This document shows positions 1-64,000 of a stretch of DNA of 64,000 nt, one piece after another (within the stretch, counting starts at the first letter, position 1; the number at the start of each line of letters is the position of its first letter). Below the pieces are notes generated by a model. It had not been told where the DNA came from and did no database searches. It saw only the letters and a program-made list of their open reading frames with translations. The position numbers and the translations under genes are program-made. The stretch comes from an uncultured Prevotellaceae bacterium. GTDB taxonomy: Bacteria > Bacteroidota > Bacteroidia > Bacteroidales > Bacteroidaceae. Location of the stretch: NCBI GenBank assembly GCA_947169115.1, contig CAMVOK010000001.1:186001-250000 (forward strand). Direction: 5' to 3'.

Positions 1-1014
1 TCCACCGATGCCCAGGTCGTCACGCTCGGGTATAATATGGTGGAGGGTGGAGAGAGGAGAGTGGAGAGAGGATACATTTTCTCCCTGGGAATTATCTCCC
101 TGGGAATTATTTTGAACTGATTCATGATTTCTCTCTCCCCTCTCCTCTCTCCTCTCTCCTCTACATAAAGCGTCCAGCACCTCCGTTGTCCCGTCCGTCG
201 AATGGTTGTCGATGACAATAACGTTGAAGGGGAATGTGGTTTCCTGCGAGAGAGCAGAGCGCACGGCATCCTCGATAGTGCGAACACGGTTGCGCACAGG
301 GATGATAACGCTGGCCTCTACAGGCATTTCCTCTCGGTCAAGTATAATTTGGTTATATTCGCCGGCTGCCATGTAGGCATTTATGTGGCGTAGATGCCGG
401 GTGACGGCACGTTCCATCTCCACTTGCCGTGCTCGGTTTTGGGGATCGACATAGTCGAATTGTTTTTGTCCGCTCAGACGGGTGTCGGTCTCAACTTCTG
501 TATAGAGATATTCGTTTACATGCAGAGGCAGACATTCTTGACTTAGAAAGAGTCGTAGGTCGTATAGTCCGGCATGTTGGTAGGGATGTACCATTTCTTG
601 TTGGAAATATCGTTTCAGCCCTTCCGTGCGAATGAGAAGTAGCGAGCCCATAGCAAAGTCATCGCGCACAGATCCCAGTTGATAATCAATGAGGGGACGG
701 CGCTCACGACTGCCGTCGGGGAGCATGGTGTAGTGGTCGGAATAAAGAAGCGAGGCTCCGCTGTCGTCGGCAATAGTAACCAGACGGGTGAGAGCCTCAT
801 AACCCAGTTGCAGGGGCCATGTCTTTGTGTATATCAAAGTGTAGCGTGCCTGAGTCAGATTGGCAATCTCACTTAAAGCACGTGTAGAGAATGGAGGTTC
901 TTGGATGAAGTGTATTTTGTTGACATTCGAGTCGTTACGTAGTTGATTGACGGTGGTTTCTACCTGCGCTTCACTTTCGTAGGGAATGAAGCAATCGATG
1001 ATGGAATGAGTCAT
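1..1014 (-). CDS. Glycosyltransferase family 2-like protein, 3' end outside window; contains an in-frame low-complexity insertion
   Basis: Open minus frame from ATG (rc 1012-1014), MTHSIIDCFIPYESEAQVETTV..., to window edge with no stop (338 codons); GT2-like 'ASVIIPVRNRVRTIEDAVRSALSQ..FNVIVIDNHSTDGT'. Missing from the ORF track because no stop lies in the window. Confidence 0.85.
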   Translation of the reverse strand, partial: MTHSIIDCFIPYESEAQVETTVNQLRNDSNVNKIHFIQEPPFSTRALSEIANLTQARYTLIYTKTWPLQLGYEALTRLVTIADDSGASLLYSDHYTMLPDGSRERRPLIDYQLGSVRDDFAMGSLLLIRTEGLKRYFQQEMVHPYQHAGLYDLRLFLSQECLPLHVNEYLYTEVETDTRLSGQKQFDYVDPQNRARQVEMERAVTRHLRHINAYMAAGEYNQIILDREEMPVEASVIIPVRNRVRTIEDAVRSALSQETTFPFNVIVIDNHSTDGTTEVLDALCRGERREERGERNHESVQNNSQGDNSQGENVSSLHSPLSTLHHIIPERDDLGIGG

Positions 1015-1131
1015 ATCTTTGTTGTTTTCCTGCAAATTTACAGAAAAAGCAGGAAAGAATAAGGATTTTCTCTCATTTTTTTGTAACTTTGGATAAGTTA
1101 CTCCGTCTCGGTAAAAAAACAAACGTATTTG

Positions 1132-1163
1132 TTTTGTTCTGCGCTCGACTTTTCGTAACTTTG
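1132..1163 (+). promoter_or_regulatory. Bacteroidetes-type promoter upstream of rhaB (TTTTG-N19-TAACTTTG)
   Basis: TTTTG at 1132-1136, TAACTTTG at 1156-1163, 26 bp before the ATG at 1189. Confidence 0.6.
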
Positions 1164-1188
1164 CTATCGTGAGTAAAATGAATCGCTA

Positions 1189-2691
1189 ATGATGAAAAAG
1201 TATTTTTTAGCTGTAGATCTTGGTGCTACCAGTGGACGCACGGTGTTGTCGTCTTTCGATGGGGAGCGAGTTTTCATGCGTGAGTTCACGCGTTTCCGTA
1301 ATCCCCAGATACCTATTTCCGGACATCTTTTCTGGAATCTGCCTCATCTTTACAACGAGATTCTTGTTGCACTTCGACAAGTGGCTGAGGAGGGTATTAC
1401 ACTGACAAGTATTGGAATTGATACGTGGGGTGTGGATGTGGCCTTCTTTGGAAAGGATGGTCAACTGTTAGGCTTGCCTTACTGCTATCGTGACAGTCAT
1501 ACAGACGGAGCGGTGGAACGTTTCTTTCAAGAATACATGCCAGCCCGGGAATTATATGACCGTACCGGTATTCAGTTTATGCCTTTCAACACCCTGTTCC
1601 AGCTCGAAACGCTACGCCGTAATGGGTGCACCGCCCTTGATGTGGCTGAAAAGATACTTTTCATTCCAGATGCTCTCACATATATGCTCACGGGCAAAAA
1701 CGTCTGTGAATACACCATCCTGAGCACCAGCCAGATGCTCAACCCACAAACGGGCGACATTGACGAGGACCTGTTGGGTACGTTGCGACTGGGTCGCAAC
1801 AAACTGGGTACCCTCGTCCAGCCTGGCCACTGCGCTGGCACCCTTACTCCACAAGTCCAGACCGCTACGGGGCTTGGTCCTGTGCCCGTGGTCTGTGTAG
1901 CAGGACATGACACGGCTTCGGCCGTAGCAGCTGTGCCTGCGGAGGATGAGGATTATGCTTACCTGTCCTGTGGAACATGGTCACTTCTGGGCATTGAGAG
2001 CCGTCACGCCATCATTAATGATAAGAGTTTTGAACATAATTTCACCAATGAGGGTGGATTGGACGGTACGACACGTTTCCTGAAGAACATCTGCGGACTA
2101 TGGCTCTTTGAGAATTGCCGCCGCGAGTTTAGCCAAATGGTAAATGGTAAATGGTCTAATGGTCAATGTACTGATATCCCACAGGATGTAAACGAACTGA
2201 ATGCCCTGTGTCACACCTCGTCGTATGACGGACTTATTCAGCCTGACGACCCAATGTTTGCCCATCCCGACAGCATGACTGCAGCCATACGTCGGTTCTG
2301 CAATCTGACCAACCAACCGGAACCAGAGTGCGCCGCCGACTATGTGCGTTGTATCTTCCGCTCGTTGGCACTCCGGTATCGTCAGATATTGGAAATCCTC
2401 GATGAAATGGCTGATTTCAATATCCGGAAACTCCATGTCATTGGTGGAGGTTCGTTGAACGTCCATTTGATGCAGATGACAGCCGATGCAACGGGATTAC
2501 CTGTCATTGCAGGGCCTGCCGAAGGTACGGCATTGGGTAATACTATGGTTCAGGTACGTACTGCTGGAGGAGTAGGTTCGCTGGCAGACATGCGTCGCAT
2601 TGTTGCAAAGAGTGTGGAACTGAAGACTTACATGCCCAACCATACCCCCGAGTGGGATGCTGCCTATGAGCGGTTCCTGGGCTTGGCGTGA
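1189..2691 (+). CDS. rhaB: Rhamnulokinase (FGGY family)
   Basis: 500 aa; 'AVDLGATSGRTVLSSFDGER', 'GIDTWGVDVAFFGKDG', 'VAGHDTASAVAAVP', 'HVIGGGSLN'; followed by rhaD and rhaM. Confidence 0.93.
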   Translation: MMKKYFLAVDLGATSGRTVLSSFDGERVFMREFTRFRNPQIPISGHLFWNLPHLYNEILVALRQVAEEGITLTSIGIDTWGVDVAFFGKDGQLLGLPYCYRDSHTDGAVERFFQEYMPARELYDRTGIQFMPFNTLFQLETLRRNGCTALDVAEKILFIPDALTYMLTGKNVCEYTILSTSQMLNPQTGDIDEDLLGTLRLGRNKLGTLVQPGHCAGTLTPQVQTATGLGPVPVVCVAGHDTASAVAAVPAEDEDYAYLSCGTWSLLGIESRHAIINDKSFEHNFTNEGGLDGTTRFLKNICGLWLFENCRREFSQMVNGKWSNGQCTDIPQDVNELNALCHTSSYDGLIQPDDPMFAHPDSMTAAIRRFCNLTNQPEPECAADYVRCIFRSLALRYRQILEILDEMADFNIRKLHVIGGGSLNVHLMQMTADATGLPVIAGPAEGTALGNTMVQVRTAGGVGSLADMRRIVAKSVELKTYMPNHTPEWDAAYERFLGLA

Positions 2692-2772
2692 AGATTTGTT
2701 TTTTTCCTTGCGTCGCTCCGTCCTCCCATTATTCCGAATATCTGAAACAATAAATCTAATAATATCAACATT

Positions 2773-4203
2773 ATGAGTAAACCATTAGTTGAAACCAAAG
2801 CCCGTGTGGGGGTGTTCTCCATAGCCCTGCAGGCTTATCTGCCCCAGTTTCCCCAGCTTGTGCCCGAATTCGAGGCCCAGTATGAAGCATTCAAGCAAAC
2901 CTTGCCCGACACGATAGAACTCGTGGACGGTGGTATGGTCACCACCAAGGAACAGTCGATGGCCGCCGGTGACAAGTTTCGTGCAGCCGACGTCGATCTC
3001 GTCATCCTGCAGATGCTCACTTACTGTACCTCCTACAATATGTTGCCCGCCGTGCGCGACCTGGACGTGCCCGTGATTATCGTGAACGTGCAGAAGAAAC
3101 TGGCTCCCGACTATGCCAAGACCGACATACCTACATGGCTGGGTGAACTTTATGCCTGCGGTGCCATCGGTGAGATGGTGGCTGACCTGAACCGTGCCGG
3201 CAAGCGCTCGGCCGTCATCACTGGTGTGGTGGAAGGCGGTGACCCCGAGGTACAGCGCGAAATAGACGACTGGTGTCGCGCCGCTCAGGTACGCCGCCGT
3301 TTCCGCGATACCAACATTGCCCAGATAGGCCGTCCCTATCCCGGCATGATGGACCTGTACATCGACGAAACTAATCTCTACCACCGCATGTTTGTCTATA
3401 CCAAGCAGTTCGATTGGGAGAAGATGTGGGCCATTGCCGACAATATTACTGACGAAGCGGCCATTCGCCAGAAAGCTGAGGACATATTGGCTACGTTCGA
3501 CATCGAAGGCGGCGGCACCGTGGAGAAGGTGTGGGACATGGCCAAGTATGTGGTAGCATTCGAACAGTGGGTGAAGGACGAACGTCTGGGCATGATAGCC
3601 TCCCACTATGACGGCTTTGCCCAGGGTGTGGCAGGGAAACTCGACTCCATGCTCATCCCGGCTTTCTCCATGCTCATCAAGCAGCACACGGCCTGCGCTG
3701 TGGAGGGCGACATGAAGGTGGCCATGGCCATGAGCATTTTGAAGACCATTAGCGGCACAGGTACGCTGGCCGAGATGTACTCGATAGACTTCCCGAAGGA
3801 CATCTGCATCATCGGTCACTCCGGCTCGGGCGACTTCGATATCTCGCAGGCTCGCAAGCCGACGATGAAGATTGTGCCTGTGTTCCACGGAAAGAGCGGC
3901 GGTGGCTACCTCACGCAGTTCTATCCCCCTACGGGTCCCGTCACCTACCTGGCCATCACGCAGGACAAGAACGGTGTGTTCAAGTTTGTCGTAGCCGAGG
4001 GCGTGAACGAGGAGGGTCCCATCTTCATGTTTGGCGATACCAACATGCGCACCAAGTTCTCGCTGCCCTGTCGCGAGTTCGTGAACAAGTGGAGCGAGAC
4101 CGGACCTACTCATCACATGGCAGCCGCCGTGGGGCATCACATCGACACCCTGCTGAAGGTGGCCAAGATCTTCAATATTGAGTGTGAGGTCGTGTGCCGC
4201 TGA
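2773..4203 (+). CDS. L-fucose/L-arabinose isomerase superfamily protein, probable sugar isomerase of the rhamnose operon
   Basis: 476 aa with AI/FI-like features ('VDLVILQMLTYCTSYNMLPAVRDLDVPVIIVNVQ', 'HTACAVEGDMKVAMAMSIL'); not canonical RhaA. Confidence 0.8.
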   Translation: MSKPLVETKARVGVFSIALQAYLPQFPQLVPEFEAQYEAFKQTLPDTIELVDGGMVTTKEQSMAAGDKFRAADVDLVILQMLTYCTSYNMLPAVRDLDVPVIIVNVQKKLAPDYAKTDIPTWLGELYACGAIGEMVADLNRAGKRSAVITGVVEGGDPEVQREIDDWCRAAQVRRRFRDTNIAQIGRPYPGMMDLYIDETNLYHRMFVYTKQFDWEKMWAIADNITDEAAIRQKAEDILATFDIEGGGTVEKVWDMAKYVVAFEQWVKDERLGMIASHYDGFAQGVAGKLDSMLIPAFSMLIKQHTACAVEGDMKVAMAMSILKTISGTGTLAEMYSIDFPKDICIIGHSGSGDFDISQARKPTMKIVPVFHGKSGGGYLTQFYPPTGPVTYLAITQDKNGVFKFVVAEGVNEEGPIFMFGDTNMRTKFSLPCREFVNKWSETGPTHHMAAAVGHHIDTLLKVAKIFNIECEVVCR

Positions 4204-4240
4204 GAATTTGTCATAACGAGATTATGTAATAACGACAAGA

Positions 4241-5566
4241 ATGGCTAAAAAAGGAAGTTTGAAAAGCACCCTGGCGGTGTCTCTCAACAACTATCTCGAT
4301 GCGGGTGCCATTGTAGCAGGAGCCAGCGGCATAACGCTATGGAAAAACTACTTAGGACTGAGTGAAATGCACCTTGGTTGGCTCAATGCCATCAGTGCCA
4401 ACGCTTTGGGAGCTGCCATCGGTGCCATCATCGGCGGTTTTCTTGCCGACAGGTTCGGACGCAAGTTTATCTTCACGTACAACCTGTTGGTGTACATGTT
4501 GGGAGTGTTGATAATCATGTTTTCTGTCAATTTCCCGATGTTGCTCTGCGGTTTCCTCATTACTGGCATATCTGTTGGCGTAGGTGTGCCAGCTTCGTGG
4601 ACATACATATCCGAGAGTTCGGAGGTTAACAACCGTGGGCGCAATATCTGCATCTCTCAGATGTCATGGGGTGTAGGCCCTATGGTGATTCTACTTTTTG
4701 GTATGTTCTTTGCTCCTGGTGGATATCTGTATGATATAGTAGAATCGTTGGCTCACACTGTTATTGGTGCAGATGCAGCTATTGCAGCCGTAGAGGTATT
4801 CAGTTCTCGTGTGGTTTTCTTTACCCTCTTTGTTGTTGCTTTCATTGCTTGGAACCTGCAACGCCAACTGGAGGAAAGTGCCGAGTTTAAAGCAAACAAG
4901 GAGGAGAAGAAGAGTGGCATTGTGGAAAACATCAAAGTGTTGTTTACCAACAAGATTGCAGTTAAAACTGTTGCGTTCCTTGCCATCATCTACCTCACAT
5001 GGAACCTTGTGGCCTCTGTGATGGGTTTCTTCCTGCCTCATATTTATGAGACGGCTGGTGGCGTAAGTAACGAGCAGGCTAACTGGCTGAGTTGTGTCCT
5101 GTGGTTCTGCACTGTTGTTACCACGGCAGTTCTTTCTAAGTATATAGACCGCACAAGTCATAAGTTCATATATGTACTTGGTCTGCTCATAGCCATATCA
5201 CCTTGGGCTATGGTTGTCAGTACAGGTATCGGCAGTACGACCTCTCTTTGGGCCTTTGCAATACTGTGGGGTATCGAAGGAGGTCTGAGTGTACAGATAT
5301 TTTATGCACTGTGGGGCAGTGAGCTGTTCCCTGCAAAGTTTCGTGCTGGTGCCCAAGGCTTGATGTTCTTCCTTGTTCGGGGCTTGTCAGCAGTATGGGG
5401 ACTTGTCTTCACCTACATCTACGGTGAAAATGGTGAGGGCTTCACCCTTGCTGCATGGTGCATGATTGTTCTGCTGTTGCTCTCCCTCATCGTAGGTGTG
5501 ATAGGTGCTCCCAACACACGGGGAAAATCGCTGGAGCAAATCACGATGGAAAGATATGGGGAATAG
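4241..5566 (+). CDS. MFS transporter, sugar-porter type
   Basis: 441 aa hydrophobic; 'GGFLADRFGRKFIF', 'WGSELFPAKFRAGAQG'; within the rhamnose operon. Confidence 0.85.
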   Translation: MAKKGSLKSTLAVSLNNYLDAGAIVAGASGITLWKNYLGLSEMHLGWLNAISANALGAAIGAIIGGFLADRFGRKFIFTYNLLVYMLGVLIIMFSVNFPMLLCGFLITGISVGVGVPASWTYISESSEVNNRGRNICISQMSWGVGPMVILLFGMFFAPGGYLYDIVESLAHTVIGADAAIAAVEVFSSRVVFFTLFVVAFIAWNLQRQLEESAEFKANKEEKKSGIVENIKVLFTNKIAVKTVAFLAIIYLTWNLVASVMGFFLPHIYETAGGVSNEQANWLSCVLWFCTVVTTAVLSKYIDRTSHKFIYVLGLLIAISPWAMVVSTGIGSTTSLWAFAILWGIEGGLSVQIFYALWGSELFPAKFRAGAQGLMFFLVRGLSAVWGLVFTYIYGENGEGFTLAAWCMIVLLLLSLIVGVIGAPNTRGKSLEQITMERYGE

Positions 5567-5606
5567 CCCCTACCCCTTAACCCTCCCCGAGGGGAGGGAG
5601 TATATA
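5565..5606 (+). repeat. REP-like dyad, copy A1
   Basis: AGCCCCTACCCCTTAACCCTCCCCGAGGGGAGGGAGTATATA with CCCTCCCC-GA-GGGGAGGG hairpin, overlapping the MFS stop codon; resembles the reverse complement of 5683-5722. Confidence 0.75.
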
Positions 5607-5655
5607 CACACATAAAGAATCATAAAAGATAATAAACATCTAAATCTATTTTATA

Positions 5656-6528
5656 ATGAATATCACACAATCTTCAAACGCAACTACTCCCCTCCATCGG
5701 GAGGGGCAGGGGGGTGGGGTCTCTATATTGGAAGGCCGCCCCGCACTGAGGGCTGAAGTAGAAAAAGTGGCCGAAGTGGCTGGATACCTCTGGCAAAAGG
5801 GATGGGCCGAAAGAAACGGTGGCAACATCACCGTGAACGTAACAGAATATATCGACGATGAGGTACGTCAGATGCCAGCTATTGGTCCTGTGACCCCCAT
5901 CGGACTAACCTTGCCCCACCTGAAAGGGTGTTACTTCTATTGTAAGGGAACGAACATGCGTATGCGCGACCTTGCCCGTCGTCCGATGGAGAACGGCAGC
6001 ATCATCCGCATCCTCGATGATTGTGCTTCATATGAGATGATAGCCGACAATCCTGTGCGTCCTACCTCGGAACTGCCCAGTCATTTGGCTGTACACAATT
6101 ATCTTTTGGCAAAGGGTTCGCCCTATCGTGCCTCCGTACACACCCATCCCATCGAGCTCGTGGCTTTGACCCACAGCCAGAAGTGGATGAATAAGGATGT
6201 GGCCACACGTATGCTCTGGTCGATGATTCCCGAAACGAAGGCTTTCTGTCCTCGTGGCTTGGGTATGGTGCCCTACATGCTGCCCAGTAGCACAGAACTG
6301 GCCGAGGCTACCATCCGCACCATTGACGACGATTACGATGTAGTGATGTGGGAAAAACACGGTGTTTTTGCCGTTGATGTTGATGTAATGGCTGCCTTCG
6401 ACCAAATTGATGTCCTCAACAAGAGTGCACTCATCTACATCCAGAGTCGTGCTCTCGGCCACGAGCCAGAAGGTATGAGCGACGAACAAATGGCAGAAAT
6501 GAGTCGTGCGTTTAATCTTCCGAAATAA
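5656..6528 (+). CDS. rhaD: Rhamnulose-1-phosphate aldolase
   Basis: 290 aa; 'GYLWQKGWAERNGGNITVN', 'TSELPSHLAVHNYLLAKGSPYRASVHTHPIELVALTH'. Confidence 0.95.
   Translation: MNITQSSNATTPLHREGQGGGVSILEGRPALRAEVEKVAEVAGYLWQKGWAERNGGNITVNVTEYIDDEVRQMPAIGPVTPIGLTLPHLKGCYFYCKGTNMRMRDLARRPMENGSIIRILDDCASYEMIADNPVRPTSELPSHLAVHNYLLAKGSPYRASVHTHPIELVALTHSQKWMNKDVATRMLWSMIPETKAFCPRGLGMVPYMLPSSTELAEATIRTIDDDYDVVMWEKHGVFAVDVDVMAAFDQIDVLNKSALIYIQSRALGHEPEGMSDEQMAEMSRAFNLPK
5683..5722 (-). repeat. REP-like dyad, copy B1, inside the rhaD N-terminus
   Basis: ACTACTCCCCTCCATCGGGAGGGGCAGGGGGGTGGGGTCT; hairpin CCCCTCC-ATC-GGGAGGGG; inverted relative to A1; encodes TTPLHREGQGGGVS. Confidence 0.75.
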
Positions 6529-6540
6529 TATAACAGAATG

Positions 6541-6675
6541 GAAGGGAAGTTAAAGGGGAGTTAAAAGGACGATAGTATTAGACTGGGTAAAACGCCCTAC
6601 AAAAGTGTCGTCCCTTTAACTTCCAAGGCCTGAAAGGCCGATAACTTCCCTTTAACTTCCTTTTAACTCCTTTTT
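6541..6675. repeat. Modular 'ttaactcc' palindromic element, copy 1, with 47-bp core
   Basis: GGAAGTTAAAGGGGAGTTAAAAGGAC ... GTCCCTTTAACTTCC flanking core 6567-6613 (GTATTAGACTGG); then GGCCTGAAAGGCCGATAACTTCC. Related to 51150-51330. Confidence 0.75.
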
Positions 6676-6680
6676 ACACC

Positions 6681-6998
6681 ATGAAACGCTTTGCATTCAA
6701 GATGTTCCTCAAGCCTGGCTTTGAGGATGAGTACCAGAGACGGCATGCCGCCATCTGGCCAGAACTGAAACAAATGATTAAGGACCAGGGTGTGGGCAAC
6801 TACAGTATCTACTGGGACCGCGACACCAACATTCTTTTCGCTTATCAGGAATGTTCGGGTGAAGGGAACTCGCAGGATACCACTCAGGTAGATCCCATCA
6901 CCCAACGCTGGTGGGACATGATGGCCGACATAATGGAGACGAATCCCGACAATTCGCCTGTCACCATCCCCCTGCCCGAACTCTTCCACATGGATTAA
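6681..6998 (+). CDS. rhaM: L-rhamnose mutarotase
   Basis: 105 aa; 'KRFAFKMFLKPGFEDEYQRRHAAIWPELKQMIKDQGVGNYSIYWD'. Confidence 0.93.
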   Translation: MKRFAFKMFLKPGFEDEYQRRHAAIWPELKQMIKDQGVGNYSIYWDRDTNILFAYQECSGEGNSQDTTQVDPITQRWWDMMADIMETNPDNSPVTIPLPELFHMD

Positions 6999-7213
6999 CT
7001 TTATTCCTCATGTACGAAACAGGGATGGTCACATTGTGCGACCTTCCCTGTTTTTGTATTATATAGTCTTGGACTGGAATTCAAGGTTTTACTTATTCAG
7101 TAGTTATCGGAGATGAGAGACTTCCTGTGGAAAAATCTTTGGTGATGGTTTGCTCATGCCATATTTTATATTTACCTTTGTCTTGTATAGATGTATATTT
7201 GAAGGAGACATAA

Positions 7214-8638
7214 GTGCGCCAGTACATAGCTATAGACTTGAAGTCGTTCTACGCCTCTGTAGAGTGTGTGGAAAGGGGACTCGACCCACTGACCACCAAT
7301 CTTGTGGTGGCGGATGAGTCGCGCACGGACAAGACCATCTGCCTGGCTGTGAGCCCTGCACTGAAGCGGTTTGGCATTCCTGGACGGGCACGATTGTTTG
7401 AGGTCCGTCAGAAGGCGAGGAGGGTGCCGTTCATCATTGCTCCGCCGCGCATGAAATTTTATATTGAGTACAGCACGCGCATTTATCAAATATACCTGCG
7501 CTATGTATCGGCAGAGGACATACATGTCTATAGCATAGACGAGGTGATGATGGATGTGACGAATTACCTTGCCACATACAAGATGACGGCGCAGCAGTTG
7601 GCAAAGCGCATGGTGCAGGATGTGTTGGCAGAAACGGGTATTACCGCTACGGTGGGCATTGGCACGAATCTCTATCTTTGTAAGGTGGCCATGGACATCA
7701 TGGCCAAACATGCCCAGCCGGATGAGGATGGGGTGCGCATGGCTGAACTGGACGAGATGTCGTATCGTCGCCAATTGTGGAATCACCGTCCGCTTACCGA
7801 TTTTTGGCGTGTGGGACGTGGAATAGCTTCTAAGTTGGCTTTCTATGGTATTGATACGATGGGAAGATTGGCACGCATGTCGATACGGAACGAGGAGTTG
7901 CTATACCGAATGTTTGGGGTGAATGCCGAGCTCCTTATCGACCATGCCTGGGGATGGGAGCCATGCACGATAGACTACATCAAACGGTATCGGCCTGAGA
8001 CAAACTCCTTCTCCAGCGGTCAGGTGCTGACGGAACCTTACACGTTGGAGAAAGCCCGTGTGGTGGTGCAGGAGATGGCCGACGGTATGTCGCTGCAGTT
8101 GGTGAGCAAACGTTTGGTTTGTGACCAAATTACGCTCTATGTGGGTTACGATGTTGAGAATGTAAAATCTCAAATGTCAGATGGAGGACGTAAAACGGGA
8201 AATGGCTATGATGGTGATATTGTGAGGGATTACTATGGCCGACTGGTTCCCAAGCCTGCCCATGGTATGGCTAATCTTAAAGAACCGACTTCATCGATGC
8301 AGATTATCACGGAGGCTACACTGGAGATATTCGACCGTATCGTAAACCCTTCGCTATTCATACGGAGGCTCAACTTGACGGTCAATCATGTGGTAGCCGA
8401 GGAAACACTTTGTAAAAACATCCAGCCCTGCCAACTTGATTTGTTTACCGACTATGAGGCACTGGCACGGGAGAAAGAGAAGCAAGAAATGTCGTTGGCC
8501 AAGGAACGCCGACTGCAGGAAGCACGACTGAAAATTAAGGAGCGTTTTGGAAAGAATGCCATATTGCGTGGCTTGAATTTTGCCGAAGGAGCCACGGCCA
8601 AAGAGAGAAACAGGCAGATAGGAGGACACAAGGCGTGA
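7214..8638 (+). CDS. Y-family DNA polymerase (UmuC/UvrX-like), GTG start
   Basis: 474 aa; 'YIAIDLKSFYASVECVERGLDP', 'YSIDEVMMDVTNYL', 'TATVGIGTNLYLCKVAMDIMAK'; purine-rich RBS gaaggaga before GTG. Confidence 0.9.
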   Translation: MRQYIAIDLKSFYASVECVERGLDPLTTNLVVADESRTDKTICLAVSPALKRFGIPGRARLFEVRQKARRVPFIIAPPRMKFYIEYSTRIYQIYLRYVSAEDIHVYSIDEVMMDVTNYLATYKMTAQQLAKRMVQDVLAETGITATVGIGTNLYLCKVAMDIMAKHAQPDEDGVRMAELDEMSYRRQLWNHRPLTDFWRVGRGIASKLAFYGIDTMGRLARMSIRNEELLYRMFGVNAELLIDHAWGWEPCTIDYIKRYRPETNSFSSGQVLTEPYTLEKARVVVQEMADGMSLQLVSKRLVCDQITLYVGYDVENVKSQMSDGGRKTGNGYDGDIVRDYYGRLVPKPAHGMANLKEPTSSMQIITEATLEIFDRIVNPSLFIRRLNLTVNHVVAEETLCKNIQPCQLDLFTDYEALAREKEKQEMSLAKERRLQEARLKIKERFGKNAILRGLNFAEGATAKERNRQIGGHKA

Positions 8639-8641
8639 GCT

Positions 8642-8703
8642 TAATTCAATGCATAATTCATAATTCATAATTCACAATGCATAATTCACAATTCACAATT
8701 CAT
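8642..8703 (+). repeat. Heptameric tandem array (AATTCAC/AATTCAT, AATGCAT variants)
   Basis: AATTCAT AATTCAT AATTCAC AATGCAT AATTCAC AATTCAC AATTCAT, running into the next start codon. Confidence 0.85.
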
Positions 8704-8911
8704 GATGGATAATTGCGAATACGACGATATCATAAACTTGGAGCACCCGACTTCGAAGCGTCATCCGCGTATGACGATGATGCAACGTGCTGCTCAGTTT
8801 ACCCCCTTTGCCGCCCTCAATGGGCATAGTGAAAGCATAGGGAATGCGGCTCAGCAGTGGGAACAGTTGCATGACCATGCAGACACGGGATGCGCTGAAT
8901 TACCCGAATAA
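8702..8911 (+). CDS. YolD-like small protein
   Basis: 69 aa; 'SKRHPRMTMMQRAAQFTPFAALNGH' matches the remembered YolD pattern (RPRMs..eRAAQFaPFAALtGy). Confidence 0.65.
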   Translation: MMDNCEYDDIINLEHPTSKRHPRMTMMQRAAQFTPFAALNGHSESIGNAAQQWEQLHDHADTGCAELPE

Positions 8912-8912
8912 A

Positions 8913-8944
8913 TTTGGTAATACGCTTACTTTATTTTATCTTTG
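8913..8944 (+). promoter_or_regulatory. Bacteroidetes-type promoter (TTTG-N20-TATCTTTG)
   Basis: TTTG at 8913-8916, TATCTTTG at 8937-8944, upstream of the secreted protein gene. Confidence 0.55.
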
Positions 8945-8977
8945 TACCCATATACAATAAACATAATTCATAGAGTT

Positions 8978-10108
8978 ATGAAAAACACAATGAAATGGAT
9001 GATTTTGCTGGCAACACTTGTGGTGACGATGCCAGCTCGTGCACAGTTTAGCGGCCTGAAAGGCCTGGCCAAGGGCGCAAAGCAGAAAGTAACCCAAACT
9101 ACAAACACCCGTACCAATACCCAGACAGTGGAGGGGGCCAATCGCCGAACTACTGAAGGAGTTGCAGAGACCCCTATGACTACACAGTCGCAAACCCAAC
9201 GCTCAGCGGCTCCCTGGCCCATGGTCAGCGATTCGCCCAGGTACAAAGATAACATGGGTCTCCGCGACTTCCTCATGAACATCGCCGACGTGAGTGACGA
9301 AGAAATCAGTACTTTGCACGACCAAATGTTTGCCCGTTTCCGCGAAAATGCCTCCATCATCAAGGCCAACGGGGCAGATAGTTACGATGCACAGCAAGAG
9401 AATGGCCGTTTCATAGGTTTCTTCTGGAACATGAACCAAGTGCTGAACATGTGCGTAAGCAATTCCATGACCAGCAACGGAACGCTTACCCCCGATGAGG
9501 CCTATTACATGGTGCAGAGCCGCCAGGGCGGTGGCATAGGTTACTATGTCATGCAGAAGGACGGTGCTTTCCGATTCACTACTTACAAGGGTGATGGCGT
9601 GTTCCTCAATGCCGAGGAGTTGGCTCAGGCCAAGGATTCCTACATCCGTATGCGCAAGTGGCAAACACTCTCTTATCAGCTGCACATCGTAATGCAGGAA
9701 TGTGGTTATGAGGTAGATCCAGCGTTGCGAGTGGTGTATAACCGAAGCGGCATGTACGCCAATGCTGTCGAGAAAGCCTGTGAGGCCAACAACCCCGAGA
9801 ACATAGAACGCAAGCCCCGTCCTGCTGCTGGTAGTATGCACGCATCGCTGAAGGCACAAGCTTTGGCGGTGGCCAAGGCCGACGATGCAGATGTTGTGGA
9901 TATCATTATCACGAGCAACCAATGGGATGTGAAGATGAAGGGACTTGTACCTGTGAACCGTAATGTCTATGGCTACTATATCTACAAAGACGAGCAAGGA
10001 CTCCAGTGCTATTCCCGTATGTGGACGGAGGATTACATAGGTAATGGCAAATACGGCAATCTGCGCAAGGGTGGCGTCGGCGTAGGTAGTTCGTTCTACA
10101 TTAAGTAA
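8978..10108 (+). CDS. Secreted hypothetical protein
   Basis: Signal peptide MKNTMKWMILLATLVVTMPARAQ; ORF continuous to 10108. ORF-track start 8942 adds residues upstream of the likely signal-peptide start. Confidence 0.75.
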   Translation: MKNTMKWMILLATLVVTMPARAQFSGLKGLAKGAKQKVTQTTNTRTNTQTVEGANRRTTEGVAETPMTTQSQTQRSAAPWPMVSDSPRYKDNMGLRDFLMNIADVSDEEISTLHDQMFARFRENASIIKANGADSYDAQQENGRFIGFFWNMNQVLNMCVSNSMTSNGTLTPDEAYYMVQSRQGGGIGYYVMQKDGAFRFTTYKGDGVFLNAEELAQAKDSYIRMRKWQTLSYQLHIVMQECGYEVDPALRVVYNRSGMYANAVEKACEANNPENIERKPRPAAGSMHASLKAQALAVAKADDADVVDIIITSNQWDVKMKGLVPVNRNVYGYYIYKDEQGLQCYSRMWTEDYIGNGKYGNLRKGGVGVGSSFYIK

Positions 10109-10157
10109 ATTTAGATGTTGAAACAGAGGTGGTCCACGATAAGTTTTTTTGCCCTCG

Positions 10158-11174
10158 ATGAAGGAAACGTTACTTGGTAAGACCCTTGAAGAACTGCGCC
10201 CCGTGGCTGAAGCTACGGGGCTGCCACGTTTCGCGTCGGGGCAGATAGCGCAGTGGATATACCAGAAAGGGGCAACCTCTATAGACGAGATGACAAATCT
10301 CTCCAAACAGGGACGCGAACAACTGAAGGAGCGCTATGAGGTGGGACGACGCGAAGCCACGCTTTGCCAGACCTCTGTTGATGGGACAAAGAAGTATCTG
10401 TTCCCGACAGGAAACGGACATTTCATAGAGTCTGTCTTTATCCCTGACGGAGATAGGGCTACACTATGTGTAAGTAGTCAGGTGGGCTGTAAGATGGGCT
10501 GCCGGTTCTGTATGACGGGTCGGCAGGGATTCGAGGGGCAACTCACTGTGAATGACATCTTGAACCAAATATATTCCTTGCCCGAATGGGAGCAACTGAC
10601 AAACATTGTTTTCATGGGGCAAGGCGAGCCTTTCGATAATTTGGACAATGTGCTTAGGGCAACGGAGTTGTTGACCGTATCGTATGGCATGGCATGGAGC
10701 CCGAGGCGCATTACGGTAAGCACTGTAGGACTGAGGAAGGGTATGGAACGTTTCCTGCGTGAGAGTCAGTGCCATCTTGCTGTTTCCCTCCACAATCCTT
10801 TCCCTATACAACGGGCCGAGATGATGCCAGCCGAGAAATCCTTTTCTCTTACGGAATTCCTTCCACAATTGGCGCAGGAAGATTGGGCAGGACAACGGAG
10901 ATTGTCGTTTGAGTATATCGTTTTTGAAGGACTGAACGACACCAAGGCACATGCCAAGGAACTGGTGCGCTTGTTGGCACCGCTCCATTGCCGGGTCAAC
11001 CTTATCCGTTTCCATACCATTCCCGATGCGCCTTTCCGTGGGGCAGGGGAGGAGACGATGGTTCGCCTGCGAGACTATCTGTCACACCATGGGGTGACTG
11101 CTACCATACGTGCCAGTCGGGGGGAGGACATCATGGCAGCTTGTGGACTACTGAATACGCAGAAAACAAACTAA
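10158..11174 (+). CDS. rlmN: 23S rRNA (adenine-C2)-methyltransferase, radical SAM
   Basis: 'CVSSQVGCKMGCRFCMTG' radical SAM motif, 'NIVFMGQGEPFDNLDNVLRA'; ATG at 10158, alternative TTG at 10149. Confidence 0.95.
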   Translation: MKETLLGKTLEELRPVAEATGLPRFASGQIAQWIYQKGATSIDEMTNLSKQGREQLKERYEVGRREATLCQTSVDGTKKYLFPTGNGHFIESVFIPDGDRATLCVSSQVGCKMGCRFCMTGRQGFEGQLTVNDILNQIYSLPEWEQLTNIVFMGQGEPFDNLDNVLRATELLTVSYGMAWSPRRITVSTVGLRKGMERFLRESQCHLAVSLHNPFPIQRAEMMPAEKSFSLTEFLPQLAQEDWAGQRRLSFEYIVFEGLNDTKAHAKELVRLLAPLHCRVNLIRFHTIPDAPFRGAGEETMVRLRDYLSHHGVTATIRASRGEDIMAACGLLNTQKTN

Positions 11175-11210
11175 AGACCCACCCTAACCCTCCTTGTGAG
11201 GGAGGGAATG
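11174..11210 (+). repeat. REP-like dyad, copy A2
   Basis: AAGACCCACCCTAACCCTCCTTGTGAGGGAGGGAATG abutting the rlmN stop codon; inverted relative to 11273-11317. Confidence 0.75.
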
Positions 11211-11244
11211 GTTACAAATAAAGCTGAAGAGTAAAAACAAGAAT

Positions 11245-12336
11245 ATGAATACAATAGACAATCTGCGGACGTATATACTCCCCTCCCTCACATGGAGGGG
11301 GTGGGGAGTGGGTCTCTTCTTATTGCTCCTCGTCTCTTGTCAAAATGGTCATCTGGCCACCCCTTCGGCCAGTGGACGACCCTATGAAGTCCTCGTCGTG
11401 ATGGATAAAGATGCTTGGGATGCTCCCGAGGGACGTGCCCTCTTCGATGTTCTCGACACTGACATCCCTGGTTTGCCACAGCCCGAACGGTCGTTCCATA
11501 TTTCCCAAGTGGCTCCCAAGGATATGAACCGAACGCTCAGCATCTTCCGGAATATCATAGAGGTGGATATCGATCCCACGGTGTACACCACCACACGCAT
11601 GAAGTTCGTGCGTAATGTGTATGCCCGTGACCAGGTCATCCTGCGCATACGGAGCAACTCGAAGGAGGCTTTTGCTGAGTATGTTGCAGAACATGGTCAG
11701 GACATCATAGACTTCTTCACAAAGATGGAGATAAACCGCCTGTGTAAGGATTTGAGTAGAAAATACTCCAAACTGACTTACGACTTGGCTCAGGAAATAT
11801 TTGGCTGCGAACTCCGTGCCCCCGAGGAACTAAAGAACTACAAAAGAGGCAAGGACTTTTTCTGGACTACCAATAATACTCCGACAGGTCAGGTCTGCAT
11901 GATGATGTATGCCTATCCCTACGAGGGACCTGAGACATTCAATAAACGGTACATCCTCCACAAGCGTGATTCGGTGTTGCGCATCAACATGCCTGGTTCC
12001 GACCCAGATATGTACATGCAGACTGATACTGCATTTACCGATGTGCGTCCCATTGTTGTTCATCATAAGTATGCCATGGAAGCCCGTGGCCTTTGGTATA
12101 TGAGGAACGATGCCATGGGCGGTCCCTTTGTGGCCCATTTCCGAGTAGATACTGAGAACAATCGTGTGGTAGTCGTGGAAGGCTTTGTCTTTGCTCCTGA
12201 GAAAATGAAACGAGGACTGATGCGACGCATGGAGGGTGCTCTCTACATGCTTTTGTTGCCAGAGGAACAGGCAAGTGAGATAGAAACATCGCTTGAGGAG
12301 GAAACGGACACTTCTACCGATGATTCCCACAAATAA
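11245..12336 (+). CDS. DUF4837-family lipoprotein
   Basis: 363 aa; lipobox-like 'FLLLLVSCQ'; 'PYEVLVVMDKDAWD...IFRNIIEVDIDP'. Much of the signal peptide is encoded by repeat copy B2. Confidence 0.75.
   Translation: MNTIDNLRTYILPSLTWRGWGVGLFLLLLVSCQNGHLATPSASGRPYEVLVVMDKDAWDAPEGRALFDVLDTDIPGLPQPERSFHISQVAPKDMNRTLSIFRNIIEVDIDPTVYTTTRMKFVRNVYARDQVILRIRSNSKEAFAEYVAEHGQDIIDFFTKMEINRLCKDLSRKYSKLTYDLAQEIFGCELRAPEELKNYKRGKDFFWTTNNTPTGQVCMMMYAYPYEGPETFNKRYILHKRDSVLRINMPGSDPDMYMQTDTAFTDVRPIVVHHKYAMEARGLWYMRNDAMGGPFVAHFRVDTENNRVVVVEGFVFAPEKMKRGLMRRMEGALYMLLLPEEQASEIETSLEEETDTSTDDSHK
11273..11317 (-). repeat. REP-like dyad, copy B2, inside the DUF4837 signal-peptide region
   Basis: ATACTCCCCTCCCTCACATGGAGGGGGTGGGGAGTGGGTCTCTT; reverse complement resembles A2; encodes YILPSLTWRGWGVGLF. 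Confidence 0.75.
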
Positions 12337-12390
12337 TCCCATTGATTCACTTTATCCCATTATAATATCATTAAAAACAAGACAAGAAAT

Positions 12391-13479
12391 ATGGAACAAA
12401 ACGAACGCATCCGCATCGGTATCACACAGGGCGATACCAACGGAATAGGTTACGAGATTATCTTAAAGACTTTTGCCGAACCCACCATGTTGGAGTTGTG
12501 CACACCCGTAGTGTATGGTAATCCCCGTATTGCTACCTATCATCGCAAGGGGCTAAACCTGACTACGAACTTTGCTGCCATCCAAACTGCTGATGACGTG
12601 CAGCCCGACCGTCTGAACATGGTCGTTGTGGACGATGCTGAGGTGAAGATAGAACTTGGGTCTCCATCGGGGGAGGCAGGACAGCAAGCGCTCAAGTCAT
12701 TGGAACGTGCTCTGGCAGACTATAAAGAGGGAAAGATTGATGTCCTTGTGACTGCTCCCATTAACAAATATACGATACAAAGCGACACCTTCCGTTTTCC
12801 CGGCCATACGGAATATATACAGAACCATGTCGGTGAAGGAAATGAGGCTCTGATGATACTCATGAACGAGCGTATTCGCGTGGCCTTGGTGACAACCCAT
12901 CTGCCCATCAGTCAGGTTGCACAGGCAGTGACGGCAGACCGTGTGATGACCAAGTTGCGCATTCTAAATCTGGCTTTGAAGCGCGACTTCGCACTCTCTG
13001 CTCCGCGCATAGCTGTCCTTTCCCTAAATCCACATGCTGGTGAAAATGGTCTGTTGGGAAGTGAAGAGCAGGATGTGCTGAGTCCCGTTATGGAACAGGC
13101 TATTTCTGAGGGCATCTCAGCCTTTGGTCCATACGCAGCTGATGGATTCTTCGGAACTCGTGCCTACGAACACTTCGATGCCGTATTGGCTATGTATCAC
13201 GACCAAGGACTGGCTCCGTTCAAGGCGTTGGCCATGGACGATGGCGTGAACTATACGGCTGGCCTTCCGATTGTGCGGACGAGCCCCGACCATGGTACAG
13301 CCTATGACATTGCAGGGAAGGGAGTGGCCGATGAGAACTCGTTCCGTCAGGCTTTGTTCACGGCTGTTGACATATGGCGCAACCGTCAGTTCTATGATGA
13401 GGCACATGGTAATCCCCTTCCTAAACTCTACCATGACCGTCGCGAAGACGAGCGCCGTCCGCCTCGCCGTACCGAATAA
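12391..13479 (+). CDS. pdxA: 4-hydroxythreonine-4-phosphate dehydrogenase
   Basis: 362 aa; 'IGITQGDTNGIGYEII', 'LVTAPINKYTIQSDTFRFPGHTEYI', 'YHDQGLAPFKAL', 'GLPIVRTSPDHGTAYDIAGKG'. Confidence 0.95.
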   Translation: MEQNERIRIGITQGDTNGIGYEIILKTFAEPTMLELCTPVVYGNPRIATYHRKGLNLTTNFAAIQTADDVQPDRLNMVVVDDAEVKIELGSPSGEAGQQALKSLERALADYKEGKIDVLVTAPINKYTIQSDTFRFPGHTEYIQNHVGEGNEALMILMNERIRVALVTTHLPISQVAQAVTADRVMTKLRILNLALKRDFALSAPRIAVLSLNPHAGENGLLGSEEQDVLSPVMEQAISEGISAFGPYAADGFFGTRAYEHFDAVLAMYHDQGLAPFKALAMDDGVNYTAGLPIVRTSPDHGTAYDIAGKGVADENSFRQALFTAVDIWRNRQFYDEAHGNPLPKLYHDRREDERRPPRRTE

Positions 13480-14469
13480 ATGACAAATAGGTACCGAAAT
13501 ATATTCCTATTTATAGGTGTATCGGCCATCGTGGTGATGTTGCTGACGTTCCATATGTCGTGGGAAGAGGTGCTGTACCATGTACGCCGTGCCGGTGTGT
13601 GGCTGCCGGCAGTCATCCTATTGTGGGTGCCCATTTATGCGATGAATGCCTGCGCTTGGCGTGTGATTATCAACGACGGGGAGAATAGGAAAATGGGTTT
13701 CTGGCGTGTACTCAAGTACACCATATCAGGCTATGCCCTGAACTATGTGACCCCTGTCGGTTTGCTCGGGGGAGAACCCTATCGCATCATGGAACTTACT
13801 GCCTATGTCGGAAAGGCCAAGGCGGCCAGCAGTGTCATCCTGTATGCAATGATGCACATCTTTTCCCACTTCTGCTTTTGGCTTTTCAGCCTGGGTGTTT
13901 TTTTTATCCGTTATTGGGGGGAGTTATCGTGGTCCATGACTCCTGTATTATGTCTATTCATGTTGTTTTGTGCCTTGGGCTTTTATTTCTTCCTCAAGGG
14001 ATACCACGACGGGTTGGCTCTGCATGTGTTGCACTTCTTCTCTCATATGCCATGGTTGGGTGTGCGATTGAGACATCTGGAGGAAAAGTATGCTGAGGGA
14101 ATACGTAAGGTAGATAGCCAGATTGCCGCCCTGCATGCTCAGCGACGAGTTACCTTTTATTGGAGTCTCTTGTTGGAATTCCTGGCACGTATGGTTGGCT
14201 GTTTTGAGATACAGTTCATACTATTCATATTTACCTCCGATGTCAATTTCTGGGATTGTGTGTTGATTCAGGCATTTGTCAGTCTCTTTTCCAATCTTTT
14301 CTTCTTTATACCCATGCAGATGGGTGCCCGTGAAGGAGGTTTGGCCTTGGTGGCCGATGTTATGCGTATGAGTGGCGCTTATGGAGTGCTCACGGGACTG
14401 ATAACCCGTTTGCGTGAGTTCTTCTGGATTGCCGTAGGACTTTTTTTGATACGATTGGGTAATAAATAG
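13480..14469 (+). CDS. Lysylphosphatidylglycerol synthase TM-region/UPF0104-like membrane protein
   Basis: 329 aa multi-TM; 'YALNYVTPVGLLGGEPYRIMEL'; start directly abuts the pdxA stop. Confidence 0.75.
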   Translation: MTNRYRNIFLFIGVSAIVVMLLTFHMSWEEVLYHVRRAGVWLPAVILLWVPIYAMNACAWRVIINDGENRKMGFWRVLKYTISGYALNYVTPVGLLGGEPYRIMELTAYVGKAKAASSVILYAMMHIFSHFCFWLFSLGVFFIRYWGELSWSMTPVLCLFMLFCALGFYFFLKGYHDGLALHVLHFFSHMPWLGVRLRHLEEKYAEGIRKVDSQIAALHAQRRVTFYWSLLLEFLARMVGCFEIQFILFIFTSDVNFWDCVLIQAFVSLFSNLFFFIPMQMGAREGGLALVADVMRMSGAYGVLTGLITRLREFFWIAVGLFLIRLGNK

Positions 14470-14522
14470 TCACAAAAGCAATATTTTTTAAGTATTAATT
14501 TTTCGGATTTAATTTATTTTCG

Positions 14523-14530
14523 TATCTTTG
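14523..14530 (+). promoter_or_regulatory. -7 box TATCTTTG of the tRNA-Ser gene
   Basis: TATCTTTG about 70 bp upstream of the tRNA. Confidence 0.5.
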
Positions 14531-14599
14531 CACCGCTTTTCCGAGGAGAAGTCCTCGCAAGGGGGTATCTGTTGCAACATGCAGATGGTAAGTGATTCT

Positions 14600-14687
14600 G
14601 GAGAGATGGTAGAGTGGTCGATTACACCGGTCTTGAAAACCGGCGTGCTGAGAGGCACCGGGGGTTCGAATCCCTCTCTCTCCGCCA
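14600..14687 (+). tRNA. tRNA-Ser (anticodon UGA), CCA encoded
   Basis: GGAGAGA...TCTCTCC acceptor stem, anticodon loop CTTGAAA, long variable arm, T-loop GGTTCGAATCC, discriminator G plus CCA. Confidence 0.95.
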
Positions 14688-14747
14688 GCAGGGAAAAGGA
14701 GGAACAATAGACAGATGTTCCTCCTTTTTGCTTAACAGGAAGTGGAT

Positions 14748-15338
14748 ATGAAAAAGAAAAGACTGGCGATTTTCGTATCGGGCGGAGGTACAAACTGTGA
14801 GAACCTGATACGCTATTTTCAGGGTCGGGAGGACGTAGAGATTCCTCTCGTTGTAAGCAATCGGGCGGATGCGTATGCTTTGGTTAGGGCAGAGCGTTTG
14901 GGCGTGTCCACAACGGTAGTGACCAAGGCAGAACTGGCAGATGCCGTTAATGTACTTCCCTTGATGCAACACTATGGGATAGATATGATTGTATTGGCTG
15001 GTTTCCTTCCCTTGATACCGAATTATCTTATTGATGCCTATCCTCGTCGCATCGTCAATCTTCATCCGGCTTTGCTCCCCAAGTATGGCGGAAAAGGCAT
15101 GTGGGGCCATCACGTACATGAGGCAGTGAAGGCTGCTGGCGAACTGGAGACGGGAATGACGGTTCACTATGTAAGTCCTATTTGTGATGGAGGTGACATC
15201 ATTGCTCAGTTTCCTGTAGCTTTGTCGCCCGATGATACGGTGGACGATATTGCTGAGAAGGAACATCAGTTGGAAATGACACATTTCCCCCATGTCATAG
15301 ACGAACTCGTTTCTGCTCTTTCCAGTTCAGAGAATTAA
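14748..15338 (+). CDS. purN: Phosphoribosylglycinamide formyltransferase
   Basis: 'RLAIFVSGGGTNCENLIRYF', 'IVLAGFLPLIPNYLIDAYPRRIVNLHPALLPKYGG'. Confidence 0.93.
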   Translation: MKKKRLAIFVSGGGTNCENLIRYFQGREDVEIPLVVSNRADAYALVRAERLGVSTTVVTKAELADAVNVLPLMQHYGIDMIVLAGFLPLIPNYLIDAYPRRIVNLHPALLPKYGGKGMWGHHVHEAVKAAGELETGMTVHYVSPICDGGDIIAQFPVALSPDDTVDDIAEKEHQLEMTHFPHVIDELVSALSSSEN

Positions 15339-15477
15339 TAGGTTAGAAAAATCTTTCTCAAACATTCTTTTTTGTGTGATATTACGCGTATGGCAAAGAT
15401 TTTTTGTCCTACGCTTTCGTATTTCGCTTGATTTTCTTATCTTCGCCATCGGAATACACAATTTTTAACCTTTTTTT

Positions 15478-17199
15478 ATGTCTTATTTAGTACTTTTTAA
15501 ACTTCTGGGGTCATTGGCTTTGTTAATGTTCGGTATGAAGTCGATGAGCGAAGCACTTCAGAAGATGGCGGGTCCACAGTTGCGACACGTTTTGGGTGCA
15601 ATGACTACTAATCGTTTCACGGGTATGCTCACGGGCACCTTCGTAACCGCTGCAGTGCAATCGTCAACGGCTACGACCCTGATGACGGTGTCTTTCGTCA
15701 ACGCTGGTCTGTTGACGCTGGCTCAGGCCATTTCCGTTATCATGGGAGCCAACATCGGTACTACGCTAACGGCTTGGATTATGTCGGCAGGAATATCGTT
15801 TGACGTTAGCAACTTGGCTTTCCCTGCTTTTTTCGTGGGTATTATATTGATATATCAGAAGCGTTACCGCTATATCGGTGATTTCCTTTTTGGCATAGCT
15901 TTCCTTGTCTTTGCTTTGGCTACATTGAGGGCAACAGGCCAGGATATGCATTTGGGTGAGAATCAGGTCGTGCTTGATTTCTTTGCCTCATTTGACCCCA
16001 ATTCGTTTTCTACTACCCTCATATTCTTGTTGCTGGGTGGTGTGCTCACGTTCTGTGTTCAGTCATCTGCTGCCGTGATGGCCATCACCATGATACTTTG
16101 TTCAAGTGGTGCACTGCCCATTTATCAAGGTATTGCCTTGGTTATGGGCGAAAACATCGGAACCACGGTGACATCCAATCTGGCAGCTATGTCGGCGAAC
16201 ACCCAGGCTCGTCGTGCAGCACTTGCTCACCTGTTCTTTAATGTCTTTGGTGTTATTTGGATTCTCTTTGTTTTCCGTCCTTTTGTTGATGCTGTTTGTG
16301 GCCTTGTGGGCTATGATGTCACCTTAGACAAGATGAAGGTCGGAGCGGAGATGTTCTTGGCCAATGCAGCCAAACTTAGTTTTGTACTGGCGGCATTCCA
16401 TACTTGTTTTAACGTGGTAAATACGGCCATATTGATATGGTTCATCCCTCAAATTGAGCGTTTGGTTTGTTGGGTGATTAAGTCTAAGAAGGTGGATGAA
16501 GAAGAAGACTTCCGTTTGCACTTTATTACTGCTGGCTTCATGAAGACCCCAGAACTTTCTGTGCTTGAAGCCCAGAAGGAGATACAGCAGTTTGCCCTGC
16601 GTATTCAGCGTATGTTCGGTATGGTGCGCGAATTGCTTACCGAGAAAGACGAGAAACAGTTTAACAAGATGTACTCCCGTATAGAAAAGTATGAGGGAAT
16701 ATCGGATAGCATGGAACTAGAGATTGCTAAATATCTCGACGAGGTGTCCGATGCTCATCTTTCTGATGATACCAAGGCCAAGATTCGTGCCATGCTTCGT
16801 GAGATTTCGGAAATTGAGTCTATTGGTGATGCATGTTACAACATGGCTCGTACCATATCCCGAAAATATCAGGGCAAGCAAGACCATTTCATTGAAAAAC
16901 AGTACGAGCATATCCATCAGATGATGGAGCTCACCGATCAGGCCTTGACGCAAATGAACAGACTCATGGGCGGTCGCAAGGAGGCATTTGACATCAACCG
17001 TACCAAGAATCTCGAGAACGAAATTAACAACTATCGTAACCAATTGAAGTCACAGAATATCAGTGATATCAACAATCACGAATATACGTATGCTGTTGGT
17101 ACAATTTATATGGATTTGATTAACGAATGCGAAAAACTGGGTGACTATGTTGTGAATGTCGTTGAGGCACGTATGGGAATGCGTCAGCGCTTGGCATAG
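15478..17199 (+). CDS. Na/Pi cotransporter family protein with C-terminal PhoU-like region
   Basis: 573 aa; 'QSSTATTLMTVSFVNAGLL', 'MGANIGTTLTAWI', 'VQSSAAVMAITMIL', 'MGENIGTTVTSNLAA'. Confidence 0.92.
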   Translation: MSYLVLFKLLGSLALLMFGMKSMSEALQKMAGPQLRHVLGAMTTNRFTGMLTGTFVTAAVQSSTATTLMTVSFVNAGLLTLAQAISVIMGANIGTTLTAWIMSAGISFDVSNLAFPAFFVGIILIYQKRYRYIGDFLFGIAFLVFALATLRATGQDMHLGENQVVLDFFASFDPNSFSTTLIFLLLGGVLTFCVQSSAAVMAITMILCSSGALPIYQGIALVMGENIGTTVTSNLAAMSANTQARRAALAHLFFNVFGVIWILFVFRPFVDAVCGLVGYDVTLDKMKVGAEMFLANAAKLSFVLAAFHTCFNVVNTAILIWFIPQIERLVCWVIKSKKVDEEEDFRLHFITAGFMKTPELSVLEAQKEIQQFALRIQRMFGMVRELLTEKDEKQFNKMYSRIEKYEGISDSMELEIAKYLDEVSDAHLSDDTKAKIRAMLREISEIESIGDACYNMARTISRKYQGKQDHFIEKQYEHIHQMMELTDQALTQMNRLMGGRKEAFDINRTKNLENEINNYRNQLKSQNISDINNHEYTYAVGTIYMDLINECEKLGDYVVNVVEARMGMRQRLA

Positions 17200-17225
17200 A
17201 CGTGATTCCTGTTTTTGGTGTACAG

Positions 17226-17253
17226 AAAAGGCCCGATGTGCATCGGGCCTTTT
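17226..17253. terminator. Rho-independent hairpin downstream of the Na/Pi transporter
   Basis: AAAAGGCCCGATGTGCATCGGGCCTTTTC. Confidence 0.8.
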
Positions 17254-17362
17254 CTTCTTCTATATGTGGGTTAAATTCAACGTTTTCGTTAAGCCAAATG
17301 ACCAAAGCGAAGCTTGTTTCAGCTTTGGCATGACGAGAAAGGGTCGAATATAATTCAACTTC

Positions 17363-20257
17363 TCACTTGAATTTTGGCTTAAGTTCATCGGGCGAATCAT
17401 TTGTGTGCATGTCAACCTTGGGTGCCTCACGGGTGAAGAAATCGCTGATTTCATCGAACGAAAGCTTAAGTGAAGGGGCAAACTCACGACTTTGCATGTA
17501 ACTGAGGATGGCATGGCGCATCTGTCGGGCAACAAGGCGGTTTTGGAGATTGTTCTTGATGTCCATGGTTGTCATTATCAGGCTTCCTTTTCCTACACGA
17601 GCTTCTATGAACATGCCGAGTTTTCGTGAGAGATGCCATGTGTCAATGGGTTGGATGGGCGACTGATATTCCTTGGGGAGAGCTGTGAGATTCATTACCT
17701 GGGCATTGTTCAGTAATTCCCACCAGTTCAGATTTCCCCATGTATCAGAAGGAAACTCGCGGAACAAAGGATGGTTGGTGTCTATATAGGCTCCAGTGGT
17801 GTGGGGAGGACGCATCTTAAACCAACTTGTATTCCAGAATACGGGAAGGTAAGTCTGACGAACATCGCTACCTAACTTTATCTTTCCTGCAGCAGTGATA
17901 AGAACCTTTCCTCCCTTCTCCAGTGTTCTCTGGGCCATGCCATCGAGACTGTCTGTGATATAGATGTCCTTGGAATCTATTTCAGCCAGTTCTTTCGGAT
18001 ATACCCAAAACTCCCACGAATTAAAAATATCTTTGCCGATGAATACAGAAAGAAGGAGTTTGGTTGGTTGTTGGAAACGTGACAGCGGCATGGATATGGT
18101 TCCAATGTCGGGTGTCTTTCCAATGGGTATGTTTTGCTTGCCCAGCGAGCCACTATGCAGTATCTGTCGTTTTTCATCGGAAATGGTGTATCGGGGTTCC
18201 ACGTCAACAAGCCTGCCATAATAGGCGTTGTACATGGCAATGGGTACGGATAATGTGTCAGCAGAACTAAAGACGAATCTTGGGAATTTTGCAAGAGGCA
18301 CGATGGGGAAGCAGAATTGAGTCCACTCATCAACCGTACAATACCCCTTTTCTTTCCAGAACACATTAAGAACTCCTTCAAGCGCAGTGCCTTGTCCGCT
18401 GTAGTCGTTCAAGCCGAGAAGTTGGAATCCAGCATAGTCGGGCGTTCTTAGGTTTCGTTCTATCTCGTATTTATAGCAAAGTGTCTGTAACTTTCCACTT
18501 GCCATGAGGAACTTTTCGGCTTGACCTTCCATACCATTATCGTGGAGCAAATCGGCAAATATCTCAAAATTGCCCGCCTTGTTGACTCCTGTATATAGAC
18601 GTACCTCCTTTAAGTCGGGAAAGGCACACCACTGCCCCTGCTCGTGTGCGATAATGGGGCTGTTATTGTCTTCCTTCCCTTGATAGTTACGTGGCCGTAG
18701 TATGTCATTGAGATAATCATCGTCACTCGATGGCGCGTGACGACTCCAATTCAGCCCTCGTCCACCGCCTTTTACGTGATACTCGCTCAGATCGTCCCAT
18801 TGCCATCCACCACCGACACTGGCACCGCAGTAAATGCGGCGTGGGTCTGTTTTTTTCCAGTGATTAACCCATTGGTTGGTATATTTTACCCAATTCCCAG
18901 CAGGTTCGTTTCCCGATGCCATCATTAGGAATGAGGGATGGTTGCCATAAGTGTCCAAGATGCGTTGTGTTTCCTCCATCAAGTATTTGTCGATGGTCAT
19001 TCCTGCTCCCAGTTTCACACCATGGTTAGGCCATGTAGGACCTTCTGGTTGCAGGTATAGACCAATGCGGTCGGCAACGGCAAAGGCCGCTTCTGGTGGA
19101 CAGTACGAATGGAAACGTATGTGGTTAAGTCCATAATCTTTGCATTGGCGGAAAATGCGTTCCCATTCGGCTTCGTCGGTTGGGGGGTATCCGGTGTTTG
19201 GGAAAGTACAGTTTTCCACAGTTCCACGCAAGAAAATGGGATGCCCGTTAAGGTAAATCTGACGGCCTTGGATGGCTATGTTTCGCATTCCGAAGTCACT
19301 CTCGTAGGTGTCCCGGTCATTGACCGAGAGGGATAAATGGTATAGATTGGGGTGAAATTCGTCCCATAATAGTATATTACCAAGGTTGATGTCGAATTGC
19401 ATTTCATGATCCTCATACATAAAATACTCATCAAAAACAACTTGATTGTTCGGGTCGCTAATGATGAGGTGTATGAGTGGAGTCGCATCTGTGAATCGCA
19501 GATGGCTGCCCAGTTCTGCTACGACAGATACCATTTTTTCGTTTACGTCGGGATATATGCGGACATTGTTGACCCAAGCATCACGGGGGGTGCGTTGTAG
19601 TTCTATGCGACCAGTAATGCCATTCCAGTCGCCTTGTGTTTGGTCTGTGACAGAGTGTGAGTCCTGTCCCACACCCACTCCGTCTATACCATTGTATATG
19701 CGGATGGCGATGTGGTTGCGCTCTCCTGAATTAACATAATCGGAGATGTCGAACTCATGAGGAGTTGATAAACTTTTCTGGTGGCCTACTTGTTCTCCGT
19801 TGACATAGACGGTTGTTTCTATATGTGGACGTTCGAGATAGAGTAATACGCGTTCTCCGCTCCATGATTGAGGAAGATAGAATCCGCGCCGATACCATGC
19901 AGTACCAACGTAATGTTTGGTCGGGGTTAGGAAGAATGGGAACTTGATATTGTCGGCAAGTCGGTATTTCTCCATGTACGGATTGAAGTAGAACGAAGAG
20001 TCATAGAGTGATCCAATCCATTTCGTCTCTAGCGATGGCGCATCGCCTTTGTCTTGCTCGGGCATAGAGCCAGGCAACATGATATAGTCGGAGAGATCTC
20101 GGTTGTACCATTGTTGTTCAATACCAACATCAGTCCTGTCTATCTCAAATTGCCATGTGCCAGAAAGATCTATGATGTTTTGGGCTTGTAGGTCTGAAAA
20201 TTGAAAGTTAAAAATGGAAAACAGTAAGGCCAGCGATAGTTTACGTAGCATATTCAT
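17363..20257 (-). CDS. Glycoside hydrolase family 2-type protein, secreted
   Basis: 964 aa; 'DLSGTWQFEIDR', 'WYRRGFYLPQSWSGERVLLYLERPHIETTVYVNGEQVG', 'DYGLNHIRFHSYCPPEAAF'; signal peptide. Confidence 0.85.
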   Translation of the reverse strand: MNMLRKLSLALLFSIFNFQFSDLQAQNIIDLSGTWQFEIDRTDVGIEQQWYNRDLSDYIMLPGSMPEQDKGDAPSLETKWIGSLYDSSFYFNPYMEKYRLADNIKFPFFLTPTKHYVGTAWYRRGFYLPQSWSGERVLLYLERPHIETTVYVNGEQVGHQKSLSTPHEFDISDYVNSGERNHIAIRIYNGIDGVGVGQDSHSVTDQTQGDWNGITGRIELQRTPRDAWVNNVRIYPDVNEKMVSVVAELGSHLRFTDATPLIHLIISDPNNQVVFDEYFMYEDHEMQFDINLGNILLWDEFHPNLYHLSLSVNDRDTYESDFGMRNIAIQGRQIYLNGHPIFLRGTVENCTFPNTGYPPTDEAEWERIFRQCKDYGLNHIRFHSYCPPEAAFAVADRIGLYLQPEGPTWPNHGVKLGAGMTIDKYLMEETQRILDTYGNHPSFLMMASGNEPAGNWVKYTNQWVNHWKKTDPRRIYCGASVGGGWQWDDLSEYHVKGGGRGLNWSRHAPSSDDDYLNDILRPRNYQGKEDNNSPIIAHEQGQWCAFPDLKEVRLYTGVNKAGNFEIFADLLHDNGMEGQAEKFLMASGKLQTLCYKYEIERNLRTPDYAGFQLLGLNDYSGQGTALEGVLNVFWKEKGYCTVDEWTQFCFPIVPLAKFPRFVFSSADTLSVPIAMYNAYYGRLVDVEPRYTISDEKRQILHSGSLGKQNIPIGKTPDIGTISMPLSRFQQPTKLLLSVFIGKDIFNSWEFWVYPKELAEIDSKDIYITDSLDGMAQRTLEKGGKVLITAAGKIKLGSDVRQTYLPVFWNTSWFKMRPPHTTGAYIDTNHPLFREFPSDTWGNLNWWELLNNAQVMNLTALPKEYQSPIQPIDTWHLSRKLGMFIEARVGKGSLIMTTMDIKNNLQNRLVARQMRHAILSYMQSREFAPSLKLSFDEISDFFTREAPKVDMHTNDSPDELKPKFK
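20195..20215 (-). repeat. Three heptamers inside the GH2 signal-peptide coding region
   Basis: Minus strand ATTTTTA ACTTTCA ATTTTCA, encoding part of 'SIFNFQFSD'. Confidence 0.6.
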
Positions 20258-20260
20258 AAT

Positions 20261-22246
20261 TTAATTTTCAACTTCTGTTTCCTCCTTGTCTAATATTTCG
20301 TACTTCGAGTTGTTTGATTTGAACTCAGGTACAATTTCTTTCATCTTTCGTACGATTTCCATGTCATCGTACTGTTGAGCTATACTGAAAAGTTCTTCAA
20401 TCTGTTTACAAATCTCTTCGAAGTTTTGTTCGCGGATGCTTGCGATGCGTATTTTGCTGTTGAAGGTGGGCTTTGTCCCTTCTTGTTCGTTAAGAACTTC
20501 TTCGTAGAGTTTCTCGCCAGGACGTAAGCCTGTGTACTTTATCTCCACATTCTTTGCACCGCTTAGGCTTATCATACGTTTAGCCAAGTCTGCAATCTTT
20601 ACTGGATTGCCCATGTCAAATACAAATATTTCTCCACCATTCCCTTTTGTTCCAGCTTCGAGAACAAGTTGGCAGGCTTCGGGAATAAGCATGAAATAGC
20701 GTATGATATTAGGGTCGGTAACGGTGACAGGACCACCCTTCTTGATTTGTTCGCGGAACAAAGGAATAACACTGCCGTTGGAACCCAGAACATTGCCGAA
20801 TCGTGTGGTGACGAACTGGGTGGTTTCCTGCTCCAACTTGTTTTCCCATCTCTCCATCTTCAGTTTGCGGTCAAGGCTTTGCACATACATTTCACATATA
20901 CGTTTCGAGCATCCCATGACGTTAGTGGGATTCACGGCTTTGTCTGTTGATACCATGACAAATTTCCGTACCCCGTATTTTACACTGAGGTCTGCAATAA
21001 CCTTCGTTCCGTATATATTGTTGTGAACAGCCTCTCCTGGATTGTCCTCCATCATGGGCACGTGTTTGTAGGCTGCGGCATGGAATACATATTCGGGACG
21101 GAAATCCTGGAATATTTGTTCCATACGATTGGGGTTGCAAATACTTGTAACGATGGTTTGTGCTTTTATGTTGGGAAAGTCTTTGGCCATCATCAGACGG
21201 ATGTCGTGTTCTGGTGTCTCAGCTTGGTCGATGAGAACCATACTGTCTGGTTTGAAGTTGGCTACTTGACGTACAATTTCGGATCCAATGCTTCCAGCAG
21301 CACCAGTGATAAGTATGCGTTTCCCTGTTAGTTCCTCTCCGACAGTTTTCATGTCGACTTGAATCTCGTCGCGTGGCAACAAATCCTCCACGCTGACCTC
21401 CTTTAGAACCATAGCATGCATTTCGGGCACTTTTTCATTTGTTTGGGAGTTATCCGTCATGTTTGAGTCGTAGAGCCTTTCTTCCAACATATAGATGTGT
21501 ACTCCGTGGCTGATAAGAATGTCTTGCAGAGCTTCGTCGTTCTGAAATTCTTTAATGCGTAAGGGGGATACCAATACGGCTTCGATACCATGTTTTTCAA
21601 TGGCTTTCACTAACCTGTCCCTTTTGCAATAAACCTTTTCGCCCATTAATCGAGAATGATTAAAGTTGGGCTGAGGAGAAATAAAGCCTCGGAGTATGAA
21701 TTGTGTGGGCTTCTGTCCACGTATGTTTTTTGCCAATGTTACTCCACCATCGTTCACCCCATAGATGAAGGTTTTCAGTGCTCGTTTGTCGGAAGTGGTG
21801 ATATCATAAAGTAATTTTACCAAAACTCGCATAGTCCACATGACCACTGTCGCAATCAGGAACATGAGCATAATCATTCGACTATTGAAGTAGTCGAAAT
21901 GTTTGGTCGGTAGGTAGAAATAAATGGGGTAGTGTAGAATCCATATCGTCACCATGGCCAGTATGTTGGCTAAAGCTACACGTTGAAGGTCAATGAACGA
22001 AGAGTAACGTATGATTCCTGCATAGGAACTAAATATTTTGAAACACAATATACAGATGGGAATGTATATGAGCATAACATTGCAAATGGCATGGAAATGT
22101 ACCATGGTTTGGTAACCACGGTAGAACATCCAATGGGCAAAAATGGCAGATGCAAAGATAATGGCACAGTCAAGTATGAGAATACACCAATAAGGTAACG
22201 AATTGCGTTTGAAATACCAATTCAGAATTTTATCAAAGAATTCCAT
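20261..22246 (-). CDS. Polysaccharide biosynthesis nucleoside-diphosphate-sugar epimerase/dehydratase (CapD/FlaA1-like)
   Basis: N-terminal TM region; 'ILITGAAGSIGSEIVRQV', 'YVFHAAAYKHVPMMEDNPGEAVHNNIYGTK', 'STDKAVNPTNVMG'. Start set at MEFFDKIL. Confidence 0.92.
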   Translation of the reverse strand: MEFFDKILNWYFKRNSLPYWCILILDCAIIFASAIFAHWMFYRGYQTMVHFHAICNVMLIYIPICILCFKIFSSYAGIIRYSSFIDLQRVALANILAMVTIWILHYPIYFYLPTKHFDYFNSRMIMLMFLIATVVMWTMRVLVKLLYDITTSDKRALKTFIYGVNDGGVTLAKNIRGQKPTQFILRGFISPQPNFNHSRLMGEKVYCKRDRLVKAIEKHGIEAVLVSPLRIKEFQNDEALQDILISHGVHIYMLEERLYDSNMTDNSQTNEKVPEMHAMVLKEVSVEDLLPRDEIQVDMKTVGEELTGKRILITGAAGSIGSEIVRQVANFKPDSMVLIDQAETPEHDIRLMMAKDFPNIKAQTIVTSICNPNRMEQIFQDFRPEYVFHAAAYKHVPMMEDNPGEAVHNNIYGTKVIADLSVKYGVRKFVMVSTDKAVNPTNVMGCSKRICEMYVQSLDRKLKMERWENKLEQETTQFVTTRFGNVLGSNGSVIPLFREQIKKGGPVTVTDPNIIRYFMLIPEACQLVLEAGTKGNGGEIFVFDMGNPVKIADLAKRMISLSGAKNVEIKYTGLRPGEKLYEEVLNEQEGTKPTFNSKIRIASIREQNFEEICKQIEELFSIAQQYDDMEIVRKMKEIVPEFKSNNSKYEILDKEETEVEN

Positions 22247-22333
22247 ATTTTTTGTTATTTCTTTAAAATTATAATGTCTGACTGCAAAGTTAACAGACTT
22301 TAATCGGTTTTCCAAATTTTAGTGAGGGAAATG

Positions 22334-23356
22334 TCAAAAACGCATTCCAACAAATGCTCTCATACGCCATTTGTTGTTCCCAACCTGCAGCTTATCGCGA
22401 TCGCCGATAAGGGTATAATTGAAAACCATCGTACCACCAGCAAAATAACGGCCAAAGTTGCGTACCAAGGCCACTCGTCCAGTTAGGATGAATTCAGGAA
22501 AATGGTAGGGCATTTTTTGAATATCGGAACCTGCCCACTGACGAGCGTGGCTGTAAACGATAAACGTGGGTAGTGCAGAGGTATGAAGCAACCAGTTGCG
22601 TTTAATGACGAAATTGTATCCGTAGCCAGCTCCAACACCGACATTGGCGGCTTTCAGACGTACGATGTTGTAGCCCAAATCCGTTTTCTCCGAGGTGTGC
22701 AGTTTTTGCCATTGTAGCGAGGCTCCAAGCATAAAACTACCAGCAGAACGCTTCTGTATGTATGATTGACTAAAGGCAGCAGGGTATGAGAACTTCTTAT
22801 GATTGAAGGCGTAATAATAATTGAAGTTGAATGAACGAAGGCTAATCATGTCTTTCCCGAGTTCTATGCGTGGCGCATCGCCCTTCTGTGTCCATCCTCG
22901 TACGTTTTTTGCTCTTTGTACGATGATGTCGAATCCCATGCGATTGTAATACTCGTTGGTGTTGTATTCGAAGTCATTATACCATCCAACAATGCTGCTG
23001 GGGTTAAAAGTTAGGGCTAATGTGATTCCTGAATATGAACCTGCCAAACTGACTGTGTTTTTGCTTTTGTTCGATGAATGGGTACGTAGCTTTTCTCCGC
23101 CGGCTATTCCTTTTGTATCTACGGAAGAGCCAGTTAGGTTATACCTTGCCTTTACTGTCCATCGTGTTTGTGGTCGGGTGATATAGTTCGTATCCACGGA
23201 TATGTTATAATAGCGGTTGCCTAACCACTTGTCAACTCGTCCCCAGAATTCTTTGAAACGGTCGCGTTCCTTTTCCTCTGCCTGGGTGGGGGATAGTCCT
23301 ACAAAAAGTAGAAAATATATAAATAAATAATGTCTCATTCTCATTTCGGACAACAA
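22334..23356 (-). CDS. DUF4421-family protein
   Basis: Signal peptide; 'DRFKEFWGRVDKWLGNRYYNISVDTNYITRP...WTVKARYNLTGS'. Confidence 0.75.
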   Translation of the reverse strand: MLSEMRMRHYLFIYFLLFVGLSPTQAEEKERDRFKEFWGRVDKWLGNRYYNISVDTNYITRPQTRWTVKARYNLTGSSVDTKGIAGGEKLRTHSSNKSKNTVSLAGSYSGITLALTFNPSSIVGWYNDFEYNTNEYYNRMGFDIIVQRAKNVRGWTQKGDAPRIELGKDMISLRSFNFNYYYAFNHKKFSYPAAFSQSYIQKRSAGSFMLGASLQWQKLHTSEKTDLGYNIVRLKAANVGVGAGYGYNFVIKRNWLLHTSALPTFIVYSHARQWAGSDIQKMPYHFPEFILTGRVALVRNFGRYFAGGTMVFNYTLIGDRDKLQVGNNKWRMRAFVGMRF

Positions 23357-23533
23357 AGGTAGGAAATAAATGGGAGAAAATAGAAAGATGCATATAAAAC
23401 TTTCTCTTTAAGAGAGAAACTTCCTATTTTAGTCGGTTGATTATGGGGAGAATGAAAGTTTTTCTGACTTTAAATCGTCCATATCAGAATAAATCCTTAA
23501 CTTTGCATACTATTATAAAAGCAATTTTCTCGT

Positions 23534-25000
23534 ATGCCTCGTAATTCTCAGGGACAGGGCGCCTATCAGGTGCAGACACAGGTGCAACAACTTACACCTC
23601 AACAGGTGCTGTTGGTGCGCCTTACTGAGATGCCCTTGAATGGTTTACGCGAGCGTATTGAGAAAGAACTGGAAGATAACCCTTGGTTGCAGGGTGAACG
23701 TGGCGAGGGAGCCAACATGCCCGATAACGATGTTTCTCCAGACCATTCTGAACATGCAGAATCCTCAGAGTTTACTGAGAACTCAGACCATACGGAAACT
23801 TTTGAAACTTCTGACTCATACGACGATATAGATGATGGTATACCCTATGACCCGAATGTAGATCGTCAGCCTCGAGAAATTGGGGATGTTTTTGAGTCTT
23901 TTTTTGACCATCTTGTGGACCAACTTAGTGAGTATGATTTAAATAGTCATGAGCGTGAGGTAATGAAATATCTTATTGGCTCTCTGGCCGATGATGGTTT
24001 GTTGCGAGTTCCTTTACAACAGATAGCGGATGAGATGGATATTTATCAGAACATCTCGACATCTGTGGACGAATTGCATCGTTTGTTGACAACAGTCCTT
24101 CAGCAGATGGATCCTCCTGGTGTCGGGGCCCGTGACCTTCGTGAATGTCTGATGTTACAGGCACGCCGTAATTATCGGGGTGAGGCACGCGAACAGTTAC
24201 TTACTTTATTTCAACGTTATTGGGATGATTTCGCTCATTTGCGATGGGCGCGTATTCAGCATGTTTTGAAACTTGACGACCTTGAACTTGAACATCTTCG
24301 ACAGCGAGTTCAGCGTTTGACTCCCCGCCCTGGGGGAAGCATAGGTGGAGACCATAGTGACAACCATTCAATTACTCCTGATTTTATCGTCGAAACGGAT
24401 GAAAACGGGGAGATACACATGACATTGAATGAGGGGGATATTCCTCGTTTAACAATAAGTCCAGATGCAGAAGATGAGATGCATATGCCAGTTGCAACGA
24501 AGAGCGAGCGTGAGGCGATGGCATATCTGCGTCAGCAAGTGGCAGGAGCTCAGATGTTTATTGACGCAATTGCTCAGCGACGGGAAACTATGCTGAAGAC
24601 GATGAGGGCGATTATTCGTCTTCAGCGCCCTTTTTTTCTTGAAGGCGATGAAACTTTATTGCGACCGATGAAGTTAGAGGATGTAGCCAGTCAGACAGGT
24701 CAGGACATAAGCACTGTCAGTCGTGTTTCGAATAGTAAGTATGTACAGACAGACCATGGTATTTATCCTTTGCGTTGGTTCTTTACGTCAGCAGCTCGTC
24801 AGAATGGCGATGAGGTTACGGTGAGGAAAATACTTCAAGCATTAAAGAAATTGGTAGATGAAGAAGATAAAACTCGCCCGTTGAGTGACGAACGTCTTGT
24901 GGTTTTGTTGCGTGCGGGTGGATATGATGTTGCCCGACGAACCGTGGCAAAATATCGTACACAATTGGGGATAGCTGAAAGTAGATTGAGAAAAAAATGA
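23534..25000 (+). CDS. rpoN: RNA polymerase sigma-54 factor
   Basis: 488 aa; 'QVQQLTPQQVLLVRLTEMPLNGLRERIEKELEDNPWL', 'RPMKLEDVASQTGQDISTVSRVSNSKYVQT', C-terminal 'VARRTVAKYRTQLGIAESRLRKK'. Confidence 0.95.
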   Translation: MPRNSQGQGAYQVQTQVQQLTPQQVLLVRLTEMPLNGLRERIEKELEDNPWLQGERGEGANMPDNDVSPDHSEHAESSEFTENSDHTETFETSDSYDDIDDGIPYDPNVDRQPREIGDVFESFFDHLVDQLSEYDLNSHEREVMKYLIGSLADDGLLRVPLQQIADEMDIYQNISTSVDELHRLLTTVLQQMDPPGVGARDLRECLMLQARRNYRGEAREQLLTLFQRYWDDFAHLRWARIQHVLKLDDLELEHLRQRVQRLTPRPGGSIGGDHSDNHSITPDFIVETDENGEIHMTLNEGDIPRLTISPDAEDEMHMPVATKSEREAMAYLRQQVAGAQMFIDAIAQRRETMLKTMRAIIRLQRPFFLEGDETLLRPMKLEDVASQTGQDISTVSRVSNSKYVQTDHGIYPLRWFFTSAARQNGDEVTVRKILQALKKLVDEEDKTRPLSDERLVVLLRAGGYDVARRTVAKYRTQLGIAESRLRKK

Positions 25001-25620
25001 AGATAAAAGAAAGAGCCACAGTACATGTCCTGGCTAAGGGGCTGTCCGATGTTTTTCGCCCATCGTACTTCCCGTTGTTGGGTATTGTGCTTTTGTTGCT
25101 GTTCTCTTATCTTTCCTTGCTTCCTTGGGGACTGAAGATGTCGCTTTTGTTGATGGTTGCTTTCTGGACACTGTTGCTTCCCTCCTTGGGAGTGCGTGCT
25201 TATCGTAGGTTTACCAATAAAAGTCGGCAAGACTTATTATTGCGTCGCAATCGTATCGTTCCTTACGTGATACATATTCTTTGCTATGGCTGCCTACTCC
25301 ATCTACTCCATCGAATAAGCGTTCCTACATTCTTGGAGAGTATGATTATCATAAGTCTGCTTGTGCAGTGCGTTTGTACGATTGTCACTTTATGGTGGAA
25401 GATAAGTATGCACTCGGCTGGTGTTGGAGCTATAATGGGAGCTATCGTCGCCTACTCGGTAATGTTTAACTTCAATCCCGTTTGGTGGTTGTGCCTGTCT
25501 ATTTTGGTTAGTGGTTTGGTAAATAGTAGCCGTATGCTTTTGCGCCAGCATACACTTGGACAGGTTCTTGGTGGTACGCTGGTTGGCTTTTTATGTGGAT
25601 TAATAGGATTGTATATTTAA
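24997..25620 (+). CDS. PAP2-like membrane protein
   Basis: 207 aa multi-TM; 'SSRMLLRQHTLGQVLGGTLVGFLCGL'; overlaps the rpoN stop. Confidence 0.6.
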   Translation: MKIKERATVHVLAKGLSDVFRPSYFPLLGIVLLLLFSYLSLLPWGLKMSLLLMVAFWTLLLPSLGVRAYRRFTNKSRQDLLLRRNRIVPYVIHILCYGCLLHLLHRISVPTFLESMIIISLLVQCVCTIVTLWWKISMHSAGVGAIMGAIVAYSVMFNFNPVWWLCLSILVSGLVNSSRMLLRQHTLGQVLGGTLVGFLCGLIGLYI

Positions 25621-25636
25621 AAGTGATTTGTGAAAT

Positions 25637-26152
25637 ATGAGATGTGAATTACCAAAAGTGAGTATTATAATGGGTAGCACCAGTGACCTTCCCATTATGG
25701 AGAAAGCGGCGAAAACACTCGATGAAATGGGTGTTTACTTTGAAATGAACGCTCTTTCTGCTCATCGGACTCCAATGGAGGTTGAGCAGTTCGCGCGTGA
25801 GGCTGAAAAACGTGGCATTCGTGTGATTATTGCTGGGGCAGGTATGGCTGCAGCTCTGCCTGGTGTGATTGCTGCGAATACGACATTGCCTGTTATCGGT
25901 GTGCCTATAAAAGGAATGCTTGATGGCTTAGATGCCTTACTCTCCATCGTTCAAATGCCTCCTGGCATACCAGTTGCAACAGTGGGCGTAAATGGGGCAC
26001 AGAATGCGGCGTTACTTGCTATCCAGATACTTTCATCGAGTGATGAGGTTTTAGCCATGCGTTTGAAAACCTATAAAGAGGGCTTGAAAGAAAAGATTGT
26101 AAAAGCCAATGCCGAGTTGGCAGAGGTGAAATATGAATTTAAAGTGAATTAA
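25637..26152 (+). CDS. purE: 5-(carboxyamino)imidazole ribonucleotide mutase
   Basis: 171 aa; 'SIIMGSTSDLPIMEKAAKTLDEMGV', 'SAHRTP', 'IIAGAGMAAALPGVIAA'. Confidence 0.95.
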   Translation: MRCELPKVSIIMGSTSDLPIMEKAAKTLDEMGVYFEMNALSAHRTPMEVEQFAREAEKRGIRVIIAGAGMAAALPGVIAANTTLPVIGVPIKGMLDGLDALLSIVQMPPGIPVATVGVNGAQNAALLAIQILSSSDEVLAMRLKTYKEGLKEKIVKANAELAEVKYEFKVN

Positions 26153-26178
26153 CGTTCTTAAGGTCTTTAAAGTCCTTA

Positions 26179-27354
26179 ATGAAACTATTAAGAAAGACAG
26201 CGATGCAAAGAAGAAAAACACATGAAGTACGTGTCGGTAACATTGGTATTGGCGGTGACAACCCAGTCCGTGTCCAGTCAATGTGTACGACTTCGACGAT
26301 GGATACAGAGGGATGCGTCCGTCAAATCTTGGCTATTGCCAAGGCTGGCGGAGAACTTGTCCGTTTGACTACTCAAGGTGTGCGTGAGGCAGAGAACATG
26401 AAGGAGATACGTCGTCGTGTGCGTGAAGCGGGTTGTGAGGTACCTCTTGTGGCCGATGTGCATTTCAACCCTCGTGTGGCTGAGGTGGCTGCCCTGTATT
26501 GCGAAAAGGTACGCATTAATCCGGGCAATTATGTTGATGCTGCTCGTCAGTTCAAGCATTTAGAATATACCGATGAGGAATATCAAGCAGAATTGCAAAA
26601 GATAGAGGCGCGTCTCATTCCCTTCCTTAATATATGCCGGGAACACCACACCGCTGTTCGCATAGGCGTCAATCATGGTAGCCTCTCAGACCGTATAATG
26701 TCACGCTATGGCGATACACCAGAGGGAATTGTGGAGTCGTGCATGGAGTTTCTTCGTATCTGTATGAAGGAGAACTTCCTCGATGTCGTTGTCAGCATCA
26801 AGGCCTCGAATACGGTGGTCATGGTAGAGAGCGTTCGTCTTTTGGTAAAGGCGATGGACGCCGAAGGGATGACCTTCCCCTTGCATCTTGGAGTTACGGA
26901 AGCCGGTGAGGGCGAGGATGGTCGCATCAAGTCGGCTGTAGGTATTGGTGCCCTGCTTGTCGATGGCATTGGCGACACCATTCGTGTCTCGCTTAGCGAG
27001 GCTCCAGAAAATGAGATACCCGTGGCTTACACCCTATTGCAGGCCGCTCGTCTGCGTTTCACTAGGACGGAATACATATCTTGTCCCGGATGCGGCCGTA
27101 CGCTCTTTGACCTTCAGGGAACTATAGCCAGGGTTAAGGCTGCCACCAGTCATCTCACGGGTTTAAAGATAGCCGTCATGGGCTGTATCGTAAACGGTCC
27201 TGGCGAGATGGCCGATGCCGACTATGGTTATGTGGGGGCTGCCCGTGGCAAGGTCAGCCTTTATCGGGGCAAGCAGTGTATTGAGATGAACATTTCCGAG
27301 GCTGAGGCTGTCAATCGTTTACTGGAAATTATAAATCACGACTTGCAAGGCTAA
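26179..27354 (+). CDS. ispG: 4-hydroxy-3-methylbut-2-enyl diphosphate synthase, compact form
   Basis: 391 aa; 'VRVQSMCTTSTMDTEG', 'KVRINPGNYVDAARQF', 'IGVNHGSLSDRIMSRYGDTPEGIVES', 'SCPGCGRTLFDLQ', 'VMGCIVNGPGE'. Confidence 0.95.
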   Translation: MKLLRKTAMQRRKTHEVRVGNIGIGGDNPVRVQSMCTTSTMDTEGCVRQILAIAKAGGELVRLTTQGVREAENMKEIRRRVREAGCEVPLVADVHFNPRVAEVAALYCEKVRINPGNYVDAARQFKHLEYTDEEYQAELQKIEARLIPFLNICREHHTAVRIGVNHGSLSDRIMSRYGDTPEGIVESCMEFLRICMKENFLDVVVSIKASNTVVMVESVRLLVKAMDAEGMTFPLHLGVTEAGEGEDGRIKSAVGIGALLVDGIGDTIRVSLSEAPENEIPVAYTLLQAARLRFTRTEYISCPGCGRTLFDLQGTIARVKAATSHLTGLKIAVMGCIVNGPGEMADADYGYVGAARGKVSLYRGKQCIEMNISEAEAVNRLLEIINHDLQG

Positions 27355-27393
27355 TAAACTTAATAAGCCAAATAAGTCAAATATTATTATATT

Positions 27394-28896
27394 ATGAATA
27401 ATCAACCCTTATTGATTTACAACACACTCTCTCGTCAAAAGGAGTTGTTCCGTCCTTTGCATGAGGGCCGTGTGGGCATGTATGTTTGTGGCCCCACGGT
27501 CTATGGCGATGCCCATCTGGGCCATGCCCGTCCTGCTATTACCTTCGACCTCTTGTTCCGTTATCTCCTGCATTTAGGTTACAAGGTACGTTACGTCCGT
27601 AACATTACTGACGTTGGACATTTGGAACATGATGCAGATGAGGGTGAGGATAAGATTGCCAAGAAGGCCCGTCTTGAAGAACTGGAGCCCATGGAGGTTG
27701 CCCAGTACTATACCAATCGTTTCCACGAGGCTATGGCCGCGCTGAACTGTCTGCCTCCCAGCATTGAACCACATGCCACGGGACACATCATAGAACAGCA
27801 GCAATTGGTACAGCAGATTCTGGACAACGGCTATGCCTACGAGTCGAATGGCAGCATCTATTTCGATGTGGAGAAATATGACCATGACCATCGGTATGGA
27901 ATACTCAGTGGTCGGTCATTAGAGAACATTAAGGATGCAAGCCGTGAATTGGCTGGGGTGGGAGAGAAGCGCAACCAAGCCGACTTCGCCCTGTGGAAGA
28001 AAGCGCAGCCCGAGCATATCATGCGCTGGCCATCGCCTTGGAGCGACGGATTCCCAGGTTGGCATTGCGAATGCACGGCCATGGGACGTAAGTACTTGGG
28101 TGAGGAGTTCGACATCCACGGCGGTGGCATGGACCTCGTCTTCCCCCACCACGAGTGTGAGATAGCTCAGGCCGTGGCCAGCCAAGGACACCCGATGGTA
28201 CATTACTGGATGCATAATAACATGATTACCATCGGCGGACAGAAGATGGGCAAGTCGTATAACAACTTTATCACCCTGCCCGAGTTCTTTGCAGGAACTC
28301 ATGAGAAGTTGACTCAGGCCTACGCCCCCATGACCATTCGCTTCTTCATTCTTCAGGCACATTACCGCTCGACCGTTGACTTTGGAAACGAGGCTTTGCA
28401 GGCTGCTGAGAAAGGTTTGGCTCGATTGATGGATGGTTGGAAATTGCTCCAGCGTCTGCAAGACGGTCAGAAGACCAAAGGTGCTCCCCAAGTGGAAGTC
28501 CAGTATGTTGCAACCCTGTCACAACAATGCTACGATGCCATGAACGATGACCTCAACTCTCCACAGGTCATCAGTGCCTTGTTCGATGCTTGCCGTGTCA
28601 TAAACACCGTAAATGACAAGAAAGCAAGTATTACGTCTGAGGTGGCACAGGCTTTGCGTGAGTTATTCCATACTTTTGCCTTTGACATATTGGGACTCAC
28701 TGAGAACGCCGGTACCAGCAATAAAGCCCGTGAGGAAGCCTTCGGTCATGTTGTTGACATGCTTTTGGAGCAACGCAGTCAGGCTAAGGCTGAGAAAAAC
28801 TGGGCACTTTCGGATAAGATACGTGATGATCTTGCGGCTCTTGGTTTCGAGGTGAAAGATACCAAGGATGGTTACTCTTGGTCGTTGAATGTATAA
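27394..28896 (+). CDS. cysS: Cysteinyl-tRNA synthetase
   Basis: 500 aa; '[26 protein letters not shown]', '[12 protein letters not shown]'. Confidence 0.96.
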
Positions 28897-28907
28897 TCTA
28901 TATTTTT

Positions 28908-28953
28908 AAAAGCAGGCTACGGAATCGTTAAGGTTTCGTAGCCTGCTTTTTTT
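28908..28953. terminator. Bidirectional hairpin terminator, overlapping the 3' coding end of the convergent acyltransferase gene
   Basis: AAAAGCAGGCTACGgaa...ttTCGTAGCCTGCTTTTTTT. Confidence 0.8.
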
Positions 28954-29836
28954 GTACCCATTCTTCGTAGGTCCGTTTCCAGCGATTGTGGGTCCAGAGC
29001 CATAGTTCTGGGCATTCGCGGATTTGGGCCTCAAGTAGAGCTGCATAATAATTTGTTGCTTCAAATTCACCCAATTCATCGGCATTTATGCTTATCTTCT
29101 GAAGCTCGGCTCGGTAATATCCTCGTTTGGGACGGGTAACACGCACATAGTATAGTGCGGCATTCACTTGGCGTGCTATCTTTTCCGTGCCGATGAAAAA
29201 CGATGTTTTGTGGTTCAGGAAGTCTGTCCAGTGGTGCATGGCTTCCCATTTGGGACTTTGGTCTGCGATGAAACCGATAATCTCTTTTTGTCCTTCCTTT
29301 CTTGCCGTAAGTATCTGACGCAGGGTCAACTTCATGGGTATGCAGAGTCCCCCGAATTGTTGGCGCAGTTCTATGAAGAAACGGTCAACTTCTTTGTTGT
29401 AGAGAGGATGGTAGATTTGTGCTCCCTGCCATTCGTCATCGAGCCACAGAGGGAATGATGCCATCCATTCCCAATTTCCGTAATGGCCAAGATAGAAGAA
29501 TCCAAAAGGCTTCCCTTCTTTCCGTAACGTTTCTTCCATCTCAGGTATGCCAACAAACTCCACGCGTCGTTTAACTTCTTTGTGTGGCATGGTAACAAGT
29601 TTCAGCGTTTCTACGATGTAGTCACAGAAAAAGTGATAGAAACGCTTTTCTATACACTTGCGCTCATTCCTATTTTTCTCTGGGAAGCTCTCTGCCAATT
29701 GGCGTGCAACAAGGGGACGACGATAGCGTACGATGTGAAATACCAGTGGAAAGAGCAACCAGTCAGACAGGAAGTAGTGGACGCACAAGGGCATGTGCGA
29801 CAACATTCGAAGCAGGGCAAATAGAAACTTGTACAA
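28928..29836 (-). CDS. Lipid A biosynthesis acyltransferase (LpxL/HtrB-like)
   Basis: 302 aa; 'GFFYLGHYGNWEWMASFPLW', 'IGFIADQSPKWEAMHHWTDFLNHKTSFFIGTEKIARQ'. Confidence 0.88.
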   Translation of the reverse strand: MYKFLFALLRMLSHMPLCVHYFLSDWLLFPLVFHIVRYRRPLVARQLAESFPEKNRNERKCIEKRFYHFFCDYIVETLKLVTMPHKEVKRRVEFVGIPEMEETLRKEGKPFGFFYLGHYGNWEWMASFPLWLDDEWQGAQIYHPLYNKEVDRFFIELRQQFGGLCIPMKLTLRQILTARKEGQKEIIGFIADQSPKWEAMHHWTDFLNHKTSFFIGTEKIARQVNAALYYVRVTRPKRGYYRAELQKISINADELGEFEATNYYAALLEAQIRECPELWLWTHNRWKRTYEEWVQKKQATKP

Positions 29837-29846
29837 TAGTTTGAAG

Positions 29847-31586
29847 TTAATGGGTTGAAATCTGCGAATAGGAAGTGTGGAGTATGGAAAGTGCTTTCTT
29901 CAGCCTTGTCGAATCAACCTTCTCACCTATGGGTATGACCTTGCGTGCGGTCAGGTCGTACATGGTTTCGCCACCTTCGTCTTTATAGAACAATCCTGCG
30001 GGATAGTTGCAATAGACAAATGGCTTGTAGTCGGGCGCGAGCACGTTTCTGCTCCATCGGTAATCGTCATGCGGAAGCCCCATTTGTGCCAGTAGTGTGG
30101 CGGCAATATCGCTCTGGTTCATTAGTATAGAAATGTGTCGTGCCTCTTTCACGGCACCGCCAATCCAAAGCATTGGGCTATGGAAGAACTCACTTGTGTC
30201 ATAAGTCTGCTCGTAGAGGAATCCGTGGTCGGGGATGATGATGACCAACAGGTTCTTCCAGACGGGCAAGGTTTTCAGACTATCCACGAGGTCACCCAGG
30301 CATTGGTCTGTGTAGGCAAAGGCGTTCAGCTTCTTGTCCTCCAGCCTGTGGTAAGGTACATTCCATGGTTCGTGGCTCGAAAGGGTTTGCCATACCATCA
30401 TCCATCGTGCCGTGGTATCTATCTCGGCAATGGTTCTGTACATTTTCATGGCCGATGTGCCGTCGTTGGCTCCCCAACTACTATTTAGTTCCTCGGTACT
30501 GAAGTAGGAATCGTCCATTAGGGCTTCGAAGCCCATGTCGGCCAGATATTGGTATTTACCCATATTTGTCATGGCTCCACCGTACATATAGCCAGTTTGG
30601 TAACCCGCAGCTTGGAAACTCTTGGGTAGTGAAGACAGGTTTTCATGCATGTGTGCCTCCTTCATTGGGCTTATGGAGGGGTAGGATATCCATCCAGAGT
30701 AAGTGCATACTGTACCTCGGTCGGTGCGGAACGAGTTGCTGTAGTAGTTGTCCCAGAAAATACCCTCTGGGATGAGTCGTGATAGATTGGGGGCTACATC
30801 AGGAATACCTCCCAGTTCTTTCACGAACTTGCCACCGAAACTTTCCATCATGACGAAGAGCACGTTGGGGCGTTGAGTGGTGAGCAGGGTGTCTGTGATT
30901 TCGTTGCTTGTCTTGTAGACGGTAACAGCTTTGATGCTATCCTCGTTGACTTTGGTATATCTGTGTTCATCGAAGAATGATGCCACAAAGCGGAATGTTG
31001 GGTTTGTAGCAGCGTGACTTAAAAAGAGTGGACCACGGAGATAACAAGAGCCAACACGGATGGGCACGATAGCTAAGAGAAGAACAATTAGTCCCATAAT
31101 GAGTGGTTGCTTCTCGTTAAAGCGTTTGGGCGTGAGCCAGATTGCTGGTACGCTTGCCATTAGTATGAATACGATGACGGCCACTACACGGGTAGCCAGG
31201 AAACCGATGCTGACACTATTGGTCGTACCTTCAGGCGAAGCGGCATAACTAAGATGTACGGCACAGAGTTTGAACTCCCAAAACTCATACATGACGATGT
31301 CGGCCATGGTTGTGGCTGCCATTACGAAGGCCATTAGGCAGAAATAGGGCACCAGAATCCATCGTATGCCTCGTCGCATAAATAATACACATAAGGCAGG
31401 GATGGCCAGTAGCAAGGCCGATGTGTGAAGGTCGAGCAGTAAGCCATGCAATGCAATATTCAGGAACTGGCCGAATGTCACCGTCTGAATATCTTGATTA
31501 TAGATGATGAAGGCTATTTTGCCTATGAGGAATATGCCCGTCAGTAGCAATAGCAAAGCTAATAGATATTTCTCTCTGTTTTTCAT
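29847..31586 (-). CDS. LTA synthase family sulfatase-like membrane protein
   Basis: 579 aa; N-terminal TMs; 'PNVLFVMMESFGGKFVKELGG', 'NYYSNSFRTDRGTVCTYSG', 'LLVIIIPDHGF'. Confidence 0.88.
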   Translation of the reverse strand: MKNREKYLLALLLLLTGIFLIGKIAFIIYNQDIQTVTFGQFLNIALHGLLLDLHTSALLLAIPALCVLFMRRGIRWILVPYFCLMAFVMAATTMADIVMYEFWEFKLCAVHLSYAASPEGTTNSVSIGFLATRVVAVIVFILMASVPAIWLTPKRFNEKQPLIMGLIVLLLAIVPIRVGSCYLRGPLFLSHAATNPTFRFVASFFDEHRYTKVNEDSIKAVTVYKTSNEITDTLLTTQRPNVLFVMMESFGGKFVKELGGIPDVAPNLSRLIPEGIFWDNYYSNSFRTDRGTVCTYSGWISYPSISPMKEAHMHENLSSLPKSFQAAGYQTGYMYGGAMTNMGKYQYLADMGFEALMDDSYFSTEELNSSWGANDGTSAMKMYRTIAEIDTTARWMMVWQTLSSHEPWNVPYHRLEDKKLNAFAYTDQCLGDLVDSLKTLPVWKNLLVIIIPDHGFLYEQTYDTSEFFHSPMLWIGGAVKEARHISILMNQSDIAATLLAQMGLPHDDYRWSRNVLAPDYKPFVYCNYPAGLFYKDEGGETMYDLTARKVIPIGEKVDSTRLKKALSILHTSYSQISTH

Positions 31587-31607
31587 AATCCCTAAATATC
31601 TAATTCT

Positions 31608-32042
31608 TTATTTCTTTCTTCCAAAATCGGCTGGTACTTCTCCCCATTCGCTTGTTTCCCATTTCAGTACTGGTGCGTGTAGTGGATTCTCGCGTAGCCA
31701 TTTCTCTGCCCTTTGGATGAGGTCGTAGGCTTGTTCCGTTTTCTCGTTTCGTTCCAGTTTCGTTTTACACTTACGGTTCTTTACCCATAAGATGGCATTG
31801 TACGAATCGCTGTAAACCTTCATTGACCAGCCTTTCTGCTTGATGAGAGCCAACGCGTGGACGATGGCCAAAAACTCGCCGATATTGTTCGTGCCCTGTA
31901 TTGGTCCATAGTGAAACAGGCGTTGTTCGTTACCTAAGTACACCCCCTGATATTCCATGGGGCCAGGGTTTCCGCTACAACCTGCATCCACTGCTATGGC
32001 ATTGAAATCGACTGTTCCTTCCAGCCTCTCGTAATCCAGCAT
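31608..32042 (-). CDS. Ribonuclease H-like protein
   Basis: 144 aa; 'AIAVDAGCSGNPGPMEYQGV', 'TNNIGEFLAIVHAL', 'VYSDSYNAILWVKNRKCKTKL'. Confidence 0.85.
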   Translation of the reverse strand: MLDYERLEGTVDFNAIAVDAGCSGNPGPMEYQGVYLGNEQRLFHYGPIQGTNNIGEFLAIVHALALIKQKGWSMKVYSDSYNAILWVKNRKCKTKLERNEKTEQAYDLIQRAEKWLRENPLHAPVLKWETSEWGEVPADFGRKK

Positions 32043-32050
32043 TCTTGCGT

Positions 32051-32080
32051 CTTAACTCTTAACTCTTAATTCTTAACTTT
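32051..32080 (+). repeat. Heptameric tandem array (CTTAACT)
   Basis: CTTAACT CTTAACT CTTAATT CTTAACT between argS and the RNase H gene. Confidence 0.85.
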
Positions 32081-32083
32081 TAT

Positions 32084-33883
32084 TTACATGCGTTCCGGCA
32101 CCTCAATGCCCAACAGAGCAAGTCCATTGCGCACCACTTTGCTCACAGCCTCGGAGAGGGCCAGGCGTACCACCTGTTTTTCTTTGTCTTCTTCCTTCAG
32201 TACGCTGAAGTCGTGGTAGAACTGGTTGTACTCCTTCACCAGATCATAGCAGTAGTTGGCGATGCACGATGGGTTGTAGTCATTGCCTGCCTGACGCACC
32301 ACGGCAGCAAAGTCGTTGAGGTGTTGTATGAGGCTTATCTCCTTGTTGCTCAGTTCGGCAGTCGTTGGAAGTTCGGCAGGAACCTCTATGCCTTGAGCGG
32401 CAGCTTTTCTGAGTATGCTGCGTATGCGAGCGTAGGTATATTGGATGAAAGGTCCTGTGTTTCCGTTGAAGTCAATCGACTCTTCGGGATTGAAGAGCAT
32501 GTTCTTTCGGGCATCAACTTTCAGGATGAAGTATTTTAGAGCACCCATACCTACGATGCGGGCGATTTCCTGTGCTTCTGACTTTGTGATGTCCTCTAAT
32601 TTATTCACTTTGTCAGCACTCATTTGACTTGCATCCTCAATCATGGTCTGTATGAGGTCGTCGGCATCCACTACAGTCCCCTCGCGCGATTTCATTTTGC
32701 CGTTGGGAAGTTCCACCATACCGTAGGAGAAGTGTACGAGGTCTTTGCCCCACTTGAAGCCCAGTTTGTCAAGCAGGATACTCAAAACCTGGAAATGGTA
32801 GTTCTGCTCGTTGCCCACTACGTATATCATCTTGTCGATGGGGTAGTCTTGGAAACGCAGTTTTGCCGTGCCGATATCCTGTGTCATGTACACGCTTGTA
32901 CCGTCACTCCTGAGCAGCAGTTTCTCGTCCAGTCCCTCCTTGGTAAGGTCGGCCCATACGCTACCGTCTTCGCGGCGGTAGAAGAAACCTTTCTGCAGAC
33001 CTTCTTCCACTTTCTCCTTACCTTCCAGATAAGTGTCGCTTTCGTAGTATATTTTGTCAAAATTTACGCCCAGTGCCTTGTATGTCTCATCGAAACCGGC
33101 ATACACCCACTCGTTCATCTTGCGCCATAAAGCACGAACTTCGGCATCGCCCTGTTCCCACTTTACCAGCATTTCGTGAGCCTCCTTGATGAGTGGAGCC
33201 TCCTGCTTGGCCTGTTCCTCATCCATCCCCTTGGCCATCAGTTCTTTCACCTCCTCGCGGTAGTGTTTATCAAAAGCCACATAGTAGTCACCGATGAGGT
33301 GGTCCCCCTTCTTGCCGCTCGTTTCGGGTGTCTCTCCGTTGCCCCATTTCAGCCAGGCCAACATTGATTTACAGATGTGTATGCCACGGTCATTCACAAT
33401 GTTGGTCTTCACCACACGGTTACCATTAGCTTCCATCACCTGTGCCAGTGCCCAACCCAGCAGGTTGTTGCGGACATGTCCTAAGTGTAGGGGTTTGTTG
33501 GTGTTGGGACTGCTGTATTCTATCATCACCAGTGGACTCTTGTCTGTAACGGGCTGGAAGCCGAACCGCTCCTGGCCGTTTATCTCTTGCAACAAGAGAA
33601 TCCACTGTGCCGGAGCAATGACCAGGTTGAGGAATCCTTTTACTACATTAAACCTTGCCACTACGTCGGGCACTGTCTTGGTGAGGTATTCCCCAATCTC
33701 CTGTGCCGTGTCTTCGGGTTTCTTCTTGCTCATTCTGAGGAAGGGGAACACCACAAGCGTTACGTTACCCTCAAATTCTGGGCGTGTCTCCTGTAGTTGT
33801 ATGCTCTCCTGTGCTACGTCCTGGCCATAAAGTTCCTTGATGGCGGTCGCCGTAGCCTGGGTTATCTTATTGGTTATTTCCAT
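32084..33883 (-). CDS. argS: Arginyl-tRNA synthetase
   Basis: 599 aa; 'EYSSPNTNKPLHLGHVRNNLLGWALAQVMEANGNRV', 'FSYGMVELPNGKMKSREGTVVDADDLI'. Confidence 0.96.
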   Translation of the reverse strand: MEITNKITQATATAIKELYGQDVAQESIQLQETRPEFEGNVTLVVFPFLRMSKKKPEDTAQEIGEYLTKTVPDVVARFNVVKGFLNLVIAPAQWILLLQEINGQERFGFQPVTDKSPLVMIEYSSPNTNKPLHLGHVRNNLLGWALAQVMEANGNRVVKTNIVNDRGIHICKSMLAWLKWGNGETPETSGKKGDHLIGDYYVAFDKHYREEVKELMAKGMDEEQAKQEAPLIKEAHEMLVKWEQGDAEVRALWRKMNEWVYAGFDETYKALGVNFDKIYYESDTYLEGKEKVEEGLQKGFFYRREDGSVWADLTKEGLDEKLLLRSDGTSVYMTQDIGTAKLRFQDYPIDKMIYVVGNEQNYHFQVLSILLDKLGFKWGKDLVHFSYGMVELPNGKMKSREGTVVDADDLIQTMIEDASQMSADKVNKLEDITKSEAQEIARIVGMGALKYFILKVDARKNMLFNPEESIDFNGNTGPFIQYTYARIRSILRKAAAQGIEVPAELPTTAELSNKEISLIQHLNDFAAVVRQAGNDYNPSCIANYCYDLVKEYNQFYHDFSVLKEEDKEKQVVRLALSEAVSKVVRNGLALLGIEVPERM

Positions 33884-34088
33884 AATCCTACCTTATTATA
33901 TTTATATAACTTTGTTTCGTGGGCGCAAAGATAGTGCAAATCGAGCGAAAAAACAAACTTTGTTTGGTTTTTCCAAGATGCCGCCTATCTTGGGTCGTAA
34001 GCCAGCGTGTGTGCAGATTGTTGGCCTATTCCGAACAATTAGTGTTTTTGGGGAATAGAAAACTCTTGTGTGGTTTTTGTTAAAATAT

Positions 34089-34346
34089 ATGACTATCCGC
34101 AATCGTACCACCAAAGCCCAAAGGGCTGACAAGAATACAGGCAGGGGTAAAACCCCTGCAAAAAAGAGCAATAACGTTAGCCCTGTAATCGGACGCGTAG
34201 CTACGTTTGCTGTGCAAGAAGGGGCGACAGACTATTCTGTCACCCCTTTGGGGTTTACATTCTGTGTGTATCTCAGCAGGGGCTTCACCCCTGCCTGTAA
34301 TCTGCGACCCTTTCAGGGTTTTGGTGGTACAATTGCGGATAACCAT
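34089..34346. mobile_element. MITE-like nested palindromic element
   Basis: Terminal inverted repeats ATGACTATCCGCAATCGTACCACCAAAGCCC / ATGGTTATCCGCAATTGTACCACCAAAACCC; internal mirrored GCAGGGGtaaaACCCCTGC and GCAGGGGcttcACCCCTGC, central GGGGCGACAGactattCTGTCACCCC; no plausible gene. Confidence 0.7.
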
Positions 34347-34421
34347 TTAAATTATGTCCATGCGAAACGGCGACCCCGATCTGTGATAGGAGCCGCCGTT
34401 ATGGTTATGGATTTGTTTCCG

Positions 34422-35366
34422 TTATTCTTTGTAGGTGAATTTACCACCAAATACACCACAAGATATATAATATTTATTACCGTTTATTTCTTGTTGTAAG
34501 TAATAAGAATAGGATCTCGATCCATCATTTGTATCGCCTGTGAATGTGACAGATATATGACTTCCGACGACTTTAACAGAGAATGTTAAGTTGTCTTTAG
34601 ACTTAGTCTTGCCGTTGTACCCCCAAGTCTCAACTCTGTTAGTAAATGCATAAATACTGTAATAGTAGTCTTTGATGTATTTATGATATAAATCAAACCG
34701 TTCGTCAGAAATCATATTCCCCTCATCGTCGTATGTGCCTGTAAATGTGACATCAAATGCTGAGTCTCCTAAATCTACGGATTTAGCGTCGGCATCTAAT
34801 GCAGATACGAAGTGGCCTGTATATGTAAATTTCCCATTGTTAAATGTTATGGTCTCGTATGAACCGCTGCTATAATTGTCTGTCCAAGTTCCCACAATTA
34901 GTTTTTTCCAACCAGGGTCATTTATTTTACTCCAGTCGAAATCCCATTTCTTTATCCATGTATCTGTTCGTGTTCCATACTTTACGCTTGACCATTCTGC
35001 AGAAAGCATGTCTGAGGTAATCAACTTAATTGTTAATGTATAACCGTCGGAGAATGCCAGAATTTTGTTTTCCGTGTCGTAGAACCAAGTTACACTATGC
35101 GAGTTACTGCTATCTTTGTCATACATGATACCTGTCCCATCACTGTATAGAAGAAATGAGTGGGCAATGTTCCCATTAAAATACCAGTAGCCCAGAAGTT
35201 CGCGGTTCTCAACTTTCTCTGTAGAGTTACCCATAGGCTCTTCGCTCCCGTTTTCATTGGGCGTTAGGCCTCCGTTGTCATCATCGTCTCCACAAGATGC
35301 GAGACAGACACTCATGCATACCACCATTACCATGGTTAGTATACTCCAAAATAAATTCTTTTTCAT
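34422..35366 (-). CDS. Lipoprotein of unknown function
   Basis: 314 aa; signal peptide and lipobox 'VCLASCGDDDD'; aromatic/Gly-rich beta-like body. Confidence 0.8.
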   Translation of the reverse strand: MKKNLFWSILTMVMVVCMSVCLASCGDDDDNGGLTPNENGSEEPMGNSTEKVENRELLGYWYFNGNIAHSFLLYSDGTGIMYDKDSSNSHSVTWFYDTENKILAFSDGYTLTIKLITSDMLSAEWSSVKYGTRTDTWIKKWDFDWSKINDPGWKKLIVGTWTDNYSSGSYETITFNNGKFTYTGHFVSALDADAKSVDLGDSAFDVTFTGTYDDEGNMISDERFDLYHKYIKDYYYSIYAFTNRVETWGYNGKTKSKDNLTFSVKVVGSHISVTFTGDTNDGSRSYSYYLQQEINGNKYYISCGVFGGKFTYKE

Positions 35367-35610
35367 ACGTTTAATTATTAAAAGGTTAGTGCAATATTGC
35401 CTTCTCCATGTTGCACTAACCCTTTATCACAAAGAATAGCGCAAACCTGCCATATCAGACTCAGGCCTACCACAGCCTCTATAACCTATGGGAAAGTCTA
35501 CGCTATATACGTACACTCCAATGGTTATAGAAATGCTCTGTTCTTCTTGCGAGGTGGTAGTTCGAGTCTGAATTTGAGCAAATTAATTTAATGTCAGTCC
35601 ACTGACAGAC
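35367..35610 (-). other. Structured 5' leader of the lipoprotein gene (candidate regulatory RNA or palindromic repeat)
   Basis: Hairpins TGTCAGT/ACTGACA (35592-35607), TCAGACTC..TACCAC..CTATAACC / GGTTATAG..GTGGTA..GAGTCTGA (35455-35571), GGTTAGTGCAA/TTGCACTAACC (35384-35421). Confidence 0.55.
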
Positions 35611-35614
35611 AAGG

Positions 35615-35647
35615 CAAAGTTAGGAATATTTTTTGGAATGGCCAAAA
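35615..35647 (-). promoter_or_regulatory. Bacteroidetes-type promoter (TTTTG-N20-TAACTTTG on minus strand)
   Basis: CAAAA at 35643-35647 and CAAAGTTA at 35615-35622 on the plus strand. Confidence 0.6.
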
Positions 35648-35740
35648 GGGGAGGGCTTTTTTATTTGGAAATAAGACATTTGTTATAAGATGAGATGTAT
35701 GACTTAAACATAACCTCGAATGAAAAGGAACAAAAATACG

Positions 35741-35820
35741 TTGATTATAGCAACCATCATTCTTTGATTGCAGCAACCGTTATGTGTTGATTGCTGCAAT
35801 CAATATATTTTGGTTGCTAC
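35741..35820. repeat. Phased repeat array TTGATTrYAGCAACC (three direct units at 23 bp) plus inverted GGTTGCTAC
   Basis: TTGATTATAGCAACC (35741), TTGATTGCAGCAACC (35764), TTGATTGCTGCAATCAA (35787), GGTTGCTAC (35812). Confidence 0.75.
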
Positions 35821-35831
35821 AAGCATTAAAA

Positions 35832-35877
35832 AGTGAGAGGGTAAGAGGTGGGAACGTGAGAGTGTGAGAGGGGGATA
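35832..35877 (+). repeat. Purine-rich short tandem array (GTGAGAG, 7/8-bp period)
   Basis: gtgagagggtaagaggtgggaacgtgagagtgtgagagggg. Confidence 0.6.
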
Positions 35878-35912
35878 AAAAAGGGATGTGCCAGATTGTT
35901 TTGGCACATCCC
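35876..35912 (-). terminator. Rho-independent terminator of the HU gene
   Basis: GGGATGTGCCA...TTGGCACATCCC, followed on the minus strand by TTTTTT. Confidence 0.8.
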
Positions 35913-35934
35913 CATGTTCTTGTTCTAAAGAAGC

Positions 35935-36207
35935 TTACTTAACAACAGCAGCGAGTTCAGAACCAATCTTAGCCTTAACCACCTTCTTAGCGGGGATGGT
36001 GATGGTAGCACCAGTAGCGGGGTTAACGCCCTTACGTGCTGCACGCTCTTCAACGGCGAGAGTGATGATGCCGGGAACCTGTACCTTGTCACCAGCTTTC
36101 AGTGTGTCCTTAACTGCGTCAACAGCTGCGTCAACAGCCTTCTTTGCGTCAACCTTGCTCAGGCCTGCGATTTCAGCAACCTTAGCAATCAATTCGGTTT
36201 TGTTCAT
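35935..36207 (-). CDS. HU family DNA-binding protein
   Basis: 90 aa; 'MNKTELIAKVAEIAGLSKVDAKKAVDA', 'ARKGVNPATGATITIPAKKVVKAKIG'. Confidence 0.96.
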   Translation of the reverse strand: MNKTELIAKVAEIAGLSKVDAKKAVDAAVDAVKDTLKAGDKVQVPGIITLAVEERAARKGVNPATGATITIPAKKVVKAKIGSELAAVVK

Positions 36208-36421
36208 AATGTTTTAAGATAATAAGTTAATAAATAGTGTGTTTAATAATACGTTTCTGCGTTTTGTATGAGCAAATTTAGGGAAAGTTCAATTAGATAC
36301 AAAGAAAAAAGCTAAAAAATTTATTAAAAAAGTGAAAATAATTATCATATTGTCTTCTTCCTGCCTTTTTTCGGAGGTTTTTATGTACTTTTGTACGTGA
36401 ATTTAAGATTATTATTGAATT

Positions 36422-37288
36422 ATGCGTCAACAACTACCCCCTATAACCAAGAACCTGCTCATCATAAACGTCTTAATGTATGTGGCTTCTTGGGTTTTGC
36501 CCCGTTACGGCTTTGATCTTAACCGATTGTTGGGGCTTCATTTCTTTATGGCTTCGGATTTTCGTCTGCATCAGTTCTTCACCTATCTTTTCATGCATGG
36601 TAGTATTGAACATCTGTTCTTCAATATGTTTGCCCTGTGGATGTTTGGTGGTATCATGGAGCATGTCTTTGGTCAGAAACGCTTCCTTATATTTTATTTA
36701 GTATGTGGCGTTGGTGCTGGTGTCATGCAGGAACTGGTACAGTTTATCCATTACACGGCAATCCTGTCCGAGATTGGGGCTGTATCGGCACATCAGTTGG
36801 CAGATGCACTTAACGTCTGGAATACGGTGGGTGCTTCGGGTTCCATATATGGCATATTGTTGGCGTTCGGTATGTTCTTCCCCGAGGAACGTATGTTCAT
36901 CATTCCCATTCCTTTCCCGATTAAAGCGAAGTATTTTGTGGTTGGCTATGCTGTCATAGAGTTACTTTCGGCTATGTTGCGCAGCAATGATGGTATCGCC
37001 CATATGGCACACCTCGGTGGTATGCTGTTCGGATTGATTCTTATCCTGCATTGGCGATATCCCGGTGGCTTACAGAAACGTTTTGGGAAATGGTGGGGCC
37101 GTTGGCGCAAATCGAAGATGAAGATACATCGTGGAGGTGGGAAATTTTCCGATGAAATGGACTATAATGAACGTAGAAACGCTCGCCAGCAGGAAGTGGA
37201 TAGAATTCTTGAGAAGGTAAAAAAACGTGGTTATGCTGCTCTGACGGAGGAGGAGAAACGAATACTTTTTGACGCAAGTGGCAGATAA
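36422..37288 (+). CDS. Rhomboid family intramembrane serine protease
   Basis: 288 aa; 'HGSIEHLFFNMFALWMFGG', catalytic 'GASGSIYGILLAFG', 'HMAHLGGMLFG'. Confidence 0.92.
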   Translation: MRQQLPPITKNLLIINVLMYVASWVLPRYGFDLNRLLGLHFFMASDFRLHQFFTYLFMHGSIEHLFFNMFALWMFGGIMEHVFGQKRFLIFYLVCGVGAGVMQELVQFIHYTAILSEIGAVSAHQLADALNVWNTVGASGSIYGILLAFGMFFPEERMFIIPIPFPIKAKYFVVGYAVIELLSAMLRSNDGIAHMAHLGGMLFGLILILHWRYPGGLQKRFGKWWGRWRKSKMKIHRGGGKFSDEMDYNERRNARQQEVDRILEKVKKRGYAALTEEEKRILFDASGR

Positions 37289-38384
37289 GGATAAAAAGAA
37301 GAAAAAGAACTCGTCTGGCTTGAGGGGTGGCGTTCAAAGTTTCCTGACAAGTCTCTTTCTGGGTGCTAACCTTGTAACGTTAGTGCTCTTGTGGGCTTGC
37401 TGTGCCAGTACGTGGGTGAATCAAGTCTACCATCCAAATATTGGGGTGGTGGGATTGCTTTTTCCAGCACTCCTTCTGCTGAATTTGCTATTCGTGCCTT
37501 TTTGGCTTGTCTTTAAGTTTCGTATGCTTGTTGTGCCTTTATTGGGCATGGCTTTGTGCGGCACCTTCATACTCGACTATTGCCCCATCAACTGGGGTGA
37601 AGCAGAGGAGGATGCCGATGTGACGATTGTCTCCTGGAATACCTTTAGTTTGGGAGATAATGGCAAGAACGGCAAGGCAGTAGTGGACTATCTGCAGGAG
37701 TCGGGGGCAGATATATTCTGCCTACAGGAGTCATTGTGTAACTCGGAAGTCCAGCAGATGTTCTATAAGACATTTACGGACGAAGGGTATCAAATCTATT
37801 ATGATGAAGCCTGTGTGCTGGTGTCGCGTTATCCTGTGTTGTCGTCGAAGAGAATAGATGCTCCATCGTATGCCAGGAACGGCGTGTCGGCCTATGAGTT
37901 GCTGATGGGTGAGGATACGATTACGGTGTTCAATGGGCATCTTGAATGTAACCGTTTGACTGTGGCGGAAAAGAGCGATTATGAGGATGTATTGCGTTCG
38001 CCAGAGAGTACAAAAATTAAGGGTGAGGCTCGCTATTTGGCAGGACGACTGGCTCGTGCGGCTGGTTATCGTGCCTGTCAGGTGCAGGCTTTCCTGACTT
38101 ATCTGGATAGTGTGCCCGAAGGTCGTCCAACGTTTTTTTGTGCCGACTTTAATGACACCCCCATTTCCTATGCCTATCAACAGGTTAAACGTCGGATGAA
38201 CTGTGCCTATCGTGCTAAGGGTAAGGGGATTGGACTGACCTATCGTGAACGCCATTTCCCCATACGTATCGACCACGTTTTCTTTTCTGATGAATGGGAA
38301 TGCTGTGAAGCCCGTGTAGATCGTTCGATTGACGTTTCCGACCATTTTCCCGTTGTTGTAAAGTTGAAGAAACGCTCAAAATAG
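37269..38384 (+). CDS. Endonuclease/exonuclease/phosphatase family protein with N-terminal TMs; start uncertain (TTG 37269 or GTG 37278)
   Basis: 'TIVSWNTFSLGDNGKNGK', 'ADIFCLQES', 'TFFCADFNDTPISYAY', 'RIDHVFFSDEW', 'SDHFPVVVKLK'. Confidence 0.88.
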   Translation: MTQVADKDKKKKKNSSGLRGGVQSFLTSLFLGANLVTLVLLWACCASTWVNQVYHPNIGVVGLLFPALLLLNLLFVPFWLVFKFRMLVVPLLGMALCGTFILDYCPINWGEAEEDADVTIVSWNTFSLGDNGKNGKAVVDYLQESGADIFCLQESLCNSEVQQMFYKTFTDEGYQIYYDEACVLVSRYPVLSSKRIDAPSYARNGVSAYELLMGEDTITVFNGHLECNRLTVAEKSDYEDVLRSPESTKIKGEARYLAGRLARAAGYRACQVQAFLTYLDSVPEGRPTFFCADFNDTPISYAYQQVKRRMNCAYRAKGKGIGLTYRERHFPIRIDHVFFSDEWECCEARVDRSIDVSDHFPVVVKLKKRSK

Positions 38385-38586
38385 TTTTTTATAACGACAT
38401 TTTTATTTTTTAAATTTTAATTCATTTCTGTGCCTTTGAATTTTTGTTCTAAGGCTTTTCCGCTTGACAATCGGATGAAAAGTTACGCATACGTAGAGTT
38501 GCGGAGTACGTAATCGGTTTACCGCTTGCGTAGAGAAACGGAGCAAGAAATCCCCCAATAAATTTGTTTTTTTGCTCGCTTATTCG

Positions 38587-38594
38587 TACCTTTG
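38587..38594 (+). promoter_or_regulatory. -7 box TACCTTTG upstream of secDF
   Basis: TTTTTTGCTCGCTTATTCGTACCTTTG. Confidence 0.55.
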
Positions 38595-38655
38595 TGGGCA
38601 ATTTGCGCGTATATAGGCGAATAATTAGGTAAAAACAATTAAAATAATTCAAAAA

Positions 38656-41600
38656 ATGCAAAACAAAGGATTTGTAAAAGTAATTGCTTTCCTGTTGGCT
38701 CTAATTTGCGTTTTCTACATGAGTTTTAGCTGGGTTGCCAGTTATTACGAGGGAAAGGCAGAGAAGATTGCCGCCGAGAAGGGTGAAGAGGCAGGACAGC
38801 AGTACTTGGATTCCGTCCAGAATGCAAAGGTATATGCCAATGTCTGGACGCTGAAGCAGTGCCGTGAGATGGGTCTTGGTCTCGGTCTTGACCTAAAGGG
38901 CGGTATGAATGTGATTTTGGAAGTCAGCGTGTCTGATGTAGTGAAGGCTCTTTCCGATCACAAGGAACTGACGAACAACACTTTCGCACAGGCTGTGGAG
39001 ATGGCACAGAAGTCAACGTCCAAAGGTGACGGTGACTTTATCACCCTCTTCATCCGCGAGTACAAGCAGCTGAATCCCGAAGGACACTTGAGCGAGATTT
39101 TCGCTACTCAGCAGTTGCGTGACAAGGTGAGCACCACCAGCACCGATGCTGAGATAGAGAAGGTTCTGCGTCAGGAGGTGAAGTCTGCCATCGACAACTC
39201 GTACAATGTGCTCCGCACCCGTATTGACCGCTTTGGCGTCGTTCAGCCCAACATCCAGGCCCTCGAAGGTCAGGAAGGCCGCATCATGATTGAGATGCCT
39301 GGTGTGAAGGAACCCGAACGTGTACGTAAACTGTTGCAGGGTAGTGCCAACCTGGAGTTCTGGGAGACCTACAATGCCGAAGAGGTTTATCAGTCACTTT
39401 ATGACCTTGATGCTCGTCTGGCTGCAGCCAATGTAGGCGGTGAAGAAACTGCCGTGACCGACACAACGGTTGCTGAGGCTACCACAGAGGCTACAGAGAC
39501 CACTGCCGTGGCTGAGGCTTCTCCCTCGGACTCTGTCAAGTCTGTCAAGGGTGGTCTGACGGCTGCCATCAACAAGGACAAGGCTCCTGAGGCTGCTGAT
39601 GCTCAGGATATGGAAAAGGCCTTGAAGGAACACCCCCTGTTGGCTCGTCTGCAGGTACAGCCCTCTCAGGGTTGCGTAGTAGGTATCGCCCACAAGCGTA
39701 ACTTGGAGGCCATTTCTGCTCTCTTTGATACTCCCGAGGCAAAGGCGGCACTGCCTGGTGACCTCCGTCTGAAGTGGGGCGTCAAGGGTATCAACGATAC
39801 CGATGGTTCAGATTTCTACTATCTTTATGCTATTCGCGTGACCGAGCGTGACGGACGTGCTCCTTTGGAAGGTGATGTCATCACAGATGCTTCCGACGAG
39901 TTCGACCAGAACGGCCGTCCCTGCGTAAGTATGAAGATGAACATCGACGGTGCCCGTCGTTGGGCTCAGTTGACAAAACTGAACGTCAACCGTTGCATCG
40001 CCATCGTTTTGGACGACAATGTCTATAGTGCCCCCAATGTTATCAACGAGATTACGGGCGGTAACTCCCAGATTACGGGTAACTTCACCCCCGAAGATAC
40101 CAAGGACTTGGCTAATGTGCTGAAGTCGGGTAAAATGCCTGCTCCTGCCCACATCGTGAGCGAAGAGATTGTAGGTCCTACACTGGGTGCTGAGTCTATC
40201 CGCATGGGTGTTTACAGCTGTATCTTGGCCTTTATCATCCTGATGTTCTACATGATAGCCATGTATGGATTCGTTCCGGGTATGATGGCTAACATGGCTC
40301 TGCTACTTAACCTGTTCTTCACGGTGGGTATTCTTACCAGTTTCCAGGCAGCTCTCACCATGAGCGGTATTGCTGGTATGGTTCTGACACTGGGTATGGC
40401 CGTGGATGCCAACGTGCTTATCTACGAGCGTACAAAGGAGGAAATGAAGTCTGGAAAGCGTCTGCGCGAGGCTTTGGATGCTGGTTACAGCAATGCCTTC
40501 AGTGCCATCTTCGACTCTAACCTTACCACCATCATTACGGGTATTATCCTTTACTATTTCGGTACAGGTCCTATCCGTGGATTCGCAACTACGCTGATTA
40601 TCGGTGTGCTCGTTTCATTCTTCACGGCCGTATTCCTCACCCGTGTGGTTTACTCAACGGCTATGGAACGTGACTGGAAACTTTTCCGTAACCTCACTTT
40701 CGAGACAGCACTGGGTAATCGTTTGTCCTTCAAGGAGCCAGCTTTCAAGTTCATGCAGAACTACAAGAAGAGTTTCTCTGTATTTGGTGCCATTGCTCTT
40801 ATCTCTCTCATTGCCGTATTTGGTCGTGGATTCAGTAAGAGTATTGACTTCACGGGTGGTCGCAACTTTGTGGTAACATTCGACAAGCAGGTGCAGCCCG
40901 AGGAGGTTCGTGGATTGCTGGAAGTGGCCTTCCCCGAGAGTAACACATCGGCCATTGCCATCGGTACTGACGGCCAGACCATCCGTATCTCTACGAACTA
41001 TCGTATTGAAGAGGATGGAACTAAAGTCGATAGCGAGTTGGAAGAGAAACTATTCCACGCCTTGCAGGATGCTGGTATGTTGGCTGCTGATTTGGAACTG
41101 GGGACCTTTATTAATCGTGACGTACGCGAGGGCGGTTCTATCATCAGTAGCCAGAAGGTAGGACCTTCAGTGGCTGAGGATATCACAAACGGTGCTATGC
41201 TTGCCGTTCTGTATTCCTTCATTGCCATCTTCCTCTACATCCTGTTGCGTTTCCGCAACTGGGCCTTCTCCGTGGGTGCTATTGTTGCCTTGATGTCCGA
41301 CATCATTGTCGTTCTGGGCGCATACGCTATATTGTGGGGCTTCGTTCCCTTCTCGCTGGAGATTGACCAGACCTTCATTGGTGCCATCCTGACGGCTATC
41401 GGTTACTCTATCAACGACAAGGTGGTGGTCTTCGACCGTATCCGTGAGAACATCAACCTCTATCCGAAGCGTGACCGCCAGCGTCTGTTCAACGACTCTC
41501 TGAACGCTACCCTGAATCGTACCATTAACACCAGTGTCAGCACATTCATCGTATTGGCTGTAATCTTCTGCATTGGCTTGTTCTTCAAGGGTGCAGGTAG

Positions 41601-41727
41601 CATCATCAGTTTCTCGTTTGCCATGATTCTGGGTGTTATCTTCGGTACATTCTCTTCAATGTTTGTGGCTGCCCCCATCGCCTACTTGGTAATGGGTCGC
41701 AAGATCAACGAGGAGGAGGAAAAGTAA
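38656..41727 (+). CDS. secDF: Fused protein translocase SecDF
   Basis: 1023 aa; 'LGLDLKGGMNVILEV', 'RIMIEMPGVKEPERVRKLL', 'GMAVDANVLIYERTKEEM', 'SKSIDFTGGRNFVVTF', 'GYSINDKVVVFDRIREN'. Confidence 0.95.
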   Translation: MQNKGFVKVIAFLLALICVFYMSFSWVASYYEGKAEKIAAEKGEEAGQQYLDSVQNAKVYANVWTLKQCREMGLGLGLDLKGGMNVILEVSVSDVVKALSDHKELTNNTFAQAVEMAQKSTSKGDGDFITLFIREYKQLNPEGHLSEIFATQQLRDKVSTTSTDAEIEKVLRQEVKSAIDNSYNVLRTRIDRFGVVQPNIQALEGQEGRIMIEMPGVKEPERVRKLLQGSANLEFWETYNAEEVYQSLYDLDARLAAANVGGEETAVTDTTVAEATTEATETTAVAEASPSDSVKSVKGGLTAAINKDKAPEAADAQDMEKALKEHPLLARLQVQPSQGCVVGIAHKRNLEAISALFDTPEAKAALPGDLRLKWGVKGINDTDGSDFYYLYAIRVTERDGRAPLEGDVITDASDEFDQNGRPCVSMKMNIDGARRWAQLTKLNVNRCIAIVLDDNVYSAPNVINEITGGNSQITGNFTPEDTKDLANVLKSGKMPAPAHIVSEEIVGPTLGAESIRMGVYSCILAFIILMFYMIAMYGFVPGMMANMALLLNLFFTVGILTSFQAALTMSGIAGMVLTLGMAVDANVLIYERTKEEMKSGKRLREALDAGYSNAFSAIFDSNLTTIITGIILYYFGTGPIRGFATTLIIGVLVSFFTAVFLTRVVYSTAMERDWKLFRNLTFETALGNRLSFKEPAFKFMQNYKKSFSVFGAIALISLIAVFGRGFSKSIDFTGGRNFVVTFDKQVQPEEVRGLLEVAFPESNTSAIAIGTDGQTIRISTNYRIEEDGTKVDSELEEKLFHALQDAGMLAADLELGTFINRDVREGGSIISSQKVGPSVAEDITNGAMLAVLYSFIAIFLYILLRFRNWAFSVGAIVALMSDIIVVLGAYAILWGFVPFSLEIDQTFIGAILTAIGYSINDKVVVFDRIRENINLYPKRDRQRLFNDSLNATLNRTINTSVSTFIVLAVIFCIGLFFKGAGSIISFSFAMILGVIFGTFSSMFVAAPIAYLVMGRKINEEEEK

Positions 41728-41742
41728 AACTTGAAAAAAAAA

Positions 41743-41784
41743 GAAAGGGGCCACGAAGCATTGCGCTTCGTGGCCCCTTTCTTT
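41743..41784. terminator. Strong bidirectional hairpin terminator between convergent genes
   Basis: GAAAGGGGCCACGAAGCATTGCGCTTCGTGGCCCCTTTC with flanking A and T runs. Confidence 0.9.
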
Positions 41785-41793
41785 TTTTGTTGT

Positions 41794-42936
41794 TCAGAAC
41801 CTTACGTATGTTTCTACCCAGGCCTGATGATAATCAGTTTTTGTCGTGGTCTTGTCGTGGTGGTAGTTGTATTGGAGTTGTAGCATCAGGTTTTTGTGTG
41901 GTTGCAGGTTGGCACTGATGCTATAGATGCTGTGTATTGAGGCTTTGTTGGCATAGTCGCGATAAACATCGTATTTGGCATAGCACTTAATCCAACGCCA
42001 AACAGGTACGCCTACCGTAGCATACCAGGCATCGGCCTTGTTGCCACCTTTCCAGTAGAACGGTGCGGTAGTTGTTGCTGCTACGTAGTCACTGGCTTTG
42101 TGCCCATAAGAACAGGCATACTCAGCACGCACGCTCCAGTGGTTCTGGCTTCCTTCGTACTTGATGCCAGCGGCATAGCGGTTACGGTCAACGGTCACGC
42201 CGGCATCATTCGTCCAGCTGCCCGTCCATCCGAAGGCACCAATCCATAGGTCTTTGACTGGGCTCCATTGAAGGCTTCCCATGAAGTCCTTACGGTGATT
42301 CTTGTCACGTCGGTTAATGCCCTGACCGTTATAGACGGCTACGGCGTAATGGAGTTGGCGATGTCCATCGCGACGACACTTGAACAGGTCGCCTTGTATC
42401 TGCAGACCCAAGTCGCGGCCTCCCATCGAACTTTCTCCACAGCGATCTCCAAAACCAGAAAGTTTCTTGGTAAGTTGGCTATAGTCCCCCATGCCGACAT
42501 CCCAGGGGTTATAGGGATTTTCGAAAGTGAAGCAGCGTTTGAACTCGCCGACCTTCACTTCCAGTTCCTTCCACTTGCTCCAAGCAACGAACGCATCCTT
42601 GACGTGGGGCGTTCCGTTGAGCTCAAATTGAAGGCGATACTTGAAGTCCTTCATGATGGTGCCATCAACGTAAACACGAATCAGACGGATTCCAAATCCA
42701 TCACCGCCATGGTCGCCTGGCTGGTTGTTGTATTTGTACGAACCGATAACGTAGCCCCCAAACTTGGGGATGCTGGCAACATCACTGTGTTTCCACTTCA
42801 CTTTCTTTGTAAGTGCATCCTGAATGGTATGGTAGGTGGTGTCCAGAAATGCTTCATCTTCGTGGGGCTCGGCATGAGAGCCAAGCGTTGAAAGGGCCAT
42901 CATAAGGGCCAACACGGTAATCTTTTTCTTTTCCAT
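41794..42936 (-). CDS. Porin family protein (phosphate-selective porin O/P-like)
   Basis: 380 aa; signal peptide; 'IRLIRVYVDGTIMKDFKYRLQFELNG', 'VGEFKRCFTFENPYNP', C-terminal aromatic 'WVETYVRF'. Confidence 0.8.
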   Translation of the reverse strand: MEKKKITVLALMMALSTLGSHAEPHEDEAFLDTTYHTIQDALTKKVKWKHSDVASIPKFGGYVIGSYKYNNQPGDHGGDGFGIRLIRVYVDGTIMKDFKYRLQFELNGTPHVKDAFVAWSKWKELEVKVGEFKRCFTFENPYNPWDVGMGDYSQLTKKLSGFGDRCGESSMGGRDLGLQIQGDLFKCRRDGHRQLHYAVAVYNGQGINRRDKNHRKDFMGSLQWSPVKDLWIGAFGWTGSWTNDAGVTVDRNRYAAGIKYEGSQNHWSVRAEYACSYGHKASDYVAATTTAPFYWKGGNKADAWYATVGVPVWRWIKCYAKYDVYRDYANKASIHSIYSISANLQPHKNLMLQLQYNYHHDKTTTKTDYHQAWVETYVRF

Positions 42937-43070
42937 GATGCAAAGATATGAAAAATGAGAAAAAATACGAAAAAAAGGCGTTACCTTTGTATTATGAAAT
43001 TAAACCTGAATGGTTGGAATATGTCATATCATACGTGAATTATCCTATTCCTTAATAAATATAAATAATA

Positions 43071-46000
43071 ATGTATAAGAGATTTTTTCTTCTGCTATCG
43101 CTTGCGCTGTGCGTGATAGGTGCGGTGGCACAGAAAGCGACAGTTACGGGTACGATTATGGACGGCACGCTCAACGAACCTTTGCCGGGAGCGGCCGTGG
43201 TGTTGCTGAATCCTAAGGATAGTACCCAAGTGACGGGTGTGGCAACAGATGTCAACGGAAAGGTGAATATGCCCGTTTCCAAGTATGGTACTTACTTGCT
43301 GCGTATTTCCTACGTAGGCTATATAACGAAGTTTCAACCCCTGGAACTTGACAAAAAAAACAAGACATTCGATTTGGGAACCATCATACTGGAGGAAGAT
43401 GCCAAGGTGATGAAGGAGGCTCAGGTGACAGCCCAACTGGCTCAGGTGGAGATGAAGGAGGATACCTTTGTCTATAATGCCGGTGCCTATCGTCTGCCCG
43501 AAGGCTCGGCTTTGGAGGAACTGGTGAAGAAGTTACCTGGTGCTGAGGTGGACGAAGATGGTACCATTAAGATTAACGGCAAGACCGTTAGCAAAATCAT
43601 GGTTGGGGGAAAGGAGTTCTTCGACAACGATACGAAGATGGCGATGAAGAACATCCCCACAAAGATGGTGGAAAAGATAAAGTCATACGACAAGAAGAGT
43701 GATTACAGCCGTATAACAGGCATTGACGACGGTGAGGAGGAGACGGTGCTCGACCTGACGGTGAAGAAAGGGATGAAAGAGGGTTGGCTCATCAATGCCG
43801 ACTTGGGCTATGGAACGGAAGACCGCTATGTGGCAAAGGCCAATATCAGCCGCTTTACCGACCACATGCAGTTTACGCTCATCGGGAGCCGTAACAACAT
43901 CAATGACAACTCGTTCCCGGGTGGCGGTGGCCGTGGCTGGGGCGGTGGTGGCGGACAAGGTATCACTACGAGCGACATGTACGGTGTGAACTTTGCCTGG
44001 GATAACGGAAAGAAAGATGGCGACGCAGGACTGGTGAAGGCTGGTGGTAACGTGCGTTACAGCCATCGTAAGAACGACGTACAAACACGTTCCAACAGTG
44101 AAATGTACCTGAATGGTACTACCAGCACCTTCTCGAACTCTCGTAATAACTCTGTCAACAGTAACCAGAATGTGAATGCCAATTTCAGGGTAGAGTGGCA
44201 ACCCGATTCTATGACGAACCTGATGTTCCGTCCAAACTTTTCCCGTTCGTGGTCGGATGCTCATGGGAACAGCCTGAGTGCCACGTTCAACGAAGACCCC
44301 TATGAGTCGTTCACAGACCCATTGGCTCAGTATAATCTGACGGAGAACAAAACCACCCGTGACCGTATTACTGTCAACGACAACGACCGTCAGACAAAGA
44401 GTGAGGGCAATTCGACTAACGTGGATGGTGATTTGCAGGCCAATCGTCGATTAGGTAAGGCCGGACGTAACTTAACATTGAACCTGGGTGGACGCTATTC
44501 CGAGAACGACAATACGTCGTGGAGTCGTTCCATGATTAATTATTATCAGCAGAATAAGAAGGACTTCAACAACCAGTATAATCTCTCGCCATCCACTTCC
44601 TATAACTTTCAGGGGAGATTAAGCTATACTGAACCCATAACCAAGTACTTCAATCTGCAAGCCCGCTACCAAATGCAGTATCGCTATTCCGACAGTGATC
44701 GGTCCATGTATAGCATCGACTCCCTGCTCACCAAGTTCGGAGGTTACTATACGGCAGAACAACTCTATCTGGGCTACATTCCAGGTCTCGACAGCCTGAA
44801 CTACTGCTACAATATGGAAAATTCGCAGTATGCAACTTATCGGGAATATAACCATGATGCCAGTTTCATGAGTCGGTACAACCGAAAGTTCGAGAACGGG
44901 CAGGAGATGCGTCTTAATGCAGGATTCAACCTTCAGCCCCAAACCACACACATGGACTATAAGAAGAATCAGTTGGACACTACCGTGGTACGCCATACCT
45001 TCAACTGGGCACCACGTATTGACATGCGATGGAAAATCAGCAATACCAGTCAGTTGCGCCTGCGTTATAATGCTTGGATGTCGCAACCCTCGATGACCAA
45101 TCTTCTGGAAGTGACCAACAGCAGCGACCCCTTAAACATATCCACAGGTAATGCCGGGTTGCGCTCATCGTGGAGTAACCGTTTATTTGCCTTCTACAAT
45201 GGATACAACGTTGATAAACAACGTGGATGGATGATAAACGCCCGCTACAATAACACGAAGAACAGCATTTCCACTGCCACCATCTATGACAGCCAGACGG
45301 GTGGAAGGTACACTCGTCCTATGAATATCAACGGCAACTGGGATATGGGTACTTCCATTATGTTCAATACAGCTCTCGATAAGGACAAACACTTCAATAT
45401 CTCGAACTTTGCCAACATCAACTATGCAAACAATGTCGGTTATTTGAACAAGAATACCACTATTAGCGGACTGGACATTTATAAGGATGCCGCCAAGACG
45501 ATTGTGGATATGGACAAGGTGTTTAGTCAAGTAACCTTGCAGAAAACGACCACTAAAAACACCAATGTGAATGATAATTTGCGTATGAATTATCGTAACG
45601 ATTTCCTTACGGATGGAACCTACGAGATAGGTTTGAACAGTGGTTTCAACTATCAACATGCCCGTAATAAGTTGCAAACCTCAGCCAATATCGACAGTTG
45701 GACGTTCAGTTATGGTGGTAATCTGAATATTACCTTCCCTTGGAATATGTCACTAGCTACTGACATCAGTCAGCAGAGCCGTCGTGGTTATTCTGATGAA
45801 TCTATGAATACCGATGAACTCATTTGGAATGCTCAGCTCAGCCAGAACTTGAAGAAGTGGCTTAAAGGTCACGAACTGACTGTAATGGTGCAGTGGTACG
45901 ACATCTTGCAACAGCGTAGCAATATCAGTCGCTCCATATCAGCCACGATGCGTAATGATACGTGGACGAACGCCATAAACAGCTATGTCATGGTTCACCT

Positions 46001-46142
46001 TGTCTATACGCTGAATCTGGTGGGTAATAAGGAGGCACGTGGTGCTATGGGGCCTGGCGGTCCCCGTGGGGGAGGAGAAGGTCCACGTGGTGGCGGTGGT
46101 CCTGGTGGCCGAGGGGGCTTCGGCGGAGGACGTCCGTTCTAA
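43071..46142 (+). CDS. TonB-dependent receptor-like / outer-membrane beta-barrel protein with carboxypeptidase-regulatory-like domain
   Basis: 1023 aa; signal peptide, 'ATVTGTIMDGTLNEPLPGAAVVLLNPKDS', plug-like 'LEELVKKLPGAEVDEDGTIKINGKTVSKIMVGGKEFF'; Gly-rich C-terminus. Confidence 0.85.
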   Translation: MYKRFFLLLSLALCVIGAVAQKATVTGTIMDGTLNEPLPGAAVVLLNPKDSTQVTGVATDVNGKVNMPVSKYGTYLLRISYVGYITKFQPLELDKKNKTFDLGTIILEEDAKVMKEAQVTAQLAQVEMKEDTFVYNAGAYRLPEGSALEELVKKLPGAEVDEDGTIKINGKTVSKIMVGGKEFFDNDTKMAMKNIPTKMVEKIKSYDKKSDYSRITGIDDGEEETVLDLTVKKGMKEGWLINADLGYGTEDRYVAKANISRFTDHMQFTLIGSRNNINDNSFPGGGGRGWGGGGGQGITTSDMYGVNFAWDNGKKDGDAGLVKAGGNVRYSHRKNDVQTRSNSEMYLNGTTSTFSNSRNNSVNSNQNVNANFRVEWQPDSMTNLMFRPNFSRSWSDAHGNSLSATFNEDPYESFTDPLAQYNLTENKTTRDRITVNDNDRQTKSEGNSTNVDGDLQANRRLGKAGRNLTLNLGGRYSENDNTSWSRSMINYYQQNKKDFNNQYNLSPSTSYNFQGRLSYTEPITKYFNLQARYQMQYRYSDSDRSMYSIDSLLTKFGGYYTAEQLYLGYIPGLDSLNYCYNMENSQYATYREYNHDASFMSRYNRKFENGQEMRLNAGFNLQPQTTHMDYKKNQLDTTVVRHTFNWAPRIDMRWKISNTSQLRLRYNAWMSQPSMTNLLEVTNSSDPLNISTGNAGLRSSWSNRLFAFYNGYNVDKQRGWMINARYNNTKNSISTATIYDSQTGGRYTRPMNINGNWDMGTSIMFNTALDKDKHFNISNFANINYANNVGYLNKNTTISGLDIYKDAAKTIVDMDKVFSQVTLQKTTTKNTNVNDNLRMNYRNDFLTDGTYEIGLNSGFNYQHARNKLQTSANIDSWTFSYGGNLNITFPWNMSLATDISQQSRRGYSDESMNTDELIWNAQLSQNLKKWLKGHELTVMVQWYDILQQRSNISRSISATMRNDTWTNAINSYVMVHLVYTLNLVGNKEARGAMGPGGPRGGGEGPRGGGGPGGRGGFGGGRPF

Positions 46143-46170
46143 AACAACGGAGATTCCGGATTATCCAATT

Positions 46171-46701
46171 TTACTGAAATAAAGAGAAGTTGACACTTCC
46201 ATACTGGCGGTGTTCCAAGAAACGGGGATGACTTTCGAAGTTGTCCCTTTTTCCGTGTTCCAGTACGAATATGCCGTTCGGCAAAAGTAGGTCCCGTTCA
46301 AGCACGAGATCTGGCAGGTCGGGGATGTTGGGCAGAATGTAGGGTGGGTCTGCAAAGATGAGGTCGTACTGTTCATGGCAGGCATTGAGGAACTTGAATA
46401 CATCGCCACGGACGGGGACGGCATTTTCGTCACCCAGACGATGAAGAAATTCCTCGATGACTCGGTAGTGGAATGGGTCACGCTCAACAGCAACTACGTG
46501 ACTACAACCGCGTGATAAAAGTTCCAGGGTGATACTGCCTGTACCAGAGAATAGGTCAAGGGCACGGGCTCCCTCAAAATCGAGGTAGCCACGCAGTACA
46601 TTGAAAAGATTCTCCTTGGCAAAGTCTGTGGTGGGTCTGGCCTTGAACGAGCGAGGTACCTCGAAGTGGCGGCCTTTGTATTTGCCTGTGATTATTCGCA
46701 T
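46171..46701 (-). CDS. rsmD: 16S rRNA (guanine966-N2)-methyltransferase
   Basis: 'MRIITGKYKGRHFEVP', 'RALDLFSGTGSITLELLSRG', 'YDLIFADPPYILP'. Confidence 0.93.
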   Translation of the reverse strand: MRIITGKYKGRHFEVPRSFKARPTTDFAKENLFNVLRGYLDFEGARALDLFSGTGSITLELLSRGCSHVVAVERDPFHYRVIEEFLHRLGDENAVPVRGDVFKFLNACHEQYDLIFADPPYILPNIPDLPDLVLERDLLLPNGIFVLEHGKRDNFESHPRFLEHRQYGSVNFSLFQ

Positions 46702-47402
46702 GTTACGTTTGCTATATACTTCTTCAGGGCTGATTCCAATTCTTTATTCTTGCCGAGTAGAATGCAGTGGTCTTGGTGCTGGTCAAGGTGTAGTTGTTTC
46801 CATACAGAGAGCAGGAAATAGACTTGGTTGGCCAGTTCCTTGGCCTCAAAGGAATTGGCAAACAATAGTTTCCCTTTCTCATAGGCAAATACGAAAAGCT
46901 GGCGACCATTGGTGTGGGCATATAGCCGATGTTCCTCGTTTCTTTTCCGTTTGTCCTTTGCCAACATGCGGTTCATCAGTTGTCCGAAGTAACTGTGGAT
47001 GGTGGCATGGGGGTAGTGCTGTAGAATGAGTTCTTCTAACTCTTTCTCAATAACGAAAACCTCAATGATTTCCAAGGCTGGCAGCATCTCGTAGTGCATG
47101 TTCATGCCTGTGAGACTATCGGAACCAAAGGTTAAGCGATAGAGTGCTTGGGCCTCTTCGCTGCGAAATTCGTCGAGTGGGATTCTTGTTGAGGGATAGT
47201 CAGCGTAGATGCTTACCTCGTCATAGTCTGGTCGCAGTAGGGCGTTGGTTTTGAAAGCTGTTTCGAGTGCTTCCCTTAGAGTCTCGCCCTGTCGTGGTGC
47301 CACATCCTTTTGGCTGTGTGGCGTGGAAAAAGAAAATCCATCCGAAAAAATCCGGATGGATAGTTCTTGTTCCGTTAATCTCTTATTCCCAGTTACCAGC
47401 AT
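46692..47402 (-). CDS. DUF3822-family protein
   Basis: 236 aa; 'RLTEQELSIRIFSDGFSFS', 'HSYFGQLMNRML'; overlaps rsmD as is usual for this pair. Confidence 0.7.
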   Translation of the reverse strand: MLVTGNKRLTEQELSIRIFSDGFSFSTPHSQKDVAPRQGETLREALETAFKTNALLRPDYDEVSIYADYPSTRIPLDEFRSEEAQALYRLTFGSDSLTGMNMHYEMLPALEIIEVFVIEKELEELILQHYPHATIHSYFGQLMNRMLAKDKRKRNEEHRLYAHTNGRQLFVFAYEKGKLLFANSFEAKELANQVYFLLSVWKQLHLDQHQDHCILLGKNKELESALKKYIANVTCE

Positions 47403-48087
47403 TGTTGTTCCAGTTCAGACCAGCTTCACCAATCTTCAGACCGGGATAGTTACCCATGCCTTCGGCCAGTTCTCTGCGGTTCTGTGCCTCGCGGCTCCAC
47501 AACTTGCTCTCACCAACCATGAAGGTTTCAAACTCTGCACCACATTCCATTACAGGGATGATGGCATCAGACTTTGTCTTAATCCAGATGGCAATCAGAT
47601 CAAATTGCTTCTTTTCGCCACCGTTGGCATCGGAGTTGGGGATGTAGCGCAGTTCCTCAGGATTGAAGCCTTCGGGATAGAGGGAGTCGATAAGGGAAAC
47701 CCAAGTGGTATCGCGACGGAAACCTTGCAGGCCATTGGCAGCGATTTCTGCAGCGTCGCCACGAGCTACGATGGCAGCGGCCTTGGAGTCAGTCAAACCT
47801 TTCTCCATCTGTGCCTCGGTCAGCACACCCTGCTTAATGACGATGGGCAACTTAGCCTCTTTCACCCATGCGATGAGGGTGTCCCAGTCAGCACAGAAGC
47901 CGATGTTGGGGTTCTGCTCCTTGTAGGCGTTCTGGGCGTTACGGATTTCAATCAGACGTTTCTTGACGTCAATCTCGCGTTGCTTTACGGCAGCATCAAA
48001 TTCCTGCTGGTCTGCAATACTGCGATAGCAAATGAACAACATGCACAGTGCAGCGATGCCTAAAACTACATTAATTAGCTTTTTCAT
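47383..48087 (-). CDS. Conserved hypothetical protein with N-terminal TM/signal
   Basis: 234 aa; 'MKKLINVVLGIAALCMLFICYRSI'; 20-nt overlap with the DUF3822 ORF. Confidence 0.7.
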   Translation of the reverse strand: MKKLINVVLGIAALCMLFICYRSIADQQEFDAAVKQREIDVKKRLIEIRNAQNAYKEQNPNIGFCADWDTLIAWVKEAKLPIVIKQGVLTEAQMEKGLTDSKAAAIVARGDAAEIAANGLQGFRRDTTWVSLIDSLYPEGFNPEELRYIPNSDANGGEKKQFDLIAIWIKTKSDAIIPVMECGAEFETFMVGESKLWSREAQNRRELAEGMGNYPGLKIGEAGLNWNNNAGNWE

Positions 48088-48231
48088 AATGTTTATTTAA
48101 TTTTATTTTGATTTTTGCTTACTTATTCGTACCTTTCGTCTTGCAAAAATATAATAAATAAATGACATAACCCACAAAATGAGCTATTTTTTACGATAAA
48201 ATGTCATTTTAATTTTAATATTTGATTTCGG

Positions 48232-49713
48232 ATGCCAATAAAGTCTGATTTAGGGTCGTTTATACTCGAGAATTTCCCATTCCCTCCTACAGGAGAGCAA
48301 CTTCGGGCCGTTGAGAGGTGGTGTGACTTCCTGTTATCGCGTAACCGCGAAGAAGTCTTTCTCCTTACGGGGTATGCTGGAACGGGAAAAACCACCCTTG
48401 TGGGTGCACTTGTCCGCTCAATGATGGCTCTTGGCCGTCCAGTGGTATTGTTAGCTCCCACAGGCCGTGCGGCCAAGGTATTTTCCCTCCATGCCGATGC
48501 CCCGGCTTATACCATTCATAAGAAAATCTACCGTCAGAAGACGTTTTCGGCAGAGATGATAAATTTTCAGGCAAATGTCAACAACCATCTCCATACGCTG
48601 TTTATCGTCGATGAAGCTTCGATGATAAGCAACGAGGGGCTGTCCGGCAAGCTGTTCGGTACGGGACGTCTGCTTGACGACCTTGTCCACTATGTCTATG
48701 CTGGAGAGGGATGTCGTCTGATGCTTGTGGGTGATTCGGCACAGTTGCCACCTGTGGGTGAGGAACTGAGTCCTGCGCTCGATGCCGATGCTTTGGCTGG
48801 GTACGGACTGGAGGTTCGACAGGCGGCTCTGACCGAGGTCCTTCGTCAGGTTGAGGATTCAGGAATATTGTGGAATGCAACGATGCTTAGAAAGCTGATA
48901 AGTACCGATGAAATAGGAAGTTTTCCTCGTTTTCGCGTACAGGGATTCCCTGATGTCCGTGTGGTGCCTGGGGATGAACTGATAGAACTTTTGGAGGATA
49001 GTTACTATCGTTGTGGAACAGATCAGACCATCGTGGTTACACGTAGTAATAAACGGGCGAACCTCTTTAACAATGGTATCCGGGGGCGCATACTTCAGTA
49101 CGAGGAGGAATTAACCTCGGGCGACCAGTTGATAGTAGTGAAGAATAATTACTTCTGGTTGTCAGATGATAACGGGAATTCTGATAATTCAGGAGATACG
49201 GAGAATGCTGATTCTGAAGTCTCTTCTCATGCTGTCGTAGACTTCATTGCGAATGGTGATGTCTGCGTTGTGCGTCGTTTCCGCAACGAGCGCACGCTTT
49301 ATGGGTTCCGCTTTGCCGATGTTACGCTTCGTTTTCCCGACTTCGACGATATGGAACTGGACGCAACCATCTTGCTCGATACGTTACAGAGCGAGGCTCC
49401 GGCTCTGACGCAAGAGCAACAATTGGCACTCTTCAATGCCGTTTGTGCCGACTACCCAGAGATTACCAACCGTCGCGATTTAATGAAGAAAGTAAAGGAA
49501 GACCCCTATTTCAATGCTTTACAGGTGAAGTATTCATACGCCATTACCTGTCACAAAGCACAGGGTGGCCAGTGGCAACGGGTTTTCATCGACCAAGGGT
49601 ATGTTACCGAAGACATGCTCTCGCCCGACTACTTCCGTTGGCTTTATACTGCTCTCACCCGTGCCACAGAGACCGTCTATCTCGTTAACTGGCCGCCTCA
49701 GCAACTGCAATAG
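48232..49713 (+). CDS. AAA family ATPase / RecD2-like DNA helicase
   Basis: 493 aa; Walker A 'LLTGYAGTGKTTLVGALV', Walker B-like 'LFIVDEASMIS', C-terminal 'YAITCHKAQGGQWQRVFID..YTALTRATETVYLVN'. Confidence 0.88.
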   Translation: MPIKSDLGSFILENFPFPPTGEQLRAVERWCDFLLSRNREEVFLLTGYAGTGKTTLVGALVRSMMALGRPVVLLAPTGRAAKVFSLHADAPAYTIHKKIYRQKTFSAEMINFQANVNNHLHTLFIVDEASMISNEGLSGKLFGTGRLLDDLVHYVYAGEGCRLMLVGDSAQLPPVGEELSPALDADALAGYGLEVRQAALTEVLRQVEDSGILWNATMLRKLISTDEIGSFPRFRVQGFPDVRVVPGDELIELLEDSYYRCGTDQTIVVTRSNKRANLFNNGIRGRILQYEEELTSGDQLIVVKNNYFWLSDDNGNSDNSGDTENADSEVSSHAVVDFIANGDVCVVRRFRNERTLYGFRFADVTLRFPDFDDMELDATILLDTLQSEAPALTQEQQLALFNAVCADYPEITNRRDLMKKVKEDPYFNALQVKYSYAITCHKAQGGQWQRVFIDQGYVTEDMLSPDYFRWLYTALTRATETVYLVNWPPQQLQ

Positions 49714-49736
49714 TTTTCCTCGGATAGAGACATACT

Positions 49737-49779
49737 AATGTGGGCACCCAAGGATTAGTATTCCTTAGGTGCCCACATT
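49737..49779. terminator. Hairpin between convergent ATPase and xylA genes, weak T-run
   Basis: AATGTGGGCACCcaAGGA...TCCTtaGGTGCCCACATT. Confidence 0.6.
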
Positions 49780-49800
49780 ACTATTGTTTAGGTCGATGCC

Positions 49801-51108
49801 TTAGTACATGTTTACGATGGCTTCGTAAAGCTCCTGCTTGCCACTGGTTTGCTTGGGCTCACCGACAAGTTTACCATGTTCGTAGGCTTCTTCGAAGGTC
49901 ATCTTTCCATCTTCGAACTTTTTGCCGAGACCTGCATCGAAGGAAGCATAACGCTCCTTTACCATCTGTGGGATGGGTGATTTCTCGATGATTTCGGCTG
50001 CGGAAAGCAGGGCCTTGGCCATGGCATCCATGCCACTGATGTGGGCGATGAAGATGTCTTCGAGGTCGGTGCTGTTGCGACGGGTCTTGGCATCGAAGTT
50101 CGTACCGCCCGTACCGAATCCACCGTTTCGGATAATCTGCATCATGGCTTGGGTTAGTTCGAAGTGGTCGATGGGGAATTGGTCGGTGTCCCATCCGTTC
50201 TGATAGTCGCCACGGTTGGCGTCGATGCTGCCCAAGAGACCTGCATCAACGGCGCAAGCCAGTTCGTGCTCGAAGGTGTGGCCAGCCAAAGTAGCGTGGT
50301 TCACCTCGATGTTTACTTTGAAGTCCTTGTCAAGACCATTAGCGCGGAGGAAGCCGATGACGGTTTCTGTATCAACGTCGTATTGGTGCTTGGTGGGTTC
50401 CATGGGTTTGGGCTCGATGAGGAATGTACCCTTGAATCCACGGGCACGGGCATAGTCGCGAGCCATGCGCAACATGGTGGCCATGTGTGCCTTCTCGCGC
50501 TTCATGTCAGTATTTAGCAGACTCATGTAACCTTCGCGACCACCCCAGAACACATAGTTCTCGCCGCCCAGTTCGATGGTGGCGTCGATGGCATTCTTAA
50601 TCTGCACGATGGCGCGTGCCACTACGTCGAAGTCGGGGTTGGTCGATGCACCATTCATGTAACGCTTGTGACCAAACACGTTGGCTGTGCCCCATAGCAA
50701 CTTAATGCCTGTCTCCTGCTGCTTCTGTTTCAGGTAAGCCACCACCTCTTTCAGATTTTTCTCGTATTCATCGATGTTTTCGGCCTCCTGACAAAGGTCG
50801 ACATCGTGGAAACAATAGAAGGGTATGCCCAGCTTCTGCATAATCTCGAAACCAGCGTCAGCCTTGTGCTTGGCTGCTTCTACGGGGTCAGCGGAGTCGT
50901 TCCAAGGGAAGGTCTTTGTGCCAGGACCAAACTGGTCGCTGCCTTCGGCGCACAAGGTGTGCCACCAGCACATGGCGAAGCGCATCCAGTCTTTCATTTT
51001 CTTTCCCATTACCACACGCTCAGGCTCGTAGTAGTGAAAAGCCATAGGGTTTTTGCTCTCTGTTCCCTCGAAGGGAATCTTACCGATGTTTGGAAAATAC
51101 TGTTTCAT
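49801..51108 (-). CDS. xylA: Xylose isomerase
   Basis: 435 aa; '[36 protein letters not shown]', '[22 protein letters not shown]', '[18 protein letters not shown]'. Confidence 0.97.
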
Positions 51109-51149
51109 GATATTTATGTATTTAATGGGTTTAATAGGCTTAATATTTG

Positions 51150-51330
51150 GAGTTAAAGGGAAGTTATCGGCCTTCGGCCTTGGGAGTTATAGGGACAAAT
51201 GTATTAGACTGGTTGAAATAACTCGCAGGGGTATCGTCCTTTTCGCTCCAGCTATGCTGGCTTGCCTTAGCAAGAACTCCTCTATAACTCCGCGAGCAAA
51301 GCGAAGCTAACTCCTTTTTAACTCCTTCTT
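51150..51330. repeat. Modular 'ttaactcc' palindromic element, copy 2, with 47-bp core
   Basis: GGAAGTTATCGGCCTTCGGCCTTGG, core 51193-51239 with GTATTAGACTGG, then aactcc repeats reaching into the 3' end of xylB. Confidence 0.72.
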
Positions 51331-52779
51331 CCATATCTCATACGCCTTACGATAGGCTTCGGTGTCTTGCGGTTCAAAGGTATCTACGATTCGCAAGGTA
51401 GATAAAGCCTCTTCGGCATTCTGGTAGATGCCAGCCCCGATGCCAGCCCCACGGGCGGCGCCTGCAGCTCCGTCGGTGTCGCAGAGTTCTATGGTGGCTC
51501 CTGTAGTTCCTGCCAGTGCTTGTCTGAATAGCGGGCTGAGGAACAAGTTGGCACGTCCAGCGCGTATCTTTGTTAATTCCATGCCCATGGTGGTCATTAC
51601 CTCCATGCCGTAAGCCATGGCAAAGGCAATGCCCTCCTGACTGGCTCGTAACAGATGAGCTTTATTGTGAATGTTGAAGTTCAGTCCATGCAAACTGCAA
51701 CCCAGGTCGCGATTTTCCAGCATCCGTTCAGCACCATTGCCAAAGGGCAACACGACGAGCCCATCAGAACCAATGGGAGCCTGGGCGGCCAATTCGTTCA
51801 TGTCGTTGTAGGAGAGGTTGGGGCACACGTTGTGGTGCATCCAACTATTCAGACAACCTGTGCCGTTGATACACAAGAGGATGCCGAGGTGCGGCTCCTC
51901 GGGATAGTGGTTGACATGTGCGAATGTGTTGACACGGCTCTTCGGATCATAGTCAATGCGGTCGGTGACACCATACACCACGCCGCTCGTGCCTGCTGTA
52001 GCTGCTACCTCGCCAGGATTCATCACCCCTAAAGAGAATGCATTGTTGGGTTGGTCCCCAGCACGATAGGTTACTGGGGTACCAGCCCGCAGTCCCAGTT
52101 TTTGTGCCACGTCAGCCCGCACTTGCCCTTGCCATCCGAAGGTGTTCACACGGTCGCAGGGTGTGGTTGGGTTGATGCCGTAGAAGTCTATCAGTTCATT
52201 CGCAATACTGTTCTGTTTGAAGTCCCATAGCATGCCCTCCGACAGACCGCTTAAGGTTGTTGTCATTTCACCAGTCAGTCGCATGGCGATATAGTCGCCA
52301 GGGAGCATAAAACGGTATATCTTGTCGAATATTTCAGGCTCGTTCTCTCTGACCCATGCCAATTTAGACGCCGTGAAGTTGCCCGGTGAGTTTAGCAGAT
52401 GGCCGAGGCAGTATTCTCTACCCAATTTCTCCATTGCCCGTTCTCCATAGGGTACGGCCCGGCTGTCACACCATATAATGCTGGGGCGCAGGGGCTTTCC
52501 CTCTTTGTCCACTACCACCAGTCCGTGCATCTGGTAACTAATGCCGATAGCCTCCACATCGTCGCCTTTGGCTCCTGTCTGTTTCATGATGTCGGCTGTG
52601 GCCAGTCGCAGATTTTCCCACCACATTTCGGGGGCTTGTTCCGCCCATCCTGCCTTTGGGGCTGTGATGGGCATTTCCTGTTTGGGATAGAAGGCCGATG
52701 CGGCAATTCGTCCTGTCTGAGTTTCTATGAGCGCAGCCTTCACACTGCTGCTGCCAATGTCATAACCAAGTAAGTACAT
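51307..52779 (-). CDS. xylB: Xylulokinase (FGGY family)
   Basis: 490 aa; 'YLLGYDIGSSSVKAALIETQTG', 'IGISYQMHGLVVVDKEGKPLRPSIIWCDSRA'; adjacent to xylA. Confidence 0.94.
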   Translation of the reverse strand: MYLLGYDIGSSSVKAALIETQTGRIAASAFYPKQEMPITAPKAGWAEQAPEMWWENLRLATADIMKQTGAKGDDVEAIGISYQMHGLVVVDKEGKPLRPSIIWCDSRAVPYGERAMEKLGREYCLGHLLNSPGNFTASKLAWVRENEPEIFDKIYRFMLPGDYIAMRLTGEMTTTLSGLSEGMLWDFKQNSIANELIDFYGINPTTPCDRVNTFGWQGQVRADVAQKLGLRAGTPVTYRAGDQPNNAFSLGVMNPGEVAATAGTSGVVYGVTDRIDYDPKSRVNTFAHVNHYPEEPHLGILLCINGTGCLNSWMHHNVCPNLSYNDMNELAAQAPIGSDGLVVLPFGNGAERMLENRDLGCSLHGLNFNIHNKAHLLRASQEGIAFAMAYGMEVMTTMGMELTKIRAGRANLFLSPLFRQALAGTTGATIELCDTDGAAGAARGAGIGAGIYQNAEEALSTLRIVDTFEPQDTEAYRKAYEIWKKELKRS

Positions 52780-52915
52780 AGCTTTGCCAATTATGTATTA
52801 TACCATAGTTTTACCACAAAGTTATGAAATATTCTTCAAACCTTACCCCCTAATCCTTAATCTTTTTGTATATTTGCATTGAAAAATAAATAAAACGATA
52901 AAAACAATAAGAACT

Positions 52916-53824
52916 ATGATGAATTTTTTGCAAGCTACTCCCGCTGATACAGCGACAGTAGAGAAAACCGTTGAAGTTACAAAAGAAGCTGTAGAGAGTT
53001 TGGCTCGTGGCGATGTGAGTTATCTTACCCAATTTTTGCAGCAGGCACTGACGTTTTGTATAGATGCCGGTAAAACCATCCTGGTAGCCGTCATCATCTA
53101 CGTTGTGGGACGTTTTTTGGTGTCAATTATCAATAAGATACTGAGCAATGCTCTCGATCGTCGTAACCTCGATCCTTCCATCAAGACATTCCTGAAGTCC
53201 TTCGTCAACATCCTGCTTACGGTGCTTCTGATTATTGCCGTAGTCAGTGCCCTGGGTGTTAACACCACCTCGTTTGCTGCCTTGTTGGCCTCGTTTGGTG
53301 TGGCAGCAGGTATGGCTCTGAGTGGCAACCTTTCTAACTTTGCCGGTGGACTTATCATCCTGCTCTTGAAGCCTTTCAAAGTTGGCGACTATATCGAGGC
53401 ACAGGGATTCGCTGGAACAGTGGATGCTATTCTTATCTTCAATACTGTTCTGCGAACAGTCGATAACAAGGTTATCTATCTGCCCAATGGCGCTCTGAGT
53501 AGTGGTTCGATTACGAATTACAGCCAGCAGGCTCAACGTCGTGTTGACCTCGTGGTAAGTGTTGAGTATGGTCAGGATGTAGATAAGGTGAAACAACTCC
53601 TGCAGAGCATGTTCGGCCAGGATAGTCGCATTCTGAAAGACCCTGCTCCCTTCGTAGCTCTGAGCAAGTTGGGTGATAGCAGTGTTGACCTGACTGTACG
53701 TCTTTGGGTGAATGCTGCCGATTACTGGGATGTATTCTTCCAGACTCAGGAACGCATATATGCCGAGTTTAACAAACAAGGTATCTCGTTCCCCTTCCCG
53801 CAGATTACGGTTCATCAAGCCTAA
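52916..53824 (+). CDS. MscS family mechanosensitive ion channel
   Basis: 302 aa; 'LLASFGVAAGMALSGNLSNFAGGLIILLLKPFKVGDYIEAQGFAGTVDAILIFNTVLRTVDNKVIYLPNGAL'. Confidence 0.95.
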   Translation: MMNFLQATPADTATVEKTVEVTKEAVESLARGDVSYLTQFLQQALTFCIDAGKTILVAVIIYVVGRFLVSIINKILSNALDRRNLDPSIKTFLKSFVNILLTVLLIIAVVSALGVNTTSFAALLASFGVAAGMALSGNLSNFAGGLIILLLKPFKVGDYIEAQGFAGTVDAILIFNTVLRTVDNKVIYLPNGALSSGSITNYSQQAQRRVDLVVSVEYGQDVDKVKQLLQSMFGQDSRILKDPAPFVALSKLGDSSVDLTVRLWVNAADYWDVFFQTQERIYAEFNKQGISFPFPQITVHQA

Positions 53825-53905
53825 TATGTGCGATTAATGGGCTAAAAACTTGTTCTTTCCCTGTGTTTGTATTAATTTTGTAAGGAACTAAAATATTATA
53901 AGATT

Positions 53906-55714
53906 ATGCTGAACGAAACTCCTCTTTGCCGTGTGGTTCATTCTCAAGCCCAAAAATATGGTGATCGTGTGGCTTTGCGCTACCGCGATTATGACTTAGG
54001 ACAGTGGCTCGATATTACGTGGAACGAGTTTTCGCATCGCGTGCATCTGGTTTCTAATGCCCTACTTGCTTTGGGTGTGGACGTGCAAGAGAATATTGCC
54101 ACCTTCTCACAGAACAAGCCAGAATGTCTGATGGTGGACTTTGGTGCTTACGGCATACGTGCCGTGACCATTCCTTTCTATGCCACCAGCAGCGAGACAC
54201 AGGTGAAGTATATGGTTTCGGATGCCAACATCCGTTATATCTTTGTTGGCGAGCAGTATCAGTATGATATCGCCTTACGTGTCATGCAGATAGGACCACA
54301 CGTCAAGAAACTGATTATTTTTGACAAAGCCGTACAGCGCAATCCACAGGACCAGACAAGTATATACTTCGATGAATTCCTTGCCATGGGCGAGGGAATG
54401 CCTCATCAGGAAGAGGTGGAGCGTCGTAGCGATGCCTTGCAGCCCGACGATATGGCCAACATTCTCTATACCAGTGGCACCACGGGCTTGTCGAAGGGCG
54501 TTATGCAGACCCATCGGCAATATGCCACAGCCTTCCGTGGTCATGTTCCAGCCTTGAACCTGTCCGACCAGGATGTCATACTTAACTTCCTGCCCTTTAC
54601 CCATATCTTCGAACGTGCATGGAGTTACCTGTGCATCTGCTATGGTTGCACGCTATGTGTGAATCTCCATCCTCAGGATGTCTTGCAGTCCATGCTTGAG
54701 GTGCATCCTACTTGCATGTCTGCCGTTCCACGTTTCTGGGAGAAGGTATATGCCGGTGTGCAGGAGAAGATACGGCAAAGCAGTGCCGTGCAGCGTACTT
54801 TGATGTTGGATGCCTTGCGGGTAGGTAAGGAATACAACGTGAAGTATCGCATGCGTGGACTTGTGCCTCCTATGTCGTTGAAGATGAAGTACAAGTTCTA
54901 TGAGAAGACCATTATTGCTCTCCTCCTGAAGAATCTGGGACTGGAACGTCAGAACTTCTTCCCCACGGCCGGAGCTGCCGTACCTGTGGAGGTTGAGGAG
55001 TTTGTTCATGCCTGTGGCATAGGCATGATTGTCGGTTACGGACTGACGGAATCCACGGCTACCGTTTCCTGCGACCGTTGGAACCAGACCATCTCTTTAG
55101 GCTCTGTTGGTCGCATATTGGATGGCGTCACCGTGAAGATTGGCGAGAACAACGAAATTCTTTTGAAGGGCGAAACCATTACCAAGGGCTACTATCGCAA
55201 GGCTGAGGTAACGGCCAATGCCATAGATGCCGAAGGATGGTTCCATACGGGCGATGCTGGTTACATGAAAGACGGTGAACTCTTCCTGACCGATCGTATC
55301 AAGGACCTCTTCAAGACCAGCAACGGCAAGTACATTGCTCCGCAGATGATAGAGACAAAACTCGTGGTTGACCGTTACATCGACCAGATTGTCATCGTTG
55401 CCGACCAGCACAAGTTTGTTTCGGCACTTGTCATCCCCGACTATGCCATTCTGGAGCAGTGGGCCAAGAAGCATAACATCGCTTTCAGTAACCGTGCCGA
55501 CCTGTGTGCCAATTCCGAAGTCATAGACTTTGTGATGGAGCGCATCGAGACCTTGCAACAGGAGTTTGCCCATTACGAACAGGTGAAGCGCATAACCTTG
55601 CTGTCTGAACCCTTCAGCATGGAAAAAGGCGAACTGACAAATACCCTAAAGGTAAAGCGTCCTGTAGTCTATCAGAACTATAAGGCAGAAATTGAGAAAA
55701 TGTATGAAGAATAG
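53906..55714 (+). CDS. Long-chain acyl-CoA synthetase (AMP-dependent)
   Basis: 602 aa; 'NILYTSGTTGLSKGVMQTHRQ', 'GYGLTESTATVSCDRW', 'GWFHTGDAGYMKDGELFLTDRIKDLFKTSNGKYIAPQMIE'. Confidence 0.93.
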   Translation: MLNETPLCRVVHSQAQKYGDRVALRYRDYDLGQWLDITWNEFSHRVHLVSNALLALGVDVQENIATFSQNKPECLMVDFGAYGIRAVTIPFYATSSETQVKYMVSDANIRYIFVGEQYQYDIALRVMQIGPHVKKLIIFDKAVQRNPQDQTSIYFDEFLAMGEGMPHQEEVERRSDALQPDDMANILYTSGTTGLSKGVMQTHRQYATAFRGHVPALNLSDQDVILNFLPFTHIFERAWSYLCICYGCTLCVNLHPQDVLQSMLEVHPTCMSAVPRFWEKVYAGVQEKIRQSSAVQRTLMLDALRVGKEYNVKYRMRGLVPPMSLKMKYKFYEKTIIALLLKNLGLERQNFFPTAGAAVPVEVEEFVHACGIGMIVGYGLTESTATVSCDRWNQTISLGSVGRILDGVTVKIGENNEILLKGETITKGYYRKAEVTANAIDAEGWFHTGDAGYMKDGELFLTDRIKDLFKTSNGKYIAPQMIETKLVVDRYIDQIVIVADQHKFVSALVIPDYAILEQWAKKHNIAFSNRADLCANSEVIDFVMERIETLQQEFAHYEQVKRITLLSEPFSMEKGELTNTLKVKRPVVYQNYKAEIEKMYEE

Positions 55715-55716
55715 TT

Positions 55717-55758
55717 TCTATAGTCACTATAGTCTATAGTCACTATAGTTCCTATAAT
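55717..55758 (+). repeat. Tandem array CTATAGTCACTATAGT (16-bp unit x2)
   Basis: tctatagtcactatagtctatagtcactatagttcctata between the acyl-CoA ligase stop and prfB start. Confidence 0.8.
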
Positions 55759-55772
55759 TTTTTAAGAAATAG

Positions 55773-56885
55773 ATGATAACAATTGAACAGTTGAAAGAGG
55801 TGAGGGAGCGCACTGAGCAACTTCATCGCTACTTGAATATTGATGCAAAGAAAATCCAGTTAGAGGAGGAGCAGTTGCGTACGCAGGCTCCAGGCTTCTG
55901 GGACGACCAGAAGCGTGCCGAGGCCCAGATGAAACTCGTAAAGGGACTGGAGAAGTGGATAAAGGGATATGGTCAGGTGCAGTCGCTCTGCGACGAACTG
56001 GAACTTGCCTTCGAATATTACAAAGAAGAACTGGTGACTGAAACCGAGGTTGATGAACTATATAACCGTACAACCGAGGCTATTGAAAATCTGGAACTGA
56101 AGAACATGCTCCGTCGTGAGGAGGATGTCATGGATGCCGTCTTGAAGATTAATGCTGGTGCCGGTGGTACTGAAGCGCAGGATTGGGCTCAGATGCTGAT
56201 GCGTATGTATATGCGCTGGGCCGAGTCCAACGGCTATAAGTGTACGGTCAGCAATGTGCTGGACGGGGATGATGCTGGAATCAAAACTTGCACGCTGGAG
56301 ATTATGGGCGAGTTTGCCTATGGTTATCTGAAGAGTGAGAACGGTGTCCACCGTCTCGTTCGTGTGTCACCTTATAATGCACAGGGCAAACGCATGACTT
56401 CCTTTGCCTCAGTTTTCGTCACACCATTGGTTGATGATAGCATTGAGGTGAACATCGAGCAGGCTCGCATCTCGTGGGATACTTTCCGAAGCAGTGGCGC
56501 TGGTGGTCAGAACGTGAATAAGGTGGAGTCCGGTGTACGTCTGCGCTACCAGTATAAAGACCCCTATACGGGCGAGGAAGAAGAAATCCTGATTGAAAAT
56601 ACCGAAACCCGCGACCAGCCCAAGAACAAGGAAAATGCCTTGCGTCTGTTGCGTTCCATGCTTTATGATAAGGAACTGCAACATCGTATGCAAGAACAGG
56701 CCAAGGTTGAGGCTGGAAAGAAGAAGATAGAGTGGGGCAGTCAGATTCGCAGCTATGTGTTTGACGACCGCCGTGTCAAGGATCACCGCACCAACTATCA
56801 GACTAGTGATGTGGGCGGTGTGATGGACGGCAAGATAGACGCTTTCATCAAGGCCTACCTTATGGAGTTTGGGGCTGAAGAGTAG
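55773..56885 (+). CDS. prfB: Peptide chain release factor 2, single continuous frame
   Basis: 370 aa; 'APGFWDDQKRAEAQMK', 'GAGGTEAQDWAQMLMRMY', 'RSSGAGGQNVNKVESGVRL'. Confidence 0.96.
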   Translation: MITIEQLKEVRERTEQLHRYLNIDAKKIQLEEEQLRTQAPGFWDDQKRAEAQMKLVKGLEKWIKGYGQVQSLCDELELAFEYYKEELVTETEVDELYNRTTEAIENLELKNMLRREEDVMDAVLKINAGAGGTEAQDWAQMLMRMYMRWAESNGYKCTVSNVLDGDDAGIKTCTLEIMGEFAYGYLKSENGVHRLVRVSPYNAQGKRMTSFASVFVTPLVDDSIEVNIEQARISWDTFRSSGAGGQNVNKVESGVRLRYQYKDPYTGEEEEILIENTETRDQPKNKENALRLLRSMLYDKELQHRMQEQAKVEAGKKKIEWGSQIRSYVFDDRRVKDHRTNYQTSDVGGVMDGKIDAFIKAYLMEFGAEE

Positions 56886-56889
56886 ATTC

Positions 56890-56924
56890 ATTGAGCATTG
56901 AGCATTGAACATTGAGCATTGAGC
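56890..56924 (+). repeat. Heptameric tandem array (ATTGAGC x5, one ATTGAAC)
   Basis: ATTGAGC ATTGAGC ATTGAAC ATTGAGC ATTGAGC. Confidence 0.9.
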
Positions 56925-56964
56925 GGGAGCAGACTCGAAACGGAGTTTCAACATTGATTATAGA

Positions 56965-56995
56965 ACTTTGAATTTTGAACTTTGAACTTTGAACT
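56965..56995 (+). repeat. Heptameric tandem array (ACTTTGA x4)
   Basis: ACTTTGA ATTTTGA ACTTTGA ACTTTGA ACT. Confidence 0.9.
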
Positions 56996-57008
56996 AAAAA
57001 AAATAACT

Positions 57009-57155
57009 ATGAGCATTAAAAAGGAAAACCGCATGAAGAAGGCTGCAAAGCATGCAGCACAGGAAGAAGAACAGGCTCGCAGGGTGATTCGTGGAATCAT
57101 CATCGGCTTAGTCGTTTTGGGTGTAGTCTTGGTTGCACTTTTGTCTCTGATGTAA
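57009..57155 (+). CDS. 48-aa single-TM small protein
   Basis: MSIKKENRMKKAAKHAAQEEEQARRVIRGIIIGLVVLGVVLVALLSLM; below the ORF-track size cutoff; sits between prfB and the CYTH gene on the same strand. Confidence 0.65.
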   Translation: MSIKKENRMKKAAKHAAQEEEQARRVIRGIIIGLVVLGVVLVALLSLM

Positions 57156-57159
57156 GCCT

Positions 57160-57636
57160 GTGGCACAGGAAATAGAACGTAAGTTCCTTGTCGAAGGCGA
57201 CTTCAAGTCGAAGTCATACGCCTGTAGTCATATTCAGCAGGGATATATCGGAACCAAGCCAGGTCGGACGGTACGTATTCGCATCCGTGACGAACGGGCA
57301 TACCTGACCATAAAGGGACCGGCTGGCAAGGCTGGCCTTTCGCGTTACGAGTTTGAAACAGAGATTTCCTTGGCCGATGCTCGCGACCTGTTGCTGTTGT
57401 GCGAACCCGGCATTATCGACAAACATCGCTATTTAGTGAAAAGTCCGGACGGGTTACATACATGGGAGGTCGATGAGTTTCACGGCGACAATGACGGACT
57501 GATTATGGCCGAGATAGAGTTGGGCAGTGAGGACGAATCGTTCGAAAAGCCCGATTTCATCGGTCGGGAGGTGACGGGTGACCGTCGTTACTACAACGGA
57601 CACCTTCGTGCTAACCCTTACAAATTTTGGGGATGA
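57160..57636 (+). CDS. CYTH domain protein, GTG start
   Basis: 158 aa; 'AQEIERKFLVEGDF', 'IQQGYIGTKPGRTVRIRIRDERAYLTIKGP', 'YEFETEI', 'WEVDEFHGDNDGLIMAEIEL'. Confidence 0.92.
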   Translation: MAQEIERKFLVEGDFKSKSYACSHIQQGYIGTKPGRTVRIRIRDERAYLTIKGPAGKAGLSRYEFETEISLADARDLLLLCEPGIIDKHRYLVKSPDGLHTWEVDEFHGDNDGLIMAEIELGSEDESFEKPDFIGREVTGDRRYYNGHLRANPYKFWG

Positions 57637-57997
57637 TAAAGTAGCCTATTATTAGGCCGATGCCTACCCCGATGTCGTTGGCAACAAAATCTAACCAGTC
57701 GCCTGAACGCGTAACCGTCAAATATTTCTGCATCAGTTCCAACGTTCCCCCCATAACGACTGGCAATACGATGGCTCCAAGAGCCACGTGTTGCCAGTCT
57801 ATTTTTGTGTGCTGTCGCCAATATTCCCACCAGATGACACTGCATGTGCCACCATACATGATAAAGTGAGCCCATTTGTCAAGCAGGTTGATGTTTTCCA
57901 GCTGGGGAATTTCTTTGAATGGAGCCAAAGAAAGAATGACGACCAACGCAATCGTCATGTGACTCAGTGGGTATCTTTTTAGGTAGGATGCTTTCAT
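57611..57997 (-). CDS. VanZ-like family protein
   Basis: 128 aa from MKASYLKRYP; 'NLLDKWAHFIMYGGTCSVIWWEY', 'GDWLDFVANDIGVGIGLIIGY'; 3' end overlaps the CYTH gene by 26 bp. Confidence 0.8.
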   Translation of the reverse strand: MKASYLKRYPLSHMTIALVVILSLAPFKEIPQLENINLLDKWAHFIMYGGTCSVIWWEYWRQHTKIDWQHVALGAIVLPVVMGGTLELMQKYLTVTRSGDWLDFVANDIGVGIGLIIGYFIIPKICKG

Positions 57998-58068
57998 AAT
58001 CAAAGATTTTGTTGCAAAAATACGAAAAAAATCGTACTTTTGCCTCTGCTTTTGTTGAAAATTCATAG

Positions 58069-59436
58069 ATGGTTTCTCATTCGAGCAACAACCGGGGTAA
58101 CTTCGCAACCCGATTGGGTGTAATCCTAGCCTCTGCGGGTTCTGCTGTAGGGTTAGGGAATATATGGCGTTTCCCGACCGAAGTGGGTAATAACGGTGGA
58201 GCCGCTTTCATACTGGTCTATTTTGGTTTTGTGCTTTTTCTTGCATTGCCCGTTATGGTATGTGAGTTCCTGATGGGTCGTGCTTCTCGTTCCAATACCG
58301 TAGGTGCCTGGAAGGTTCTTGCCCCGGGTTCTCCCCTTATTGTTGTTGGCTTTTTAGGCATTTTAGCCGGTGTGCTGATATTGTCTTTCTATTCCGTGGT
58401 TGCAGGTTGGACATTGGATTACACTGTCCTCTCCCTCACCTGTCAACTCATGGGCGAACAGGATTTTGCACAGGTGTTTCAGGCATTTGTCTCCAATCCA
58501 TGGAAACCCCTTGTCACCATGCTTCTTTTCCTGTTGGTCACCCACTGGATTGTGGTACGTGGCGTGGAACATGGCATTGAGAAGTATTCCAAACTGATGA
58601 TGCCTCTCTTGCTTCTCATTATTGTTGTGCTGGCCGTGTATGCTATGAGTATGCCTGGGGCTGAGGCTGGTCTCATGTTTCTGTTACGTCCCGATTTCTC
58701 TAAAGTTACTCCTGGGGTGGTGTTAAGTGCCATGGGACAGGCTCTTTTCTCACTTAGTGTGGGACTCGGATGTCTGACCACCTATGCATCGTATTTCAAC
58801 AAGGAGACCAAACTCATGTCGTCTGCCCTGAGTGTATGCCTGATAGATACCCTTGTAGCTGTAATGAGTGGTTTCATCATATTTCCTGCCGTTTTCTCGG
58901 TACAGGGCGTCGGCGTAGATGCCGGTCCTGGTTTGGTGTTTATCACCTTGCCTTACGTGTTCAACATGGCTTTCAGTGGAATGCCCTTGTTGGGCTATCT
59001 TTTTTCGGGACTGTTTTATCTGCTGCTCATTCTTGCAGCCCTCACGAGCAGCATATCCATGCACGAGATTTCCACCGCATTCCTTACGGACAACTATCGG
59101 ATGGAACGTCGGCGTGCTGCACGCATTGTTACAGGTGCCTGTTTGTTGTTGGGCATCGCCTGTTCGCTCTCCTTTGGGCCGTGGAAAGACTATACCCTCT
59201 ATGGGATGACAGTCTTTGATTGGTTCGACTTTGTGTCAGCCAAGTTCTGTATGCCCATCGGAGCCATGTTCATCTGCATTTTTGTGGGTTGGGTGATGCC
59301 TCATAGCGAGGTTCGGGCACAGCTCACCAACTGGGGTACCTTGCCCGTCCGTCTATATGGCATATTCCGTTTCTTGGCCCGTTGGGTGGCACCTTTGGGG
59401 GTGATGATAGTTTTTATTAACGAGTTATTGGCTTAA
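58069..59436 (+). CDS. Sodium-dependent transporter (NSS/SLC6 family), paralog 1
   Basis: 455 aa; 'LASAGSAVGLGNIWRFPTEVGNNGGAAFILVYFGF', repeated TMs. Confidence 0.93.
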   Translation: MVSHSSNNRGNFATRLGVILASAGSAVGLGNIWRFPTEVGNNGGAAFILVYFGFVLFLALPVMVCEFLMGRASRSNTVGAWKVLAPGSPLIVVGFLGILAGVLILSFYSVVAGWTLDYTVLSLTCQLMGEQDFAQVFQAFVSNPWKPLVTMLLFLLVTHWIVVRGVEHGIEKYSKLMMPLLLLIIVVLAVYAMSMPGAEAGLMFLLRPDFSKVTPGVVLSAMGQALFSLSVGLGCLTTYASYFNKETKLMSSALSVCLIDTLVAVMSGFIIFPAVFSVQGVGVDAGPGLVFITLPYVFNMAFSGMPLLGYLFSGLFYLLLILAALTSSISMHEISTAFLTDNYRMERRRAARIVTGACLLLGIACSLSFGPWKDYTLYGMTVFDWFDFVSAKFCMPIGAMFICIFVGWVMPHSEVRAQLTNWGTLPVRLYGIFRFLARWVAPLGVMIVFINELLA

Positions 59437-59440
59437 TTGC

Positions 59441-60793
59441 ATGGCAAATAGAGGAAACTTTGGAAGTAAGATAGGTGTGGTACTTGCTGCTGCCGGTTCA
59501 GCTGTAGGTTTGGGCAATGTGTGGCGTTTCCCTACCGAGGTCGGCAACAATGGAGGTGCGGCGTTCATCCTCATTTATCTGGCATGTGTGATTTTCATAG
59601 GCATGCCAGTTATGATAAGTGAATTTGTCATCGGTCGCAGCACCCATGCCAATACCATTACCGCATTCCGCAAGCTGGCTCCTGGCAGTTGGTGGCGTAT
59701 CGGGGGCATTGAGGGTGTTTTCGTGGCTTTCTTCATATTCTGCTATTACATTGTGGTCTCGGGCTGGACGCTTCACTATACGGTGGCCTCTTTGACCAAT
59801 CATCTATCGGCCGACCAGGATTATAAAGCCTATTTCCAGAACTTTGTCGGTAGCACTTGGGAGCCCGTTGTCTATGCCGTGGTCTTTATGCTCATGGTTC
59901 ACTTTGTCATAGTACGTGGCGTGGAGCGGGGCATCGAAAAGGCATCGAAGTTAATGATGCCTATGCTTTTGCTCATTATTGCCGTTTTGGTGATATGCTC
60001 TTTCTCTATGAGTGGTTTCACGGATGGCGTGTCTTTCCTTTTGCGTCCCGATTTCTCCAAGGTTACTCCCTCCGTTGTGCTCAGTGCCGTAGGTCAGGCC
60101 TTCTACTCGCTCAGTCTGGCTATGGGTTGCCTTTGTACCTACGCCTCTTATTTCAGTCCTAACACCAATCTGATGAAGACCGCTTTCAGTGTGGGCATGA
60201 TAGATACCTGCATAGCCGTGCTCTGTGGGTTCATCATTTTTCCTGCCGTCTTCTCGGTGCCCGGCGTGGAGGCTAACGAAGGACCGGGGTTGGTATTCAT
60301 TACTCTTCCCCATGTCTTCAACATTGCTTTCCACAATGTACCCATCATTGGTTATGTTTTCTCTACGCTCTTCTATCTTCTGCTCATGCTTTCAGCCCTC
60401 ACCAGTGCCATCTCATTACACGAACCAGTCACGGCTTACATCCACGAGGAGTGGCATGTCAGTCGGCGTCGTGCAGCATGGATGGTAACCTTTGGCTGCA
60501 TTCTGTTGGGCATAGCCTGTTCGCTCTCCATGGGGATATGGAACGACTACCAAATTGCCGGGCTCTGCCTGTTCGACCTTTTCGACTTCATTTCGGCCAA
60601 GATTATCCTGCCCTTGGGCGGTATCATCATCTGTCTGTTTGTAGGATGGCGACTCGACCGTCAGTTGGTTTATGCCGAGGTTACCAACCATGGAAACCTT
60701 CGCATCCGTTTGTTCCGTCTTTACATTTTCTTGGTTCGCTGGGTAGCCCCCTTGGCTATCGGCATCATCTTTATCGACCAGTTGTTTAGATAG
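59441..60793 (+). CDS. Sodium-dependent transporter (NSS/SLC6 family), paralog 2
   Basis: 450 aa; 'LAAAGSAVGLGNVWRFPTEVGNNGGAAFILIYLAC', collinear with the preceding gene. Confidence 0.93.
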   Translation: MANRGNFGSKIGVVLAAAGSAVGLGNVWRFPTEVGNNGGAAFILIYLACVIFIGMPVMISEFVIGRSTHANTITAFRKLAPGSWWRIGGIEGVFVAFFIFCYYIVVSGWTLHYTVASLTNHLSADQDYKAYFQNFVGSTWEPVVYAVVFMLMVHFVIVRGVERGIEKASKLMMPMLLLIIAVLVICSFSMSGFTDGVSFLLRPDFSKVTPSVVLSAVGQAFYSLSLAMGCLCTYASYFSPNTNLMKTAFSVGMIDTCIAVLCGFIIFPAVFSVPGVEANEGPGLVFITLPHVFNIAFHNVPIIGYVFSTLFYLLLMLSALTSAISLHEPVTAYIHEEWHVSRRRAAWMVTFGCILLGIACSLSMGIWNDYQIAGLCLFDLFDFISAKIILPLGGIIICLFVGWRLDRQLVYAEVTNHGNLRIRLFRLYIFLVRWVAPLAIGIIFIDQLFR

Positions 60794-60800
60794 CCGAGGC

Positions 60801-61697
60801 ATGGCATTCTTCGAATCTACGTCCAGCGAACGCAGGGGACTGATAATCCTTTCTGTGGCATTACTACTGATGCTTGCAGTTGGTATGCTGCATTATGCGT
60901 TCTTTCGGAGCGATGGGAGAGAGGGAAGTGATGGGAAAGATGGGATTGAAGGAAGACAGGGAAGCCCTCGTTACTATGCCGTACCAGAAAGGAAGGTTGA
61001 AACCTTCGACTTCGACCCCAATGAGGCTGATTCCACCACCTTGTTGCGTCTGGGTTTCTCACCGGCTCAGGTCCGTGGCATCTATCGCTACAGAGCCATG
61101 GGTGGACGTTATCACGAACCTGCCGATGTGCAACACATTCCGGGCATGACCAACGAACTGTGGGATAGACTTTCGTCCCACATCCGCATTGGTCGCAAAT
61201 ACCAGTATGTAAAACCTATGCCATATCGTCACGATGCGGGGCAGACAACAGAGGTCGCAGAAAGTTATAACCGAGACACCCTTCGCTTCCCTCTGAAGTT
61301 ACGTGAGGGACAGACCATTTCCCTCAACGATGCCGATACCACCTTGTTAAAGAAAATCCCGGGCATAGGTTCCTATTTTTCTCGTCGCATTGTCTATTAC
61401 CGTAAGCAGTTGGGCGGATTTTCCTCTGCCCGTCAGTTGCTGGAGATAGAGGGAATACCCGTTGATGTCGTTCGCTGGGTATCGGTTGACACGTCTCAGG
61501 TGCAGAAGATTGATGTCAACCACGCCACCAAGTCCGAACTCGTTCGTCATCCCTATTTGCATGTCTATCGTGCCGATGACATCTGGCAATATCGTCACAA
61601 CTTTGGTCCTCTCCGTTCCATCGACGACCTCCGTCAGTTACCCAATTTTACGGCCGAAGACATTGAACGTCTCCGTCCTTATCTGGAATTTAAGTAA
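60801..61697 (+). CDS. Helix-hairpin-helix (ComEA-like) protein with N-terminal TM and collagen-like linker
   Basis: 298 aa; TM 'GLIILSVALLLMLAVGMLHYAFF'; HhH-like 'LLKKIPGIGSYFSRRIVYYRKQLGGFSSARQLLEIEGI'. Confidence 0.82.
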   Translation: MAFFESTSSERRGLIILSVALLLMLAVGMLHYAFFRSDGREGSDGKDGIEGRQGSPRYYAVPERKVETFDFDPNEADSTTLLRLGFSPAQVRGIYRYRAMGGRYHEPADVQHIPGMTNELWDRLSSHIRIGRKYQYVKPMPYRHDAGQTTEVAESYNRDTLRFPLKLREGQTISLNDADTTLLKKIPGIGSYFSRRIVYYRKQLGGFSSARQLLEIEGIPVDVVRWVSVDTSQVQKIDVNHATKSELVRHPYLHVYRADDIWQYRHNFGPLRSIDDLRQLPNFTAEDIERLRPYLEFK

Positions 61698-61706
61698 CCC
61701 ATCCCC

Positions 61707-61753
61707 AAAGCATCGGGCGGCACGCAGATTTGCGTGCCGCCCGATGCTTTTTT
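61707..61753. terminator. Bidirectional hairpin terminator
   Basis: AAAGCATCGGGCGGCACGCAgattTGCGTGCCGCCCGATGCTTTTTT. Confidence 0.88.
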
Positions 61754-61769
61754 GTATATGTTTGTAGTC

Positions 61770-61973
61770 TTAGTGACTACCAAACTCGTAGCTACGATTC
61801 CACACCTGGTCCCAGACACCTTCCTCCTTGGCGTCTGCCTCTTCCTCATCTTCACCTTCTTCTACGTTGCCAGGATTGGCACCGCCTTTAACCACTGAGC
61901 CTTCGAGGAGGTTCTCTTGGCTGTCCATGTCAACCATCCTGACATAGGGTATTATATATCGATTCTTTTTCAT
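61770..61973 (-). CDS. Small acidic hypothetical protein
   Basis: 67 aa; MKKNRYIIPYVRMVDMDSQENLLEGSVVKGGANPGNVEEGEDEEEADAKEEGVWDQVWNRSYEFGSH; 8 nt downstream of the surface-protein stop, same strand. Confidence 0.6.
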   Translation of the reverse strand: MKKNRYIIPYVRMVDMDSQENLLEGSVVKGGANPGNVEEGEDEEEADAKEEGVWDQVWNRSYEFGSH

Positions 61974-61981
61974 TTTACCTT

Positions 61982-64000
61982 TTATTTAACTAATACTTTC
62001 TTTCCATTTACGATGTATATTCCACCCTTTTGAGTCTTGCTGACACGTTGTCCAGACAGGTTGTAAATGACATCCTCTTTCTTTTCACTATTTGCCAATT
62101 TGATGCCAGTTTCCAAATCACCGAAGTCAAGTCCCTCGAAGAACGCTTTTACGTCAGCACTGTCTTCTGCCTTGAAGTAAGCTCGGTAGCCCTTTATGGT
62201 TTGTTTTCCAGTAGAGTGTTTCATCTTGTTCGAGGCAATGTAGTAATAGAGATAGTCTCCGTCGTCGCCAGGGATGCTTACTTTTCCGCCATAGTGTCCG
62301 ATGACATCAATGCCCATGTCTGGATTTACATGAATAATGGGGTTACCCTCTTCTATGTTGTCCTCTTTTATGATGACATTGCTGAAAGTAAAGCTGCTTG
62401 CATCGGTGCTAGTCTTCATCAGTACAGGTGTGTTGGCCGTGATGGCAGGTGTTTCCATGGGTTCGAAGGAGATTGCCCATTTTTCATTGTGTGAGAATTC
62501 AGATACTTGCACGTCATCACCAAACTTTGCTCTCAACGTAGTATTGTCAATGTCGAACGGCACCACGAACGTAGCCCAGTTGCTGTTGAAGGTTCGGTTG
62601 AGTGTCACACGTGCGGCACAACGCTCTGGTGTGTAGGCCACGCTTTCGTCCAAGGTGAGGTAAGCCTCCAGTTGTACCAGGCGGAAACGGTTGGCCGACC
62701 ACCAGTTGTGAGTGGCATCCATTTCTATGTTCAGACCCAGTTTCACGTCCTTGGGGTCGCCCTCGAACGAGAACTCCAACGACTGGTCGTTCCATCCACC
62801 GCCGAATACGTTACCTTCTGCTCCTACTTTTTCCAGATTCTGCGTATTTCCGTCAGCATAGAGTTGGAAGGTTTTCAGACCTGCACTGGCACGTGACGTT
62901 ACGGTCAGCAGGTAGCGACCGGGATTCAGGTTGACATTCTGGTAGAAGTCCATCGTATAAGCTGTCGTTCCCCACAAGTCTCCTCCATCGTAGTATGGAC
63001 CTCCTGCAGTGCTGTTGCCCTGGGTGAATTGCTCGTTGTTTCTGACGTCCATGGTAGTTTCGTCACCAGATGTGATGTTGAGGTCACGTGTCCAACCCGA
63101 AATTTCTCCATAGGTGGCAGGTGCGTTGGGCTGAACCAGTTTAGAGGTTATATCCACGGCTCCATTCACACCTTCTGCCATGGCATTGCTTTCTACATAG
63201 AGACGGTTGGCATTGTTGATGGCTGTGGCTTGGCTGGCAGCCTCTGCAGCTGTATTCACGGTTGCGTTAACTGCTGTGGTAAGTGTGCTCCACTTGCTTG
63301 TCGAGGCATAGGGCAATTCACTTATTGGCACGGGAACTTTAGAAGCCGCGTAAGCATTCCAAGATGCTACGCCAGAGGTGAAGGTGGTAGTCTTCGCTCT
63401 TAGGTTTTCCGTCGCTGCATCTATTTCGCCTGGCGTGCTACCCTTTTCAGCTGCAATGGCAGCCAAAAGGTTGCTACGGTCGGTACCTTGTACGTTAGTG
63501 TATGTGGCATTGTCGCGTGCGGCTTCAGCAGCATCCTTGGCTTGGTTGTAGGCAATCGTGGAAATTGCGACATTGGGGATGGCCCGTACTTCGTAGTCGC
63601 AGAAACTTATCCATTTACCCGTAGCAGTTGCACTGGCTGTTACGGCCACTTTCACCTCTGTTTCAGCTGCGAGTGTGAAGGGCACGTAGCGCCATTCCCA
63701 TCCGTTTCCGTTGTTGCTGTTACTATAGGTTCCTTCACCAAAGTTGGCTGCACCGCTGGTGTCGATACCCTTTCCTGTCGCCGAAGCTGGGAAGTCATTG
63801 ACAGTGCCTAGCAAATCGGGATCTTCTTCGTCCGTGATGTCTGTTACGTTGAGTGACATGGTTACGTCACCGCCAGCGGCATGTCGGCCTGCAACCTTGA
63901 AGATGTAGTCACCTGCAGGCAAGGTAATGCTCTGGTGGAAACTGATGTTCCACGAAGCAGAACCGTAGTTGGCTGATGTCTGTTCCCAATAGCCACGGCT
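61982..64000 (-). CDS. Large surface/secreted protein with C-terminal sorting-like domain, 5' end outside window
   Basis: Frame stays open to position 64000 (the listed MPAGD start is an internal TTG); C-terminus 'VIYNLSGQRVSKTQKGGIYIVNGKKVLVK'; FIVAR-like helical segment. Confidence 0.75.
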   Translation of the reverse strand, partial: SRGYWEQTSANYGSASWNISFHQSITLPAGDYIFKVAGRHAAGGDVTMSLNVTDITDEEDPDLLGTVNDFPASATGKGIDTSGAANFGEGTYSNSNNGNGWEWRYVPFTLAAETEVKVAVTASATATGKWISFCDYEVRAIPNVAISTIAYNQAKDAAEAARDNATYTNVQGTDRSNLLAAIAAEKGSTPGEIDAATENLRAKTTTFTSGVASWNAYAASKVPVPISELPYASTSKWSTLTTAVNATVNTAAEAASQATAINNANRLYVESNAMAEGVNGAVDITSKLVQPNAPATYGEISGWTRDLNITSGDETTMDVRNNEQFTQGNSTAGGPYYDGGDLWGTTAYTMDFYQNVNLNPGRYLLTVTSRASAGLKTFQLYADGNTQNLEKVGAEGNVFGGGWNDQSLEFSFEGDPKDVKLGLNIEMDATHNWWSANRFRLVQLEAYLTLDESVAYTPERCAARVTLNRTFNSNWATFVVPFDIDNTTLRAKFGDDVQVSEFSHNEKWAISFEPMETPAITANTPVLMKTSTDASSFTFSNVIIKEDNIEEGNPIIHVNPDMGIDVIGHYGGKVSIPGDDGDYLYYYIASNKMKHSTGKQTIKGYRAYFKAEDSADVKAFFEGLDFGDLETGIKLANSEKKEDVIYNLSGQRVSKTQKGGIYIVNGKKVLVK

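Follow-up and report, generated by a model that had tools for sequence, protein, structure and literature searches.

A REPIN-like inverted repeat pair bridging rlmN and a DUF4837 gene, and its probable co-option into a predicted lipoprotein signal peptide

The repeat pairs at rlmN–DUF4837 and rhaD

We analyzed the junction between rlmN and a DUF4837 lipoprotein gene in the genome of an uncultured Prevotellaceae bacterium (an assembly of 2.74 Mb in 39 contigs, 87% complete), together with the surrounding 64,000 nucleotides, referred to here as the window. Its closest relatives, likewise uncultured, are Bacteroidaceae/Prevotellaceae genomes sampled almost entirely from the rumen or gut of ruminants (goat, yak, deer, buffalo and others). 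Repeat halves were located with a covariance model, R1, trained on 32 copies. The features of this junction, and those of a comparable pair at rhaD in the same window, are as follows:

10158–11174, plus strand: rlmN, with RlmN_N and radical SAM domains (Pfam PF21016 and PF04055, open reading frame, orthologues)
11172–11218, minus strand: REP half A2 (covariance model R1, 41.5 bits)
11219–11268, plus strand: AT-rich spacer with the ATG start codon (11245–11247) of the DUF4837 gene (sequence, open reading frame)
11269–11318, plus strand: REP half B2 (covariance model R1, 56.8 bits; hairpin 11280–11300; translation)
11245–11340, plus strand: predicted lipoprotein signal peptide MNTIDNLRTYILPSLTWRGWGVGLFLLLLVS followed by C (by inspection)
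11245–12336, plus strand: DUF4837 lipoprotein gene (PF16125, E = 3.7e-104)
5563–5611, minus strand: REP half A1, upstream of rhaD, providing the TAG stop of the preceding gene (covariance model R1)
5678–5724, plus strand: REP half B1, within the rhaD N-terminus (ATG at 5656; MNITQSSNATTPLHREGQGGGVS) (covariance model R1)

Both A2 and B2 are copies of a ~49-nt palindromic repeat, placed in inverted order with their G-rich tails directed outward. The hairpin of A2 occupies 11188–11206, with its tail (GGGTGGGTC) running outward to the left, and the arms at 11188–11206 and 11281–11299 are 95% complementary. These complementary arms, and the covariance-model matches at both halves, bear out the inverted REP-like pair that a first-pass annotation had proposed from the letters of the sequence. 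That annotation had also placed A2 against the end of rlmN, and the TAA stop (11172–11174) indeed lies at the model edge of A2 and adjoins it. The resulting RlmN C-terminus, NTQKTN, is ~3 residues shorter than the NTAKTNNEI found by orthologue comparison in relatives without the element. The ATG at 11245 is 24 nt upstream of the model edge of B2 (28 nt upstream of the B2 start assigned earlier), and B2 is translated as TYILPSLTWRGWGVGL. The window contains 6 matches to the core pattern of the repeat where 1.0 would be expected (0 of 100 shuffles), and a search of Rfam with the repeat returned no family at E ≤ 0.1.

The layout at rhaD is the same as that at rlmN–DUF4837, as had been remarked, with the B half read in a different frame at each locus (TTPLHREGQGGGVS at rhaD). 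At two further loci (L237 and L220), AATTATGAATTATG arrays upstream of rhaD yield N-termini such as MNYELN. Elsewhere in the window, positions 34132–34303 hold another dimer-like element, an inverted pair (GCAGGGGTAAAACCCCTGC and GCAGGGGCTTCACCCCTGC) in which each member is palindromic and the two are 116 nt apart; an intergenic AT-rich tandem repeat of 14 nt (CATAATTCACAATG type) occupies 8647–8716.

Placement of the repeat across the genome and its relatives

With 150 of 1028 candidates scored, the covariance model recovered at least 140 halves from the genome (2.74 Mb), and 86 fetched loci contained 189 full-length halves. Adjacent halves had their tails pointing outward 63 times and inward once. 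There were 67 tail-outward pairs, with gaps mostly of 35–85 nt, and 45 of them bridge co-directional genes. The upstream half adjoins the stop codon in 36 of these 45, its outer edge lying −7 to +2 nt from the stop (P ~2e-20 against a uniform placement over an assumed 60 nt), and the repeat edge often forms the stop itself (TGACCCC, TAACCCC, TAGACCCC, TAAGACCCC). REPs near stop codons in E. coli can reportedly stall translation, in work ascribed to Liang et al. in 2015. In 27 of the 45, the second half lies ~7–13 codons into the next reading frame and the start codon is in the spacer, as an in-frame ATG 9–57 nt (mostly 20–40) before half B; most of the remaining bridging pairs have an ATG directly after the tail. 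About 11 further pairs lie wholly within one reading frame. The paired copies that the first-pass annotation proposed to look for are thus numerous, and their positions relative to stops and starts are far from random.

The same annotation had attributed tolerance of the element near start codons to several of its frames lacking stops. B2 has no stop in any of its three frames; across the repeat family all three are open in 29% of copies versus 20% of random 49-mers, and it is only weakly true that the repeat is unusually stop-free. Entry of the dimer as a unit at tight junctions, supplying both a stop and a start, is a better reason for tolerance.

Conservation of the spacer was detectable for ~12 nt beside each hairpin and no further, and the likeness of halves within pairs was not above that between pairs (permutation p ~0.10). 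Halves sorted into families by loop formed a mixed table, and this grouping was not used. A strict pattern for one subfamily, present in 15 of 49 congeners and in 0 of 32 other families, was too narrow to compare copy numbers across the genus.

The clearest comparison of empty and filled sites came from lysS/gpsA (genes named by homology). In four close congeners the two genes overlap, as GTGGACAGAATA^GGTAAGATAG (longer gpsA-side stretch GGTAAGATAGC), and in the present genome, G001 and G062 a dimer of ~130–150 nt, whose spacer contains an ATG, occupies precisely the position of the caret. None of these three filled sites has a target duplication; ~8 nt were lost in the present genome and none in G062. 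The pseudouridine synthase-like, gcvPA-like and RND-like junctions measure 12–24 nt in some congeners versus 142–152 nt here. Most other compared junctions in close relatives were short and native (12–70 nt) or held other dimers, dimer remnants or unrelated inverted repeats. Element-free relatives with near-contiguous or overlapping genes, of which lysS/gpsA is the best case, indicate that the dimer and its spacer act as one unit, carrying in both a stop and a start. In gpsA, the L172 gene and rhaD the native start codon has disappeared, and the start in the spacer is therefore needed there. The native leader (~20–45 nt including the old ATG) is missing at rhaD and DUF4837, suggesting that a deletion accompanies or follows insertion. 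Since spacers are conserved only for ~12 nt beside the hairpins, arrival of the start codon with the element is less sure for many copies. The lysS/gpsA junction of G021 (L254) is filled by another kind of palindromic insert, apparently accompanied by a 12-nt target duplication (GTGGACGGAGTA).

For the DUF4837 junction, 69 distinct orthologues were labeled by covariance model and by eye: 17 carry the G-rich REP, 8 an AT-rich inverted repeat and 44 neither. Presence of the REP requires at least 13 changes (gains or losses) on the tree of the 69 proteins. At the same junctions, relatives (L285, L297, L294, L047, L082, L095 and L099) also have unrelated inverted repeats (of CACAGATT, ACGAATTACACG, GAGAATGA and GAAAAATGAAAAGTG types) flanking the start codon, and some of these repeats encode the signal peptide.

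Predicted signal peptides read from half B

The full N-terminus of the DUF4837 protein, MNTIDNLRTYILPSLTWRGWGVGLFLLLLVSC, has basic residues at R8 and R18, a strong hydrophobic core (KD9 maximum 3.3) and a lipobox (LVSC), and by inspection it displays the basic n-region, hydrophobic h-region and lipobox cysteine of a lipoprotein signal peptide. Residues 9–24 of this predicted peptide come from B2. The repeat had earlier been described as forming the core that leads into the lipobox, a description that stands in part: B2 encodes YILPSLTWRGWGVGL, spanning the n-region and the opening residues of the h-region, whereas the LLLLV run and the cysteine belong to the host-coded FLLLLVSC that comes next. 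Comparison with orthologues lacking the element, which had been suggested as a check, showed these to have short signal peptides of an ordinary type, for example MKRIGLLLVLAMLVLTGC.

A REP half occupies the equivalent position in four further lipoproteins of the present genome, namely a Big_5 protein (L177), a PD40 beta-propeller (L186), an Omp28 protein (L152) and an FKBP-domain protein (L148). One frame, ending G-V-G-[LVP] before the core, is used in 5 of 5 lipoproteins versus 3 of 22 other N-terminal halves (Fisher p = 7e-4); the frame TPLPREGQGGGV is mostly used in cytosolic proteins. The L177 lipoprotein has a REP-coded signal peptide in G000, G017, G028 and G062 and a native one in G001, G014 and G021, while in G026 its signal peptide comes from a different repeat (LRELSHFLILSFSHFLIFSC). 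At the DUF4837 junction of G016, the repeat is not picked up by the model any more and the frame HIFPSLGWRGWRVGF is still intact, which fits selection on the peptide and not on the palindrome. This recurrence in other lipoproteins and other species argues for the co-option as signal peptide that the first-pass annotation had suggested, at the level of predicted peptides.

Origin of the pairs, alternatives and related repeats

We consider it likely that A2/B2 is a REPIN-like, non-autonomous mobile element that bridges the stop and the start, with B2 co-opted into the predicted signal peptide. Such an element consists of two inverted palindromes, tails outward, around a variable AT-rich spacer of ~35–85 nt. 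Comparison shows dimers of this kind entering tight co-directional junctions as a unit, with similar dimers at the same junctions in some congeners and not in others. Once filled, a junction would have its upstream gene terminated by the outer edge of half A, the start codon in use provided by the spacer, and the N-terminus (~20 amino acids) of the downstream protein read in frame from half B. At rlmN–DUF4837, the insertion may have taken the place of ~23 nt including an old stop/start overlap, and B2, in the frame YILPSLTWRGWGVGL, would give a basic n-region and the entry into the h-region, with remaining native residues completing the peptide.

If A and B were instead independent single REPs, A would be a 3′ end hairpin following stops, B would simply lie near starts, and the spacer would be native leader. 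Single halves do exist (those at gene 3′ ends likewise adjoin the stop in 11 of 22 cases), one locus (L069) carries half B alone, and spacers are variable; we nonetheless regard independence as quite improbable given the near-strict tail-outward pairing (63:1, mostly 35–85 nt apart) and the contiguous A and B flanks at empty lysS/gpsA sites. A role as functional RNA, in which an A:B stem with the start codon in its loop tunes downstream translation or coupling and the coding by B is incidental, draws on the prediction that A2 and B2 pair with each other over a long range (−61 kcal/mol, z −5.4) and leave the start codon unpaired in the loop, and on the unrelated inverted repeats found at the same place in relatives. 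Such folding is, however, common to any inverted repeat, pair-specific complementarity is not beyond chance, and presence is patchy, with many gains and losses; this reading seems unlikely to us.

B2 might also go untranslated, with the DUF4837 gene beginning at a downstream GTG or TTG. Codons of both kinds occur within and just past B2, and caution about N-terminal REPs has been published (PMC3733652). Starting at the downstream GTG or TTG would, however, shorten the signal peptide to an implausible 11 or 7 residues, none of them basic, the native start codon has been lost in gpsA, the L172 gene and rhaD, and the frame of half B is matched to export (p = 7e-4). We therefore disfavor a downstream start, which the first-pass annotation had named as an outcome that would contradict it, and judge it very improbable.

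The repeat class itself is known, namely REPIN-like dimers, with coding insertion as in Rickettsia palindromic elements. REPINs are REP doublets that form hairpins (Bertels and Rainey 2011, PMC3116915), and the present pairs resemble them in having inverted short palindromes ~70–110 nt apart, a predicted single long hairpin, hundreds of copies and a spacer less conserved than the ends (PMC3116915). Inverted pairs at short distance occur here above chance (63 versus 1), and movement of the doublet as a unit is indicated by the contiguous lysS/gpsA flanks, with further junctions consistent. Described REPINs are extragenic and tied to RAYTs, whereas the present doublet brackets a start codon and appears to be read as coding sequence. 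Neither a RAYT nor any other Y1 transposase turned up in the present genome (87% complete), which has no PF01797 match; among congeners, 18 of 61 have PF01797 above the cut-off (~8 of them strong), with no R1 repeats near it at ten fetched loci. These observations do not support a RAYT as mobilizer.

REPs with GTAG/CGTC tags (2013, PMC3733652) likewise form head-to-head dimers with stop-providing ends, some of them intragenic and many N-terminal. The conserved tag is missing from the present repeats (GTAG at 28 of 189 inner feet, CGTC/GACG at 3 of 189 outer ends), and whereas that study deems most N-terminal REPs probably untranslated, translation of the present repeats appears strongly implied by their reading frames. 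Rickettsia palindromic elements (Ogata et al., as described in PMC10969869 and PMC3733652) are ~100–150 bp of palindromic mobile DNA lying in frame in protein genes. They lie within ORFs, whereas most present copies reach from one gene's stop to the start of the next, to which they give a start codon and N-terminus. In-frame insertion into ORFs of functional proteins is seen here in 27 N-terminal and ~11 internal pairs, a likeness to the Rickettsia elements in placement.

The stop/start-bridging placement, the carried start and the recurrent capture as signal peptide are new to us, and in the openly accessible literature we came across neither REP-coded signal peptides nor dimers placed around a start codon. 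Empty and filled sites show a genome parasite invading packed operons without killing genes: the invader supplies the upstream stop and the downstream start, and its own sequence joins the protein. Signal peptides accept almost any basic-then-hydrophobic sequence, and they look like an easy birthplace for new coding sequence, of which the present genus offers repeated cases. The repeat also accounts for unusual predicted N-termini in this rumen genus, TPLPREGQGGG being one example, and is relevant to how start sites are annotated and signal peptides predicted in genomes of this kind.

More tentatively, start-flanking inverted repeats could be a general and recurrently re-invented device of the genus, acting as portable stop-start cassettes. 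Unrelated families (G-rich REPs, CACAGATT repeats, and GAAAAATGAAAAGTG and GAGAATGA arrays) would on this speculative reading occupy one place: one arm would lie at the upstream stop, the loop would hold the start codon and the second arm would encode the N-terminus or signal peptide. If true, such cassettes free overlapping operon genes from their coupling and change the sequence of signal peptides.

REP dimers also occur in frame inside long ORFs, in the manner of Rickettsia palindromic elements (L186:3899–3999, L181:1301–1449, L196:1251–1347 and L209:1301–1501). Six identical copies of a related repeat are present in G000 (C2:57717, C5:67674, C5:76632, C5:79126, C12:46329 and C29:27271; L140, L157, L158, L185 and L215), with a near-identical AT-rich inner flank (ttaaattgtcactattag) and often partnered by another repeat type; they are probably the youngest, non-coding dimer.
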